In this document: positions 1-49,167 of the stretch, piece after piece
Layout: each line of letters starts with the position of its first letter
Position numbering within the stretch: position 1 is the first letter of the stretch
Source of the DNA: Anaerolineaceae bacterium
GTDB lineage: Bacteria > Chloroflexota > Anaerolineae > Anaerolineales > Anaerolineaceae
Assembly: GCA_002702705.1 (NCBI GenBank)
Contig: PABH01000073.1
Span: 126,924-176,090 of the forward strand
Length of the DNA stretch: 49,167 nucleotides
Direction: 5' to 3'
The notes under the pieces: model-generated
Database searches by the model: none
Seen by the model: the letters and a program-made list of their open reading frames with translations, nothing else
What the model was told of the DNA's origin: nothing
Program-made: the position numbers and the translations under genes

Positions 1-177
1 CTGCAAACCAATGATGACCTGAGCGGTGAAAATGGAGCCGTGCTCTTTACCTTGAATGACGGTGTCTACCAATTTGCAGCCAACCTCTCTGAAACCTGTA
101 CCATGTATGCTTACGATATAGATAACACGATTTGTCAGTTTTTTTTACACAGTGCTTTTGGGAATTCTTTTCATTAA
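1..177 (+). CDS. 3' end of an unidentified protein (partial)
   Basis: Frame 1 is open from the window edge to a TAA at 175-177 (58 codons). The first ~45 residues (DLSGENGAVLFTLNDGVYQF and onwards) look like the end of a secreted or cell-surface beta-rich domain, with two cysteines and balanced composition. The last ~15 residues, after NTICQF, are less protein-like, so a late frameshift or an eroded end is possible. No family recognised. The start lies outside the window, so length and function cannot be judged. Confidence 0.4.
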   Translation: MQTNDDLSGENGAVLFTLNDGVYQFAANLSETCTMYAYDIDNTICQFFLHSAFGNSFH

Positions 178-392
178 CGTTGATTAACCAATAATCGGCT
201 TTTTTATTTAAAATCCGTTTTTACACCCGGATATTTTATTGTGGTCAAATTTGACATTTTTTAGTTGCTGTCACATCAGCGCCCCCCGTTGGCAAAGTTT
301 GCATTCGTCCGGTTAAAAGTTGACCTAACTGGATGATTATCGCTGAACAGACTGAACAGTTACATTTTCTGTAATAAAATACGGATTGTTTG

Positions 393-398
393 TATAAT
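393..398 (+). promoter_or_regulatory. Candidate -10 box of the mntA-hepT pair
   Basis: A TATAAT sits 19 nt before the mntA ATG and is followed by an AGGAG-type ribosome binding site at about 401-409. No clear -35 hexamer was found at 16-18 nt upstream. The stretch 178-392 holds no other recognisable feature; it is AT-rich and non-coding. Confidence 0.45.
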
Positions 399-417
399 TA
401 GGAGCAGGAGAAATAAA

Positions 418-717
418 ATGGATACCATCGAATCAATAGCCTTTGAGGTTTTAAAAGGATACCCGGTTAAACGGGCGGGACTCTTTGGTTCTGCTGCGCG
501 TGGCGATATGACCACTGGCAGTGATATTGATATGTTGGTCGAATTTTTTCCTGATACTCGTGGAATTTTATTTTTTAGCTTGCTGGCTGATTTAGAAGAG
601 GCATTTAATAGATCTGTGGATCTGATAACTTTTGAAGCTTTACAGCATGAGGCTAAAGAGCATTTTAAAAAAAACATTCAACAAGATGTGAGAATAATAT
701 ATGAACGGGAGAGTTAA
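418..717 (+). CDS. mntA: MntA-type minimal nucleotidyltransferase antitoxin
   Basis: A 99-residue MNT-fold protein. The nucleotidyltransferase signature GSX10DXD is present: G24-S25, then D36 and D38 as metal ligands (GSAARGD...SDID). In characterised HepT/MntA modules this enzyme transfers AMP from ATP to a tyrosine of the HEPN partner and so silences it. The next gene overlaps it by 17 nt and encodes a HEPN protein with the modifiable tyrosine, so the two are almost certainly a co-translated toxin-antitoxin pair. An AGGAG-type RBS lies just upstream of the ATG. Length is normal for the family. The symbol is by family analogy; activity has not been shown for this copy. Confidence 0.85.
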   Translation: MDTIESIAFEVLKGYPVKRAGLFGSAARGDMTTGSDIDMLVEFFPDTRGILFFSLLADLEEAFNRSVDLITFEALQHEAKEHFKKNIQQDVRIIYERES

Positions 718-1054
718 GTCGATTTTAGAGCATATGCTAGAGGATGCAAAAGATATAATTGTATTTTCACAAACTGCTGGCTCCTTAAAGGAATTACGGA
801 AAAATTCCCTGATTAAAAAGGGTGTTGTTATGTCTTTGCTTAATATCGGTGAATTAGCAAGTAAGCTGCCTAATGAATTTACAGATAAACATGCTCAAAT
901 TCCTTGGCACTCTTTGGTGGGAATGCGGAATTTCGCTGCTCATGGATACCACATTATGAATCTAGAAATCGTTTGGGATACAGCCCAAACCTCTATTCCG
1001 GAATTGATAGATTTCATCGAAAAGGTATTAAAAGAAGACGACACTCTATCATGA
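701..1054 (+). CDS. hepT: HepT-type HEPN ribonuclease toxin
   Basis: A 117-residue all-helical HEPN-domain protein (DUF86/HepT group). The nuclease motif RX4HXY is intact: R76, N77, H81 and Y83 (RNFAAHGY). In known HepT proteins R and H form the RNA-cleaving site of the dimer, and the Tyr is the AMPylation target of MntA. Its ATG lies inside the end of mntA, which favours translational coupling and a fixed antitoxin-toxin stoichiometry. The intact motif suggests a live module rather than a relic. The 1055-1239 stretch downstream shows nothing recognisable. Confidence 0.85.
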   Translation: MNGRVKSILEHMLEDAKDIIVFSQTAGSLKELRKNSLIKKGVVMSLLNIGELASKLPNEFTDKHAQIPWHSLVGMRNFAAHGYHIMNLEIVWDTAQTSIPELIDFIEKVLKEDDTLS

Positions 1055-1239
1055 CAAGGTAACACAATCGTTCCATGCGGAAATATTAGTTCAAGCCACC
1101 CTTGACCTGCCCCAAATTCATGTACCATACTTTATGATAGTCCGATCTGTGAAAAGTAGAAAAGTTTAATAATTATAGTTTCAGTGCATCTCAAAAAATT
1201 GTTAATTGACAAACGGATACCAATAATTACATTCGGTAC

Positions 1240-1264
1240 AAATCCGCAATCCAATTGCGGATTT
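1240..1264 (-). terminator. Hairpin just downstream of fic
   Basis: A 10-bp perfect inverted repeat (AAATCCGCAA / TTGCGGATTT, loop of 5) begins 9 nt after the fic stop codon. It lacks a long U-run on either strand, so it may be a weak terminator or an mRNA-stabilising hairpin. Confidence 0.4.
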
Positions 1265-1272
1265 TCATGGAA

Positions 1273-2424
1273 TCACCCTTCCAACACCGCCAATATCTCA
1301 TTCGCCCGATATACGCGGTTGCGGCTTTTTCCCGTCAACTCTTCCAGAATGCCCAAAGCTTCGAGTTTGTCAAAATAACGTTGAAGTGTGGAAAAACTAC
1401 CAAGCCCAGTGACTTCCTGTGCCTGAACAATGGAACTGATGGGGGTACTCATCAAGTAGTCAACCACCTGGAGCAATTTTTCTCTGCTGCGATCTTTAAG
1501 GAACATTTCCTGGTATTTTAGGCGCAGTGCCTGCAAGTTTTGAATTTTAACAACAGCATCCTCCGCTTGTTCTTGAACCCCATCCAGGAAAAACAGCAGC
1601 CATTCTTCCCATTTTCCTTGTAAAGACACAGCCAACAATCGATCATAATATTCTGTGCGATTTTTTTCGATAAAAAGACTCAGGTACAGCAGCGGTTGTG
1701 AAAGAACATCCCAGCTAATTAACAACAGGGTAATTAACAACCGCCCAATCCGTCCGTTTCCATCCAAAAATGGATGAATGGCTTCAAACTGGTAATGAAT
1801 AAGGCCAATACGAATCAACACGGGGAGGTCCGATTCCGAATGAATATATTTTTCCAGGTCAGAAAGGTTATCCTGCATTTCTTTTACGGGCGGCGGCACA
1901 AAACGCGCTTGGGTTAAACTGGCTCCTGGTCGTCCAATCCAATTCTGACTCCGTCGCACCTCCCCCGGTGTCATTAATTCTCCCCGCACCCCTTTCATTA
2001 AAATTGCATGAAGTTCACGGATCAATCGCAAACTGATTGGCAAATCCTTTATGCGGGCCAGACCATAATCCAAAGCTTTCACATAATTCAACACTTCATG
2101 GCGATCCGGCATGGTTTCAAATAAACTTAACTGCCGGGCTTCATAGGTTAATAATTCCTGGAAGGTGGTTTGTGTCCCTTCAATTTGAGAAGACAGAACG
2201 GCTTCTTTGCGGATAAAGGGCCGGACAACAACGTGCGGAACAGGAAAAGAACATCCCACTTCTTCCAAACGTGCCATGCTCCGCTCCGCGGTTGCCAACT
2301 GGCTGATTAATCGATTCGACCAGGTTAGCGTAGGCGGCAGGGGGTTGGGAATATAGGCGTAATAACCGGTTAAGGTTTTAATAACTTTTCCTGGCGCTTC
2401 GTGGTTAAAATCTGTAGGTTTCAT
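1273..2424 (-). CDS. Fic family protein (AMP-transferase), class II, with C-terminal winged helix
   Basis: A 383-residue protein in three parts. The N-terminal Fic_N region carries the inhibitory-helix motif (S/T)xxxE(G/N), seen as SSQIEGT near residue 77, which makes it a class II (intramolecularly inhibited) Fic protein. The central Fic core has the full catalytic loop HPFLDGNGRIGR at about 216-228, with His base, Asp and Arg all present. The C-terminal ~90 residues resemble a winged-helix DNA-binding domain. Fic enzymes transfer AMP from ATP to Ser/Thr/Tyr of target proteins; the target here is unknown. The gene stands alone, and its promoter carries an array of TGATAATAA half-sites, which with the winged helix suggests autoregulation. 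The RBS is weak: no good Shine-Dalgarno precedes the ATG. Confidence 0.9.
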   Translation of the reverse strand: MKPTDFNHEAPGKVIKTLTGYYAYIPNPLPPTLTWSNRLISQLATAERSMARLEEVGCSFPVPHVVVRPFIRKEAVLSSQIEGTQTTFQELLTYEARQLSLFETMPDRHEVLNYVKALDYGLARIKDLPISLRLIRELHAILMKGVRGELMTPGEVRRSQNWIGRPGASLTQARFVPPPVKEMQDNLSDLEKYIHSESDLPVLIRIGLIHYQFEAIHPFLDGNGRIGRLLITLLLISWDVLSQPLLYLSLFIEKNRTEYYDRLLAVSLQGKWEEWLLFFLDGVQEQAEDAVVKIQNLQALRLKYQEMFLKDRSREKLLQVVDYLMSTPISSIVQAQEVTGLGSFSTLQRYFDKLEALGILEELTGKSRNRVYRANEILAVLEG

Positions 2425-2440
2425 AATTTTCTGAAGTTAA

Positions 2441-2535
2441 ATGATAATAAACAACATTCCTTATTATCATTTTATGTCATAACTGATAATAAGACAACCC
2501 CCTTATTATCAGTTAGATCGGTAACTGATAATAAG
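2441..2535 (-). promoter_or_regulatory. Operator array upstream of fic (five TGATAATAA half-sites)
   Basis: Two perfect inverted repeats and one extra half-site: ATGATAATAA (2441-2450) with TTATTATCAT (2461-2470); AACTGATAATAAG (2481-2493) with CTTATTATCAGTT (2502-2514); and a lone AACTGATAATAAG at 2523-2535. The array fills the upstream region of fic and starts 17 nt from its ATG. Arrangement and symmetry are those of a multi-dimer repressor site. The obvious candidate binder is the winged helix of Fic itself (inference). Confidence 0.75.
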
Positions 2536-2563
2536 AACAGATTTTTATTCTTTTCGGAAGCCT

Positions 2564-2941
2564 TTACTCCTCTTTTTTCTTTTTACCAAGCCGTTCCTTC
2601 ACACGTTGATTTGTATCCTCAATGACGGCTTCACCCACCAGGCCAATTAATCCGGCAATAATGCCCAAACCCACAAAAACATAAAGGGTGGTAAAGATCT
2701 TGGCGAGCGGAATGGTTGGGCTGATATCCCCGTAACCAATCGTCGTGAGGGTGATCACCGTAAAATAATAGGCATCCACCCAGGTAGTGATGGTAGGTTC
2801 AAATTGATGGTAAAACCAGGTGCCTACCAGAACGGTACCCAAAGCGACCAACAACAGGCCGCGTATTTCCTCTTTCCGCCACAAAAGTTTGAGTATTCGT
2901 AAAACAAATCGGCCAATGGCGAATATTCCTAAAGCTGGCAT
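2564..2941 (-). CDS. Two-TM potassium channel (ion_trans_2 type)
   Basis: A 125-residue membrane protein with the minimal K+ channel layout: TM1 at about 27-45, pore helix 54-65, selectivity filter TTIGYGD at 66-72, TM2 at 78-104, then a short charged tail ending in KKKK. The filter matches the TVGYGD signature closely, so tetrameric K+ selectivity is expected. There is no cytoplasmic RCK/TrkA_N domain, so gating partners are unknown. It is preceded by a GGGAG ribosome binding site. The neighbours are not functionally related in any obvious way. Confidence 0.88.
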   Translation of the reverse strand: MPALGIFAIGRFVLRILKLLWRKEEIRGLLLVALGTVLVGTWFYHQFEPTITTWVDAYYFTVITLTTIGYGDISPTIPLAKIFTTLYVFVGLGIIAGLIGLVGEAVIEDTNQRVKERLGKKKKEE

Positions 2942-3067
2942 GGTTTACTCCCTATCGGAATTTGGTCTACACCAATTGTAGCCTGATCCACCTGAAATCT
3001 GATTAACTTGTGATCACCAAAAACTTTTGATTTTACTGCGTATCAAAACAACATTCCGCCAGATGAA

Positions 3068-3664
3068 CTATTTTTGTATGGTGAAGGTGTGGTAACAACA
3101 TGGTGAACTCTCTTCACCGGAATAATGTTCCATAACATAACCATTATCGGTAAGAATGATGATGACATGTTTTTCTTCTTCAACAATCGTACTGGTCACT
3201 GCTGCCCCGCTGCCGCTGTCTACAATATAATATCCCATAAATGTTCGTTTGTAGGTATTCTCACCAATTTTATCGTATACTTCCGCGCCACCGCTTGCAT
3301 CGAGTATTTCCAGCTGATTTTCTTTAAAATTAAAATTGGTCGTCACATTTCCAGCCACCTGACAGGTGCATCCAAAATTGGTTGCATTTACCGAATATTC
3401 ATGGACGCCAGCAATTGATTGGGTTGAAGGTGAATCAGATGGTGATATGGATTGGTAAACCGGCTGCGGGGTTTCTTCAGCTTGGGCTGAGGATGCTTCG
3501 CCACTATTGCTGGCATTTATGGTTTCTTGTAAATACATATTCTCTAAAAGGTTAATCGGCTCGGGGTCATCACTAATAGCGAGACCTTCATATCCAAACG
3601 AACAAGCCATCATCAGGCTAACAACCACAAATAACAATGGAATCACAAATTTTTTTCTCATCAT
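3068..3664 (-). CDS. Hypothetical lipoprotein
   Basis: 198 residues. The first 21 residues form a lipoprotein signal (hydrophobic core then LMMAC, lipidated Cys at 21). A Ser/Thr/Pro/Gln-rich linker follows to about residue 85. The globular C-terminal part contains paired cysteines (GCTC near 98-101 and a CC pair near 189) that could form disulfides outside the membrane, and beta-rich sequence with an EEEKHVIIIL strand. No family recognised. It probably acts on the outer face of the cytoplasmic membrane. Intergenic DNA on both sides (2942-3067 and 3665-3850) shows no further feature. Confidence 0.75.
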   Translation of the reverse strand: MMRKKFVIPLLFVVVSLMMACSFGYEGLAISDDPEPINLLENMYLQETINASNSGEASSAQAEETPQPVYQSISPSDSPSTQSIAGVHEYSVNATNFGCTCQVAGNVTTNFNFKENQLEILDASGGAEVYDKIGENTYKRTFMGYYIVDSGSGAAVTSTIVEEEKHVIIILTDNGYVMEHYSGEESSPCCYHTFTIQK

Positions 3665-3850
3665 TCAGCCTTTGCTTTAATAAATGGAGTTTTGCGAATA
3701 TTCCATCACGATTTGATCGTTTGTGTCCCTAAATATTTATCCCTTTATCGTGACTACGATAAGTATAAACTTTCTTGATTGAAAAACATATCCGTTTCGA
3801 CAAGCAAATCAGGGCTGTTGATTAAGTAGCACTAAAAAAAGACTTTGGGG

Positions 3851-4354
3851 CTACCAACCAGCCGTACCCGGGCCGCCCTTAAACGGTCCCACGATATTGG
3901 ATGTGATCCACCCGCCGTAAAAATCGCCTTCCTGGGCGGTTACCTGTTCATCACCCACAAAACAGGCTTCCATTTTGCTGGGGTAAAACGCAGCGTGATC
4001 TTTGATCATAACGTATTGATTCACTGGATTGGGATAAAACCAGGCCGCTTTTTTGGCAGTTTTATCATTCACGGTCACATCATAATAAAAAGCCTGGCCT
4101 TTCCATTCACACCAGCTTTTGCCAACCGTCAGGCGCAATACACCAAGTTTGACATCTTCCAAGGGAATATAATAGACCGGAGGGTGGCTCGTTTCCAGTA
4201 CCCGTTTTGTATTCTGCGATTCGGCTATGATTTCACCATTAAAGATCACCGTAATAACTTGTTCTACTGCTTCCACCGCCGGAGGCCTTGGGTAATCCCA
4301 GACGGATTCTGTGTTTTTGATGGTTGATGTTGATGTTGGTGTGGGTTTCATCAT
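3851..4354 (-). CDS. DUF427 domain protein
   Basis: A 167-residue protein whose ESVWDYPRPPAVE opening and later FYYDVTVN, AAWFYPNP and FYPSKMEA blocks are the usual conserved blocks of the DUF427 (PF04248) beta-tent fold. No biochemical role is established for the family. An AAAGGA RBS lies next to two adjacent ATGs, either of which may be the start. The N-terminal ~14 residues are Thr/Ser-rich and extra to the domain. It is followed on the same strand by no close gene (186 bp to the next stop); the thioredoxin-like gene lies 20 bp upstream, so the two may be co-transcribed. Confidence 0.7.
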   Translation of the reverse strand: MMKPTPTSTSTIKNTESVWDYPRPPAVEAVEQVITVIFNGEIIAESQNTKRVLETSHPPVYYIPLEDVKLGVLRLTVGKSWCEWKGQAFYYDVTVNDKTAKKAAWFYPNPVNQYVMIKDHAAFYPSKMEACFVGDEQVTAQEGDFYGGWITSNIVGPFKGGPGTAGW

Positions 4355-4374
4355 TTTTCCTTTCGCTTAAGTGT

Positions 4375-4938
4375 TTATCGTGCTGCTTTGATCACCTGAA
4401 CCAATTCATCCGCTTTTTCTGCAGAATAAGCCCCCGTGGTTCGCCATAATATCTCCCCATCTCGATTCACCAGGAAGAGGAAAATATTTTCTTCGTTGGG
4501 GATCTCTAATGCGGATTTAAATTCGGTTTTATTCAGGTAAAGTGTGATGGTTCGTTCACGTGAGGTTTGGTCCGGAATACCAGCCCGCATACCCTCATTA
4601 ATAAAGGTTCGGGATAAAACCGGCATTTCGTAAATGGTGGGTAGTTCGTAATAGATAAATCCCGGAAAAGCAGCTTCAATTTCCTGAACAGCAGGCAGCC
4701 AGGTATTGACGGTGTTTTGTTGGTACTGCTGAAACGGCACAATCACCAGGTTCAGTTCTCTTTTAAAATCCCGGGGAAATTCAAATTCCTGGCGGTTTAA
4801 ATTAAAGCCGGATACCACCGGGAAATAAGGTCCACTCTGCACAACCTGCAGCTGGCTTTTTGCAGGCGCGATGCGCCAAACCAGAACAAGCCCACCCAAG
4901 ATAACCCCTGTGAGAATAACAATCCGTAAAAAAGTCAT
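4375..4938 (-). CDS. Membrane-anchored thioredoxin-fold-like protein
   Basis: 187 residues. An N-terminal hydrophobic segment (about 4-24) anchors the protein or serves as an uncleaved signal. The rest resembles a thioredoxin-like domain of the ATP10/peroxiredoxin-related kind: a FPRDFKRELNLVIVPF strand, a central helix, and a C-terminal NIFLFLVNRDGEILWRTTG beta hairpin typical of such folds. No CxxC or single redox Cys is visible, so it is unlikely to be an oxidoreductase; a chaperone-like or scaffold role is possible but unproven. A GAGGCGAA RBS directly precedes the ATG. It sits 20 bp upstream of the DUF427 gene. Confidence 0.5.
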   Translation of the reverse strand: MTFLRIVILTGVILGGLVLVWRIAPAKSQLQVVQSGPYFPVVSGFNLNRQEFEFPRDFKRELNLVIVPFQQYQQNTVNTWLPAVQEIEAAFPGFIYYELPTIYEMPVLSRTFINEGMRAGIPDQTSRERTITLYLNKTEFKSALEIPNEENIFLFLVNRDGEILWRTTGAYSAEKADELVQVIKAAR

Positions 4939-5258
4939 TTCGCCTCTAAAAACTTATCTTTCGTATTCAAACGATGATAGACACACCTTAAGTTGGTAAA
5001 ACCTATCATCGCCAATTTTTTCGCCATATATTTTACCTAAATTTTAATCGATTATGGAGCGATATCCCTTATTTTGTATAATCTATGTATAATCTTTGGT
5101 TGTGGGTTATTCACTTTAACACGTTTTTTCACAAAGTAGAGTGACGAAAATTACGATACATGGCGCAAAGAGAAAATTAGTGGTTCAGCTTAAGCAAATG
5201 CCTCAAATTCAAGGTAAAATTTGGTTGACTAGAATTTTAATTCCAAAGGAATCGAACC
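4939..5258. other. Gene-free stretch between divergent genes
   Basis: This 320-bp AT-rich spacer separates the minus-strand thioredoxin-like gene from the plus-strand helicase. Two TATAAT boxes in the plus direction lie at 5077-5082 and 5088-5093, but neither has a convincing -35, and the helicase ATG is ~170 bp further on. No ORF, RNA motif or repeat was recognised. Confidence 0.5.
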
Positions 5259-8200
5259 ATGCCGGAAATTACAGCGGATCTTCTTGACCGTTTTTCACTT
5301 AAAAAATATGCTGATCCCGAAACCATTTCTCGTGGGGAACTTTATTACAAAGAAGGGCGGGTTGTCAGCACGGAACTTGATGGGGAAGTTTATTCATTTA
5401 AAGTGATCGGCAGCGACCAATCCTACCTGGTACACATCCGGCGCCCAACAGAGGACCAGCTCAGTTTTACCTGCACCTGCCCGCATGCCCGCCGGGTCGC
5501 CATTTGCAAACACATCGTGGCTTCCGTTTTGACGTTAAAAGACAAACTCAATAAAAAACATGTCAGCCCCTGGCAAGACAGGCTGAATAATGTATTGGAA
5601 TATCCGCTTCACCAAACGACATCCACCACAAACCGTGCAAAAAATTACGTGGCTTTTTTTGTTCTGGATTTATTGGATTATTTTTATGGCCCTGAGTTTT
5701 ATTTAAAACCTTATGTCTTACGGACCTCCCAGTGGCCTTTATTAAATGACCTCCGGCAGCTGCCTGCCTCTCAGGTGAATGATTGGCTGGTTCAGCACCG
5801 TGAATGGGAAAGCCAAATCACAACCCCCTATCAAGCGTTAAACCCAAACGGCTGTATTAACCTCTCTCCGGAAGCGGTTTCTTTTTTCAATTTTATGATC
5901 GACCAGGACCGTTATGATACTCGTTTTGAGAAATATATCAAATACCTGCCGCTGATGCGAAGTTTAGGGTTTCTGATCTTTTTTGAAGGAGATTCCGACA
6001 AGTTGGAACAACGGCTGTTCATTCAATCCGAACCGGCTGAAATCCGGGGCGTTTTAAGCCGTACGGACCAGGAACTTCAAATTCATTCCGGGTTAAAAAT
6101 AGACGATCAAACCCTGCTCTCCACCGATGAAAATTTTTATCTACTTTCAAAAGACCCCACCTATGCCCTGTGTGGTAATTTTATCCTCCCCATCGCGAAC
6201 CCGGACGGTTTTAATATCTCCCAATTTTTTCCTCTTTCCATCCCATTAGAAGAAGAGGAAACCTTTTTAAATGAGTATTTTCCCGGCCTGGTGGAAAAAC
6301 TGCCGCTCGAAGGGGATAAGATCGAATACCAAAAGCTGGAGATACCGCCCACCCCACGCCTTTATTTAAGAGAAACAAAAAAGGAACTGCTGGCGGAATT
6401 ACGGTTTGGATATGGCGATTATGAAATCCCGGCTGAAAATAGCCCGGAACCTTTTCAAACCGTAACGACACCCCAATCATGGACGATTACCTATGTTAAA
6501 CGTGATCTTGAAATCGAAAACAAATTTTATGACCTGTTAAAAAAAGCAACATACCGTTTAAAACGATCCAGCAGCCAATATGCTTACAATACCTTTCAAT
6601 TACGAGCCCGCGCCCATCCCTTTGATTTTTTAATGTATTCCGTACCTGCCCTAACCCAAGCCGGTTTTGAGATTTATGGTGAAGAAAATATTAAGTCGAT
6701 AAAGATCAACCGCAACAAACCCAAGGTGCGTTTGAATATATCTAGCGGCATCGATTGGTTTGACCTGAATGTGATGGTGGAATATGGGGACCAGGAAATA
6801 GCATTGAAAGAAATTCGCAAAGCGTTAAAAAAAGGCACCAAGTACATCAAATTAGCCGATGATTCGATTGGAGAAATCCCGGAAGAGTGGCTCAATAAAT
6901 ACAAACACCTGTGGGGTTTGGCAGAGGAAAAACAAGATGGGTACCGGCTGTCTGAACTGCATTTACCAGTGTTGGAATCACTATTGGAAGAGCCGGGTGA
7001 TATTGCCATCCCGCCCGACCTGGCAGAAAGGCAGCAGCGCTTGCGTAATTTCGAAAAGATCAAAAGCCAGCCCCTGCCGTTAGCATTTACTGGTGAACTG
7101 CGTCCCTACCAAAAAGCCGGGTTCGATTGGTTGCACTTCTTACGTGAATATAAATTTGGCGGCATCCTGGCAGATGATATGGGCCTGGGAAAAACCATTC
7201 AGGTTCTGGCTTATTTACAGGCGTTAAAAGAAGACACCGATCATAAAACCTGCACCTTGTTGGTGGTACCAAAAAGCCTGTTGGCAAATTGGCAAAAGGA
7301 AGGTGCGCGGTTTACCCCTAACCTAAATTTCCTGGAATACATGGGGAATACCCGCCAAAAAGACATTACCATCTTTAACGATTACGATATTATTTTAACC
7401 ACCTACGGCACCATGCTGCGAGATGCTGCCTTGTTACGCAGTTTCCATTTCACGTACATCATTCTGGATGAATCGCAAGCCATTAAAAACCCGCTTTCGC
7501 AGAGTGCAAAAGCCGCCCGTTTGTTACAGGCGGATTATCGTCTGTGTATGACCGGCACCCCGGTTGAAAACAACAGCTTTGAATTATGGTCGCAGTTTGC
7601 CTTTTTAAACCCGGGACTATTGGGCAACCTTGATTTTTTCAAAAATGAATTTGCCTCCCCGATTGAAGGGCAACAGGATGAAAAAGCAGCCCAATTATTA
7701 CGCAGTCTGGTATATCCTTTTATCTTAAGGCGCACCAAACAACAGGTCGCTCCGGAACTGCCGCCGCGCAGCGAACGGGTTTTGTATACCGAGATGACAC
7801 CCCGCCAACACAAACTTTACAACAAAACCCGTGAAAAATACCGCTCGGAACTGCTCAATCTGATCGACAGCAGCGGTGTGAATAACAACCGCATGAAGAT
7901 TTTGGAAGGGCTGCTGCGTTTACGCCAAATCGCCATTCATCCCGCTCTGGTAGAGCCTGATTATAAGGGTGAAGCACCCAAGTTTGAATTGTTATTAGAG
8001 ACCTTGGAAACCCTTATGGCCGAAAACCACAAAGCACTCATTTTTTCCCAGTTTATCCAAACCCTGAAATTCCTGCGGGAAGAATTGGATCAACGCAAGA
8101 TTCCCTATAATTACCTGGATGGAAAAACCAAAAACCGCCAGGAACAGGTCGATTCTTTCCAAAACAATCCGGACATTCCCTTTTTCCTGATCAGCCTCAA

Positions 8201-8483
8201 AGCGGGTGGTGTGGGTCTGAACCTAACCGCAGCCGATTACGTCATTCACCTCGACCCGTGGTGGAATCCGGCTGTGGAGATGCAAGCCAGTGACCGCGCC
8301 CACCGCATCGGGCAGGATAAACCGGTTTTTATTTATAAACTGATCGCCCGCGATACGGTGGAAGAAAAAATTCTGAAACTTCAGGAACATAAAAAAGCGC
8401 TGGTGGAAAGCCTGATCACCACCGAAAGCAGTTTCTTTAAATCCTTAAGCGCCGATGATGTTTCGGTGTTATTCGGTGATTGA
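5259..8483 (+). CDS. SWIM zinc-finger SNF2-family helicase/translocase
   Basis: 1074 residues. N-terminal SWIM zinc finger around residues 68-90 (CTC...CKH, i.e. CxC followed by CxH). A long middle region without recognised signature follows. The SNF2_N motor spans about 610-880: Walker A DMGLGKT near 640 and DESQ box (motif II, DEAH-equivalent) near 735. The helicase C domain spans about 900-1050, including SLKAGGVGLNLTAA and DRAHRIGQ near 1012. SNF2 enzymes use ATP to translocate on double-stranded DNA and remodel protein-DNA complexes; bacterial members (RapA-like and others) act on RNA polymerase or in DNA repair. This gene stands alone, with no methylase or nuclease next to it, so a defence-system assignment is not supported. 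RBS AAAGGA precedes the ATG. Confidence 0.9.
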   Translation: MPEITADLLDRFSLKKYADPETISRGELYYKEGRVVSTELDGEVYSFKVIGSDQSYLVHIRRPTEDQLSFTCTCPHARRVAICKHIVASVLTLKDKLNKKHVSPWQDRLNNVLEYPLHQTTSTTNRAKNYVAFFVLDLLDYFYGPEFYLKPYVLRTSQWPLLNDLRQLPASQVNDWLVQHREWESQITTPYQALNPNGCINLSPEAVSFFNFMIDQDRYDTRFEKYIKYLPLMRSLGFLIFFEGDSDKLEQRLFIQSEPAEIRGVLSRTDQELQIHSGLKIDDQTLLSTDENFYLLSKDPTYALCGNFILPIANPDGFNISQFFPLSIPLEEEETFLNEYFPGLVEKLPLEGDKIEYQKLEIPPTPRLYLRETKKELLAELRFGYGDYEIPAENSPEPFQTVTTPQSWTITYVKRDLEIENKFYDLLKKATYRLKRSSSQYAYNTFQLRARAHPFDFLMYSVPALTQAGFEIYGEENIKSIKINRNKPKVRLNISSGIDWFDLNVMVEYGDQEIALKEIRKALKKGTKYIKLADDSIGEIPEEWLNKYKHLWGLAEEKQDGYRLSELHLPVLESLLEEPGDIAIPPDLAERQQRLRNFEKIKSQPLPLAFTGELRPYQKAGFDWLHFLREYKFGGILADDMGLGKTIQVLAYLQALKEDTDHKTCTLLVVPKSLLANWQKEGARFTPNLNFLEYMGNTRQKDITIFNDYDIILTTYGTMLRDAALLRSFHFTYIILDESQAIKNPLSQSAKAARLLQADYRLCMTGTPVENNSFELWSQFAFLNPGLLGNLDFFKNEFASPIEGQQDEKAAQLLRSLVYPFILRRTKQQVAPELPPRSERVLYTEMTPRQHKLYNKTREKYRSELLNLIDSSGVNNNRMKILEGLLRLRQIAIHPALVEPDYKGEAPKFELLLETLETLMAENHKALIFSQFIQTLKFLREELDQRKIPYNYLDGKTKNRQEQVDSFQNNPDIPFFLISLKAGGVGLNLTAADYVIHLDPWWNPAVEMQASDRAHRIGQDKPVFIYKLIARDTVEEKILKLQEHKKALVESLITTESSFFKSLSADDVSVLFGD

Positions 8484-8521
8484 AATCGCGAACAATCCTA
8501 TTATCCTCGGAAAATGTGTAG

Positions 8522-8659
8522 GTTGGGCAAGGCCACCAAGGTGCCAGATCGATTTTTTGCAAAATAAGGCTTAATCTCACGGCGATTTGATTACCACATG
8601 CCCAACAAAAATCACAGCAAGATAATTTCTAACGCACACAGAATTACAGAAATGTGTAG
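8522..8659 (+). repeat. Repeat unit 1 of the GTTGGGC tandem array (IS-flanking, left)
   Basis: A 138-bp unit: GTTGGGCAAGG at the start, CAGATCGATT inside, TGCCCAACAAAAA at ~8599-8611, then a ~48-bp spacer ending AATGTGTAG. It is nearly identical to the unit right of the IS (10430-10564); apart from a 3-bp length difference and substitutions near the start, I see one base change. GTTGGGC / GCCCAAC form inverted ends, so the core could fold as a long hairpin. The IS110 element begins exactly at its last two bases (AG, 8658-8659). Confidence 0.85.
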
Positions 8660-8670
8660 AGTGCGGTATA

Positions 8671-8676
8671 AGTCAA
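8671..8676 (-). promoter_or_regulatory. Orphan -35 box in the IS right end (half of a junction promoter)
   Basis: TTGACT on the minus strand lies 11 bp from the core CT. When the right end is joined to the left end through one CT, it is placed 17 bp upstream of the TATAAT at 10423-10418. In the linear chromosome it has no matching -10. Confidence 0.7.
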
Positions 8677-8791
8677 GTAGGAAAAAAAGGCCAAAAAAAG
8701 GAAAAAAAAAGAAGTACTGAAGAGACCAAGAACAATTATTCAAGGCAAGAAATAAAATATAGCTACCATTAAAAAAGAAGCAGAACAAAAA

Positions 8792-10102
8792 TTAGGGATG
8801 AACCTCCTCAGGCTTATAGACCTGATGATGAAAAAGCAACCCCACCACAAGTCCAATAGCCTTGCGGCCAGAAAGAACCACAGCACGTTTATGGTGATGT
8901 TTACTGGCTTCGGCAAATTTTTTATCATAAAAATTTCGATAAGCAGGGATCGATTGGCGCATACGATCAGCAGCTTCAATAAAGTAATAACGGAGATAAG
9001 CATTACCTTTTTTGGACATAGGGTGTTCTTCGGCAGTGAAATTACCAGAAGAGCGCTTAGGCCACCAGAGCCCGGCCTGTTTGGCAATTGCATCTTCGGC
9101 ATCTCGGCAATTACGACGGCGATAGGAATTGAGTTTTTTATCCCACTTAGGGGGATCAAAGAAACGCTGAATATCGCCGATTTCAGCAGCGATGCCACTG
9201 GAAAAAACGGGGCCGATGCCTGGGATGGAGCGGAGCAAATCTACTTCGGGATAATCTTGTGCAACCAAATTGGAGATCTGCTTATCAATGAAGGAGATTT
9301 CGGATTTTATGTTCTTGATGACGGTTGAAAAGGAAGATAGTATAGTGTGAAGAGTCTCCTCGAGGTCAGGTAGAACTGGATAGCTTTTGTGTAAACTCTC
9401 ACGCAAACGGAAGGCGGTCTCAGCAGGTTTTTTTAAAGGGCGGTAACTGAGATCATTTAGCTCTTGAGCCAATTCTCTGAGGGGCAATTCAGCAAACTCC
9501 TCCAGTAATTCTGGATGGGAAAGTAAATATTGGCTGAGTTTACCAAAAGGATCGGAAAAGGCATGGGAGGTGGTGTAACTACTGTAAGCCAAAAACAGAT
9601 GGAGTTGGTAGAAATTTTTCTCTCGCACCATAGAATCGACCAAATGAAAATGGGATCGTGTAAGGAGCCGTAATTTTAGCCAGTGTGGGTCGTAATGCCA
9701 GGAAATAGGCTGGGATAAGGTACGAATACGATCTGCGATGTAAAAAGGATCGCGTTGATCAGTTTTGTGATCAGGAGAAAAACTCTTTTTAAACCAACTA
9801 ACCCAACCAGCATTTAGCAAGGTGAGCTGGGGCTGATAGGGAAGTAGAGCCTCGTCCAAATAGAGCTGAGTAAACAAAGGTAACCAATAATAACTGGTTG
9901 CCTCTATTGCAAATTTCACTCCATCGAACTTTCCGGATTTTAATGTATTCAAAATGAGTTGGTGTGCTTCCTGAAAACCTTGCATCGAATTATCAAGTGA
10001 ACAATGCGCAATAACCGGTTGTCCATTTGGAAGCATCAAGCAATAATCGGCTTTACTCCTGCCAATATCAATACCCACGCTCAATGGGTTGTGCGCATCC
10101 AA
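8792..10102 (-). CDS. IS110-family DEDD transposase (bridge-RNA-guided recombinase)
   Basis: 436 residues from a TTG start at 10102, chosen because a perfect AGGAGG lies 5 nt upstream (10113-10108) and the protein then begins MDAHNPLSVGIDIG like other IS110 transposases. The frame stays open upstream to 10321, but that part covers the structured noncoding end. N-terminal RuvC-like DEDD_Tnp_IS110 domain: D12 in VGIDIG, Glu in AIEATS near 62, and the Asp pair in TDQRDPFYIAD near 112-120. C-terminal Transposase_20 domain: helix-hairpin-helix SIPGIGPVFSSGIAAEIGD, then RSSGNF near 349 with the candidate catalytic Ser, and SKKGNAYLRYY. A ~20-residue insertion (WDKKLNSYRRRNCRDAEDAI) precedes the Ser region. 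Such proteins recombine DNA with their own bridge RNA. Confidence 0.92.
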   Translation of the reverse strand: MDAHNPLSVGIDIGRSKADYCLMLPNGQPVIAHCSLDNSMQGFQEAHQLILNTLKSGKFDGVKFAIEATSYYWLPLFTQLYLDEALLPYQPQLTLLNAGWVSWFKKSFSPDHKTDQRDPFYIADRIRTLSQPISWHYDPHWLKLRLLTRSHFHLVDSMVREKNFYQLHLFLAYSSYTTSHAFSDPFGKLSQYLLSHPELLEEFAELPLRELAQELNDLSYRPLKKPAETAFRLRESLHKSYPVLPDLEETLHTILSSFSTVIKNIKSEISFIDKQISNLVAQDYPEVDLLRSIPGIGPVFSSGIAAEIGDIQRFFDPPKWDKKLNSYRRRNCRDAEDAIAKQAGLWWPKRSSGNFTAEEHPMSKKGNAYLRYYFIEAADRMRQSIPAYRNFYDKKFAEASKHHHKRAVVLSGRKAIGLVVGLLFHHQVYKPEEVHP

Positions 10103-10115
10103 TTTGACCTCCTTT

Positions 10116-10191
10116 CTAATTATCAGTAGAATGTAAGTGAACGGGTATTCCAGGATCACTGGTCCCGAAGCGGAATCCTTGTGATAATTAG
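10116..10191 (-). promoter_or_regulatory. Long-range inverted repeat upstream of the transposase RBS
   Basis: CTAATTATCA (minus 10191-10182) and TGATAATTAG (minus 10125-10116) are perfect 10-bp partners enclosing a second possible hairpin (GGATTCC...GGAAT). The 3' arm ends 2 nt before the AGGAGG of the transposase, so folding could limit ribosome access or, read as RNA, mark the 3' boundary of the bridge RNA. Confidence 0.5.
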
Positions 10192-10199
10192 CCCTCACC

Positions 10200-10411
10200 G
10201 CTGGTTGGTGCGCCTTACCCAGGGTTGCTCGGGTAGACCAACACAGTTTAGGGGAATAGTGCGAGGTAAGCCGTCTAATCGGGACGTGAAGCGGAAGCAA
10301 TCTACTAAAAGACGTGATCATCTCTGATCCGGCAAGGTTGGGAAGCTTTTCCGCTCACCTACTCTTCGGAACCTTTCCGAAGTACTTCTATTATCTTAGA
10401 GTTACCCGTTC
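10200..10411 (-). ncRNA. Predicted IS110 bridge RNA
   Basis: Read on the minus strand, the region upstream of the transposase folds by eye into three elements. (1) A 5' hairpin, CTTCGGA-AAGGT-TCCGAAG (10382-10364). (2) A target-binding loop closed by GTGA.GCGGAA paired with TTCCGC.TCAC (10358-10349 with 10296-10286), with an apical hairpin GATCA-GAGA-TGATC (10329-10316). Its 5' side holds CCCAACCT (10342-10335), equal to the left target plus core, and its 3' side holds GTAG (10305-10302), complementary to core plus right target CTAC. (3) A second loop closed by CTTACC/GGTAAG (10270-10265 with 10219-10214), with CGCACT (10263-10258) equal to the element's right end next to the core. The 3' guide of that donor loop is not clear. 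Both ends are estimates. Confidence 0.75.
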
Positions 10412-10417
10412 TTTGCT

Positions 10418-10423
10418 ATTATA
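10418..10423 (-). promoter_or_regulatory. -10 box in the IS left end
   Basis: TATAAT on the minus strand lies 4 bp inside the core. In the integrated state the flanking repeat gives no -35 at the right spacing. After right-end/left-end joining, TTGACT of the right end lies exactly 17 bp upstream. Confidence 0.7.
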
Positions 10424-10429
10424 TACAAG

Positions 10430-10564
10430 GTTGGGCAAGGACCGTATGCCAGATCGATTTTTTGCAAAATGAGGCTTAATCTCACGGCGATTTGATTACC
10501 ACATGCCCAACAAAAATCACAGCAAGATAATTTCTAACGCACACAGAATTACAGAAATGTGTAG
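10430..10564 (+). repeat. Repeat unit 2 of the GTTGGGC array (IS-flanking, right)
   Basis: A 135-bp unit starting GTTGGGCAAGG directly at the IS border and running through TGCCCAACA to AATGTGTAG, where the next unit starts. It gives the uninterrupted junction used to define the IS target. Confidence 0.85.
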
Positions 10565-10650
10565 GTTGGGCAAGGCTTGTATGCCAGATCGATTTTCTGC
10601 AAAATGGGGTTTAATCTCACGGCTGTTTGATGGCCACATGCCCAACAAAA
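10565..10650 (+). repeat. Repeat unit 3 (truncated) of the GTTGGGC array
   Basis: Starts GTTGGGCAAGG and ends TGCCCAACAAAAA but lacks the ~48-bp spacer. It is more diverged from units 1 and 2 than they are from each other. Unrelated sequence follows (10651-10838), in which nothing else was recognised. Confidence 0.8.
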
Positions 10651-10838
10651 ACCCCTCGGTTGGAAGACTAGCGAAGCCGGGATTTTGGGGAGGATGAAAC
10701 ACTGGGATGGATAAAATATTGGTTAATCAGTTCGCTGCTTGCACGAGGATAAAGCCCGGTTTCTGATCTTCAAAGAGCAAACTTCGGGCTGCATTTTTGT
10801 AAAGGAAGGGGTTTCCTGGCAAGCTGCGGTTATTTTTT

Positions 10839-10927
10839 GTTGGGCACTTGGCTATCTACCTACCGTGAAAATATACCTGACATCACAATAAATCGATCTG
10901 ACACCTTGGTGGCCTTGCCCAACCTAC
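10839..10927 (-). repeat. Inverted copy of the GTTGGGC repeat
   Basis: In reverse orientation it reads GTAGGTTGGGCAAGG, CCACCAAGGTGTCAGATCGA, and ends TGCCCAACAAAAAAT. Its beginning matches unit 1 best, while the middle has diverged. On the plus strand it presents an unoccupied CCCAACCTAC site. Confidence 0.75.
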
Positions 10928-10953
10928 GATTAATTCTATAACGGACACATTAA

Positions 10954-11889
10954 TTATTCGGTGATGATCTCTTCTTCCGGCACCCAAAGCTGGTAGAACC
11001 CATCCTGGAAGACATAAAGCGGGCTTTCATTCACTACCACAACCTGGCCTTCCACCAACTGTGTACCGCGAATGGTAACCTGCAAATCATACAACCCATC
11101 CGATTCCGCTGGCAGCCATTCGTACGCTGCCAGGGTGCTGTAACAACTCGGTGGACAAACGCCGGCATTATCATGATAGGTTTCCATAGAAAAAACCATC
11201 CCATATCCGTCTTCGAAAGGTTTGTAAAATTCATCAACCTTAACACTTTCCCCTTTTTGCTCATACACCTGATGGAAGACAAACCCTGGTTCCTCTTCTC
11301 CAAACGATACCGCTTCAATTCCCGGCACCCCACACAAACCATCTTCCGGTTGGAGCGCGGGCTGCCAAAAACTACTGACCCATTCTCCCCCTTCAAAACG
11401 AAGTTCAGCCAAACCGATTACCATCTGGCACTCCACACTTAAAGCAGGGAATGGTGCACTTTGGGTAAACACCACCACCCGCTCGGGCTGGTTTTCGTGC
11501 TGCGGACCAAGCTGCAAAATGCGGGTAAGATAAGGACGCGCACCATTGGCAGGGAATGGTCCCAACGAATCCACAGCCGGCACCCATTTTGCTTCCGTTA
11601 CCCCATCCGTATCTGAAAACTGATAGGTGGCTTCTTCACCAAACAAGAGGCGTAAGATTTTAAGATCATCCAATTCGGATTGCGCCTGCTCCAAGAGGGT
11701 TTGCGGTGTTTCGGTAGACAAAACGTCAGTGGTGGGGGTTACTACCACGTAAACCACCTCGTCTGAACTTTCGGGAACCGCGTTGTTATTATTTAAATAA
11801 TAAGCAACCATTGTTACAAAGAGTATTCCGATAAATAAAATAAATATCATTACACGGTATCCAAACACAGACTGTCCAGAACGGCTCAT
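10954..11889 (-). CDS. Hypothetical membrane-anchored extracytoplasmic protein
   Basis: 311 residues from the ATG at 11889, preferred over an in-frame TTG two codons upstream because GAGG lies 6 nt before it. One N-terminal membrane segment (about residues 14-34, FILFIGILFVTMVAYYL) is followed by a Thr/Pro-containing linker and a large outside domain with several cysteines (including CPPSC), rich in aromatic and acidic residues. The C-terminal ~100 residues look like a beta-sandwich. No family recognised. It is the first gene right of the repeat array and reads toward it. Confidence 0.7.
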   Translation of the reverse strand: MSRSGQSVFGYRVMIFILFIGILFVTMVAYYLNNNNAVPESSDEVVYVVVTPTTDVLSTETPQTLLEQAQSELDDLKILRLLFGEEATYQFSDTDGVTEAKWVPAVDSLGPFPANGARPYLTRILQLGPQHENQPERVVVFTQSAPFPALSVECQMVIGLAELRFEGGEWVSSFWQPALQPEDGLCGVPGIEAVSFGEEEPGFVFHQVYEQKGESVKVDEFYKPFEDGYGMVFSMETYHDNAGVCPPSCYSTLAAYEWLPAESDGLYDLQVTIRGTQLVEGQVVVVNESPLYVFQDGFYQLWVPEEEIITE

Positions 11890-12006
11890 AACCAACCTCG
11901 TTTTACCATAAGATATCGAATCAATTTATTATACCGATAATCTAAATTAATTCCTTTGTTAGAATTAAAATCCCCTCTTTTTCTGCATACAAAACCATGG
12001 TATGTG

Positions 12007-12034
12007 GTAGAGGCGATGCAAACATCGCCTCTAC
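12007..12034. repeat. Perfect 12-bp palindrome with CAAA loop
   Basis: GTAGAGGCGATG / CATCGCCTCTAC with a 4-nt loop, 20 bp beyond the serS stop codon. No U-run follows on the minus strand, so it is not a classic terminator. It resembles the GTAGAGRCG-type palindromes dispersed in several bacterial genomes. It may still act as a 3' stabiliser of the serS mRNA. Confidence 0.6.
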
Positions 12035-12054
12035 TATAAAAATTATCGTGGTGG

Positions 12055-13341
12055 CTATTTACCATTTATTGTCGGGTTAATCACTTCCACCCCACCCATC
12101 CAGGGGCGCAGCACTTCCGGCACAATCACCGAACCATCCGCCTGCTGGTTGTTCTCCAGAATGGCGATCAGGGTGCGGGGCATACCCAAACCGGAACCAT
12201 TTAAGGTATGCACCAATTGGGCTTTTCCCTTCTCTTCCGGGCGATATTTAATATTGGCACGCCGGGCTTGGAAATCACCCACATTCGAAACCGAAGAAAC
12301 TTCCAGCCATTCCTGGCAGCCTGCCGACCAGACTTCAATATCATAGGTAACCTGGGCGTTAAATCCCAAATCGCCAGTACAAAGCTGGAGAATACGGTAA
12401 GGTAAACCCAATAGTTTTACCGTTTCTTCGGCATCAGCCAGCATTTTTTCCAGTTCTTTTTGCGATTCATCGGGATGGGCAAAGATATACATCTCCACCT
12501 TGTCAAACTGGTGTCCCCGTTTGATGCCGCGCACATCCCGTCCGGCGCTCATTTTTTCGCGGCGGAAGCAGGGGGTGTAAGCAGTGTATCGCAGGGGAAG
12601 GTCAGCCTCAGCCACAAAGTCATTCATGTGTAACCCGGTTAAAGGCACTTCCGCGGTGGGAACCATCCAATAATCTTCTTCAATATCATGGTACAGGTTG
12701 TTCTCAAATTTTGGTAACTGACCAGCCGCATACAGGGTTTCGGCCTTGACCATAAAGGGGGTATATTTTTCGGTGTAACCCTGTTTGATATGCAAATCAA
12801 GCATATAAGCGATCAGGGCACGCTGCAAACGAGCACCTGCCCCACTTAACACATAAAAACGGGAACCTGTGATCTTAACACCCTGGTCAAAATTAATGAT
12901 CCCCAATTCAGGACCTAAATCCCAGTGCGGCTTGGGCTCAAAATCAAAAACGGGAATTTCCCCATGCTGGCGTAAAACCACATTTTCGCTTTCATCCTTG
13001 CCCAGTGGTGTTAAATCACTCGGCAAGTTCGGCACACCGGAGATGGTGTCATTTAATTGGGTTTCAACCTGTTTCACCGTCTCATCCAAAACAGCGATCT
13101 GGTCACCCACGGCACGCATGGCCGTGATTTTGGCTTCCCGTTCGGCTTTGTCTTTGGATTGTCCGATTTCCTTAGAAACCCGATTCCGTTCCGCTTTGAG
13201 AACTTCCACCTCAAGTAAAGCAGCGCGGCGCTCTTCATCCAGCTTTAATAACAGGTCAACCACAGCCGGATCCATGTTACGTTTGGTTAAGGCTTCCCGC
13301 ACCAGGTCGGGATTTTCACGAACAAGATTGATATCTAACAT
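12055..13341 (-). CDS. serS: Serine--tRNA ligase
   Basis: 428 residues, full length for bacterial SerRS. It charges tRNA-Ser with serine in the cytoplasm. The N-terminal tRNA-binding coiled coil spans about 30-105 ([18 protein letters not shown] start, heptad-rich Glu/Lys region). The class II core follows: motif 2 with [15 protein letters not shown], and motif 3 with [18 protein letters not shown] near the C-terminus. The [14 protein letters not shown] block lines the serine pocket. A strong GGAAGG RBS precedes the ATG. The 5' leader is a T-box that should raise expression when tRNA-Ser is uncharged. Confidence 0.97.
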
Positions 13342-13370
13342 TTCTTCCTTCCTTTCGATGGCACTTAATT

Positions 13371-13628
13371 AAAATACCCCCCGCTCGTGCAGGACGAAGG
13401 GGGAAATCGTGGTGCCACCTGCTTTTATTACCGGATCGAAGGAATGTCCGGTAACCTTATTAGGCGATAACGGTGCCGCCGGCCCTCTTACGATCCAAAG
13501 ATCCCTCCGAGAGCAACCTGCCACTTCTGGCAGCCGGGGTGGAATGGAGCGGCTTCGTACCAGTTCGCAGCAACCACTGGCTCTCTGAATCTGATCCGCA
13601 TTTTTAATCCCGGGCTGGTTTTTATGTA
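13371..13628 (-). promoter_or_regulatory. T-box leader of serS
   Basis: Read on the minus strand it shows a Stem I region with AGAGAGCC paired to GGTTGCTCTC, the conserved T-box GGTGGCACCACG at 13419-13408, and a terminator hairpin of C5/G6 arms (13377-13403) followed by UAUUUU. The T-box bulge would bind the free CCA end of uncharged tRNA-Ser and form the antiterminator instead. Ser-type triplets (UCU/UCG) occur on the 3' strand of Stem I within GCTCTCGG, but the specifier codon was not fixed by folding. Confidence 0.9.
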
Positions 13629-13634
13629 TATTGG

Positions 13635-13662
13635 ATTATACCCAATCAAATAGGCTTGTCAA
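13635..13662 (-). promoter_or_regulatory. Promoter of the T-box-serS transcript
   Basis: TTGACA (13662-13657), 16-bp spacer, TATAAT (13640-13635), both hexamers perfect on the minus strand. Transcription should start near 13628, just ahead of the T-box Stem I. Confidence 0.85.
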
Positions 13663-13810
13663 GGATGGATATGACGGGCTTGTGGTGGTGTAATTCTTAC
13701 TTCCATTAAAAAATACAAAAAGTTTCAAAAAATGTTTTGCTTATGTAAAATAAAAGAAGAGGTGCCGATGTCTCCTATCAGGCAGGTGAAAAGGGAGGGT
13801 CTGATTCAGA

Positions 13811-14779
13811 ATGGAAAATAATTACCGAATTAAAACCGCTGTACCGGTAAAACTAATCTTTAATCCGGGCTCAGGGAAGGGTTCCGATAACAATGAACCA
13901 CCTCCCCAACGTTTGTTGGATATTGTTCAAGAAATGCAGCACTGGAACCTCATTCCCGAAGTTTTCATAATTGAGCCGGATTGTGATTTGGAAGGCAGCA
14001 TCCAAGATGCGCTTAAGCGTGGGATCGAACTATTTGTGGTCTGCGGTGGCGATGGCACCATTTCACCCACAGCTAGAATCCTAAATGGAACAAAAGGAGT
14101 CTTGGGCATTATCCCACAGGGCACACAAAATAATATTGCCCTCAGTTTGGAGATCCCAACAGATATTCCCGACGCGATTGCATTGTTACGGACCGGCACC
14201 ACCATGCAAGTCGATATGGGTCAGGTAACCTTCGGTGAAACCACCCAACCATTTATGGAGGTTTGTTCAGTCGGTCTGGTATCGGCTTTATTTCCTTCCG
14301 GGGATGATATTCAACATGGTGAAATTGGGCAGATTGGTAATTTTATCGACACTTTGGTTTCGACACCACCTGCTGATATTCACTTAAAAATGTCAGACGG
14401 TCAGGAAGTTCAAAACACGGGTTATGTGGTTTTGGTTTCCAACATGCCTTATCTCGGTCTGCATTACAAATTGGGGCCGCGGGCTTCCTATAAGGACGGC
14501 CTTTTGGATGTACTTTATTTTGCTGATATGAATAAACTGGATCTGTTGGGATATGTTCTTTTTGGCCCAGGGGAGAACCAGCCAGAAGATTCCCGTATTC
14601 AGCACTATCATGTCAGCGAGATAACGATTACCACCCAACCAGCAATGCCGGTCATGATCGATGGGATCCCATTGGGCGAAGGCAATGTCCATATTCAAGT
14701 TCAACCCGGAGTATTAAATATGATCGTGCCTTCACACATATCGAAAGTTAAACCGGAAAAAACGGATACAACGGAGTAA
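13811..14779 (+). CDS. Diacylglycerol kinase family lipid kinase
   Basis: 322 residues. N-terminal DAGK catalytic domain with the nucleotide loop NPGSGKG (18-24) and the family signature GGDGT (79-83). The C-terminal beta-sandwich domain of the YegS/BmrU/DgkB group follows. Such enzymes use ATP to phosphorylate lipids (diacylglycerol or related alcohols) at the membrane surface; the substrate cannot be told from sequence. It is followed 7 bp later by a PAP2 phosphatase gene, so kinase and phosphatase are probably co-transcribed. A GGGAGG RBS lies ~10 nt before the ATG. Confidence 0.85.
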   Translation: MENNYRIKTAVPVKLIFNPGSGKGSDNNEPPPQRLLDIVQEMQHWNLIPEVFIIEPDCDLEGSIQDALKRGIELFVVCGGDGTISPTARILNGTKGVLGIIPQGTQNNIALSLEIPTDIPDAIALLRTGTTMQVDMGQVTFGETTQPFMEVCSVGLVSALFPSGDDIQHGEIGQIGNFIDTLVSTPPADIHLKMSDGQEVQNTGYVVLVSNMPYLGLHYKLGPRASYKDGLLDVLYFADMNKLDLLGYVLFGPGENQPEDSRIQHYHVSEITITTQPAMPVMIDGIPLGEGNVHIQVQPGVLNMIVPSHISKVKPEKTDTTE

Positions 14780-14786
14780 ATGATTA

Positions 14787-15557
14787 ATGGCGATGCCAGA
14801 AAAACCAAAAGAACCCAACTTGCAAAATAAGAGCCATTTCCGCGAATGGATCGAAAATAACACACGTCTCATTCGGATTGGCATCTTGCTGTTGGCGTTA
14901 CTGCTTTATTTTTTGGTATTGCCAGCGCCCATTCGGATTATTTTTGAGAGCGCATTTCGAAACAGCAGAATACTTACCATCATGTTGGTCATTTTTAGCC
15001 TGTTAATGGTTTCTCTGATCTGGTCAGCAGGTCAAGAATTGGATAAGTTGGTATTTTTATATATCAATTTTCATGGGAAACGTCCGCTGTGGTTAGATCG
15101 GCTCATGTTAGGATTTACACAATTGGGAAATGGGCTGACCAGCGTGATATTAGCTGTGGTGGTGTATTGGAAAAACCCAATTTTAACGTACGAAATTTTA
15201 TTGGGAACAATCACCTTGTGGCTGGTAGTGGAGTTTTTAAAATTCCTGGTACGCCGGTCCCGGCCTTTTATCCGCATCACCGAAACCCGGATTGTTGGTT
15301 TGCGTGCCCGCGGACGTTCTTTTCCAAGCGGACATACCAGTCAGGCATTTTTTGCTGCCACATTACTTATTCAATATTTTGAAGTAAATGTTTGGATAGC
15401 GATTTTATTATATGCTGCCGCTTTACTGGTTGGCATCACCAGAATGTATATCGGAGCACATTATCCCAGAGATGTATTGGCAGGGGCAGTTTTAGGCACG
15501 GTATGGGGGTTTTTGGGCACCGTCATCGAAAGTTACTGGCAGCTCGGTGTTGGATAG
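14787..15557 (+). CDS. PAP2-family membrane phosphatase (first of two)
   Basis: 256 residues with about five to six membrane segments. The three PAP2 signature motifs are present: C1 KFLVRRSRP near 151-159, C2 PSGH near 181, and C3 TRMYIGAHYPRD near 216-227, with the catalytic His in the last. The family dephosphorylates phosphatidic acid, undecaprenyl pyrophosphate or phosphatidylglycerophosphate on the outer face of the membrane. GGAG lies ~10 nt before the ATG; a second in-frame ATG is two codons on. It follows the lipid kinase at a 7-bp gap. Confidence 0.85.
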   Translation: MAMPEKPKEPNLQNKSHFREWIENNTRLIRIGILLLALLLYFLVLPAPIRIIFESAFRNSRILTIMLVIFSLLMVSLIWSAGQELDKLVFLYINFHGKRPLWLDRLMLGFTQLGNGLTSVILAVVVYWKNPILTYEILLGTITLWLVVEFLKFLVRRSRPFIRITETRIVGLRARGRSFPSGHTSQAFFAATLLIQYFEVNVWIAILLYAAALLVGITRMYIGAHYPRDVLAGAVLGTVWGFLGTVIESYWQLGVG

Positions 15558-15672
15558 CTGCCCTCTTTTCCCAAACACCAGCTTCGTAGAGGAATCTCCA
15601 ATTTAGATTGGCATCCCTGTTGATTTTTTGCCCCAGAGGAATATACAATTCTTTAGAATGGAAATTTAATCC

Positions 15673-16404
15673 ATGACCAATGATAAAAACAATAACGCAA
15701 AAGAACAGAAAACAGCCCAAAAAGCAGATCAGACGGTGGAAGAATCACCTTCCGTACGTCATTATCGTATGATCATTTTTCAAGGCGGGTTAATTCTGGT
15801 TGTGATCGCTTTTTTAATCCTTTCTTTTTTTGCCTTTAATCAGGCTTATTTTGGTATTGATTTAAATATTACCCTCGGTCTCCAGCAGATTTCTCATCCC
15901 TTGTTTCGAGGATTAATGCAGGCTGTAAGCTGGGTAGGTTTTTTTCCACAATCGGTAATTATCACCTTTTTGATCATCTTGTTATTTTTTGAATTTGGTT
16001 TTCAATGGGAATCCGTGATGGGGTTAATTGCCGCTGCGGTCAGCCTCTCCACCAATTCCCTATTAAAAATACTCATTCATCGTCCTCGACCGGATGCAAA
16101 CCTAGTAGATGTAGCCAACACACTCAGCAGTTATAGTTTTCCCAGTGGGCATGTCATGTATTATGTCGGGTTTTTTGGGTTTGTTTGGTTTTTAATCTTT
16201 TCACTACTCAAAAAATCTTGGAAACGCACCATCTTATTGGTTATGATTGGTGGATTGATTTTACTGGTAGGGCTCTCTCGGGTTTATCTCGGCCAGCATT
16301 GGAGCAGTGATGTATTGGGAGCCTACCTGATGGGCAGTCTGGTTTTGGCTGCCAATATCCGTATTTACCATTGGGGGAAATCAAAACAATTTTTTGTTTC
16401 TTAA
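15673..16404 (+). CDS. PAP2-family membrane phosphatase (second of two)
   Basis: 243 residues, multi-span. C1 KILIHRPRP near 131, C2 PSGH near 157, C3 SRVYLGQHWSSD near 200-211. It is clearly diverged from the upstream PAP2 gene; the two are not a recent duplication. The N-terminal ~35 residues are charged and cytoplasmic (many Lys/Asn/Gln). It lies 115 bp after the first PAP2 gene on the same strand, with only a weak RBS, so it may rely on its own upstream signals. Confidence 0.85.
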   Translation: MTNDKNNNAKEQKTAQKADQTVEESPSVRHYRMIIFQGGLILVVIAFLILSFFAFNQAYFGIDLNITLGLQQISHPLFRGLMQAVSWVGFFPQSVIITFLIILLFFEFGFQWESVMGLIAAAVSLSTNSLLKILIHRPRPDANLVDVANTLSSYSFPSGHVMYYVGFFGFVWFLIFSLLKKSWKRTILLVMIGGLILLVGLSRVYLGQHWSSDVLGAYLMGSLVLAANIRIYHWGKSKQFFVS

Positions 16405-16437
16405 CCCAAAAAACGTTTTTTATCTTTTATCTTAACT

Positions 16438-16609
16438 TCAGTTCGGGTTTAGATTTTTTTGTCATCGCGAGAACCCGTTAGGGGGCGAAGCGATCTATTT
16501 ACCGTGCATTTTAGATACCCGAAGGGGTACGCTGCACCACAAGGGTACAAGATTGCTTCGCTTCGCTCGCAATGACTGAGAATGCCAATTTTTTTATTAT
16601 CCCGAACTG
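16438..16609 (+). repeat. Dispersed palindromic repeat, copy 1
   Basis: Contains TTTTTTTGTCATCGCGAGA near 16455, CGAAGCGATCTAT, TTTTAGATACCCGAAGGGGTA, and GATTGCTTCGCTTCGCTCG up to AATGAC at 16575. An outer inverted pair CAGTTCGGG (16438-16446) / CCCGAACTG (16601-16609) brackets it. Related copies lie at 36295-36437 (opposite orientation) and 49008-49106. Confidence 0.8.
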
Positions 16610-16637
16610 ACGCTATCTTAGTCTTCAGGAAAACTTT

Positions 16638-17699
16638 TTATTTTAAAACATGCCGGAGGATGAGATATTTTGCATGCGACCATAACAATGGCGAAGCGAT
16701 CTCACCCCATTGGCGTAACCAGGGTAAATAATAATTCGGATCGTTTAAGACCAACGGCACCTGTTCGGGCAGTTCGCCATCCGGATTAGCCTGCGTTTCA
16801 ATCCATTGACGGCAGGTTGCCGCTTTTTCCACCAGGCCACTTTCCGCATAAAACCACCCCAGCCAGGCCGTTAACAAGACCCATTCACCCCCGCCATAAT
16901 AGGTATCGGTTGGATATCGCTGCACGCCGCCTTCTTTTAATAACGAGGTTTCAATCCGTTCAATCGTCTTTTTGAACCGATCATCATTCAAAGGCACAAC
17001 CTGATACGGTAAAACCAAACCCAACAGGTTGGCATCGACCGTAAAGGAACCGACGTACTTAACGAAATAACCATCGTAAACGCAATGCTCCAAAATATAA
17101 GCCTGCACCTGATCCGCATCAATTTGATAGGACTCAAATCCTAAATTTACCAATGCCTTAAATCCGCCGTAAATCGCTGCCAGGGTATGGGTATGGACAT
17201 CCTGAGGAAACTCTTCCCAACTATCGTAACAGGGTTGAGGCCACAACGCCCGCAGGTATAAACCAATCCAATCGGCTGCATCCAGGCAGTTTTGTGAAAG
17301 TTCTTCCCCTGCCAGGATATGGTGTTGGTGCAGTGCCCACAACCAGGTTCCAAATCCATCCAGTTGAAAATTTGGCCATTCCTCTTTAACGCCATCCTCC
17401 CCTTCCAGGGTATAGCGGGTATGCAGTACATCTTGGGGTAAAATTTCTAGCCCGTCTTCCACTTTTTCCAGCACAGTTCGGATCAAATCCACCCGTTTTA
17501 AAATCGTATCCGCAACCCAGGCATGAAAACGACCCGCACTTTCATGTTCCCCCACCAGATTCATAGCATAGGCGATAAAAGAACCATCTCGAAACCAGGA
17601 ATAGTGATACGTAGGAAAGTTCGGACAGGCAATATATGCCCCACTGGGTGCCTGGTTATTTAATATATATTGAATGCTGGCTTGTTTTAAATTATTCAT
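16638..17699 (-). CDS. GH15-family glucan hydrolase (glucoamylase/glucodextranase-like)
   Basis: 353 residues with an (alpha/alpha)6-barrel pattern: YSWFRDGSF near 33-41, WPNFQLDGFGTWLWAL near 109-124, YDSWEE near 158-163 (general acid Glu candidate), GGGEWVLLTAWLGWFY, and PDGELPEQ near 304-311 (base Glu candidate). GH15 enzymes release glucose from the non-reducing ends of alpha-glucans, and some members prefer alpha-1,6 links. There is no signal peptide, so it is cytoplasmic. It is the last gene of the sugar operon, 5 bp after the GH66 gene. The expected job is breaking imported isomaltooligosaccharides to glucose (inference from context). It lacks the N-terminal beta domain of longer GH15 proteins. 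Confidence 0.8.
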   Translation of the reverse strand: MNNLKQASIQYILNNQAPSGAYIACPNFPTYHYSWFRDGSFIAYAMNLVGEHESAGRFHAWVADTILKRVDLIRTVLEKVEDGLEILPQDVLHTRYTLEGEDGVKEEWPNFQLDGFGTWLWALHQHHILAGEELSQNCLDAADWIGLYLRALWPQPCYDSWEEFPQDVHTHTLAAIYGGFKALVNLGFESYQIDADQVQAYILEHCVYDGYFVKYVGSFTVDANLLGLVLPYQVVPLNDDRFKKTIERIETSLLKEGGVQRYPTDTYYGGGEWVLLTAWLGWFYAESGLVEKAATCRQWIETQANPDGELPEQVPLVLNDPNYYLPWLRQWGEIASPLLWSHAKYLILRHVLK

Positions 17700-17704
17700 G
17701 AATA

Positions 17705-19456
17705 TTATTCACTCCAATCCACCAGTAATACATCCCAAATAATGAGATCAGGCACGATCACACGCAACACACCACCATCTTGGGTGAAATCCAGGGGCTG
17801 CAAATCATACGTTTCGTTATCCGCAGAAGTCGACCAAACCGCTTTGGCTGTTTTTTCCCCGGCTTTAATTTGAACCACCAGATCAGATAATGGTGTGGGC
17901 ATGATCTGCACTTCACCCGCCCATTCACCATGTTTTAAACCGATCATATTCACCAGGCTGATTGCCAAACCCTTTTCATAATCCCTTCCAATCACCATCA
18001 CCTTATCATGGGTAAGGCTGGTATTGGTTTCGACAGAATTGATTCGTACGTTTTGATAGGTAAAGGCATTTGCCGAAGTTGTTCGGGGACCAATCACATC
18101 CTGATACCGGACGGCAAATCCGTAATAGCGCTGTAACCAATCTGCTAATTCAGGATCGGGCATTTTATAGAGTGGGAAATATGGATCAGCCAGATAACCA
18201 CCCTTTTCGCCCAGTTCAATCCTACCCGCGCCATTGGCAAATATGAGCGCATCCATAATAAGGGCGTTGGTTTTGTTTTGCGGATCAATATAAGCCGCCA
18301 GCACAACCGGTTTTCCACTACCCAGTTTTTGTGCTTGAATAATGATCTGTCCTAATTCATTAAAACTGGTATAAGGAGCCCATACTTCAATATAAACAAA
18401 ATCCTGGTTCGATGGCGCCACCACTTCAATCGGCCAATTGGTCACCGCATTAAACACGACCGTGCCATCCGGTTGTTTTTGGTTTACCAAATCTTTGGTT
18501 TCATTGATCATAGCCGCCAAAGCTTTATCAAGCGGATAGGAATTACCCGATGCATCATACCCAACTTTGGGGTGGCCATATTGGTCCAAATGAATGCCGT
18601 CAAAATCGGTCTTTTCCAAAATTCCGGCAAACTCTGCCATCAAATGTTTCGTCCATTCCGAATCGGGACGGGGATCCATGATCACCATAAAATTTTCGCC
18701 AAACCAGACCGGTTCACCTTTGGCATCCAATAAGGCCCAGTCCGGATGTTGTTCATAAAAAGCCTTGGATGCGCCATAAACGGCGGTATAGGGCATGGCG
18801 GCCATATTGCGTTCATGCGCGGCAGAAATCAAATGTTTTACAGTTTCCAATGAAAGTTGGCGGTCTAATATATCCAGATAGGGTTCTTGCGTGCTAAAAA
18901 ACTGTTCGTGCCGGTACATCCAATCATAAAACTGTAATCCATTGATATGGTACCGGTTCAAAATCGTCATCGTCTCTGCGGCATCACTGCGGCCAGCTGC
19001 ATAATCTACCAAAAATCCATAACGCGGCATTTCTTTCCAGGATTGAAGCACATCAAAACCATCCGAAGCAGCAGCCAAAACAGACCCATTCTCACTTAGA
19101 ATAGATATATCGAGGCCATATCCCCGTGGGGCAACTTCAGGCGGCTGCCAGACAAAAGAACAAGACCATGTTTGATGTCCTTTTTGTAAAACCTCAGTCT
19201 GTTCTTCAACCACTTCATTCAAATAGGTATATCGAACCATGAGGGTAACATCAGCTGGGCTTTCAGAAAGACTGGTGATGGAAATATCCAACTGCACTGG
19301 CTGGCCCGGTTGGTACGTGGATTGTGAGAATAAATAATCATTAATTTTGAATTCTGGAAGCATTTCTACACTCTTTTTATCGTTAGGTTGAATTTCTGCC
19401 GCACAGGCAGTTAATAAAACACAGCAAAGGACCACAATGGAAAATAATTTTTTCAA
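17705..19456 (-). CDS. GH66-family dextranase-like lipoprotein
   Basis: 583 residues from a TTG start with AGGGATG upstream, 4 bp after the permease stop. Lipoprotein signal LLTAC with Cys18. An N-terminal beta domain (~30-150) is followed by a TIM barrel: GFLVDYAAGR, YHINGLQFYDWMYRHEQ, FDGIHLDQYGHPK near 283-295 (nucleophile Asp candidate) and FVYIEVWAPY near 353-362 (acid Glu candidate). These match GH66, which cuts alpha-1,6-glucan internally (endo-dextranase) or makes cyclic isomaltooligosaccharides. Being lipidated, it should work at the cell surface and feed the ABC transporter encoded just upstream. No CITase-type CBM35 insertion is obvious, so dextranase is more likely. Confidence 0.82.
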   Translation of the reverse strand: MKKLFSIVVLCCVLLTACAAEIQPNDKKSVEMLPEFKINDYLFSQSTYQPGQPVQLDISITSLSESPADVTLMVRYTYLNEVVEEQTEVLQKGHQTWSCSFVWQPPEVAPRGYGLDISILSENGSVLAAASDGFDVLQSWKEMPRYGFLVDYAAGRSDAAETMTILNRYHINGLQFYDWMYRHEQFFSTQEPYLDILDRQLSLETVKHLISAAHERNMAAMPYTAVYGASKAFYEQHPDWALLDAKGEPVWFGENFMVIMDPRPDSEWTKHLMAEFAGILEKTDFDGIHLDQYGHPKVGYDASGNSYPLDKALAAMINETKDLVNQKQPDGTVVFNAVTNWPIEVVAPSNQDFVYIEVWAPYTSFNELGQIIIQAQKLGSGKPVVLAAYIDPQNKTNALIMDALIFANGAGRIELGEKGGYLADPYFPLYKMPDPELADWLQRYYGFAVRYQDVIGPRTTSANAFTYQNVRINSVETNTSLTHDKVMVIGRDYEKGLAISLVNMIGLKHGEWAGEVQIMPTPLSDLVVQIKAGEKTAKAVWSTSADNETYDLQPLDFTQDGGVLRVIVPDLIIWDVLLVDWSE

Positions 19457-19460
19457 TTTA

Positions 19461-20297
19461 TCATCCCTTAAAAGCCCCGGTGGTTAATCCGCTGACAAAA
19501 TATTTTTGCATCGAAAGGAAAACGACCATAATGGGTACCAAGGCAATCAACATAGCTGCGAACACTAATCCCCATTCCGTACCGTGCTGCCCTTGAAAAG
19601 AATAAATGGCAATGGGCAGTGTTCGTTTTAAGGGGTTATCAATGGCAGTTAATGCCCAGGTGAATTCATCCCAATTGCCCATGAAGGAAAAAATGGTTAC
19701 GGTTGCCAGGGCTGGTTTGGAGAGCGGTAAAATCATTCGGAAAAACACAGTCAGGTAATTGCCACCATCAATTAACATGGCTTCTTCCAATTCTTTTGGC
19801 AGTGATTCAAAAAACCCGCGCAGCAAAAAGGTATTCATCGAAACCCCACCCGCAACATACACCACAATTAACCCCCATAAGCTGTCCCGTAATCCGAGGG
19901 TTTTCACCAACTGGAACTTAGGGATAATTGTGATCATATCCGGTACCATTAATACCAGCAGGATGGTGAAGAATAAAAATTCCTTAAATCGAAACTTAAA
20001 ACGAGCAAAAGAATAAGCTGTCATCGCGGAAAACAAGACCGTTAAGGCTGTTGAAGTAACCGCGGTGATCGCTGAATTGACAAAATAAAGTTGAAATTTG
20101 TTACTGGTCCAAGCCCGAACAAAATTACCGAATGAAGGCGCATCAGGGATCAACTTGGGGGGATACTCGATGACAAAAACATTCTCTTTAAGCGCGTTAG
20201 AAACCATCCACACAAACGGGAAGATCATAATGACAGCGCCTGCAGCAGCCAGGAGAAACAATAAAAACTTGAACATTTTTTTACGATTTATTTTCAT
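19461..20297 (-). CDS. ABC sugar transporter permease (MalG type)
   Basis: 278 residues with six predicted membrane helices and the EAA loop ELEEAMLIDGGNYLTVFFRM near 180-200, which docks the ATPase. It belongs to the CUT1 (di/oligosaccharide) permease family, the second of the permease pair. GGAGAG RBS precedes the ATG; its stop is 4 bp from the GH66 start. The locus encodes no ATPase, so a shared MsmX-type ATPase elsewhere is expected. Confidence 0.93.
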   Translation of the reverse strand: MKINRKKMFKFLLFLLAAAGAVIMIFPFVWMVSNALKENVFVIEYPPKLIPDAPSFGNFVRAWTSNKFQLYFVNSAITAVTSTALTVLFSAMTAYSFARFKFRFKEFLFFTILLVLMVPDMITIIPKFQLVKTLGLRDSLWGLIVVYVAGGVSMNTFLLRGFFESLPKELEEAMLIDGGNYLTVFFRMILPLSKPALATVTIFSFMGNWDEFTWALTAIDNPLKRTLPIAIYSFQGQHGTEWGLVFAAMLIALVPIMVVFLSMQKYFVSGLTTGAFKG

Positions 20298-20306
20298 TTT
20301 TCTCTC

Positions 20307-21203
20307 CTAATTCGTTTCATCCGGGTTGCGTAAAAAACGCATTTGCAAATAACTGGCAAGCACCAAAAAAGCAGCCATCGTCATTGAAATAGCAGAACCA
20401 TAACCAAACTTCAGGAAGTCAAACGCCTGATGGTAGGCGTAACTTAACAGCACTTCGGTTTGTTGGGCTGGCCCGCCCCCCGTGATCAGGAATACGGAGA
20501 TAAAAACGTTAAAAGCACCGATTAATAACAAAACAAGGGTGAAAACCACGGTCGGACGCATTAAGGGCAGGGTAATTTTCCAGAAATTATGCCATCCGTT
20601 GGCACCATCTATGGCGGAGGCTTCATACAGGTGTTGGGGGATTCCATTTAAAGCAGCCATATAAATGACCATCGACCAGCCAATCCCCTTCCAAATACCG
20701 AGCACCCAAATCGGGACCATGGCGTATTTTGCTTGAATCAACCAGGGAATGGGTTTCGCGATAATGTGAAATACTTCAACCAGATAATAATTGATGAGAC
20801 CTTGGGGGCTGTTAAACAAATAACGAATTAATAAAGACACAATCACCCAGGAAGTTACAACCGGGATGTAATACAAAACCCGGAAGAATCCTTTTCCATA
20901 AGACAAATTATGCAGCAGCACCGCAGCAGCCATTGCCAGGAACATTTGCCCCGGCACAGTCACGATTGCATACATAAATGTGTTTTTAAAAGCCAGTTTA
21001 ACAATCGGGTCTTGCAGCATGCGGGCGTAGTTATCGAATGCAATAAACGTACTTTCTTTGCCTGGCATAATCGACCAGTTATAAAAACTCATTTGGAGCC
21101 CTTTTATTAAAGGATAAAGTTGAAAAATAATAAAAAATAACAAACCGGGGATGATAAAGGCATAAGGTATGATTTTTCTTTGTTGTTTTAAGGATACACG
21201 CAT
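20307..21203 (-). CDS. ABC sugar transporter permease (MalF type)
   Basis: 298 residues from the ATG at 21203, which has GGAG seven nt upstream. An in-frame ATG at 21260 lies inside a perfect hairpin and would add 19 non-conserved residues, so it was rejected. Six membrane helices; EAA loop LYEASAIDGANGWHNFWKIT; PYAFIIPGLLFFIIFQLYP in the first helix. It is the CUT1 partner of the downstream MalG-type protein and lies 81 bp after the binding-protein gene. Confidence 0.93.
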   Translation of the reverse strand: MRVSLKQQRKIIPYAFIIPGLLFFIIFQLYPLIKGLQMSFYNWSIMPGKESTFIAFDNYARMLQDPIVKLAFKNTFMYAIVTVPGQMFLAMAAAVLLHNLSYGKGFFRVLYYIPVVTSWVIVSLLIRYLFNSPQGLINYYLVEVFHIIAKPIPWLIQAKYAMVPIWVLGIWKGIGWSMVIYMAALNGIPQHLYEASAIDGANGWHNFWKITLPLMRPTVVFTLVLLLIGAFNVFISVFLITGGGPAQQTEVLLSYAYHQAFDFLKFGYGSAISMTMAAFLVLASYLQMRFLRNPDETN

Positions 21204-21228
21204 ACCAGGACTCCAATTTTCTGGAATT

Positions 21229-21260
21229 ATGAGCGTTCCCACAAAAACGGGAACGCTCAT
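21229..21260 (-). promoter_or_regulatory. Intercistronic hairpin between binding-protein and permease genes
   Basis: A perfect 12-bp stem (ATGAGCGTTCCC / GGGAACGCTCAT) with an 8-nt loop, 23 bp after the binding-protein stop. No U-run follows, so read-through is expected. Such elements at malE-malF-type borders protect the upstream mRNA from 3' decay and keep the binding protein in excess over the permeases. Confidence 0.75.
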
Positions 21261-21283
21261 AAAAAACTTAATCCGTTTTGAAT

Positions 21284-22636
21284 TTATTCGGGGATAACTA
21301 ACAAAGGATCAATTTGTTCCACTGCCAAATCCAAACCTTCTTGAACACCAACCACATCATTCAGGATATTGGAACCGGTATTGGTCATCACTTCTTCGAT
21401 TTGACTCCAATTTGGATGCGGTGTACGTGCTTTGGCAGTTTTCAGTTGTTCGAGGAAAATGCCAAAGAATTCATGATTCTTCACAAAATCGGATTCAATA
21501 ACGCTCTTTAATACGGGCATCTGGCCAGTGGAAGCTAATTTTAATTGTACATCTTCCGAAAGTAAGTAGCGCATGAATGTTTCCGCTGCGGCTTTATTCT
21601 GGCTTTGTTGGAACATAACAATGTCCTCACCACCCACCACGGAAACAGAACCTCCATCACCAGCCGGCATTAATGCCATGCCGTATTCTTTATCAGGAAA
21701 CTGGGAACCGAATAAAGGCGGGAACCAGGGGCCTTCCAATAACATGGCCACCGTATCGGTTGCAAATCCACCCCAGGCATCCACACCACCACCTAAAATA
21801 CCGGGGTGAATATAGCCATTATCCACACCATCTTTCAGGAATTGATAAGCAGCTACGGTTTCCGAACCATTATAAACACCGCTGGAAGTTTGTACGGCCG
21901 CATCGGTCACATCACCGCCAAAACTCCAGATCCAGGGATTAACTGCCCAGGCATAGGTGCCGCCATCAGCAAAACAATATTTATCCTCACCCAGAGCTTT
22001 GATCTTTTCACAGGCAGTCAGGAAATCATCCATCGTTACCGGAGCGCTGTCGATGCCAGCTTCTGCAAACATGGCTTTATTGTAGACCAAAACTCGGGTA
22101 TTGGTATCCAATGGCAAACCATAATGTTGGCCTTGATAAAGGTTTGTTGATAACGGGCCAGCCAAAAATTCGTCTTTATAGGTATCAAAGTCAGCCAAAG
22201 TTTCTTCCATATTCGCCAAAGCACCTTGATCTGCCAGCTCTGGGACCCACAAAATATCAACACGGGCCAGGTCCGGAGCAGTGCCGCCGGATAAAGCGAT
22301 CAACAGTTTGCGGCGGAACTGATCATAAGGCATCAATACAGCCTGAACTTTAATATTCGGGTTGGCTGCTTCAAATTCAGGAATCAGAACCTCATCCAAA
22401 TATTTAGCTTCTACGTCGGCGTTATAACCATGCCAAAAAGAGATGGTTACGGGACCTTCCGGTTCAGGTTCTGGTGTTATCAATACTTCGACTTGTTTTT
22501 CAACTTCCACAACCACGGTTTCTTTGATTACTTCCGGGTCAACGGGTGCAGCCGGCTGCGGTGCACATGCACTCAGTACCATACTGAGGGACAACAAAAT
22601 AGATAGGGTTAATAAAATAGTTGTACGGGTTTTCAT
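21284..22636 (-). CDS. ABC sugar transporter solute-binding lipoprotein
   Basis: 450 residues from the ATG at 22636 (GAGGAAAGAG immediately upstream; the open frame extends 23 codons further but without RBS or conservation). Signal with LSAC lipobox, Cys24. A Pro/Val/Glu-rich linker follows, then an SBP_bac_1 (MalE-like) domain from ~55: ISFWHGYN, then PNIKVQAVLMPYDQFRRKL. It captures oligosaccharides outside the membrane and hands them to the permease pair encoded next. Locus context (GH66, GH15) points to isomaltooligosaccharides. It lies 126 bp after the ROK regulator gene. Confidence 0.93.
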   Translation of the reverse strand: MKTRTTILLTLSILLSLSMVLSACAPQPAAPVDPEVIKETVVVEVEKQVEVLITPEPEPEGPVTISFWHGYNADVEAKYLDEVLIPEFEAANPNIKVQAVLMPYDQFRRKLLIALSGGTAPDLARVDILWVPELADQGALANMEETLADFDTYKDEFLAGPLSTNLYQGQHYGLPLDTNTRVLVYNKAMFAEAGIDSAPVTMDDFLTACEKIKALGEDKYCFADGGTYAWAVNPWIWSFGGDVTDAAVQTSSGVYNGSETVAAYQFLKDGVDNGYIHPGILGGGVDAWGGFATDTVAMLLEGPWFPPLFGSQFPDKEYGMALMPAGDGGSVSVVGGEDIVMFQQSQNKAAAETFMRYLLSEDVQLKLASTGQMPVLKSVIESDFVKNHEFFGIFLEQLKTAKARTPHPNWSQIEEVMTNTGSNILNDVVGVQEGLDLAVEQIDPLLVIPE

Positions 22637-22718
22637 CTCTTTCCTCTTGGTTTGTCTAAAAATTGAACGCTTCGATTGATTTTTAAAATATTTTTGTTTA
22701 ATCAAATATTTTCTCCTT

Positions 22719-22742
22719 TAAAGTTAATTTAGTCAGTGAAGA
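22719..22742 (-). promoter_or_regulatory. Candidate ROK operator in the binding-protein leader
   Basis: On the minus strand: TTCACTGACTAAATTAACTTTA. The blocks ATTAACTTTA and TTCACT..CTAAA recur at the start of the ROK transcript (23980-23997), in swapped order. Shared sequence at both promoters of the locus is what autoregulated ROK repressors show; the exact operator is not resolved. Confidence 0.35.
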
Positions 22743-22762
22743 AACTTTTTTAAAAAAAGATG

Positions 22763-23965
22763 TCAGGGTTTAACGTCCTGCAGTACAGGAGATTCAAATA
22801 GCTGTTGTAAAACCAGGCTGGCGGCGCCGCGTGCCCAAATATCGTCACCCCAGGGTTCAATCCGTAGTTCGAGATCATTGTATTGTCCGGGCATGGTGAA
22901 CTCCTGTATTGCCGTCCGCATAGCATTAAAGAACACCGGGCCATTCCGCACCCCTTCACCACTGATTAACAATCGCCCCGGATTAAAGATATTAACCAAA
23001 TTCGCAATCGATTGTCCAAAAATAGAACCTGCACGATGTAAAATCGCCACCGCACCGGGTTCACCTTGTTGGGATAACCGAGCTAACTCTTCTAAATCAT
23101 TCACGGTTTGAGGAATGAAGGTTTTTGATTTCGCCTCGTTGGCCTGTGCCAACAGAGCCGGATCGGAAACAAATGCTTCCAAACAGCCGCGTTTACCGCA
23201 GTCACATAACGGGCCATCAGCATCCACCACAATATGACCAAATTCGCCTGCCCCACCACCAGCGCCACGGTAGAACTGCCCATTGGTGACAATGCCCAAA
23301 CCCACACCGCGCCCAATCGTGACGGTTAAAAAATCTTTAACCCCCTGGCCGCTGCCAAACCAGCGTTCTGCCAGGGTAAAGGTATTTACATCGTTATCAA
23401 TAAACACAGGGGCTTTTACATGGGCCTGTAATAAATCTCGGATAGGAATATCGAGCCAGCCAAAATAAGGGGATTGACGTAAAACACCTTGATTGGAATC
23501 CACGATACCAGCCAAACCAACCCCAACACCGATTAATTTTTTCCGTGGCACTGCACCCAACCCCAACAGCATTTTAACCAAATCAGCCATCACCTGAATG
23601 GCCCCTTCCGCAGAACGATCAATTAATGGCATCTGATGACGCTGCAAGATATTCGCTTCCAGGTCAGTTAAGGCTCCAATGGCATGATCTTCCATTAACT
23701 TAATTCCAACCACATAACCGCCGAGTGGGTTGATTGCCAACAATATAGGTGGTCTGCCGCCGCTGGAATCACCGGCTGCTTTTTCGTAAACAAAACCTTC
23801 CTCGATTAATTCAGCGGTGATCGCGGTCACGGTAGCCGGGCTTAATCCGCTGGATCGAGCGACCTCAGCCCGTGCAATGGGACCATTGGCTTTGATACTA
23901 TTCAGAATGACGGAGCGGTTGATCGCTCGCATTAAATCTCGGTTTGCTTTGGGAGTTGGGGACAT
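22763..23965 (-). CDS. ROK-family transcriptional regulator (NagC/XylR type)
   Basis: 400 residues. N-terminal winged helix-turn-helix at about 15-75 (GPIARAEVARSSGLSPATVT). ROK sugar-binding domain with GGGAGEFGHI near 234-243 and the zinc site CDCGKRGCLE near 250-259. The ATP-binding pattern is degenerate, as in the regulators of the family rather than the kinases. Expected role: repressor of the downstream transporter/GH66/GH15 operon, released by an imported sugar. The same strand and 126-bp gap make read-through possible too. Confidence 0.92.
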   Translation of the reverse strand: MSPTPKANRDLMRAINRSVILNSIKANGPIARAEVARSSGLSPATVTAITAELIEEGFVYEKAAGDSSGGRPPILLAINPLGGYVVGIKLMEDHAIGALTDLEANILQRHQMPLIDRSAEGAIQVMADLVKMLLGLGAVPRKKLIGVGVGLAGIVDSNQGVLRQSPYFGWLDIPIRDLLQAHVKAPVFIDNDVNTFTLAERWFGSGQGVKDFLTVTIGRGVGLGIVTNGQFYRGAGGGAGEFGHIVVDADGPLCDCGKRGCLEAFVSDPALLAQANEAKSKTFIPQTVNDLEELARLSQQGEPGAVAILHRAGSIFGQSIANLVNIFNPGRLLISGEGVRNGPVFFNAMRTAIQEFTMPGQYNDLELRIEPWGDDIWARGAASLVLQQLFESPVLQDVKP

Positions 23966-23979
23966 AATACTTTCTTTGT

Positions 23980-24028
23980 TTAGTGAATAAAGTTAATATC
24001 ATTATAGACAAAACAAATCCCCTGTCAA
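23980..24028 (-). promoter_or_regulatory. Promoter and candidate operator of the ROK gene
   Basis: TTGACA (24028-24023), 16-bp spacer, TATAAT (24006-24001) on the minus strand. Right at the predicted start lies ATTAACTTTATTCACTAAA (23997-23979), whose parts reappear in front of the binding-protein gene. A repressor bound there would block initiation. Confidence 0.75.
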
Positions 24029-24074
24029 GAGGGAAATTTTAAAGCAGTTAAAAACGATAAGTTAAAAGTAAACA

Positions 24075-24109
24075 GTTTTTCGTTTTTCGTTTTTCGTTTT
24101 TCGTTTTTC
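24075..24109 (+). repeat. Heptanucleotide tandem repeat, 5 x GTTTTTC
   Basis: Five perfect copies of a 7-bp unit, 20 bp upstream of the TATAAT of the next gene. The 3' end of the array reaches the -35 position of that promoter. Such tracts can change copy number by slipped-strand mispairing. Confidence 0.85.
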
Positions 24110-24128
24110 ACTTAATTCGTGTCTTGTT

Positions 24129-24134
24129 TATAAT
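24129..24134 (+). promoter_or_regulatory. -10 box giving a probable leaderless transcript
   Basis: TATAAT ends 6 nt before the ATG at 24141, leaving no room for a Shine-Dalgarno, so transcription should start at or very near the A of ATG. The -35 position falls in the end of the heptamer repeat (TTTCAC). Confidence 0.6.
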
Positions 24135-24140
24135 GAATAT

Positions 24141-24917
24141 ATGAAATTAAAAACCTGCCAGACCGCTGCCGCACAAGTTGTTAACTCAGGCCCCAATCAA
24201 TGGAGGCTCAACACCCCCTCCGGTGCTGCCGGGGTTTACCATAATGCCCAATTGGATGATTACCGGCAACTTAATCGAGGAAATTTCCCCTGGCAGGCTC
24301 CACTTTCATTCTCCTTGGAAGCACGTGTTTCTGATCCAAACCACAACGGCACCTGGGGTTTCGGTTTCTGGAATGATCCTTTTAACGCCAGCCTGGGGTT
24401 AGGCGGTACCGCACGGCGCTTACCTGCCTTACCCAACACCGCCTGGTTTTTTTATGCATCACCTCCCAACCACCTGACCCTGCACGACCACCCTACCCAA
24501 GGGCTGCTGGCTGCAACGTTTCGATCGCCAAAGATTCCCAGCCCTCTTCTGGCACCCGGTTTGCTTTTTGCTCCTTTTTTATTTGCCCGGCCTACGGCCC
24601 GGCTTTTACGAAAATTGGCTGGTTTACTCGTAAAGGATGATGCAAGCCAAATTGAGGCAGCCGTAACCGAATGGAATCATTACCGCCTGGATTGGCAGGC
24701 TGACCATGTTGATTTTTTCCTGAATCACAAACAGGTTTTCAGGACAACTATCACGCCCCAAAGCAGACTCGGTTTGGTAATCTGGATCGATAACCAATAC
24801 GCTGCTTTTCCCCCAAATAGCCGGGTAAAGTTTGGCACGTTAGGAAATACAAATACAACCAGCCTGGAAATTAAAAACCCCACCATAAAAAGGGGTAGAC
24901 CCACTTCATCGCAATGA
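24141..24917 (+). CDS. Concanavalin A-like (GH16-like) fold protein of unknown function
   Basis: 258 residues without signal peptide. The pattern PLSFSLEARVSDPNHNGTWG, FGFWNDPF, then EWNHYRLDWQADHVDFFLNH and QVFRTTITP resembles the jelly-roll of LamG/GH16-type lectin or glucanase domains. No catalytic ExDxxE motif is visible, so binding rather than hydrolysis is likely. A hydrophobic patch (LLAPGLLFAPFLFA, ~137-150) sits in the middle and could touch membrane. It faces away from the ROK gene. Confidence 0.65.
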   Translation: MKLKTCQTAAAQVVNSGPNQWRLNTPSGAAGVYHNAQLDDYRQLNRGNFPWQAPLSFSLEARVSDPNHNGTWGFGFWNDPFNASLGLGGTARRLPALPNTAWFFYASPPNHLTLHDHPTQGLLAATFRSPKIPSPLLAPGLLFAPFLFARPTARLLRKLAGLLVKDDASQIEAAVTEWNHYRLDWQADHVDFFLNHKQVFRTTITPQSRLGLVIWIDNQYAAFPPNSRVKFGTLGNTNTTSLEIKNPTIKRGRPTSSQ

Positions 24918-25131
24918 AATATTGATTGCGTTTGTACCCGGGGACAGATCATTTATATTTAGACTTTTCTTAGTCATCCCGGTTCTTTTAGTAGCAATTT
25001 AATTTTGTATTTCGTGTCCTTAGTGGCCTTAGTGGTTTATTTTTTTTCCACAAATTTCTCAACATAGCTCTTAATAGCAAAACTGCCGGTGTAAAACTGG
25101 CAGCTTGCAAGGAGAGTGTTATGTTTTCGAA

Positions 25132-26136
25132 TTATCCCAAAATGAAATTTTTTAACAAAATATCCAAGATCAGTCCTAATAAAAAGAACATACCAAACCG
25201 TTTATTGTGGAAAAAAGAGATCGCGGAAAACCACAACGGCCAAATCGATTCATCATAATCTTCAGGACGTTGGGCTGGTTTTTTGTCTTTATACATCGAC
25301 CAAACTCGAGGTACAGCGCTTAATGCCAACAATACAAGTAACATGACCGGAGTAAAGAAACCGCTGATTACCAGTGCAACGACCAATACATACTGGAAAG
25401 CAATCATTCCCAAAACAGCATACCGGGCAGCTTTTTCACCCAATAAAACCGGCATGGTACGAATTTTTTTGGCCCGGTCAGCATCGATTTTATCAATATG
25501 TTTACCAAACAAAACTGCTGTCGGCCCAAGGGCATACGGCAGACTGGCCCAGACCACATTCCAATCCCATCCACCGGTGATAACGTAATATCCGCCGCCA
25601 ACCATCAACGGACCCCAGATCAATAAAACGGCCAGTTCTCCCAGACCAATGTATTTCAGCGGAAAGGTATAAAACAACACAAAAACCACACCGGCCACCA
25701 TTAACCACAAGGCCAATGTGCCGCCGCTGATGACCAGGGGTACGCCAGCCGCCACAGCAATTAAGCCGGTCACTGCGATATATACCAACAGGGTGCGAAT
25801 GGTCAGGAGACCCTGCTGTAAAGGCTGTGGTCCGTATTGGGTACGAAAATAATTATTCTGATCCACACCACGTTTATAATCGGTTAGATCATTGATTAAA
25901 TTATTGGTCGCATGGGAAAAGATCAACCCGACCACCAACAATACCCAGCGTCCAAGGTGAAAATCACCAGCCCGCCAGGCCATTAAGCCGGCAATCCCGG
26001 CGGAAATAAAGGTCATCACCAATACCGCTGCACGGGTAGAGATGAGCCATTTCGAAATAATATCCAGACGGTCCCACTCCGGTTTTTCAATCCGGGGGAT
26101 GACCTGTAATGCTTTTAACCACATACTGACGTTCAT
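25132..26136 (-). CDS. UbiA-family prenyltransferase (MenA-like)
   Basis: 334 residues with eight to nine predicted membrane helices. The first Asp-rich motif NDLTDYKRGVD (~84-94) and the second GKHIDKIDADRAKK (~210-223) bind Mg2+-prenyl diphosphate. UbiA enzymes join an isoprenoid chain to an aromatic ring; the closest-looking group is MenA, 1,4-dihydroxy-2-naphthoate prenyltransferase of menaquinone synthesis, but no other men gene lies nearby. An AAGGAT RBS precedes the ATG. The spacer 24918-25131 downstream contains a CCTTAGTGG direct repeat (x2) and a short CTGCC/GGCAG hairpin near 25086-25103, probably terminator-related. Confidence 0.8.
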   Translation of the reverse strand: MNVSMWLKALQVIPRIEKPEWDRLDIISKWLISTRAAVLVMTFISAGIAGLMAWRAGDFHLGRWVLLVVGLIFSHATNNLINDLTDYKRGVDQNNYFRTQYGPQPLQQGLLTIRTLLVYIAVTGLIAVAAGVPLVISGGTLALWLMVAGVVFVLFYTFPLKYIGLGELAVLLIWGPLMVGGGYYVITGGWDWNVVWASLPYALGPTAVLFGKHIDKIDADRAKKIRTMPVLLGEKAARYAVLGMIAFQYVLVVALVISGFFTPVMLLVLLALSAVPRVWSMYKDKKPAQRPEDYDESIWPLWFSAISFFHNKRFGMFFLLGLILDILLKNFILG

Positions 26137-26223
26137 ATTTTTATCCTTAGTATTTTTATCAATTTTATCTAATAAAATACCAGGAAACAGAAATGTGTAA
26201 AGGGTTAATATTCCTTTTTATTC

Positions 26224-27018
26224 TTACCCTACGTATGCCTGTTTTCTTGGACGAAAAACAGCATCCCGCAGCACGGGCAAATAAATCTCTCCCTCTATTG
26301 GATCACCAAATGACTGCAGTTGATCCGGTTTGTGGAACAATAACCAGGCTGAAAAGGCTGCCACCAATGCGTTTAATTCCCCCGTTTCATAAATAGCTTC
26401 GGTTGGCAAGATCCCTTTTAATAAACGAAAACGAGTTACTTCTTCAAAAAATTTCATCGCGTCCGATACGGGTAAATCTTCTTCATACAAAATCAACTGG
26501 CGCTGCAAACGACCTTCCAATGATAATTCATCAAACAAGGGCGCTCCACCAGCCAAGCGGCTGAAAACCGCTTCCGTTTGTACCTCAAAATAACAACGGG
26601 GTTGTTCTGCTTCAAAAGCATGCAGTTTATACCCTAATTTTTGAATTCGTTTGTACAGCTTAAATCCACGCCGCATCCAAACAGGACATTCTTTTTCTGC
26701 TGCGGCTGTGCGGGGTACGCGAATTCCCTCTTTTAAAAGATCTAATTCTACCTGTCGCAAGTCACCCCGTTTACTGGCAGCCACCGGAAATAAAGTTTGT
26801 TTTTCTTCTTCTGCCTGCACCAAACCCTGGTTTAATTTTTGCGGCCCATTGATCGCCACCGCTGCGCTTGATAAACCAGCCGCATAAGACAATACTTCGC
26901 GCAGTGGGCCATCACCAATTGCTACGATCTTTAAATCCGCATCCAAGGCTGCATACACATACGGCTGATAACGCATGGAGGGGTCTATACCGAGGTAAAT
27001 CAAAGGTTTTTCTTCCAT
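26224..27018 (-). CDS. DUF429-like protein (RNase H-fold)
   Basis: 264 residues. It opens with YLGIDPS, then the DAAL strand, AINGPQ near 60 and CYFEVQTEAVFSRLAGG near 145-160, the order of acidic strands seen in DUF429 predicted RuvC/RNase H-like proteins. Biochemical role unknown; a nuclease is only predicted. Divergent from the DUF3054 gene across 98 bp. The RBS is weak. Confidence 0.55.
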   Translation of the reverse strand: MEEKPLIYLGIDPSMRYQPYVYAALDADLKIVAIGDGPLREVLSYAAGLSSAAVAINGPQKLNQGLVQAEEEKQTLFPVAASKRGDLRQVELDLLKEGIRVPRTAAAEKECPVWMRRGFKLYKRIQKLGYKLHAFEAEQPRCYFEVQTEAVFSRLAGGAPLFDELSLEGRLQRQLILYEEDLPVSDAMKFFEEVTRFRLLKGILPTEAIYETGELNALVAAFSAWLLFHKPDQLQSFGDPIEGEIYLPVLRDAVFRPRKQAYVG

Positions 27019-27103
27019 ATTTCATTTAATAGTTTAGCTGAGAATGACTCGGGAAGCAAATCAGAAAAACAAGTTCACTTTTCACTTTCTCCATCCATTC
27101 AGG

Positions 27104-27109
27104 TATAAT
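27104..27109 (+). promoter_or_regulatory. -10 box giving a probable leaderless transcript (DUF3054 gene)
   Basis: GGTATAAT ends 7 nt before the ATG at 27117; there is no Shine-Dalgarno in between. Confidence 0.6.
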
Positions 27110-27116
27110 CGTATGT

Positions 27117-27500
27117 ATGGTAAAAAAATCCGCATTGATAACCCTGTTGGTGGGAGATTTAATCACTTTGTTGATCGTAACCCTGTTGGGTTTCAGCACA
27201 CATAACGCCAATGTTTCTTTATTTCGTTTTGCTGCAAATTATCTCCCGCTTGTGATTGCCTGGTTAGTAGTCGCTCCGTGGTTTGGTGCCTATACAAGCG
27301 AAACAGCCACTTCACCCAGAGCTTTACCGCAGCTTGTATTAGCTGTTTTGGTTTGTGCACCTCTGGCGGCTGTCCTGCGGGGTATCGTGCTCAGTTCAGT
27401 TGTCCAAACGGTTTTTGTAATCGTCTTAGGACTAACCAATGGTTTGGGCATTGGCATCTGGCGCGGTTTGTGGATCTTATTTGATAAACGGAAGAATTAA
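27117..27500 (+). CDS. DUF3054 membrane protein
   Basis: 127 residues with four predicted membrane helices (about 8-26, 38-55, 66-87, 93-115) and the PLVIAWLVVAPWFGAY block typical of DUF3054. Function unknown. It is probably leaderless and is followed 2 bp later by the ECF sigma gene, so it heads an operon sigma - anti-sigma - NUDIX. Confidence 0.75.
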   Translation: MVKKSALITLLVGDLITLLIVTLLGFSTHNANVSLFRFAANYLPLVIAWLVVAPWFGAYTSETATSPRALPQLVLAVLVCAPLAAVLRGIVLSSVVQTVFVIVLGLTNGLGIGIWRGLWILFDKRKN

Positions 27501-27502
27501 CC

Positions 27503-28108
27503 ATGGATGAACTTGGTCTCGCCTTATCCGCACAAGATGGTGATTTAAACGCCTTCAACCGGCTGGTATTGGAATATCAGGACATGGCTTTTAATCTGGC
27601 CTACCGGGTGTTAGGTGATCCCGACTCCGCCGCGGACGCTGCTCAAAACGCCTTTATTTCCGCCTACCGGCATCTTTCCAGTTACCGGGGTGGTTCTTTT
27701 AAATCCTGGGTGATGCGGATCGTTACCAATACCTGCTATGATGAATTACGAAGACAAAAACGGCGTCCAACTACCCCATTGGAACCGTATGATTCCGAAC
27801 AAGACGAAGAAATCGAATCCCCTTATTGGTTGGAAGATGATAACCCTTCCCCTGAAGAAGTAATCGAAAGTTCAGAACTGGAAGAAGCGATTCAGGATTG
27901 TCTCCAACAAATGAAACCTGATTTTCGGGTCGTGGTGGTCCTGATAGATATTCAAGGAATGGACTACCAGGAGGCAGCGGATAGCAGTGGTATCAACTTA
28001 GGTACCATTAAGAGCCGTCTGGCACGTGCCCGTGGCAAATTGCGCGATTGTTTGCAGTATTTTCGGGAACTTTTACCACCTCAATTTCGTCTTGAAGATG
28101 AGGGCTAA
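27503..28108 (+). CDS. ECF-family RNA polymerase sigma factor
   Basis: 201 residues. Sigma region 2 at about 10-90 (FNRLVLEYQDMAFNLAYRVL, then AQNAFISAYRHLSSYRG and FKSWVMRIVTNTCYDELRR). An acidic linker follows (~95-130), then region 4 at about 130-185 (MDYQEAADSSGINLGTIKSR, the -35-binding helix-turn-helix). It directs RNA polymerase to a stress-type regulon, held inactive by the membrane protein encoded 2 bp downstream. A GGAAG RBS lies inside the end of the DUF3054 gene. Confidence 0.93.
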   Translation: MDELGLALSAQDGDLNAFNRLVLEYQDMAFNLAYRVLGDPDSAADAAQNAFISAYRHLSSYRGGSFKSWVMRIVTNTCYDELRRQKRRPTTPLEPYDSEQDEEIESPYWLEDDNPSPEEVIESSELEEAIQDCLQQMKPDFRVVVVLIDIQGMDYQEAADSSGINLGTIKSRLARARGKLRDCLQYFRELLPPQFRLEDEG

Positions 28109-28110
28109 CA

Positions 28111-29049
28111 ATGACAAAAAGTAAACTTTCAAACAAAGATTTAAAATTATTATCAAATTATCTGGATGGGCAACTGACTGCACCCGAGCAGTTAAAGTTC
28201 GCCGCCCGCTTAAAAAACGAACAACTCTTAAACGCAGCTCTGATAGAGCTAAAACAAACTCGCTATTTATTAAAAAAAGCGAAACCTGTCACCGTTCCTC
28301 GCAACTTCACCCTTACCCCGGAAATGGCAGCTCAAATTAAACCGGCCCGCAAGCCTTTTATTTTGCCTGTATTGTCCATTTCATCCGTTCTGGCCGCCAT
28401 CTTAATGGTTTTTGCGATTTTATTTGAAGCATTTCCCGCCACCAATTTAGCAAAGATCGTCAACAATGAACCACGTTCAGAATTTACAATGGATGCCGCT
28501 GTTGAAGAATCGATGCCAATGGCGGAAGCGCCCATGATGGAAGAACAAGCGTTGAAGATGCCGGGTGATTCCTCGGAACTAAATTTACAAGACCTGCAAG
28601 GAAATCCCCCCATCATTAATTGGGGCGGCAATAACTTTGGTAGCGGCGGCGGCGGGGGTGATGTTGCTACCGGCATGGGAGGAGCATCTCCCGAAATGAT
28701 GGCAGAATCACCCATGGACTCGTATCCGCAGGACCTCGTACCACCGGAAGAACCCGTGATGGATCTTCCACCAACAACAATCATTGAAGAAGAATCGCCT
28801 GCAGAGATCGCCCCAAAAACCATGCAAGAACCAATCAGGGGCACAGGCCCGATCCTGGGGATCCCCTCGGAAGAAGAAACTGAAGCCTATAATCAAACCG
28901 TTTTTGAAATCCTTGAACAAGAAAACCAGGCTTATCAAAAACAGCAAAACCAGATTCCACCCATTCGTTTCCTTCAAATTGGATTAGGTATACTGACGAT
29001 TAGCACCGCATTAGCAGCCTTATGGCTTTCCCGAAGGCAGTCGTTGTGA
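28111..29049 (+). CDS. Putative membrane anti-sigma factor
   Basis: 312 residues. The N-terminal ~60 residues (LSNYLDGQLTAPEQLKFAAR) look like the short helical anti-sigma region of ECF partners, but without the HxxxCxxC zinc motif. A membrane helix spans about 92-112, followed by an outside region rich in Met/Glu/Pro with a glycine-rich run near 184-196, and a second membrane helix near the C-terminus (~288-305). Position directly after the ECF sigma gene is the main support for the call. Two membrane spans put both ends in the cytoplasm. The Gly/Met/Pro-rich loop is the likely sensor part or simply a spacer. Confidence 0.7.
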   Translation: MTKSKLSNKDLKLLSNYLDGQLTAPEQLKFAARLKNEQLLNAALIELKQTRYLLKKAKPVTVPRNFTLTPEMAAQIKPARKPFILPVLSISSVLAAILMVFAILFEAFPATNLAKIVNNEPRSEFTMDAAVEESMPMAEAPMMEEQALKMPGDSSELNLQDLQGNPPIINWGGNNFGSGGGGGDVATGMGGASPEMMAESPMDSYPQDLVPPEEPVMDLPPTTIIEEESPAEIAPKTMQEPIRGTGPILGIPSEEETEAYNQTVFEILEQENQAYQKQQNQIPPIRFLQIGLGILTISTALAALWLSRRQSL

Positions 29050-29546
29050 ACCATCACGAACGACCTGTAATCCGATTCTGCCCGATGTGTGGTTCAGCTG
29101 TGGAAGAAAAAACAATCTATGGCGAACTTCATCCTGCCTGTCCTAATTGCCATTGGGTACATTATGAAGATCCAAAAGTGGCAGCCGCTGTGTTAATCCA
29201 ACAAAATGGCTCCGTTTTATTAACGAGGCGAATTTTTGAACCGCACAAAGGTGCCTGGACATTACCGGCTGGTTTTGTAAATGCCTATGAAGACCCCCAA
29301 GATGCCGCCATCCGCGAATGCCTGGAGGAGACCGGTCTGATTGTAAAAATCACCGGGCTGGTGGATGTCATCGGTGGGCGGGAACACCATCGTGGGGCCG
29401 ATATGGTCATTGTTTATCGCGCCGAAGTTACCGGAGGTCTGTTAAAGGCCGGTGATGATGCCGATGAAGCGGCTTATTTTCCACTTTCTGACCTGCCACC
29501 GCTCGCTTTTCAAGCCACGAAAAAAGTACTAGGAAAGATGGATTGA
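29046..29546 (+). CDS. NUDIX hydrolase with N-terminal zinc ribbon
   Basis: 166 residues from a GTG at 29046 that overlaps the anti-sigma stop (GTGA), with GAAGG eight nt upstream. An ATG at 29022 is possible but sits inside the conserved end of the upstream gene. Zinc ribbon CPMCG...CPNC (about residues 11-34), then the Nudix box GFVNAYEDPQDAAIRECLEE followed by TGL near 77-99, complete (GX5EX7REUXEEXGU). It hydrolyses nucleoside diphosphate-linked compounds; the zinc ribbon resembles NudC/NADH pyrophosphatase-type relatives, but substrate is unknown. Translationally coupled to the sigma/anti-sigma unit. Confidence 0.88.
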   Translation: MNHHERPVIRFCPMCGSAVEEKTIYGELHPACPNCHWVHYEDPKVAAAVLIQQNGSVLLTRRIFEPHKGAWTLPAGFVNAYEDPQDAAIRECLEETGLIVKITGLVDVIGGREHHRGADMVIVYRAEVTGGLLKAGDDADEAAYFPLSDLPPLAFQATKKVLGKMD

Positions 29547-29628
29547 AACCTGCATCCCTTCTATCCACAAATACCGATTTAAATTTGATATAATTAGAAC
29601 AATCATTCGGTAAATTGGAGGCAAGTAC

Positions 29629-32037
29629 GTGGCGAATAAACCAACCAGCCGTAAAAAACCAACACGGACGATTTCACGCTCCAGAAAACCAAGCCCAAAA
29701 CGCGGTGGGTTTTCCCTGCCACAATTTAAATCTAAAAAAAGCAGCAAAAGCAGTAAAAAAACGCGCCCAGCCTGGCAGTGGAACAGCATTTCAAATGAAA
29801 GAAAGTTAGATGTACTCGGTATCGTGCTGGCTGTGTTAGGTTTCTTAACTATCCTCAGTCTGCTTTCAAAACAACGCAGTAATGTCACAGGGTGGTGGGT
29901 ATCTTCCATTTCAAAAATTGCAGGGTGGGGAACGTTTATCCTGCCAATCGCTTTGTTAATTATTGGCATCTGGCTGGTATTACGAAATGTTGAAAAGCTC
30001 CCTCTTTTTTCCGCAGAACGAGTAGCCGGGATCATCATCCTTTATTTAAATATCCTGGCCTGGCTGCATCTTTTAAGCAGCGGTGGTTGGGAACTGGCAC
30101 AAAATGGTCAGGGCGGGGGATTAATCGGTGCATTTTTTGAACAATCGTTAGTTAACGGCCTCGGTCTATCGGGGGCGGTCATTGTTTTAATTGCCTGGCT
30201 GTTAATTGCATTGGGTTTAACATTCGATGTTTCCATCCCGGATCTATTCCGAAAAATCCAACCAGCGCTTGAGCTGTATCAACAAAAACGAGCAGAACGG
30301 CGAGAAGCGAAACGATTAGAGCGGATTTCTGCTATTCGTGCCAAACGGACCGATCAAGTCGTCCAGTCTCTGGAAGACTTACCCGATCCGGAGACAGAAG
30401 ATGAATATACGGAAGAGATCGGTGAAGAGATTGCAGCAAGTACGTCGGGGCCAGTCCGAAAAAAACAAACTGCAGGTCGGAAGGCCGATGTTGAACCTGC
30501 CGCCGTCGATCCCGGTCCACAACCTTCTGTTACCCAGGGACCCTCAGCGAACCTATGGGTTCTGCCCGATATAAAAACCATTCTTGATCCAGCTGATGTT
30601 GTTAGTTTAGAAGACAATGGCGATAAAGAGCGGGCAATGTTAATCGAAGAAACGCTTGAATCGTTTGGCGCACCGGTAAAAGTAGTCGAAATCAAACGAG
30701 GCCCTACCATCACCCAATTTGGTGTGGAACCGCAGTTCATTGAAAACCGTAAAGGACGTACTCGCGTCCGGGTCAGCAAGATTACCAATCTAGCCGATGA
30801 TCTGGCACTGGCTTTAGCTGCACCACGCATTCGTATTCAAGCACCGGTACCGGGGCATAATTACATCGGTATCGAAGTCCCGAATCCGGAATCGGCGCGG
30901 GTCACCCTGCTAGAAATTTTGGAAAGCAAAAACTTCGCCAAAAAGAAATCCAACCTTCGTTTTGCTTTGGGAATGGATGTCTCCGGAGAACCTGCCGCAT
31001 CGGACCTCTCTAGCCTGCCGCATATGTTAATTGCCGGTACAACCGGTTCCGGTAAATCGGTGTGTGTTAATTCCGTATTATGTTGTTTATTATTGAACAA
31101 TACCCCTGCCGAGCTTCGTTTGATCCTGGTTGATCCGAAACGTGTAGAATTAACCGGTTATAACAATATTCCCCATCTGCTGGCTCCGGTAATCACCGAT
31201 ACCGAAAAAGTGGTCGGCGCTTTGCAGTGGGTGCAGCGTGAAATGGATGCCCGTTATCACCGGTTTTCACAAGTCGGCTGCCGCAACCTGCAAGATTACA
31301 ACAAAAAATTTCCTGATAAACTGCCCTATATGGTGGTGGTGATTGATGAACTGGCAGACTTGATGATGCTTGCGCCTGATGAAACCGAACGAAGCCTGAC
31401 GCGCCTGGCACAATTGGCCCGTGCTACGGGTATTCACCTCATTCTAGCAACCCAGCGTCCTTCTACCGATGTGGTTACCGGTCTCATCAAAGCCAATTTC
31501 CCTGCCAGGGTAGCCTTTGCTGTCGCTTCCAATGTTGATAGTCGGGTAATCTTGGATCAACCCGGTGCTGAACGGTTGTTAGGCCGCGGTGATATGCTTT
31601 TCCAAGCGCCGGATGCCCCTGCGCCGGTCCGTTTGCAAGGTGTTTTTATTACCGATCAGGAAATTGCTCGTACCGTGGATTATTGGAAATTACAGGCCAT
31701 GAACATTGCCGCCGGGATGCCAGCTTCCTCGGAACCCAGTGTGGATATTGACACCTTACCAGAAGTTTCCTCCTTAAAACAAACACCATTGTTTGAAGAT
31801 ATGGAAAAAGAAGATGATGACCCGCTCACCAAAGAAGCAACCGACCTGGTACGCCGCGAAGGACGCGCCTCCATTACCATGCTGCAGCGACGCTTACGCA
31901 TAGGGTATACCCGCGCCGCCCGCATGATCGATACCCTGGAAGACAAGGGTATTATCAGTCCGCCCCTGCCGCATTCCAACGTACGGGAAGTGCTGGATTA
32001 CGGTCCGGTTGCCCCACCGGCAGATGATGGATATTAG
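29629..32037 (+). CDS. ftsK: FtsK/SpoIIIE-type DNA translocase
   Basis: 802 residues from a GTG with GGAGG seven nt upstream. A basic N-terminal tail (~1-50) is followed by four to five membrane helices (~60-205), a charged linker (~215-315), the alpha/beta motor with Walker A GTTGSGKS near 469-476 and Walker B VVVIDELADLMML near 567-579, and the gamma winged helix at the C-terminus (~720-785, ASITMLQRRLRIGYTRAARM) that reads KOPS-like polarity signals. It pumps chromosomal DNA across the division septum and activates dimer resolution. A TATAAT at 29589-29594 lies 34 nt upstream. Length matches SpoIIIE rather than the long E. coli FtsK. Confidence 0.95.
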   Translation: MANKPTSRKKPTRTISRSRKPSPKRGGFSLPQFKSKKSSKSSKKTRPAWQWNSISNERKLDVLGIVLAVLGFLTILSLLSKQRSNVTGWWVSSISKIAGWGTFILPIALLIIGIWLVLRNVEKLPLFSAERVAGIIILYLNILAWLHLLSSGGWELAQNGQGGGLIGAFFEQSLVNGLGLSGAVIVLIAWLLIALGLTFDVSIPDLFRKIQPALELYQQKRAERREAKRLERISAIRAKRTDQVVQSLEDLPDPETEDEYTEEIGEEIAASTSGPVRKKQTAGRKADVEPAAVDPGPQPSVTQGPSANLWVLPDIKTILDPADVVSLEDNGDKERAMLIEETLESFGAPVKVVEIKRGPTITQFGVEPQFIENRKGRTRVRVSKITNLADDLALALAAPRIRIQAPVPGHNYIGIEVPNPESARVTLLEILESKNFAKKKSNLRFALGMDVSGEPAASDLSSLPHMLIAGTTGSGKSVCVNSVLCCLLLNNTPAELRLILVDPKRVELTGYNNIPHLLAPVITDTEKVVGALQWVQREMDARYHRFSQVGCRNLQDYNKKFPDKLPYMVVVIDELADLMMLAPDETERSLTRLAQLARATGIHLILATQRPSTDVVTGLIKANFPARVAFAVASNVDSRVILDQPGAERLLGRGDMLFQAPDAPAPVRLQGVFITDQEIARTVDYWKLQAMNIAAGMPASSEPSVDIDTLPEVSSLKQTPLFEDMEKEDDDPLTKEATDLVRREGRASITMLQRRLRIGYTRAARMIDTLEDKGIISPPLPHSNVREVLDYGPVAPPADDGY

Positions 32038-32040
32038 TAG

Positions 32041-32280
32041 GGCACCCGACCTCGAGATTTTTGGATAACAAAGCAGACTGAGGGCAAGTTTTGCCAGGAT
32101 AAAAGCGTGCATCTTTTGCAAGGATCCAGCTCAAGGTCTGCACTTTCCGCCCAAGATGTAAATTAACCAAAGGAATGCCCAAAAAACAAAAACCGAGATG
32201 AAATTCTTGCTTAAGCAGCGAGACTCATAACATCATTAACCCTTTTTCTTGCTAACCTAAAGTTCAAAATCTCGGTTTTG
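32041..32280. other. Unidentified structured intergenic region
   Basis: The 414-bp gap between ftsK and the AlkC-like gene holds several nested inverted repeats: GGGCA (32041) with TGCCC (~32176); GCAGACTGAG (~32075) with CTCAAGGTCTGC (~32131-32142); GGCAAGTTTTGCC; and AAAACCGAGAT (~32189-32199) with ATCTCGGTTTT (~32268-32278) enclosing a TGCTTAAGCA palindrome. No tmRNA, 6S, SRP or RNase P signature was found. It could be a small RNA, a pair of MITE-like elements or an eroded repeat. 32281-32451 shows nothing. Confidence 0.4.
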
Positions 32281-32451
32281 GGAAACCTGCCAACCTCAAG
32301 AACTCACAGTACAAACATCGAAGTCAGAACAATAAGGTTTCAAAACCGCTCTTATTTAACGTCTATATGCACTTGAAATGACAACAACTTCTGGTTCCAT
32401 CCCTGGTGGTTAGGGTAACACACAGAATCTTATCGGATTGAGTTAAAAACC

Positions 32452-33552
32452 CTACTCTGGCATTAAATTAAAATCCATCCGACCCACCGTTTCACCATTC
32501 AACTGCACTTCGACTGCTTGTTCGCCTGGGTAGTAAACCCTGGTGGTTATTGGAGCAAATGAATGTTTCCGTTTTAACAGGATGGTCTCGCCGGGTTGTA
32601 TGGTTCGTTTTGTCAGCTTAAACACCTTCCGGCTTTGTTTTCCATTTTTTCTCAAAAAACAAATTGCATAATCGACCAAAACATCCAGCGGTTCGTCCGC
32701 CTCTGAGGTAATTGAAAAGGAAAATTCAAGGCTGCCTTCCCAGGGTATATGGTTTGAGTTTATTTCAAAATTCTCAAATCGCAGGTCGGAAATATCCCCA
32801 TATCCTTGCATAGCCAAGGCAGAAGGAAACCCCGCTTTTAATAAGGAACGTAAGGCATGGTTGGTAATCCAGGCTATTTCTGCCGTGTTTTCTGCCTGAT
32901 AGGGTTTTAAGAAATCCACCACCGCTTGGGGATGATCTTTGGTGATATCATTCAAATTATTCGCCACACTTCGACGCACGGTTTCTTCCGGATCACGAAT
33001 CAGCGTTGATAATATTGGAAATATAAGGCTGGGATCTTTTTGTAAAGCAGGTAGAGCTACTGCCCACGGCAGCCTCGGCCGGCAGCCTTCACTTGCCAAA
33101 CGGCGTACTTGTGGATTTTCGTGCTGGGACCAGGTTAACATTTGTGCCATCATACGTTCCTGATCTTGAATGATAAATGGCCGCACCGCAAATTCAGCAC
33201 TCATAGATTGGGTAAATTTTTCAAACGCGGGTAAAGCCGCTTCCCAATCTTCCAGACCATACAATTCGACGTAATCCGGGAAGATCATCTTTTCAAAACC
33301 AAATGACTCCAAACGTGGTAAAAGTTGATAAAGAATATCCAGCGCATCCCGAAAGTCCTTGGGCATTCGTTGATGCAAGGTCAGCGTTGTATGGCGCATG
33401 CGATCCTTTAACGCGCGGTTTTCCCACCCCTCCGCATAAATCTCTGTTAGAAACTGATCCCGATCAAACGAAGGAAGAATATTCACAATTTCACTACATA
33501 ATGTTTCGAAAAATATTTCCTTAAAAAACATATCTTTTAATGCTTCAGCCAT
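32452..33552 (-). CDS. AlkC-like DNA alkylation repair protein (HEAT-like repeats plus Ig-like domain)
   Basis: 366 residues. The N-terminal ~240 residues are helical HEAT-like repeats of the AlkC/AlkD type (WENRALKDRMRHTTLTLH; HENPQVRRLASEGCRPRLPW; DPEETVRRSVANNLNDI). The C-terminal ~110 residues form a beta-sandwich (ENFEINSNHIPWEGSLEFSF to the end), as in AlkC proteins with an Ig-like domain. The family are DNA glycosylases that remove positively charged alkylated bases such as 3-methyladenine without base flipping. GGAGAG RBS. No other repair gene adjoins it. Confidence 0.75.
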   Translation of the reverse strand: MAEALKDMFFKEIFFETLCSEIVNILPSFDRDQFLTEIYAEGWENRALKDRMRHTTLTLHQRMPKDFRDALDILYQLLPRLESFGFEKMIFPDYVELYGLEDWEAALPAFEKFTQSMSAEFAVRPFIIQDQERMMAQMLTWSQHENPQVRRLASEGCRPRLPWAVALPALQKDPSLIFPILSTLIRDPEETVRRSVANNLNDITKDHPQAVVDFLKPYQAENTAEIAWITNHALRSLLKAGFPSALAMQGYGDISDLRFENFEINSNHIPWEGSLEFSFSITSEADEPLDVLVDYAICFLRKNGKQSRKVFKLTKRTIQPGETILLKRKHSFAPITTRVYYPGEQAVEVQLNGETVGRMDFNLMPE

Positions 33553-33689
33553 GCGTCTCTCCTATTCGGTAGTTGTCCCCATTTTAACATATTTAGAATA
33601 TTTTTTCTACAGAAAACATGTTTATTTTTAGGGCTATTCGTTAGGCAGCACGGAAAAGGTGACATCCGGTGAAATCGAGATCCCTGCGT

Positions 33690-33720
33690 AAAAAAATACC
33701 CCTGGATTTCTCCAGGGGTA
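33690..33720 (-). terminator. Rho-independent terminator of metK
   Basis: TACCCCTGGA / TCCAGGGGTA, 10-bp perfect stem with TTTC loop, followed by a run of six U on the minus strand, 26 bp after the metK stop. Confidence 0.9.
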
Positions 33721-33745
33721 AATAATCAAACACACAAACAAAATC

Positions 33746-34957
33746 TTACAGACCAGCAGCCTTACGAATTTCATCAACCCGATTGGTGCGTTCCCAGCTC
33801 AGGTCAAGGTCGTTGCGTCCAAAATGCCCGTAAGCAGCCACCTGTTGGTAAATTGGGCGGCGCAGATCAAGATCACGGATGATGGCACCCGGTCGAAGAT
33901 CAAAGACGGTGGAAATGATTTCCGCAATCTTCTCATCATCAATGGTGCCTGTTCCAAAGGTTTCTACGTTGACGCTTAACGGATGGGCAACCCCGATCGC
34001 ATAAGCAACTTGAATTTCACAGCGTTCTGCCAAACCAGCGGCAACAATATTTTTTGCTACCCAACGGGCTGCATAGGCTGCGGAACGGTCCACCTTCGTC
34101 GGGTCTTTCCCCGAGAATGCACCGCCGCCATGACGCCCCATACCACCGTATGTATCCACAATGATCTTCCGCCCGGTCACACCGGCGTCGCCCATGGGGC
34201 CACCGATAACAAATCGGCCAGTTGGGTTCACATAAATCTTTAAAGTATCGTCTACCAATTCTTGCGGTAAAACGGGGTTAATCACATGTTCAATGATTGC
34301 TGCCCGGATTTCTGCTTGAGAAATTTCAGGGGCATGTTGGGTGCTGATGAGAACATTATCAATTCGCACAGGTTTCCCATTGCGATATTCAACCGAAACC
34401 TGGCTTTTCCCATCAGGTCGCAGCCACGGTAGGGTGCCATTTTTGCGAACTTCGGTCAGACGTAAGGTTAACTTATGTGCCAGGTAAATCGGCATTGGCA
34501 TAAGGGCATCGGTTTCATTACATGCAAAACCAAACATCATACCCTGATCCCCGGCGCCAATCGCCTCAATTTCTTCTTCCGTCATCTCACCGGATTTTGC
34601 TTCCAGGGCTTTATCAACACCCATCGCAATATCACCGGACTGTTGGGCAATGGCAGCCTGCACAGCGCAAGTATTGCCATCAAAACCTTTATCACTGGCA
34701 TCATAACCAATGTCAAGAACAACCTTACGCACCAATTTATCAAAATCGACAAACCCATTGGTGGTAATTTCACCTAATAACATCACAAAACCGGTTTTTG
34801 TTGCTGTTTCACAAGCAACACGTGAACGAGGATCCTGTTCCAAACAAGCATCCAGAACGGCATCACTAATCTGATCACACATCTTGTCCGGGTGACCTTC
34901 GGTCACGGATTCGGAAGTGAAGAGATATTTGGCTGCGTTCATAAAAGTGGTATTCAT
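33746..34957 (-). CDS. metK: S-adenosylmethionine synthase
   Basis: 403 residues from the ATG at 34957, eight nt after GGAGG. The frame is open 18 codons further, into the terminator arm of the riboswitch, which was rejected as coding. Three SAM-synthase domains with [12 protein letters not shown], the signature [16 protein letters not shown], and [20 protein letters not shown] (P-loop-like). It makes SAM from methionine and ATP in the cytoplasm. Expression is under a SAM-I riboswitch, so it should fall when SAM is plentiful. Confidence 0.97.
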
Positions 34958-34981
34958 AAAATGTGCCTCCGTTAATAAAAA

Positions 34982-35146
34982 TTGCCCCTTCTGTTGGCGA
35001 GGGGCAATCAAGTTGGTGTTTCTAGGAGCTGCCTCTCATCTTCCAGAATTTTTTTCTGCCGGATTTGGCACCTTAAAAAATCTTTCGATTCTTTTGGTTG
35101 CCGAGGTTTCACAGGGCCGGATCCCTCCACCTCTCTGGATAAGAGT
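34982..35146 (-). promoter_or_regulatory. SAM-I (S-box) riboswitch with terminator
   Basis: On the minus strand the aptamer runs from CTCTTATC (35145-35138, P1 5' arm) through CCAGAGAGGTGGAGGGA, GAAACCTCGGCAACC and AAGGTGCCAAATCC to GATGAGAG (35040-35033, P1 3' arm). The terminator stem TTGCCCC/GGGGCAA (35007-34982) with following UUUUU precedes metK. SAM binding stabilises P1 and lets the terminator form, turning metK off. Confidence 0.95.
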
Positions 35147-35178
35147 GCCTTTGGGGCATTGATTAAATTGTAAAGCAA

Positions 35179-35207
35179 ATAGTATCACAATCAAAAAATC
35201 CTGTCAA
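35179..35207 (-). promoter_or_regulatory. Promoter of the SAM-I-metK transcript
   Basis: TTGACA (35207-35202), 17-bp spacer, TACTAT (35184-35179) on the minus strand, ~25 bp before the riboswitch. Confidence 0.8.
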
Positions 35208-35333
35208 ATTTTCCATTGAATTTTGAGTTAATCCATCCAGTTTATCGTTAACAAAAAGATAACCTTTTTTTGAAAAAATTAATTTAATCGTTGGTATAAT
35301 CGAAATAGAGAAAATAAAAAAAGAAAGAAAACT

Positions 35334-36128
35334 ATGAATCAAAATCCAAAAAATTTTTTAATTGATATGGACGGTGTCCTGATTAAAGGCAACACCATGA
35401 TCGCTGGCGCCAATGATTTTATTGATCGTTTACGAGCAGCCGGTTCAAAATTTTTGGTGTTAACTAATAATTCTAAATACACCGCACGGGATCTTTCATA
35501 CCACCTGAAAACAACAGGTTTAGATATTCCCACCGAATCGATTTTTACCTCCGCTCTGGCCACAGCCCGTTTTTTGCACAGCCAGCGTCCGGAAGGTAAA
35601 GCCTATGTGATTGGGGAAAGCGGCCTTACCACCGCCCTACACGATCTGGGATATATTATTACGGATCACGAACCTGATTACGTGGTGCTCGGAGAAACAG
35701 ATACCCTTAATCAGGAAGCGTTCACCAAGGCAATCCGGCTGGTCGCCGCAGGAGCACGGTTTATCGCCACCAATCCGGATGCCAGCGGTCCCTCCGAAAG
35801 AGGGATTGTACCGGGGGCAGGCGCTTTGGCAGCTCTGATCGAATCGGCTTCAGGACAAAAAGCCTTTTATGTTGGCAAACCAAATCCATTGATGATGCGA
35901 ACCGCTATCAATTATTTGGGTGTGCATTCAGAAACCACGATCATGGTCGGCGACCGAATGGACACGGATATGGTTGCCGGGGTTCAATCCGGGATGGACA
36001 CCATTCTCGTACTTTCCGGCATCACCCGGCGTGAAGATGTCAATTATTATCCTTACGTGCCAACCCATATTGTCAATTCCGTCGCGGATATTGACCCCTA
36101 CGATTACACATACCTTCCCGAAGACTAA
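35334..36128 (+). CDS. HAD-IIA family phosphatase (NagD/phosphoglycolate-type)
   Basis: 264 residues. HAD motif I IDMDGV (9-14) with both Asp, motif II LTNNS near 42-46, motif III Lys in GKPNPLMM near 183, and motif [10 protein letters not shown] near 206-213. The cap between motifs II and III is of the IIA type. Members dephosphorylate small phosphometabolites such as nucleotides, glycerol phosphate or phosphoglycolate. A TATAAT at 35295-35300 lies 33 nt before the ATG, preceded by TTGAAA at a long 19-bp spacing; an AAAGAAAG stretch serves as RBS. Confidence 0.88.
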
Positions 36129-36157
36129 ACACAAACCATTTTCGAGTTGTATACCTA

Positions 36158-36189
36158 ACAGCCAAAGTTAATCCATTTGGCTGTTTTTA
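36158..36189 (+). terminator. Rho-independent terminator of the HAD gene
   Basis: ACAGCCAAA / TTTGGCTGT stem (9 bp, loop of 9) followed by a U-rich tail, 29 bp after the stop. Confidence 0.85.
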
Positions 36190-36294
36190 ATTGATCACTA
36201 AGCCAAATCATTTTTCTAAACCCCTGATCATGCATGCTGTGTCAGAATATTTAATATTACCTGAGTTTTGGATAACGATCTAATTTATGTAAAT

Positions 36295-36437
36295 GTCATT
36301 GCGAGCGAAGCGAAGCAAGAGTCTACCCCTTTGGGTATCTAAAATCACAGCTCAACAGATCGCTTCGACCCCGCAAGGGGGCAAGTCCCCGCAAGGGGGT
36401 CTCGCGATGACAAAAAGAGCTAAACCAAAACTAACGT
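36295..36437 (-). repeat. Dispersed palindromic repeat, copy 2
   Basis: Same family as 16438-16609 and 49008-49106, in the opposite orientation. GTCATTGCGAGCGAAGCGAA at one end, CCCTTTGGGTATCTAAAATC in the middle, and a doubled CCCCGCAAGGGGG block before TCTCGCGATGACAAAAAGAG. It fills most of the 36190-36453 gap before rnz. Confidence 0.8.
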
Positions 36438-36453
36438 TAATATAAATGAACAG

Positions 36454-37371
36454 CTAGTCCCTGCGAATCTGAAAGGTATCAAAATCACGCGCAATGATTG
36501 TATCCGGAAAGACGGCTTGGGCTTCCTGCAAAATATCGCGTTCTCGGTAACGGCGGGAAACATGGGTCAGGATCAATTTTTTAACCCCACACTGTTTTGC
36601 CAATTCAGCTGCTCGTTTCGCCGTCATATGACCAAACTGACGAGCCATATCCGCTTCTGATTCCAAATAGGTGGCTTCCATTACCAATGTGTCGGCTTGA
36701 TCCACATAAGTGATTAAATTACTGGTATCGCCTACATCACCAATAACTACCAGCCGGGTGCCTGCTTTAAACGGTCCCAACACTTGTTCAGGCTGAATCA
36801 AACGACCATCAGGCAGCGTGACCGCTTTTCCGGCAACCAAATCACTACGCCACGGTCCGGATGGAATATTTAATGCTTCTGCTTTTTCCGGCATAAAAGG
36901 GTACCGGCCCTTTTCTTGAAAGATATAACCCAAATTGTCGGGGCCTCGGTGAAAAACCGGAATGGCGGTAACTGTAAAATCGGGTTCATCGATAAAAACC
37001 CCCTCTTCCAAAGGCACCAAATCGAGGTTGATGGGAGCCTGTGCACCACGTAAAACCACGCCGTATACCAGATCTTGAATTCGGTTTAAGGCAGCCTTAC
37101 CGCCGTAGATCACCAAATCTTCCATTGTTTCCCAGCGCAGTAACGTGGAGAGCAGCCCAGCCAAGCCTAAAATATGATCAAGATGACCATGGGTAATCAG
37201 GATTTTATTGAGTCGTTTAAACCCCACCCCAGCCTGTAAAATTTGACGTTGTGTGCCTTCTCCACAATCAATCAAAAAACGATGTTCATCTCTTTTTACA
37301 AGTAACGCTGGTAAATTTCGTTTTATCGAAGGTGCGGATGCTGACGTGCCTAAAAAAACCAATTCAAACAA
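36454..37371 (-). CDS. rnz: Ribonuclease Z
   Basis: 305 residues, a beta-lactamase-fold metal-dependent endonuclease that trims the 3' end of tRNA precursors. N-terminal FLGTSASAPS, then the zinc motif THGHLDHILGL (HxHxDH) near 60-70, later D in GDVGDTSN and H in LTHVSRRYRER, all metal ligands. The start codon appears to be TTG (37369-37371), as no ATG precedes the conserved MFELVFLGT opening; AAGGAATGG lies upstream. Length matches bacterial RNase Z. Confidence 0.93.
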   Translation of the reverse strand: MFELVFLGTSASAPSIKRNLPALLVKRDEHRFLIDCGEGTQRQILQAGVGFKRLNKILITHGHLDHILGLAGLLSTLLRWETMEDLVIYGGKAALNRIQDLVYGVVLRGAQAPINLDLVPLEEGVFIDEPDFTVTAIPVFHRGPDNLGYIFQEKGRYPFMPEKAEALNIPSGPWRSDLVAGKAVTLPDGRLIQPEQVLGPFKAGTRLVVIGDVGDTSNLITYVDQADTLVMEATYLESEADMARQFGHMTAKRAAELAKQCGVKKLILTHVSRRYRERDILQEAQAVFPDTIIARDFDTFQIRRD

Positions 37372-37760
37372 AATGAAACCATTCCTTTCAGTAAACCCTC
37401 CCTATTTTACCCTAACTCACCTTGTTTCGCAGCAGGAGTTTAATAGAACAGATCGCTTCACCATAATTTGCTGTTACCAAAACGTTTGCGGAAAGAATAG
37501 ACCACGAAATGAAACCTGCCATGAAGATTTCACTTATATTATCTTGCCCCTGCCCACGATCCAGCTTGCAGACCAAAAGTCTTGAGGTTGGATACTTTTT
37601 TGTGTCACTTCGTGTGAATTGGTGGTTAAATCCTCCCCATACATAAGCACCGAAAACAGGCATGGACAAAATATTGAACGGTTGTTACAAAATTATGGCA
37701 TAATGGCTATAATGGAAGTAATAAAAAGAAAGATTTACCAAATGATAACAGGAGGAAATG
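37372..37760. other. Gene-free stretch upstream of the adenosine-specific kinase gene
   Basis: About 390 bp. A plus-strand TATAAT at 37708-37713 lies ~48 nt before the next gene, with TTGTTA 20 bp upstream of it (long spacing), so a weak promoter at best. No conserved RNA, repeat or credible ORF recognised. Confidence 0.5.
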
Positions 37761-38246
37761 ATGGAACTTTCAACCGTAAAAATTGATAAACCCGAAGACA
37801 TCAACTTCGTTTTAGGCCAGGCGCATTTTATTAAAACGATTGAAGATATACACGAATCTTTGGTGAGTGCGGTACCCGGCATTAAATTCGGACTTGCTTT
37901 TTGTGAAGCCTCTGGAAAATGCCTTATCCGTCACAGCGGCACAGATGACGTATTGGTGGAATTAGCCAAAAAGAACGCCAGTCAAATCGCCGCCGGACAT
38001 AGTTTTATTTTATTTCTTGGGTTAGGTTATTTCCCAATCAATATTATTCCGGCTATTAATCGTGTGCCCGAAGTAGTGAACCTGTTCTGCGCCACCGCCA
38101 ACCCAACCGAAGTGGTCATCGCCGAAACAGAATTGGGACGCGGTATTTTGGGTGTAATTGACGGGTTTAAGCCACAAGGTATTGAAGAACAAGAAGACAT
38201 CAATTGGCGAAAAAACTTCTTAAGGACAATTGGATACAAAAGCTGA
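37761..38246 (+). CDS. Adenosine-specific kinase family protein
   Basis: 161 residues from the second of two tandem ATGs, which lies 5 nt after AGGAGG (the first is only 2 nt away). Sequence blocks INFVLGQAHFIKTIEDIHE, FGLAFCEASGKCLIRHSG, FPINIIPAINRVPEVVNLFC and GVIDGFKPQGIE are those of PF04008 (PAE2307-like). The archaeal structure binds AMP, and kinase activity was inferred for the family; the true reaction is not well settled. Cytoplasmic, full length. Confidence 0.85.
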   Translation: MELSTVKIDKPEDINFVLGQAHFIKTIEDIHESLVSAVPGIKFGLAFCEASGKCLIRHSGTDDVLVELAKKNASQIAAGHSFILFLGLGYFPINIIPAINRVPEVVNLFCATANPTEVVIAETELGRGILGVIDGFKPQGIEEQEDINWRKNFLRTIGYKS

Positions 38247-38321
38247 GTTGGGAACCATTATCCCCAGTGAAACGTCTTTACTATATTGAGCTTTGTTTGT
38301 AATTCAGAAAGGAGTTTCCCA

Positions 38322-39341
38322 ATGCCTCGAAATCTTAAAATAAGTTTTATTTTTTTCATCTTAACCACATTGGTCTTAACCGCCTGTACTTTCACCCAAA
38401 ACCCGAGTGAACCACCACCGGTTTCAGACGACGAAATGGCAACCCGCGTAGCGCAAATTCTAACCGATATGCCTGCTCCGACTAGTGCACTGCCAACAGA
38501 TGAACTGCCGCCATTACCCACCGCAACACCAGAGGCGGGGGATAAGGATATTCCGGAAGCTACCCAAACCCCCATTGAAGCAGCTACCAATATTCCCCCA
38601 ACAGAGGAATCTACCCAGGCTCCCACCGAACAGCAACCCACCGCTGAAGAAGTTGTTGCAACAGCCACACCCACCCTGACCGAGGTACCCGTCACGGCTA
38701 CTCCAGGTTTAACCCTGGTGCCCAGCTTCACCCCACCGCCCAGCGATCCGCGTTCCAAATTGGGCACACCGGACTGGACGGACAACATGGACGATGGTGC
38801 CGGCTGGCCAACGGGTGAAAATACATATACCAATATCGATTTTAAGGATGGCAAGCTTTATCTAACCGGTAATACGACAACCGATGGTTGGCGTTTGGCA
38901 TCCACCCCCAAATTGAACAATTTTTATATTGAAATGAAGGTTTCCACCGGCACATGCAGCGGAGATGACCGGTACGGCATCATGTTCCGGGTACCCGTTG
39001 CGCGAGAAGCCAACCGAGGTTATTTATACGGGGTAACCTGTGATGGCAAATACAGTCTGCGTGAATGGGATGAGACTGTCGGTGATAAAGGCCAGATGAC
39101 CACTCATGTTAACTGGACAAGCAATTCCGCCATTCAAACAGGCAGCAATAAAACGAACACCCTCGGCATTATGGCTGTTGGGGACCGCTTAATCCTCTAT
39201 GTAAACGGCGTATTACTTACCGAAGTCAAAGATGGCACCTTTACCGAAGGCAGTTTTGGCATCTTCGTTGGGGCCCGCCAGACCGATCAATTTACGATTG
39301 GCGTGGACGAAATGAATTATTGGAAGAACCCTACCCCATAA
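38322..39341 (+). CDS. Lipoprotein with C-terminal ConA-like domain
   Basis: 339 residues from the ATG at 38322 (AAAGGAG eight nt upstream; an in-frame TTG at 38286 was rejected). Lipobox LVLTAC, Cys22. A Pro/Thr/Glu-rich tether runs to about residue 145, then a jelly-roll domain of the DUF1080/LamG kind (NMDDGAGWPTG, FYIEMKVSTGTCSGDDRYGI, RLILYVNGVLL, GSFGIFVGARQ). Binding to surface glycans is likely but not shown. Such lipidated tether-plus-jelly-roll proteins fit the surface-protein style of this genome. Confidence 0.75.
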   Translation: MPRNLKISFIFFILTTLVLTACTFTQNPSEPPPVSDDEMATRVAQILTDMPAPTSALPTDELPPLPTATPEAGDKDIPEATQTPIEAATNIPPTEESTQAPTEQQPTAEEVVATATPTLTEVPVTATPGLTLVPSFTPPPSDPRSKLGTPDWTDNMDDGAGWPTGENTYTNIDFKDGKLYLTGNTTTDGWRLASTPKLNNFYIEMKVSTGTCSGDDRYGIMFRVPVAREANRGYLYGVTCDGKYSLREWDETVGDKGQMTTHVNWTSNSAIQTGSNKTNTLGIMAVGDRLILYVNGVLLTEVKDGTFTEGSFGIFVGARQTDQFTIGVDEMNYWKNPTP

Positions 39342-39350
39342 AAACAATCC

Positions 39351-39384
39351 AACTCAGGGGCATCCAGTGTGGTGCCCCTGAGTT
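39351..39384. terminator. Bidirectional terminator-like hairpin
   Basis: AACTCAGGGGCA / TGCCCCTGAGTT, a perfect 12-bp stem with loop of 10, between converging genes. A U-rich tail is present on the minus strand (TTGTTTTT) and weak on the plus strand. Confidence 0.75.
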
Positions 39385-39401
39385 CATTAATACACCAATC
39401 C

Positions 39402-40112
39402 TTATTCCAACGAAGCCACAACCTTAATCCCGTTTAATACCATATGATTTAAAAATACAAGGTGGGTAAAATCTCCGGGATGAGGCATAATTCCAATCTG
39501 CAACGCTTCTTGTGTGGAGAGATGATAGGTCTGCACGCAATTTTCCGGTACGATCACCAACCGCTGTTTTTGATTGGAATCCGCTTCAAGGCGCAGCCAC
39601 ATCGCCAATTGGTATGTGCATAAATCCGTACAATCACCAACCACAATGAAGGTTTCCACTTCGGGATGCTCGAGCAGCCATTGATTTAATTCCGGGCTCA
39701 TTCCGCTGGCTATGGAGTTTTTCTCAAAAATAACCATCTTTTTAAAAAAGGGCAGCGCACGAATTTCAGAAACAGTTTCGGCTTCTTCGGTTCCGCGCAC
39801 ACAATGTGGGGGCCAGGAATTAAACTCAACGGCATCGGGTTCATGTGTATCCTGGTTAAGGATAATATGCCGTAAACCCAAGCCCCAAGCCTGAGACATC
39901 AGTCTCACAATGGGTTGCACAATTTTCCCTACTCGTGGACTGGATAATGGTCCTACAGAACAAAACCCTTTTAAGACATCAACGGAAAGGATGGCTGCTT
40001 TTTCCGGCTGCTGTAACAGTTGTTCCAAATTTTCTGCTGGTAAATTTTCATACCATTCTGATAAATAATCCAAAAACTGCTTGGTTTCTGGCTGTTCATT
40101 AAGTTTGATCAT
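39402..40112 (-). CDS. Isochorismatase-fold hydrolase, nicotinamidase-like
   Basis: 236 residues from the ATG at 40112 (GGAGG upstream; a longer frame adds 10 codons that overlap the terminator). Catalytic Asp in AILSVDVLKGF near 43, metal/His region NQDTHEPDAVEFNSWPPHCV, and catalytic Cys in VVGDCTDLCTYQ. DTH, WPPHC and the Cys block match nicotinamidase (PncA) more than plain isochorismatases, so conversion of nicotinamide to nicotinate in NAD salvage is likely. The Lys of the triad is probably in the KKMVIFEK stretch. Confidence 0.8.
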   Translation of the reverse strand: MIKLNEQPETKQFLDYLSEWYENLPAENLEQLLQQPEKAAILSVDVLKGFCSVGPLSSPRVGKIVQPIVRLMSQAWGLGLRHIILNQDTHEPDAVEFNSWPPHCVRGTEEAETVSEIRALPFFKKMVIFEKNSIASGMSPELNQWLLEHPEVETFIVVGDCTDLCTYQLAMWLRLEADSNQKQRLVIVPENCVQTYHLSTQEALQIGIMPHPGDFTHLVFLNHMVLNGIKVVASLE

Positions 40113-40130
40113 AAAACCTCCGATATAACA

Positions 40131-40164
40131 ATAAAAAAACACCGAACAAAAATTGTCCGGTGTT
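40131..40164 (-). terminator. Rho-independent terminator of the WD40 gene
   Basis: AACACCG / CGGTGTT stem followed on the minus strand by a run of seven U, 23 bp after the stop and just before the nicotinamidase-like gene. Confidence 0.85.
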
Positions 40165-40186
40165 ATCTTATCAAAGTTTTAATGGT

Positions 40187-43165
40187 TTAGGAAGCCGCGT
40201 CTGGTACGACCAAATATAGTTTATATCCGGTTTCTGTTCGAGAGAAAAGGAAACGAATCGCTCCAAAACTTGTTTCGACCTGTGATCCGACCTCTGCCAA
40301 TGTTGGCATTTGTTCACTGATCCATTGTGTGGCGGCTTCTGGCTGGGCACCAGTATAGTTCATACTGCCAAAATAAGCAAAATCTGCGATGATTTCTTCA
40401 TCCAGAACCACATCTTCCCCTAAGATCAGGTCATGTTCCAATTCAAACAGATAACCATCCTCATCCAGATAATAACTGGTGACAACGCTATAGGTTTCTA
40501 ACTCTTTGGTACATTCCACTTGCTGCCAATTGGTTTCCGTATTCAAATCGCCTACCCGGCAGCGAATACCATCACCCTGCCCCAACAGCCAGTTTTCCAA
40601 TTGTTCATATTGAATCCCGGGGAAGGCGTTATCCGGGGGTGGCAAAGGTTGGCTCCAGGCCCATAACATATCATCATTCCAGGCAAATAAGAATTGCCCG
40701 TTGTTGGAAAATTGAATAAACTCAGCATCATTGGTTTGGATAGCAGCCCGTTCAACACCAATTTCCAAATCCCAAACGTGTAATACACCTGCCTCGTCCA
40801 GCGCACTGATTAAATTACCCGTAGGAGAAATATCGACTGAGAGCACACCGGTTTGTAAACCAGAGAAACGATGCAGTTCATTCAGGCCATCCAAATTAAT
40901 AACCTGTAAATCATTTTTATCGTCTTGCCCTTCAAGTTCTACCGCAATCAATTTGCCATCAGAAGAAAGAGAAAAGGCGGGTGCGCGGCAAATATCATCC
41001 TCACAAATACCAGGGAAATTGATAATATTCCAGTCCACAAACACATCCCAAACGGAAAGCTGCGGTTGATTTTCTTCATCACCGGAGACAATCGCCACCC
41101 GTTCCCAATTGGTAGAAACATCGTAAGAAGGCAGTGGCTGTTCGTCTGTACCTTTACCGCCGAAGCCCGTCGTGATTTCGCCACTATCCATCATTCGGAT
41201 CGAAATACCGCCCGCATCTTGTTCGGCAAAGTAAACCCGGTTTTCATTAAAATTGAGGATGGCTTGTTCACCTAACTCGTAACGATATAACAGGGTGGCA
41301 TCCAGGGTATCGAGCCCAACCAGCAGTTTGCTCATACCGGCAGTCAACACCCAGCCATTTTCATTAAATCGCACATCAAAACCACGTAGATTTTCATTAT
41401 TCCAAACAGCCAGATTTATTTCTTCATTGGTTAAGGCAAATGTTCCGCGTGTCAGGCCGGTTGGCACATCAATAATACTGATAATGCCAAATGTTCCTGC
41501 CGCAATTGTGCTGCCATCCGGTGAAAAATCGACAGTCACATCCCGCGGGAAACTGGCTGCATTTTCCATCGTATAGATGCGATTAATGGCTTCCGCATTC
41601 AAGGTATAACCGGTTTGGGTACCAAGTTCCAGGTCCCACAACCGAATCGTAAAATCAACCGCACCGGTAACCATGTAACGATTATCGTTTGAAAAAACGA
41701 CATCTGATATGGCACGATCATGTGCGCTGAGTGCATAAATTTCCTTACCTCGGGCAACATCATACACCCGCACATCCCCACCATCTGTAATGGCAGCCAG
41801 GCTGCCGTCCAGCGAAGTGTAAAACGAGTCATCAATTGTTTGATTTAACCGTAAACTCAAATTCTCAATCCCCGCAGCGGAAATGGCCAATTCACTCAAA
41901 GGGACGATTTTGGTCGGGGTAGGCGTCAAAGTAGGGGTCGCCGTTGGTTTTGGAGTGGGTGTGATGGTCGCGGTTGGTTCAAGTGTTGCGGTCGGCATAT
42001 CCGTGCTGGTAGGAAAGATGGTCGAAGTGGGCTGGAAGGCTGCCAGGCGATTTTGATTGGAGTAATTCCAAATTACAAACACAGCTACAGCACACAAGGC
42101 TGCAATAAAAACAAACATAAAACCTATCAATATGGCCGCTCGGCGATCTTGTTTTTTACGCCGGATTTTATTTTTTGCAACCGTGCTTTCCAGCACTTTT
42201 TCTTCCACCAAATCTTCTTCTTCTAATAACGCTTCCAATTCAGCGATATCTTCACGGGTTGTTTCACCGGGTTGATCCTTTTGGTCAAATCCCAATTCCT
42301 CCGGACTTAACGCATCCAAATCAATTAGATCTTCCTCAGGGATATCTATTTTTTCATTAAAGTTGAGGTTAATATCATCCGTTTCGTCTGAACTGCCTTC
42401 ATTAAAATTTAACCGGCTGTCCAAATCTGGTTCTTCTTCGGCTGGCATAAAGATATCTTCTTCCGCCAACAACTCTGTTAGATCCGGCTCGAATGCCAAT
42501 TCATCTGAAGGCTCAGATGAGGTTACCTCTTCATTCTCCGGTTCTTCATCTAAAATAGATTCAGGTTCGAGGGTTCCGTTTTCTTCCGGTTCAACGGTTT
42601 CATCCTCAACCTGATTAAATATTCTCGAAAAATCCACTTCTTCTTCGGGTGATTCCGACGCAGTATCGAAACCTTCCTCATTTATAGGTGAAGCGGGAAT
42701 AGATTCGTTTTCATCAATCATTGTATTCATAAAATCAAGTTCACCATCCTGTGGTGAACGCAAATCGATAATCTCATCAAAATCTGAGACCTCTGAAAGA
42801 ATAAACGATCCATCAAAACCGATCAATGCCCCAGTATGACCAGTGCGATTGGCCTGCAGCGGATCATAACCAGGTTCCGAGGAAAATGGAGATTCGGCTT
42901 CATTAAAATCCACTCCGTCCTCTTCCATCTTTTCCCGCATTTTCTCAATAGCCATATTGGCGATTTTACTATCCGGATTATATTTTAAACTGGCTTTTAA
43001 CACATTTAAACGGTCGCGGTCTGAGGAAAGTGTTTCCGCCAGCCACATCCACGCGATTTCGTTTTGTGGGTCCACCCTTAAAATTTCAAAAATAATCTGA
43101 CGCGCATCATCTTTGTTCCCCGCACGTACTAAGGCAATGGCTTCATATAACATTTTTGATGACAT
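40187..43165 (-). CDS. TPR-like / WD40-repeat single-span membrane protein
   Basis: 992 residues from the ATG at 43165 (AAGG seven nt upstream; a GTG two codons earlier is possible). Residues ~1-75 are TPR-like helices (ALVRAGNKDDARQIIFEILR). Residues ~80-330 form a very acidic, Glu/Asp/Ser-rich, low-complexity stretch. A basic KNKIRRKKQDRR precedes one membrane helix (~347-370), then a Thr/Pro tether and a WD40-type beta-propeller to about residue 860 (VFSNDNRYMVTGAVDFTIRL; ISPTGNLISALDEAGVLHVW), ending in a ~110-residue tail. The N-terminus is thus inside and the propeller outside. It looks like a scaffold or sensor; no partner is evident. Confidence 0.78.
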   Translation of the reverse strand: MSSKMLYEAIALVRAGNKDDARQIIFEILRVDPQNEIAWMWLAETLSSDRDRLNVLKASLKYNPDSKIANMAIEKMREKMEEDGVDFNEAESPFSSEPGYDPLQANRTGHTGALIGFDGSFILSEVSDFDEIIDLRSPQDGELDFMNTMIDENESIPASPINEEGFDTASESPEEEVDFSRIFNQVEDETVEPEENGTLEPESILDEEPENEEVTSSEPSDELAFEPDLTELLAEEDIFMPAEEEPDLDSRLNFNEGSSDETDDINLNFNEKIDIPEEDLIDLDALSPEELGFDQKDQPGETTREDIAELEALLEEEDLVEEKVLESTVAKNKIRRKKQDRRAAILIGFMFVFIAALCAVAVFVIWNYSNQNRLAAFQPTSTIFPTSTDMPTATLEPTATITPTPKPTATPTLTPTPTKIVPLSELAISAAGIENLSLRLNQTIDDSFYTSLDGSLAAITDGGDVRVYDVARGKEIYALSAHDRAISDVVFSNDNRYMVTGAVDFTIRLWDLELGTQTGYTLNAEAINRIYTMENAASFPRDVTVDFSPDGSTIAAGTFGIISIIDVPTGLTRGTFALTNEEINLAVWNNENLRGFDVRFNENGWVLTAGMSKLLVGLDTLDATLLYRYELGEQAILNFNENRVYFAEQDAGGISIRMMDSGEITTGFGGKGTDEQPLPSYDVSTNWERVAIVSGDEENQPQLSVWDVFVDWNIINFPGICEDDICRAPAFSLSSDGKLIAVELEGQDDKNDLQVINLDGLNELHRFSGLQTGVLSVDISPTGNLISALDEAGVLHVWDLEIGVERAAIQTNDAEFIQFSNNGQFLFAWNDDMLWAWSQPLPPPDNAFPGIQYEQLENWLLGQGDGIRCRVGDLNTETNWQQVECTKELETYSVVTSYYLDEDGYLFELEHDLILGEDVVLDEEIIADFAYFGSMNYTGAQPEAATQWISEQMPTLAEVGSQVETSFGAIRFLFSRTETGYKLYLVVPDAAS

Positions 43166-43432
43166 AGACACCTTCCCGGTAAATTGCTTAGACTTTTTTT
43201 ATTATGCACAAATAAACGAATTTGAGCAAGTTAAGTCGGAATAATACCAATTTAACTATACCAAGCAATACTCTTTTCTTGCAAGTTTTATGCTATTTTA
43301 AAGGAACATGACAAATTACAAAGTAGATAAACAAGAATTGTTATGTATGGCTCAAAGAGATCGTTACAGCGCTACTTTGCGAACAGCCATGTTAAAGGAA
43401 GCATCAAAAGAACACAAAAACCGATGATTCGG

Positions 43433-43438
43433 TATAAT
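43433..43438 (+). promoter_or_regulatory. -10 box giving a probable leaderless transcript (CAP-LysM gene)
   Basis: GGTATAAT ends 8 nt before the ATG at 43447 with no Shine-Dalgarno between. Confidence 0.6.
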
Positions 43439-43446
43439 TAAAAATT

Positions 43447-44505
43447 ATGAAAAAGCTTCAGATTTTATTTACAGTAATCCTGATTACCAGTTTTTGGTGG
43501 GTTTTTCCTCCGAATTCAACAGGCAGCGCTGCGCCCCTACAAGAAGTTTCTGCCCAGGATTTAATTAATCTGATCAACGGCTTACGGGTCGGGCAGGGTT
43601 TGCCAGCCTTAACGGTAGACAGCACCTTAATGGCTACCGCTCAGAGCACCTCCGACACCATGGCCGTTAACGATCTGCATTGGCATATTGGCGGTGTCAG
43701 TGAACGTGTGCAGGCTGCCGGGTTCGGCGGCGGCGCAAAGGTTTGGGCTACAGAAAATTTTGCCATTGGCCCCATGACGATTGACCGTATCCAACAGGTA
43801 TGGGCTGATGAATCCCACATGATTCCAGTGGTCAACCCGGCATACACTCATATTGGTGCTGGTGTGACAGAATATAATGGGCGCGTTTGGTATATTGTGC
43901 ATGCAGCATACGTCGGTGGAGGTAGTAGTTATGTTGCACCGACCAGCGTCAGCCAACCTGGAGTACCAGCCATCACCAACACACCACCAATTTCACAAAT
44001 CGTGATCCCAGTTCAAACGGCCACCCCGAACCCGGGTGGCGCGGTAATCCATGAAGTAAAATCCGGTCAATCGCTTTGGAGTATTGCCATTGCATATGAC
44101 ACAAAAATTGCGGATTTGGTGCGTTTGAACAATCTCTCCGGAGATACACCCACGATCTATACCGGTCAAAAAATAATTGTTGTGGCCGGAGAAGCTACTG
44201 CCACACCAGATCCAAATATCACGGAAACTACAGGGCAGCCGACGGGCACTGTCATCCCAACGAGCACGCCCACCCAAATGGCGCCTACAGCCACCCGTAC
44301 AAAATTACCCACAGGGACACCGACACCACAAGTGGAAATCACAGCCGCGGTAACAGAAACGGTTACTGAAACCCCAAAAACGACGGCTGGGATTAGCCAG
44401 ATCATGATTTTTAATAACAAAACAGTCGGTATAATATTAATAAGCAGCTTGGCACTGGGAATCCTGCTGATGATTACGGGGGCAGTGCAAAAAACTAAAA
44501 ATTAA
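43447..44505 (+). CDS. Secreted CAP (SCP/PR-1) domain protein with LysM and C-terminal anchor
   Basis: 352 residues. Signal peptide ~1-27. CAP domain ~35-160 with SAQDLINLINGLRVGQGLPA at its start, the His of DLHWH, the Glu of ATENFA and the GAGV...VWYIVHAAY end. LysM ~200-245 (HEVKSGQSLWSIAIAYDTKI) for peptidoglycan binding. Thr/Pro-rich stretch ~250-315, then a C-terminal membrane helix (~326-345) and basic tail. It is likely tied to both wall and membrane. CAP activity in bacteria is poorly defined. It precedes ppk1 by 24 bp on the same strand. Confidence 0.88.
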   Translation: MKKLQILFTVILITSFWWVFPPNSTGSAAPLQEVSAQDLINLINGLRVGQGLPALTVDSTLMATAQSTSDTMAVNDLHWHIGGVSERVQAAGFGGGAKVWATENFAIGPMTIDRIQQVWADESHMIPVVNPAYTHIGAGVTEYNGRVWYIVHAAYVGGGSSYVAPTSVSQPGVPAITNTPPISQIVIPVQTATPNPGGAVIHEVKSGQSLWSIAIAYDTKIADLVRLNNLSGDTPTIYTGQKIIVVAGEATATPDPNITETTGQPTGTVIPTSTPTQMAPTATRTKLPTGTPTPQVEITAAVTETVTETPKTTAGISQIMIFNNKTVGIILISSLALGILLMITGAVQKTKN

Positions 44506-44529
44506 CCGTCCTTATTCTGGAGGAAGATC

Positions 44530-46683
44530 ATGGCTGAAACCACAATCGAGACCAAACATAACAAAGTCTTAGTCGCCGATTTAGATAACCCTAAGTATTA
44601 TATAAATCGCGAATTGGGATTGTTGTCGTTTCAGTACCGTGTTTTTGAAGAAGCACAAGACGAAAGTAATCCCTTATTAGAACGAGTTAAATTCCTCTCC
44701 ATTTTGGGTTCCAACCTGGATGAATTTTTTATGGTTCGGGTTGGCGGCTTAAGTATGCAGCACGATGCAGGGTTCTTTTCCTTAACCAAAGATGGGATGA
44801 CCCCAATCCAACAATTAACGGAAATTCGCAAGATTTCCAAAAACTTGATGACGGAAGCAAGAAATTACTGGCGAAATACGATTGTGCCGCTGCTGGATAA
44901 GGCTGGGATTCATATCCTAAATTATGAAGAATTAACAGAGCGCCAACGAAATTTTGCCAATGAATATTTTCATGAAGTGGTTTTTCCAACCCTGACGCCC
45001 CTGGCGTTTGATCCCGGTCATCCATTTCCCCACATCTCGAACCTCAGTTTAAATCTGGCTGTTTCCATTGAAGATGAAGAAGGCACAGAACATTTTGCCC
45101 GTGTTAAAGTACCGGCCTCTTTACCGCAGTTGGTTCCGATCAAACGTTCTTCCGGCGCTTATCGTAAAGACGGTTCTTTGCCACGCCACCATTATTTTGT
45201 CTGGCTCAGTCATTTAATTGGTGCAAACCTACAGCACCTTTTTCCCGGTGTTCATGTTCAAGAAGCCTACCCTTTCCACGTAACACGCAACGCGGATTTT
45301 GACTTACAGGAGTTGGAAGCATCCGATCTCTTGGAATCAATGGAGGAAAGTGTTCGCAGCCGCCGGTTTGGGAAAGTCGTGCGGCTGATGGTGCATGAAG
45401 ATATGCCCGAACACATCCAAAATTTATTGGCAGACAACTTAAACATGGATGATAAAGATATATACCCGATGGCTCTGCCGCTTAATATGCGCAGCCTGAT
45501 GGATTTACACAAACTGGAGCTACCCCATCTGAAAGACCCGCCATTTTACCAAACCAAAAGTGACCAGTTTCGCAAGGCGGGTGAACCCGATTTTAAGTCC
45601 GTTTTTTCAAAAATTCGTTCCGAAAATATTTTATTACACCATCCCTATGATTCATTCATCCCCGTCATAGATTTCTTAAAGGCCGCAGCCCGTGACCCTA
45701 ATGTTTTGGCAATTAAGATGACTCTTTACCGCGTGGGAAAAAATTCTCCCATCGTTCAGACCCTCTTGGAAGCCCGGCGTGATTATGGCAAACAAGTTGC
45801 CGTATTGGTTGAACTGAAAGCCCGCTTTGACGAAGAAAGTAATATTGGTTGGGCCCGTGCAATGGAACAAGAAGGGGTCCATGTCACCTATGGATTGGTG
45901 GGCTTAAAAACACACAGCAAAATTGCCTTAGTGGTCCGTAAAGAAGGGGAGCACATCCGGCGATATGTTCATCTCGGCACCGGCAATTACCACCACATCA
46001 CTGCCAATTTATACGAAGACATGGGGCTGTTCTTAAGTGATCCCGATATCGGGGCAGATGCTACCGATTTGTTTAACTACTTAACCGGTTACTCCCTTAA
46101 AAAAGATTATCGCAAATTGTGGATCGCACCCATTAACTTACGCGAGCAATTTGAAGCCATGATTGATCAAGAGACCCAACTCCAGTTAAACGGAACCCAG
46201 GGTCATCTCATTTTTAAAATGAACTCACTCGTAGACCCGCGCATCATTAAAAAACTTTACCAGGCTTCGCAGGCTGGTGTAAAAGTCGATTTAATCATAC
46301 GTGGTATATGCAGCTTACGCCCTGGCATCCCTGGATTAAGCGAAAATATTCGCGTCATCAGCATTTTGGGCCGTTTTTTGGAACACAGCCGCATTTATTA
46401 TTTCCACAATGGCGGGGATGAAAAACTCTATATGGGCAGTGCGGATTTAATGCCGCGTAACTTAAACTCTCGGGTGGAAATTTTATTCCCAATTGAGTAC
46501 CGCCATCTGGTACGGCAAGTGCGGAATAATATCCTTGAAGTTTATTTAAACGATAATGTGAAAGCCCGTATCATGAAATCGGATGGCAGTTATACACGCC
46601 AATCACCGCCGGATGGACGCTCTGCTAAAAATGCACAGCTTATCTTCATTCGCCGGGCAAACCGCGCCCGGAAAAAACGGTAA
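44530..46683 (+). CDS. ppk1: Polyphosphate kinase 1
   Basis: 717 residues, full length. N-terminal domain YYINRELGLLSFQYRVFEEA and ILGSNLDEFFMVRV, then the two phospholipase-D-like catalytic halves. GLKTHSKIALVVR near 457-469 carries the phosphorylated His; HLGTGNYHHITANLYEDMG lies near 481; FLEHSRIYYF near 615-624 carries the second catalytic His. It builds inorganic polyphosphate from ATP and reverses the reaction at low ATP. GGAGG RBS seven nt before the ATG. The gene follows the CAP-LysM gene by 24 bp. No exopolyphosphatase is nearby. Confidence 0.96.
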   Translation: MAETTIETKHNKVLVADLDNPKYYINRELGLLSFQYRVFEEAQDESNPLLERVKFLSILGSNLDEFFMVRVGGLSMQHDAGFFSLTKDGMTPIQQLTEIRKISKNLMTEARNYWRNTIVPLLDKAGIHILNYEELTERQRNFANEYFHEVVFPTLTPLAFDPGHPFPHISNLSLNLAVSIEDEEGTEHFARVKVPASLPQLVPIKRSSGAYRKDGSLPRHHYFVWLSHLIGANLQHLFPGVHVQEAYPFHVTRNADFDLQELEASDLLESMEESVRSRRFGKVVRLMVHEDMPEHIQNLLADNLNMDDKDIYPMALPLNMRSLMDLHKLELPHLKDPPFYQTKSDQFRKAGEPDFKSVFSKIRSENILLHHPYDSFIPVIDFLKAAARDPNVLAIKMTLYRVGKNSPIVQTLLEARRDYGKQVAVLVELKARFDEESNIGWARAMEQEGVHVTYGLVGLKTHSKIALVVRKEGEHIRRYVHLGTGNYHHITANLYEDMGLFLSDPDIGADATDLFNYLTGYSLKKDYRKLWIAPINLREQFEAMIDQETQLQLNGTQGHLIFKMNSLVDPRIIKKLYQASQAGVKVDLIIRGICSLRPGIPGLSENIRVISILGRFLEHSRIYYFHNGGDEKLYMGSADLMPRNLNSRVEILFPIEYRHLVRQVRNNILEVYLNDNVKARIMKSDGSYTRQSPPDGRSAKNAQLIFIRRANRARKKR

Positions 46684-46720
46684 GGGCAGTCCCTACTGAC
46701 TGCACCACAAGGAGGAATTT

Positions 46721-47734
46721 ATGAACGTTTTACCCGTATCACAATATTACCAACCACAAGAAAACCGGTATGAACAAATTCAATACCGGCGTTGTGGGCG
46801 CAGTGGTATTCAATTACCATTGGTTTCATTAGGATTCTGGCACAATTTTGGTGGCGTCGACACCCTCGAAAACAGCCGAGCCATGGTTCGAACCGCATTT
46901 GATCTGGGAATCACCCACTTTGACCTGGCAAACAACTACGGCCCCCCGCCAGGCAGCGCAGAAGAGACCTTTGGGCAAATTTTACAAAAAGACTTTCGCC
47001 CTTTCCGTGATGAAATGATCATTTCCAGCAAAGCCGGCTATTATATGTGGCCTGGTCCGTATGGTGATTTTGGTTCACGGAAATACCTGGTTTCCAGCCT
47101 CGATCAAAGCCTGAAACGAATGGGACTGGATTATGTGGATATTTTTTACCACCACCGGCCAGACCCGGATACGCCACTCGAAGAAACCATGCGCGCTTTA
47201 GACTTCATTGTACGCAGTGGGCGGGCGCTGTATGTGGGAATTTCCAACTACCGTGCTGAAGATGCCGCAAAAGCCATTAAAATCCTTGCCGATTTAGGCA
47301 CCCCCTGCCTCATTCACCAACCGAATTACAATATGTTTGACCGTTGGATTGAAAGCGGCCTTCTCAAGGTGTTGGATAATAATGGGGTTGGCTGCATTGT
47401 TTTTTCCCCGCTGGCGCAAGGTCTGCTGACCAATAAATATCTGAACGGTATCCCGGAAGATTCACGAGCCGCTAAACCATCCATCTTTTTACAACCCGAA
47501 CACGTTACCGATCCGGTCATTAACAAGGTCAAAAAATTAAATAAAATTGCCCAGGATCATGGTTTAAGCATGGCGCAGATGGCGATCAATTGGACCTTAC
47601 GGAAACCCGTTGTGACGTCAGCATTAATTGGCGCTTCACGGCCTTCCCAGATTGAAGAAATCGTAAAAGGAACCCAACGTCAGAGTTTCTCTGAAGAAAG
47701 CCTACAAGAAATCGAAAATATCCTGGCTGAATAA
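46721..47734 (+). CDS. Aldo/keto reductase (YghZ/Kv-beta-like group)
   Basis: 337 residues, TIM-barrel NADPH-dependent oxidoreductase. The tetrad is visible: Asp and Tyr in HFDLANNYGPPPGSAEETFG, Lys in ISSKAGYYMW, His in FYHHRPDPDTPLEETM. The MWPGPYGDFGSRKYL block and GISNYRAEDA are typical of the YghZ (glyceraldehyde-3-phosphate/methylglyoxal reductase) group. AGGAGG RBS. Its stop overlaps the next start (TAATG), so the small phosphatase-like gene is co-translated. Confidence 0.9.
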   Translation: MNVLPVSQYYQPQENRYEQIQYRRCGRSGIQLPLVSLGFWHNFGGVDTLENSRAMVRTAFDLGITHFDLANNYGPPPGSAEETFGQILQKDFRPFRDEMIISSKAGYYMWPGPYGDFGSRKYLVSSLDQSLKRMGLDYVDIFYHHRPDPDTPLEETMRALDFIVRSGRALYVGISNYRAEDAAKAIKILADLGTPCLIHQPNYNMFDRWIESGLLKVLDNNGVGCIVFSPLAQGLLTNKYLNGIPEDSRAAKPSIFLQPEHVTDPVINKVKKLNKIAQDHGLSMAQMAINWTLRKPVVTSALIGASRPSQIEEIVKGTQRQSFSEESLQEIENILAE

Positions 47735-48180
47735 TGTCGCTTGATTTACAAAAAATCACCAATTTCTTAACGATCTCGGAATCCCTGGCCAGTGCCGGAC
47801 AACCGGACGAAAACCAATTAGGTTCGCTTAGGGATTCCGGTTATCACGTGGTGATTAACCTGGCATTAAAAGATTCCCCTCAGGCGCTGCCGGATGAAGA
47901 AAAAACCGTTACGGATTTAGGATTGACGTATATTCACATCCCTGTCATTTGGGAGGCACCCACCAGGAAAAACCTGCAGCAGTTTTTTGAAACCATGCAG
48001 CAGTTTCAGGACAAAAAAATTTTTGTGCATTGTGTATTAAATATGCGGGTATCCGCCTTTATTTTCCTCTACCGGGTAAACATCTTAAAAGAAACCGAGG
48101 AAATTGCCCGTCAGGATATGCTTAAAATCTGGCAGCCGGATGAAATATGGCAAAAATTTATAAACGACAATTTATCTTGA
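47734..48180 (+). CDS. Small protein-tyrosine-phosphatase-like protein
   Basis: 148 residues. The FLTISESLASAGQPDENQLG opening and GYHVVINLALKD strand match the dual-specificity/DUF442-like phosphatase fold. The P-loop reads FVHCVLNMRVSAF: Cys then only four residues to Arg (CX4R), one fewer than the standard CX5R, which is a known variant of this subgroup as far as I recall. The start overlaps the aldo/keto reductase stop by 1 nt. Whether it is a phosphatase or a binding protein is open. Confidence 0.65.
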   Translation: MSLDLQKITNFLTISESLASAGQPDENQLGSLRDSGYHVVINLALKDSPQALPDEEKTVTDLGLTYIHIPVIWEAPTRKNLQQFFETMQQFQDKKIFVHCVLNMRVSAFIFLYRVNILKETEEIARQDMLKIWQPDEIWQKFINDNLS

Positions 48181-48182
48181 TA

Positions 48183-48214
48183 AAACTGCGGAGGTTTCAA
48201 AATCTCCGCAGTTT
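48183..48214. terminator. Bidirectional terminator
   Basis: AAACTGCGGAG / CTCCGCAGTTT stem (11 bp) followed by seven T on the plus strand; shared by the converging phosphatase-like and ArsR genes. Confidence 0.92.
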
Positions 48215-48216
48215 TT

Positions 48217-48795
48217 TTATTCTTCCTTCAACAACCAATAGCTTTTCCCTCCCGCTTCACGCGCCATAAATTTAAACTCAATCAATTCACGTCGCAAATA
48301 AGCATAATCCTCATGGTAACGTTCCAAAATCTCATTTACTTCTTTCTCGCTGTAGGTGCGATCGGGTTTGAAATCGCGGACAACGTACTTTAAGATCGCC
48401 AGCATTTTTTTCTGCTGGGTTGGAATCGCTTTAATGGTTCCATTGGGATTGGTGTAGTTGCGGACCACCTTACTATCGTAGGCATCCAAATCAATTTCCG
48501 CTGTCACTTCCGGCAGGGTTTCTTTGGAAAGAATTTCCTTTGATAAACTTTCCAAGCGTTCCTCATTCAGATGGTAAACATTATAGTAACTTTCAGCCCG
48601 AGCACTCACCAATCCGGTCTTACTCAATTTGGACAGGTGATGCGAAACGGTGGAGGAACTGATCCCTAACATCTCCGCGATTTGTTCTACAGATAAATCC
48701 TGCTGGGCAAGCAGGCCAATAATTTTTAAGCGGTTGGCATCCGCCAGCGCCTTAAAAAAATTCAACAATTCCTGAATTTTCATTTCGTCATTCAT
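48217..48795 (-). CDS. ArsR-family regulator with C-terminal DUF2087 domain
   Basis: 192 residues from the ATG at 48795 (GGAG six nt upstream; an ATG four codons earlier overlaps that GGAG). Winged helix at about 5-80: FFKALADANRLKIIGLLAQQ, then SVEQIAEMLGISSSTVSHHL as recognition helix. The C-terminal DUF2087 (~115-190) has YSEKEVNEIL and the terminal YAYLRRELIEFKFMAREAGG block. There is no CxC metal site near the DNA-binding part, so it is not a typical metal sensor. A near-consensus promoter overlaps a GATAATTATC palindrome, which suggests autorepression. Confidence 0.88.
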   Translation of the reverse strand: MNDEMKIQELLNFFKALADANRLKIIGLLAQQDLSVEQIAEMLGISSSTVSHHLSKLSKTGLVSARAESYYNVYHLNEERLESLSKEILSKETLPEVTAEIDLDAYDSKVVRNYTNPNGTIKAIPTQQKKMLAILKYVVRDFKPDRTYSEKEVNEILERYHEDYAYLRRELIEFKFMAREAGGKSYWLLKEE

Positions 48796-48814
48796 AACAA
48801 TCTCCATGGTTTTA

Positions 48815-48862
48815 AATTGATAATTATCGAATTAATTATATACTTATAATAAAATATGTCAA
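48815..48862 (-). promoter_or_regulatory. Promoter and operator of the ArsR gene
   Basis: TTGACA (48862-48857), 16-bp spacer, TATAAT (48840-48835) on the minus strand. The palindrome GATAATTATC (48819-48828), within the wider TCGATAATTATCAA, lies at the expected start site. Confidence 0.85.
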
Positions 48863-49007
48863 GGGAACGAAGTCCATTCTTTCTGCCTGAATTTAGGGGT
48901 AAGTGATTCTGAAATTCGGTATGAACTTTTTTCCAATGATTGCAGAAGATATATTAATGTTTTGCATTTTTGCCATTTTTTGTGACCAATACCAAAAAAA
49001 TTTAAAT

Positions 49008-49106
49008 AACGTCAGTTTTGGTTTAGCTCTTTTTGTCATCGCGAGACCCCGCAAGGGGGTCTCGCGATCTATTGAGCTGTGATTTTAGATTGCTTCGCTT
49101 CGCTAC
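49008..49106 (+). repeat. Dispersed palindromic repeat, copy 3
   Basis: AACGTCAGTTTTGGTTTAGC, then TCGCGAGACCCC-GCAAG-GGGGTCTCGCGA (49039-49067, perfect 12-bp stem), CTATTGAGCTGTGATTTTAG and TTGCTTCGCTTCGCT. Same family as 16438-16609 and 36295-36437. The remaining bases to the window end (49107-49167) and 48863-49007 show nothing else. Confidence 0.8.
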
Positions 49107-49167
49107 TAAGAAACTAGAAAATTTCTCCCTTGTTTCTTTCCTTATATAGGTTAGGGTATCCCTAACG

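Follow-up and report, generated by a model that had tools for sequence, protein, structure and literature searches.

A predicted bridge RNA in the left end of an IS110-group insertion sequence from Anaerolineaceae, with guides matching its repeat target and its own ends

The window analyzed here is a single 49-kb stretch (49,167 nucleotides) of an Anaerolineaceae genome, and all coordinates given below are positions in it. It contains an insertion sequence that is read on the minus strand and is flanked on both sides by units of a repeat. Its main parts are as follows.

8660 to 10429, minus strand: IS110-group element of 1,770 bp, counting one CT core (10429-10428); junctions set against the intact repeat
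8659 to 8658, minus strand: second copy of the core, on the right-end side
8658 to 8682, minus strand: right end, with TTGACT (-35 half of the predicted circle-junction promoter), left donor ACCGCACT and core
10418 to 10429, minus strand: left end CTTGTATATAAT, with core, right donor and -10 half of the predicted junction promoter
8792 to 10102, minus strand: tnp, the recombinase gene, with a TTG start and 436 residues (DEDD domain and Transposase_20 domain)
8518 to 8657, strand not assigned: target repeat unit on one flank of the insertion, from repeat comparison
10430 to 10700, strand not assigned: target repeat units on the opposite flank, from repeat comparison and family copies in the genome

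Elsewhere in the window, a SAM riboswitch (35033-35145, minus strand, 95.8 bits) lies upstream of an open reading frame at 33746-35011.

The uninterrupted 22-nt repeat junction AAATGTGTAGGTTGGGCAAGGC is present at 8512-8533 and 10555-10576, while the halves that flank the element read AAATGTGTAG and GTTGGGCAAGG, with AG (CT on the minus strand) at each end. The core is therefore CT, where the initial annotation had already placed the insertion point, and target duplication is absent; a core dinucleotide at both junctions with no target duplication is the arrangement of the IS110 group. Split at the core, the target at the element reads GCCCAAC-CT-ACACATTT. By eye, no long subterminal inverted repeats adjoin the ends, and a 17-nt, 82% inverted pair lies further in (8702-8718 with 10381-10397). 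A single copy of the element was found in its own genome by DNA search (40 of 44 candidates scored) and by protein search, so its choice of target is seen without replication within the genome.

The element has as its target one unit of a tandem repeat that is dispersed through the genome, where a search with the 135-bp unit gave at least 23 matches (40 of 66 candidates scored). The sequence CCCAACCTAC occurs 67 times in the genome, many of them in arrays, compared to 41 times for a reversed control pattern. In the window, the tandem array spans 8512-10930 in units of about 135 bp with the ends GTTGGGCA...TGCCCAAC, and arrays are found in several contigs. Locus L002 (1501-1546; G000:C62), beside another copy of the same repeat family elsewhere in the genome, holds 46 nt of a related RNA in decayed form (87%), which may be the remnant of an older insertion.

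The recombinase frame is open, with no stops, and AAAGGAGG at 10115-10108 precedes its TTG start; the translation that was searched (P0001) is one codon longer than the 436-residue frame. The protein matches PF01548 (E 2.7e-18) and PF02371 (E 8.3e-14), and thus combines, as IS110-group recombinases do, a DEDD RuvC-like domain with a PF02371 domain that has a conserved serine. The D, E, D, D and SG columns, aligned to the catalytic residues of IS621 as numbered in the available text of PMC11208158, are invariant in a six-sequence alignment. IS621 is the best match among solved structures, both by profile and by fold. A profile search gave IS621, ISCro4 and one weak third entry as the only closest solved structures by sequence. 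With an AlphaFold2 model (mean pLDDT of 73.8) as the Foldseek query against the PDB, the first 11 matches were chains of IS621 or ISCro4, with a best E of 1.4e-11 and TM-scores of only 0.34 to 0.49.

Relatives were collected by protein searches of 301 genomes of relatives, 396 of the class, 400 of the phylum and two sets of 48 and 3 from the order, at thresholds of 1e-60, 1e-90, 1e-80, 1e-60 and 1e-60. Matches were present in 5, 4, 1, 7 and 1 genomes, respectively (the window's own genome is counted in the first three), indicating that close members are few. An alignment search of a named genome collection confirmed 225 stretches, of which 79 loci were kept; a single-protein search of genome contigs and an alignment search of viral contigs confirmed no relative. 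Both ends could be set in 46 elements. This set leaves out duplicates from two sources (L013, L014, L016, L017, L027 and L093), duplicates of the window (L001 and L003), fragments (L002 and L004), L094-L096, and loci lacking both ends by pattern. Seven of the elements, including that of the window, group together in a protein tree of 23 rows with support of 100/100, and we refer to these as the window clade. The seven-element tests below include every window-clade element with both ends; the stretches of L009, L019, L070, L072 and L092 do not include a left end. The genome of the window also carries a second, more distant IS110 element (L005; G000:C24), whose left end CTCATATAA lies at a Shine-Dalgarno-like site. 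Its coding sequence was matched in two pieces, and an insert between its left end and tnp resembles another insertion sequence by eye.

The region between the left end and tnp is predicted to encode a bridge RNA with the following parts.

10139 to 10411, minus strand: predicted bridge RNA of about 273 nt, from the predicted +1 of the circle-junction promoter to the 3' strand of helix P1, both ends being predictions
10403 to 10411, minus strand: 5' strand of helix P1, GAACGGGUA (own versus swapped, 2/5,040)
10364 to 10382, minus strand: 5' stem-loop, seen in folds
10349 to 10358, minus strand: closing stem of the target-binding loop, 5' strand, paired in the fold with 10296-10286 (swap test weak, 446/5,040)
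10335 to 10342, minus strand: left target guide (LTG), CCCAAC plus core CU (8/8 to its own target; 1/5,040 over seven elements)
10316 to 10330, minus strand: apical hairpin of the target-binding loop, seen in folds
10302 to 10305, minus strand: right target guide (RTG), GUAG, complement of core CT plus AC (fixed-position permutation, 2 to 8/5,040)
10286 to 10296, minus strand: closing stem of the target-binding loop, 3' strand, from the fold
10279 to 10285, minus strand: 5' strand of helix P2, GUCCCGA, closing stem of the donor-binding loop (own versus swapped, 1/5,040)
10258 to 10263, minus strand: left donor guide (LDG), CGCACU, same letters as in the right end before the core (left-donor test, 35/50,000)
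10204 to 10242, minus strand: large hairpin within the donor-binding loop, containing CGAG, from the fold
10172 to 10199, minus strand: conserved 3' motif of the donor-binding loop, from alignments A2 and A4
10178 to 10182, minus strand: right donor guide (RDG), ACAAG, complement of left-end CTTGT; tracks the left end across elements
10162 to 10168, minus strand: 3' strand of helix P2, UCGGGAC, from the swap test
10139 to 10147, minus strand: 3' strand of helix P1, UACCCGUUC, from the swap test

The initial annotation had taken the RNA to be 10411-10200. Folded alone, this stretch was no better than its shuffles (z of -0.92), compared to a z of -2.34 for 10130-10430, and we have corrected the end of the RNA to about 10139. 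The 5' hairpin (10382-10364) and the GATCA-GAGA-TGATC hairpin of the first proposal are both present. So are its two stem-closed loops, the second of which is closed by P2 and runs on to 10162, beyond the interval first proposed. The extended regions of three window-clade relatives gave z values of -3.65 (L015), -3.56 (L012) and -5.26 (L011), and a helix joining the two ends of the RNA was seen in all four of the elements folded, the window element included.

We assessed the helices with a swap test, in which the 5' and 3' parts of the RNA were exchanged among the seven elements in all 5,040 re-pairings. The true pairing was matched by very few re-pairings for P1 and P2, P1 being poor in L010; the version for the target-loop stem was crude, with the weak result listed above. 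Since P2 encloses both donor guides, we assign it as the closing stem of the donor loop. The pairing of the two RNA ends was also scored over 17 non-redundant elements of 45. Own pairings summed to 552, compared to 320.4 ± 21.8 for re-pairings (0/20,000), and the own partner ranked first in 13 of the 17 elements; in L031 it ranked 8th of 17. In the window element, L006 and L010, this test prefers another helix, between the 3' end and the 5' side of the target-loop stem. The alternative in the window pairs 12 bases (10362-10351 with 10144-10133) and competes with both P1 and the target-loop stem, and a similar one is present in L006. Judged from these pairings, the 3' end of the RNA could possibly act as a switch.

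RNAalifold on the MAFFT alignment A2 recovered neither P1 nor P2 and instead paired left-end CTTGT with ACAAG in 7/7 elements. A covariance model (R1) of the 3' half of the RNA, without P1 and P2, was searched against 29 sources and matched the window, L018 (which is not in the model; E 1.9e-5) and, marginally, L022 (E 0.18). It gave no match at E ≤ 1 in the remaining 26, which indicates that the model is too narrow for distant relatives; in the window's own genome it found the window copy only (150 of 229 candidates scored). No Rfam family reached its gathering score in the element region, so the identification as a bridge RNA rests on the guides, the context and the homology of the recombinase. 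The helices that are kept with different sequences, the z values of -2.3 to -5.3 and the match to L018 together bear out the expectation that relatives share a conserved structure, and they predict, as in the IS110 group, a structured noncoding RNA that lies in the left end and precedes tnp.

The first loop had been proposed to carry CCCAACCT (10342-10335) and GTAG (10305-10302), and both are present and match the element's own target. In the window, CCCAACCT occurs five times: four times at repeat ends, one of them the element junction, and once in the guide. When the letters of the 273-nt RNA were shuffled 20,000 times, it arose in 83 of the shuffles; with a 74-nt segment surrounding the target loop, it arose in 28 of 20,000, and CCCAACCT with GTAG after it in 2 of 20,000. 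In the seven window-clade elements, the target loop was located by conserved neighboring letters, with anchors that were picked after the loops had been viewed. The LTG matches its own target at 41 of 42 bases, with a mean of 3.48 of 6 for foreign targets, and the true pairing is the only one of 5,040 that reaches 41. In L007 the match is 5/6 and the core is not matched; in both L006 and L012, one base of the core is mismatched. For the RTG at a fixed position, the core plus three bases agree at 30 of 35 positions (2/5,040), and longer versions gave 8, 7 and 5 of 5,040. At a free position, the result was 19/5,040 with the core and weak without it (289/5,040). Contiguous agreement of the RTG ranges from 3 bases (L006) to 10 bases (L012). 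The target guides of the seven elements thus covary with their targets, as in the IS110 group; a shared loop at unrelated targets would have spoken against the initial annotation, and the opposite is seen, since LTG and RTG change with the target. The formal LTG permutation covers the window clade. In 18 relatives outside it, the best 8-letter left-guide match anywhere in the RNA is 6 to 8 of 8, with several, including L018, no better than 6/8, a level that has little meaning in a stretch of this length.

The donor guides follow the ends of the element. The second loop carries CGCACT (10263-10258), identical to the 6 bp of the right end beside the core, as the initial annotation had noticed. 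Over 11 types of left donor, LDGs scored 66 with their own donors, compared to a mean of 59.56 on re-pairing, with L006, which represents the type of the window clade, matching its own donor at 5/7, no better than foreign ones. For the other donor guide, the initial annotation had offered CGAG at about 10225 as a weak candidate. This CGAG sits within a hairpin, and a different segment, ACAAG, follows the left end, so CGAG is ruled out; the RDG lies at 10182-10178, outside the interval first proposed. The conserved 3' motif GGGCUNAUU...CAAGG holds the complement of the left end, which in the window is ACAAG for CTTGT. Left-end CTTG goes with CAAG in the RNA in 7/7 window-clade elements, and CTCG goes with CGAG in all 38 readable elements of the other 39 (L028 is unreadable because of Ns); both counts include copies, with near-copies among the 38. 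In L012, the RDG was read at the aligned place (CAAG); an automatic table had scored an upstream stretch as CGAG, giving 6 and 1. The agreement across the tree may reflect one ancestral paired change. Donor guides that covary with donor ends are a further property shared with the IS110 group.

When the right and left ends are joined through one core, the window element reads TTGACT-N17-TATAAT, with 11 of 12 consensus letters. The 17-bp spacer is present in 46/46 elements, which have 9 to 12 of the 12 consensus letters; shuffles of the letters gave a mean of 7.17 and a maximum of 10, reached in 1.1% of 2,300. This predicted promoter has the letters expected of an IS110-group junction, and by its spacing a start 6 to 7 bases past the -10 would fall at 10411-10410, on the first bases of P1.

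Of 32 relatives that fall outside the window clade, counting copies, 24 lie at antisense Shine-Dalgarno sequences, with a start codon 7 to 16 nt from the junction that opens at least 40 codons, compared to 18.3% of 7,684 control positions. CTCCT is present in the loop region of L020, L022, L024, L025, L031, L039, L042 and L065 and is not present in that of L026 or L018. Within the window clade, L010 likewise lies at an antisense Shine-Dalgarno site. L011 has, by eye, an inverted-repeat end, CAATCCTAAGGATCCGG...CCGGATCCT (1081-1154), followed past its right end by TAGGATTG (2995-3010); judged from these letters, its target likewise seems to be the end of a palindromic repeat. Two Alicyclobacillus elements, L024 and L026, have near-identical recombinases (end branches of 0.018 and 0.032), the loops TTCTCCTCCT and CCTCCCCCCT, and the targets CTTCCTC-CT and TTCCCCC-CT, and by eye they look like a case of natural retargeting. 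New target specificity, this suggests, can arise through small changes in one loop. IS900 reportedly inserts at translation starts, and we therefore do not claim Shine-Dalgarno targeting as new. A literature search by title and start of abstract returned no link between IS110 elements and ribosome-binding or Shine-Dalgarno targets, and the available text of PMC7823733 is silent on the point.

These data argue strongly, at the level of sequence, that the window element is an IS110-group insertion sequence encoding a bridge RNA in its left end, whose four guides match the repeat target and the element's own ends. From the same features we infer transcription, RNA ends, binding and recombination as follows. 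The recombinase would excise the element as a circle, and where its right end meets its left end a sigma-70 type promoter would arise, from which the RNA and the downstream tnp are transcribed. A 5' stem-loop, then a target-binding loop and then a donor-binding loop would make up the folded RNA, with P1 holding its two ends together. With the guides CCCAACCU and GUAG, the target loop would read CCCAAC-CT-AC at the end of the dispersed tandem repeat; with CGCACU and ACAAG, the donor loop would read the element's own junction, CGCACT-CT-TGT. The recombinase would then join target and donor at the CT core.

We next consider other explanations for the locus. The element could be dead though formerly functional, with the RNA as a fossil. 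This would fit the single copy found in the genome, the TTG start and the decayed L002 fragment beside the same repeat family elsewhere, and we nevertheless consider it unlikely, given that the frame is open, the catalytic columns are kept, and both ends and all four guides are present and matching. The description of the element as a new and apparently intact member with a readable guide thus agrees with its sequence. The left-end region could instead be a structured leader that regulates translation of tnp, the guide matches being coincidental. In its favor, tnp follows immediately after the region, with 23 nt between the 3' strand of P1 and AAAGGAGG; however, a leader would not vary with the insertion site, and here both target guides track the target and the donor guides track the ends. 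A leader as the sole role of the region is refuted on this basis, making the coincidence very improbable, whereas a double role as guide RNA and tnp leader is possible. An IS1111-type element, which shares the DEDD family and would have its guide RNA on the opposite side of the gene, can be practically dismissed, since tnp is preceded by both the long noncoding end and the RNA, 132 bases separate the tnp stop from the right-end core, and the bottom-strand-pairing segment comes first, as reported for IS110-type RNAs in the available text of PMC11187229.

An IS110-group element with a bridge RNA in its left end is thus the reading that we carry forward. To this, the present analysis adds where the element ends exactly, which segment is the donor 3' guide, how far the RNA extends, how the guides track across relatives, and a helix that closes the ends of the RNA. 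The 46-element set, with seven window-clade elements whose target guides are aligned, allows guide-target pairing to be checked by eye. The helix suggests a bridge RNA that is longer and closed at its ends, in a recombinase subgroup whose closest solved structures by sequence are limited to IS621 and ISCro4, both of them shorter, plus a weak third entry. A broader picture is conceivable but doubtful: a large IS110 subgroup in Chloroflexota and Bacillota might have a distinct end-closed bridge RNA of at least about 270 nt, in which P1 ties the 5' end, at the transcription start in the window element, to the 3' end past the donor loop, with an open/closed switch through pairing of the P1 3' strand with the 5' strand of the target-loop stem. 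Some of its elements might have switched between Shine-Dalgarno sequences and repeat ends through natural changes of the guide.

The architecture itself has been described. The available texts of PMC11208160, PMC11208158 and PMC11187229 report for IS110 elements a bridge RNA in the left end, a junction promoter, two loops with four guides, a CT core and repeat targets, and PMC11187229 also reports natural retargeting (ISMch6). The consensus published for 103 orthologues consists of one stem-loop at the 5' end and two others that contain internal loops. An end-to-end helix is not mentioned in the available text on IS110 RNAs in these three papers, in which other structures are drawn in a figure. 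IS621 of Escherichia coli resembles the window element, according to the available text of PMC11208160 and PMC11208158, in its recombinase (DEDD and C-terminal serine domain), CT core, RNA upstream of tnp, junction promoter, target loop followed by donor loop, LTG, RTG, LDG and RDG, and insertion at repeat elements (REP in IS621). Its left end CTTGTAT and the GCAAGG near the 3' end of its RNA region are like CTTGT and ACAAG in the window element. It differs in that its recombinase has 326 residues rather than 436, with a partial sequence match only, and in that its RNA is 177 nt in the available text, compared to a predicted length of about 273 nt here, where the LTG is 6 bases plus the core. 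Only 12 nt separate GCAAG from the ATG in IS621, too few for a counterpart of the 3' strand of P1.

The subgroup of ISEc21 and IS110 proper likewise has a noncoding RNA region upstream of the gene, and the 436 residues of the window recombinase fit the 395 to 455 amino acids given for transposases of the subgroup that includes IS110 in the available text of PMC11187229. The seekRNAs of ISEc21 and IS110 proper are given there as 70 to 100 nt with a longer, less abundant form, which differs from the length of about 273 nt predicted here. The relatives from Carboxydocella, Alicyclobacillus, Lysinibacillus and gut Bacillota (among L020-L087) share with the window clade the logic of the ends, the junction promoter, the place of the donor 3' guide and the end-to-end helix. 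Unlike the window element, which lies in a repeat, most of them lie at antisense Shine-Dalgarno sequences, and their left end is CTCG with a CGAG guide. Membership of the window element in the recently discovered kind of RNA-guided DNA recombinase is well supported, and the kind itself is already known. Because the bridge-RNA architecture is already described and IS621 has no room for P1, we report the window element as a new member of that kind, in which the end-closing helix may be a variant feature of its subgroup.
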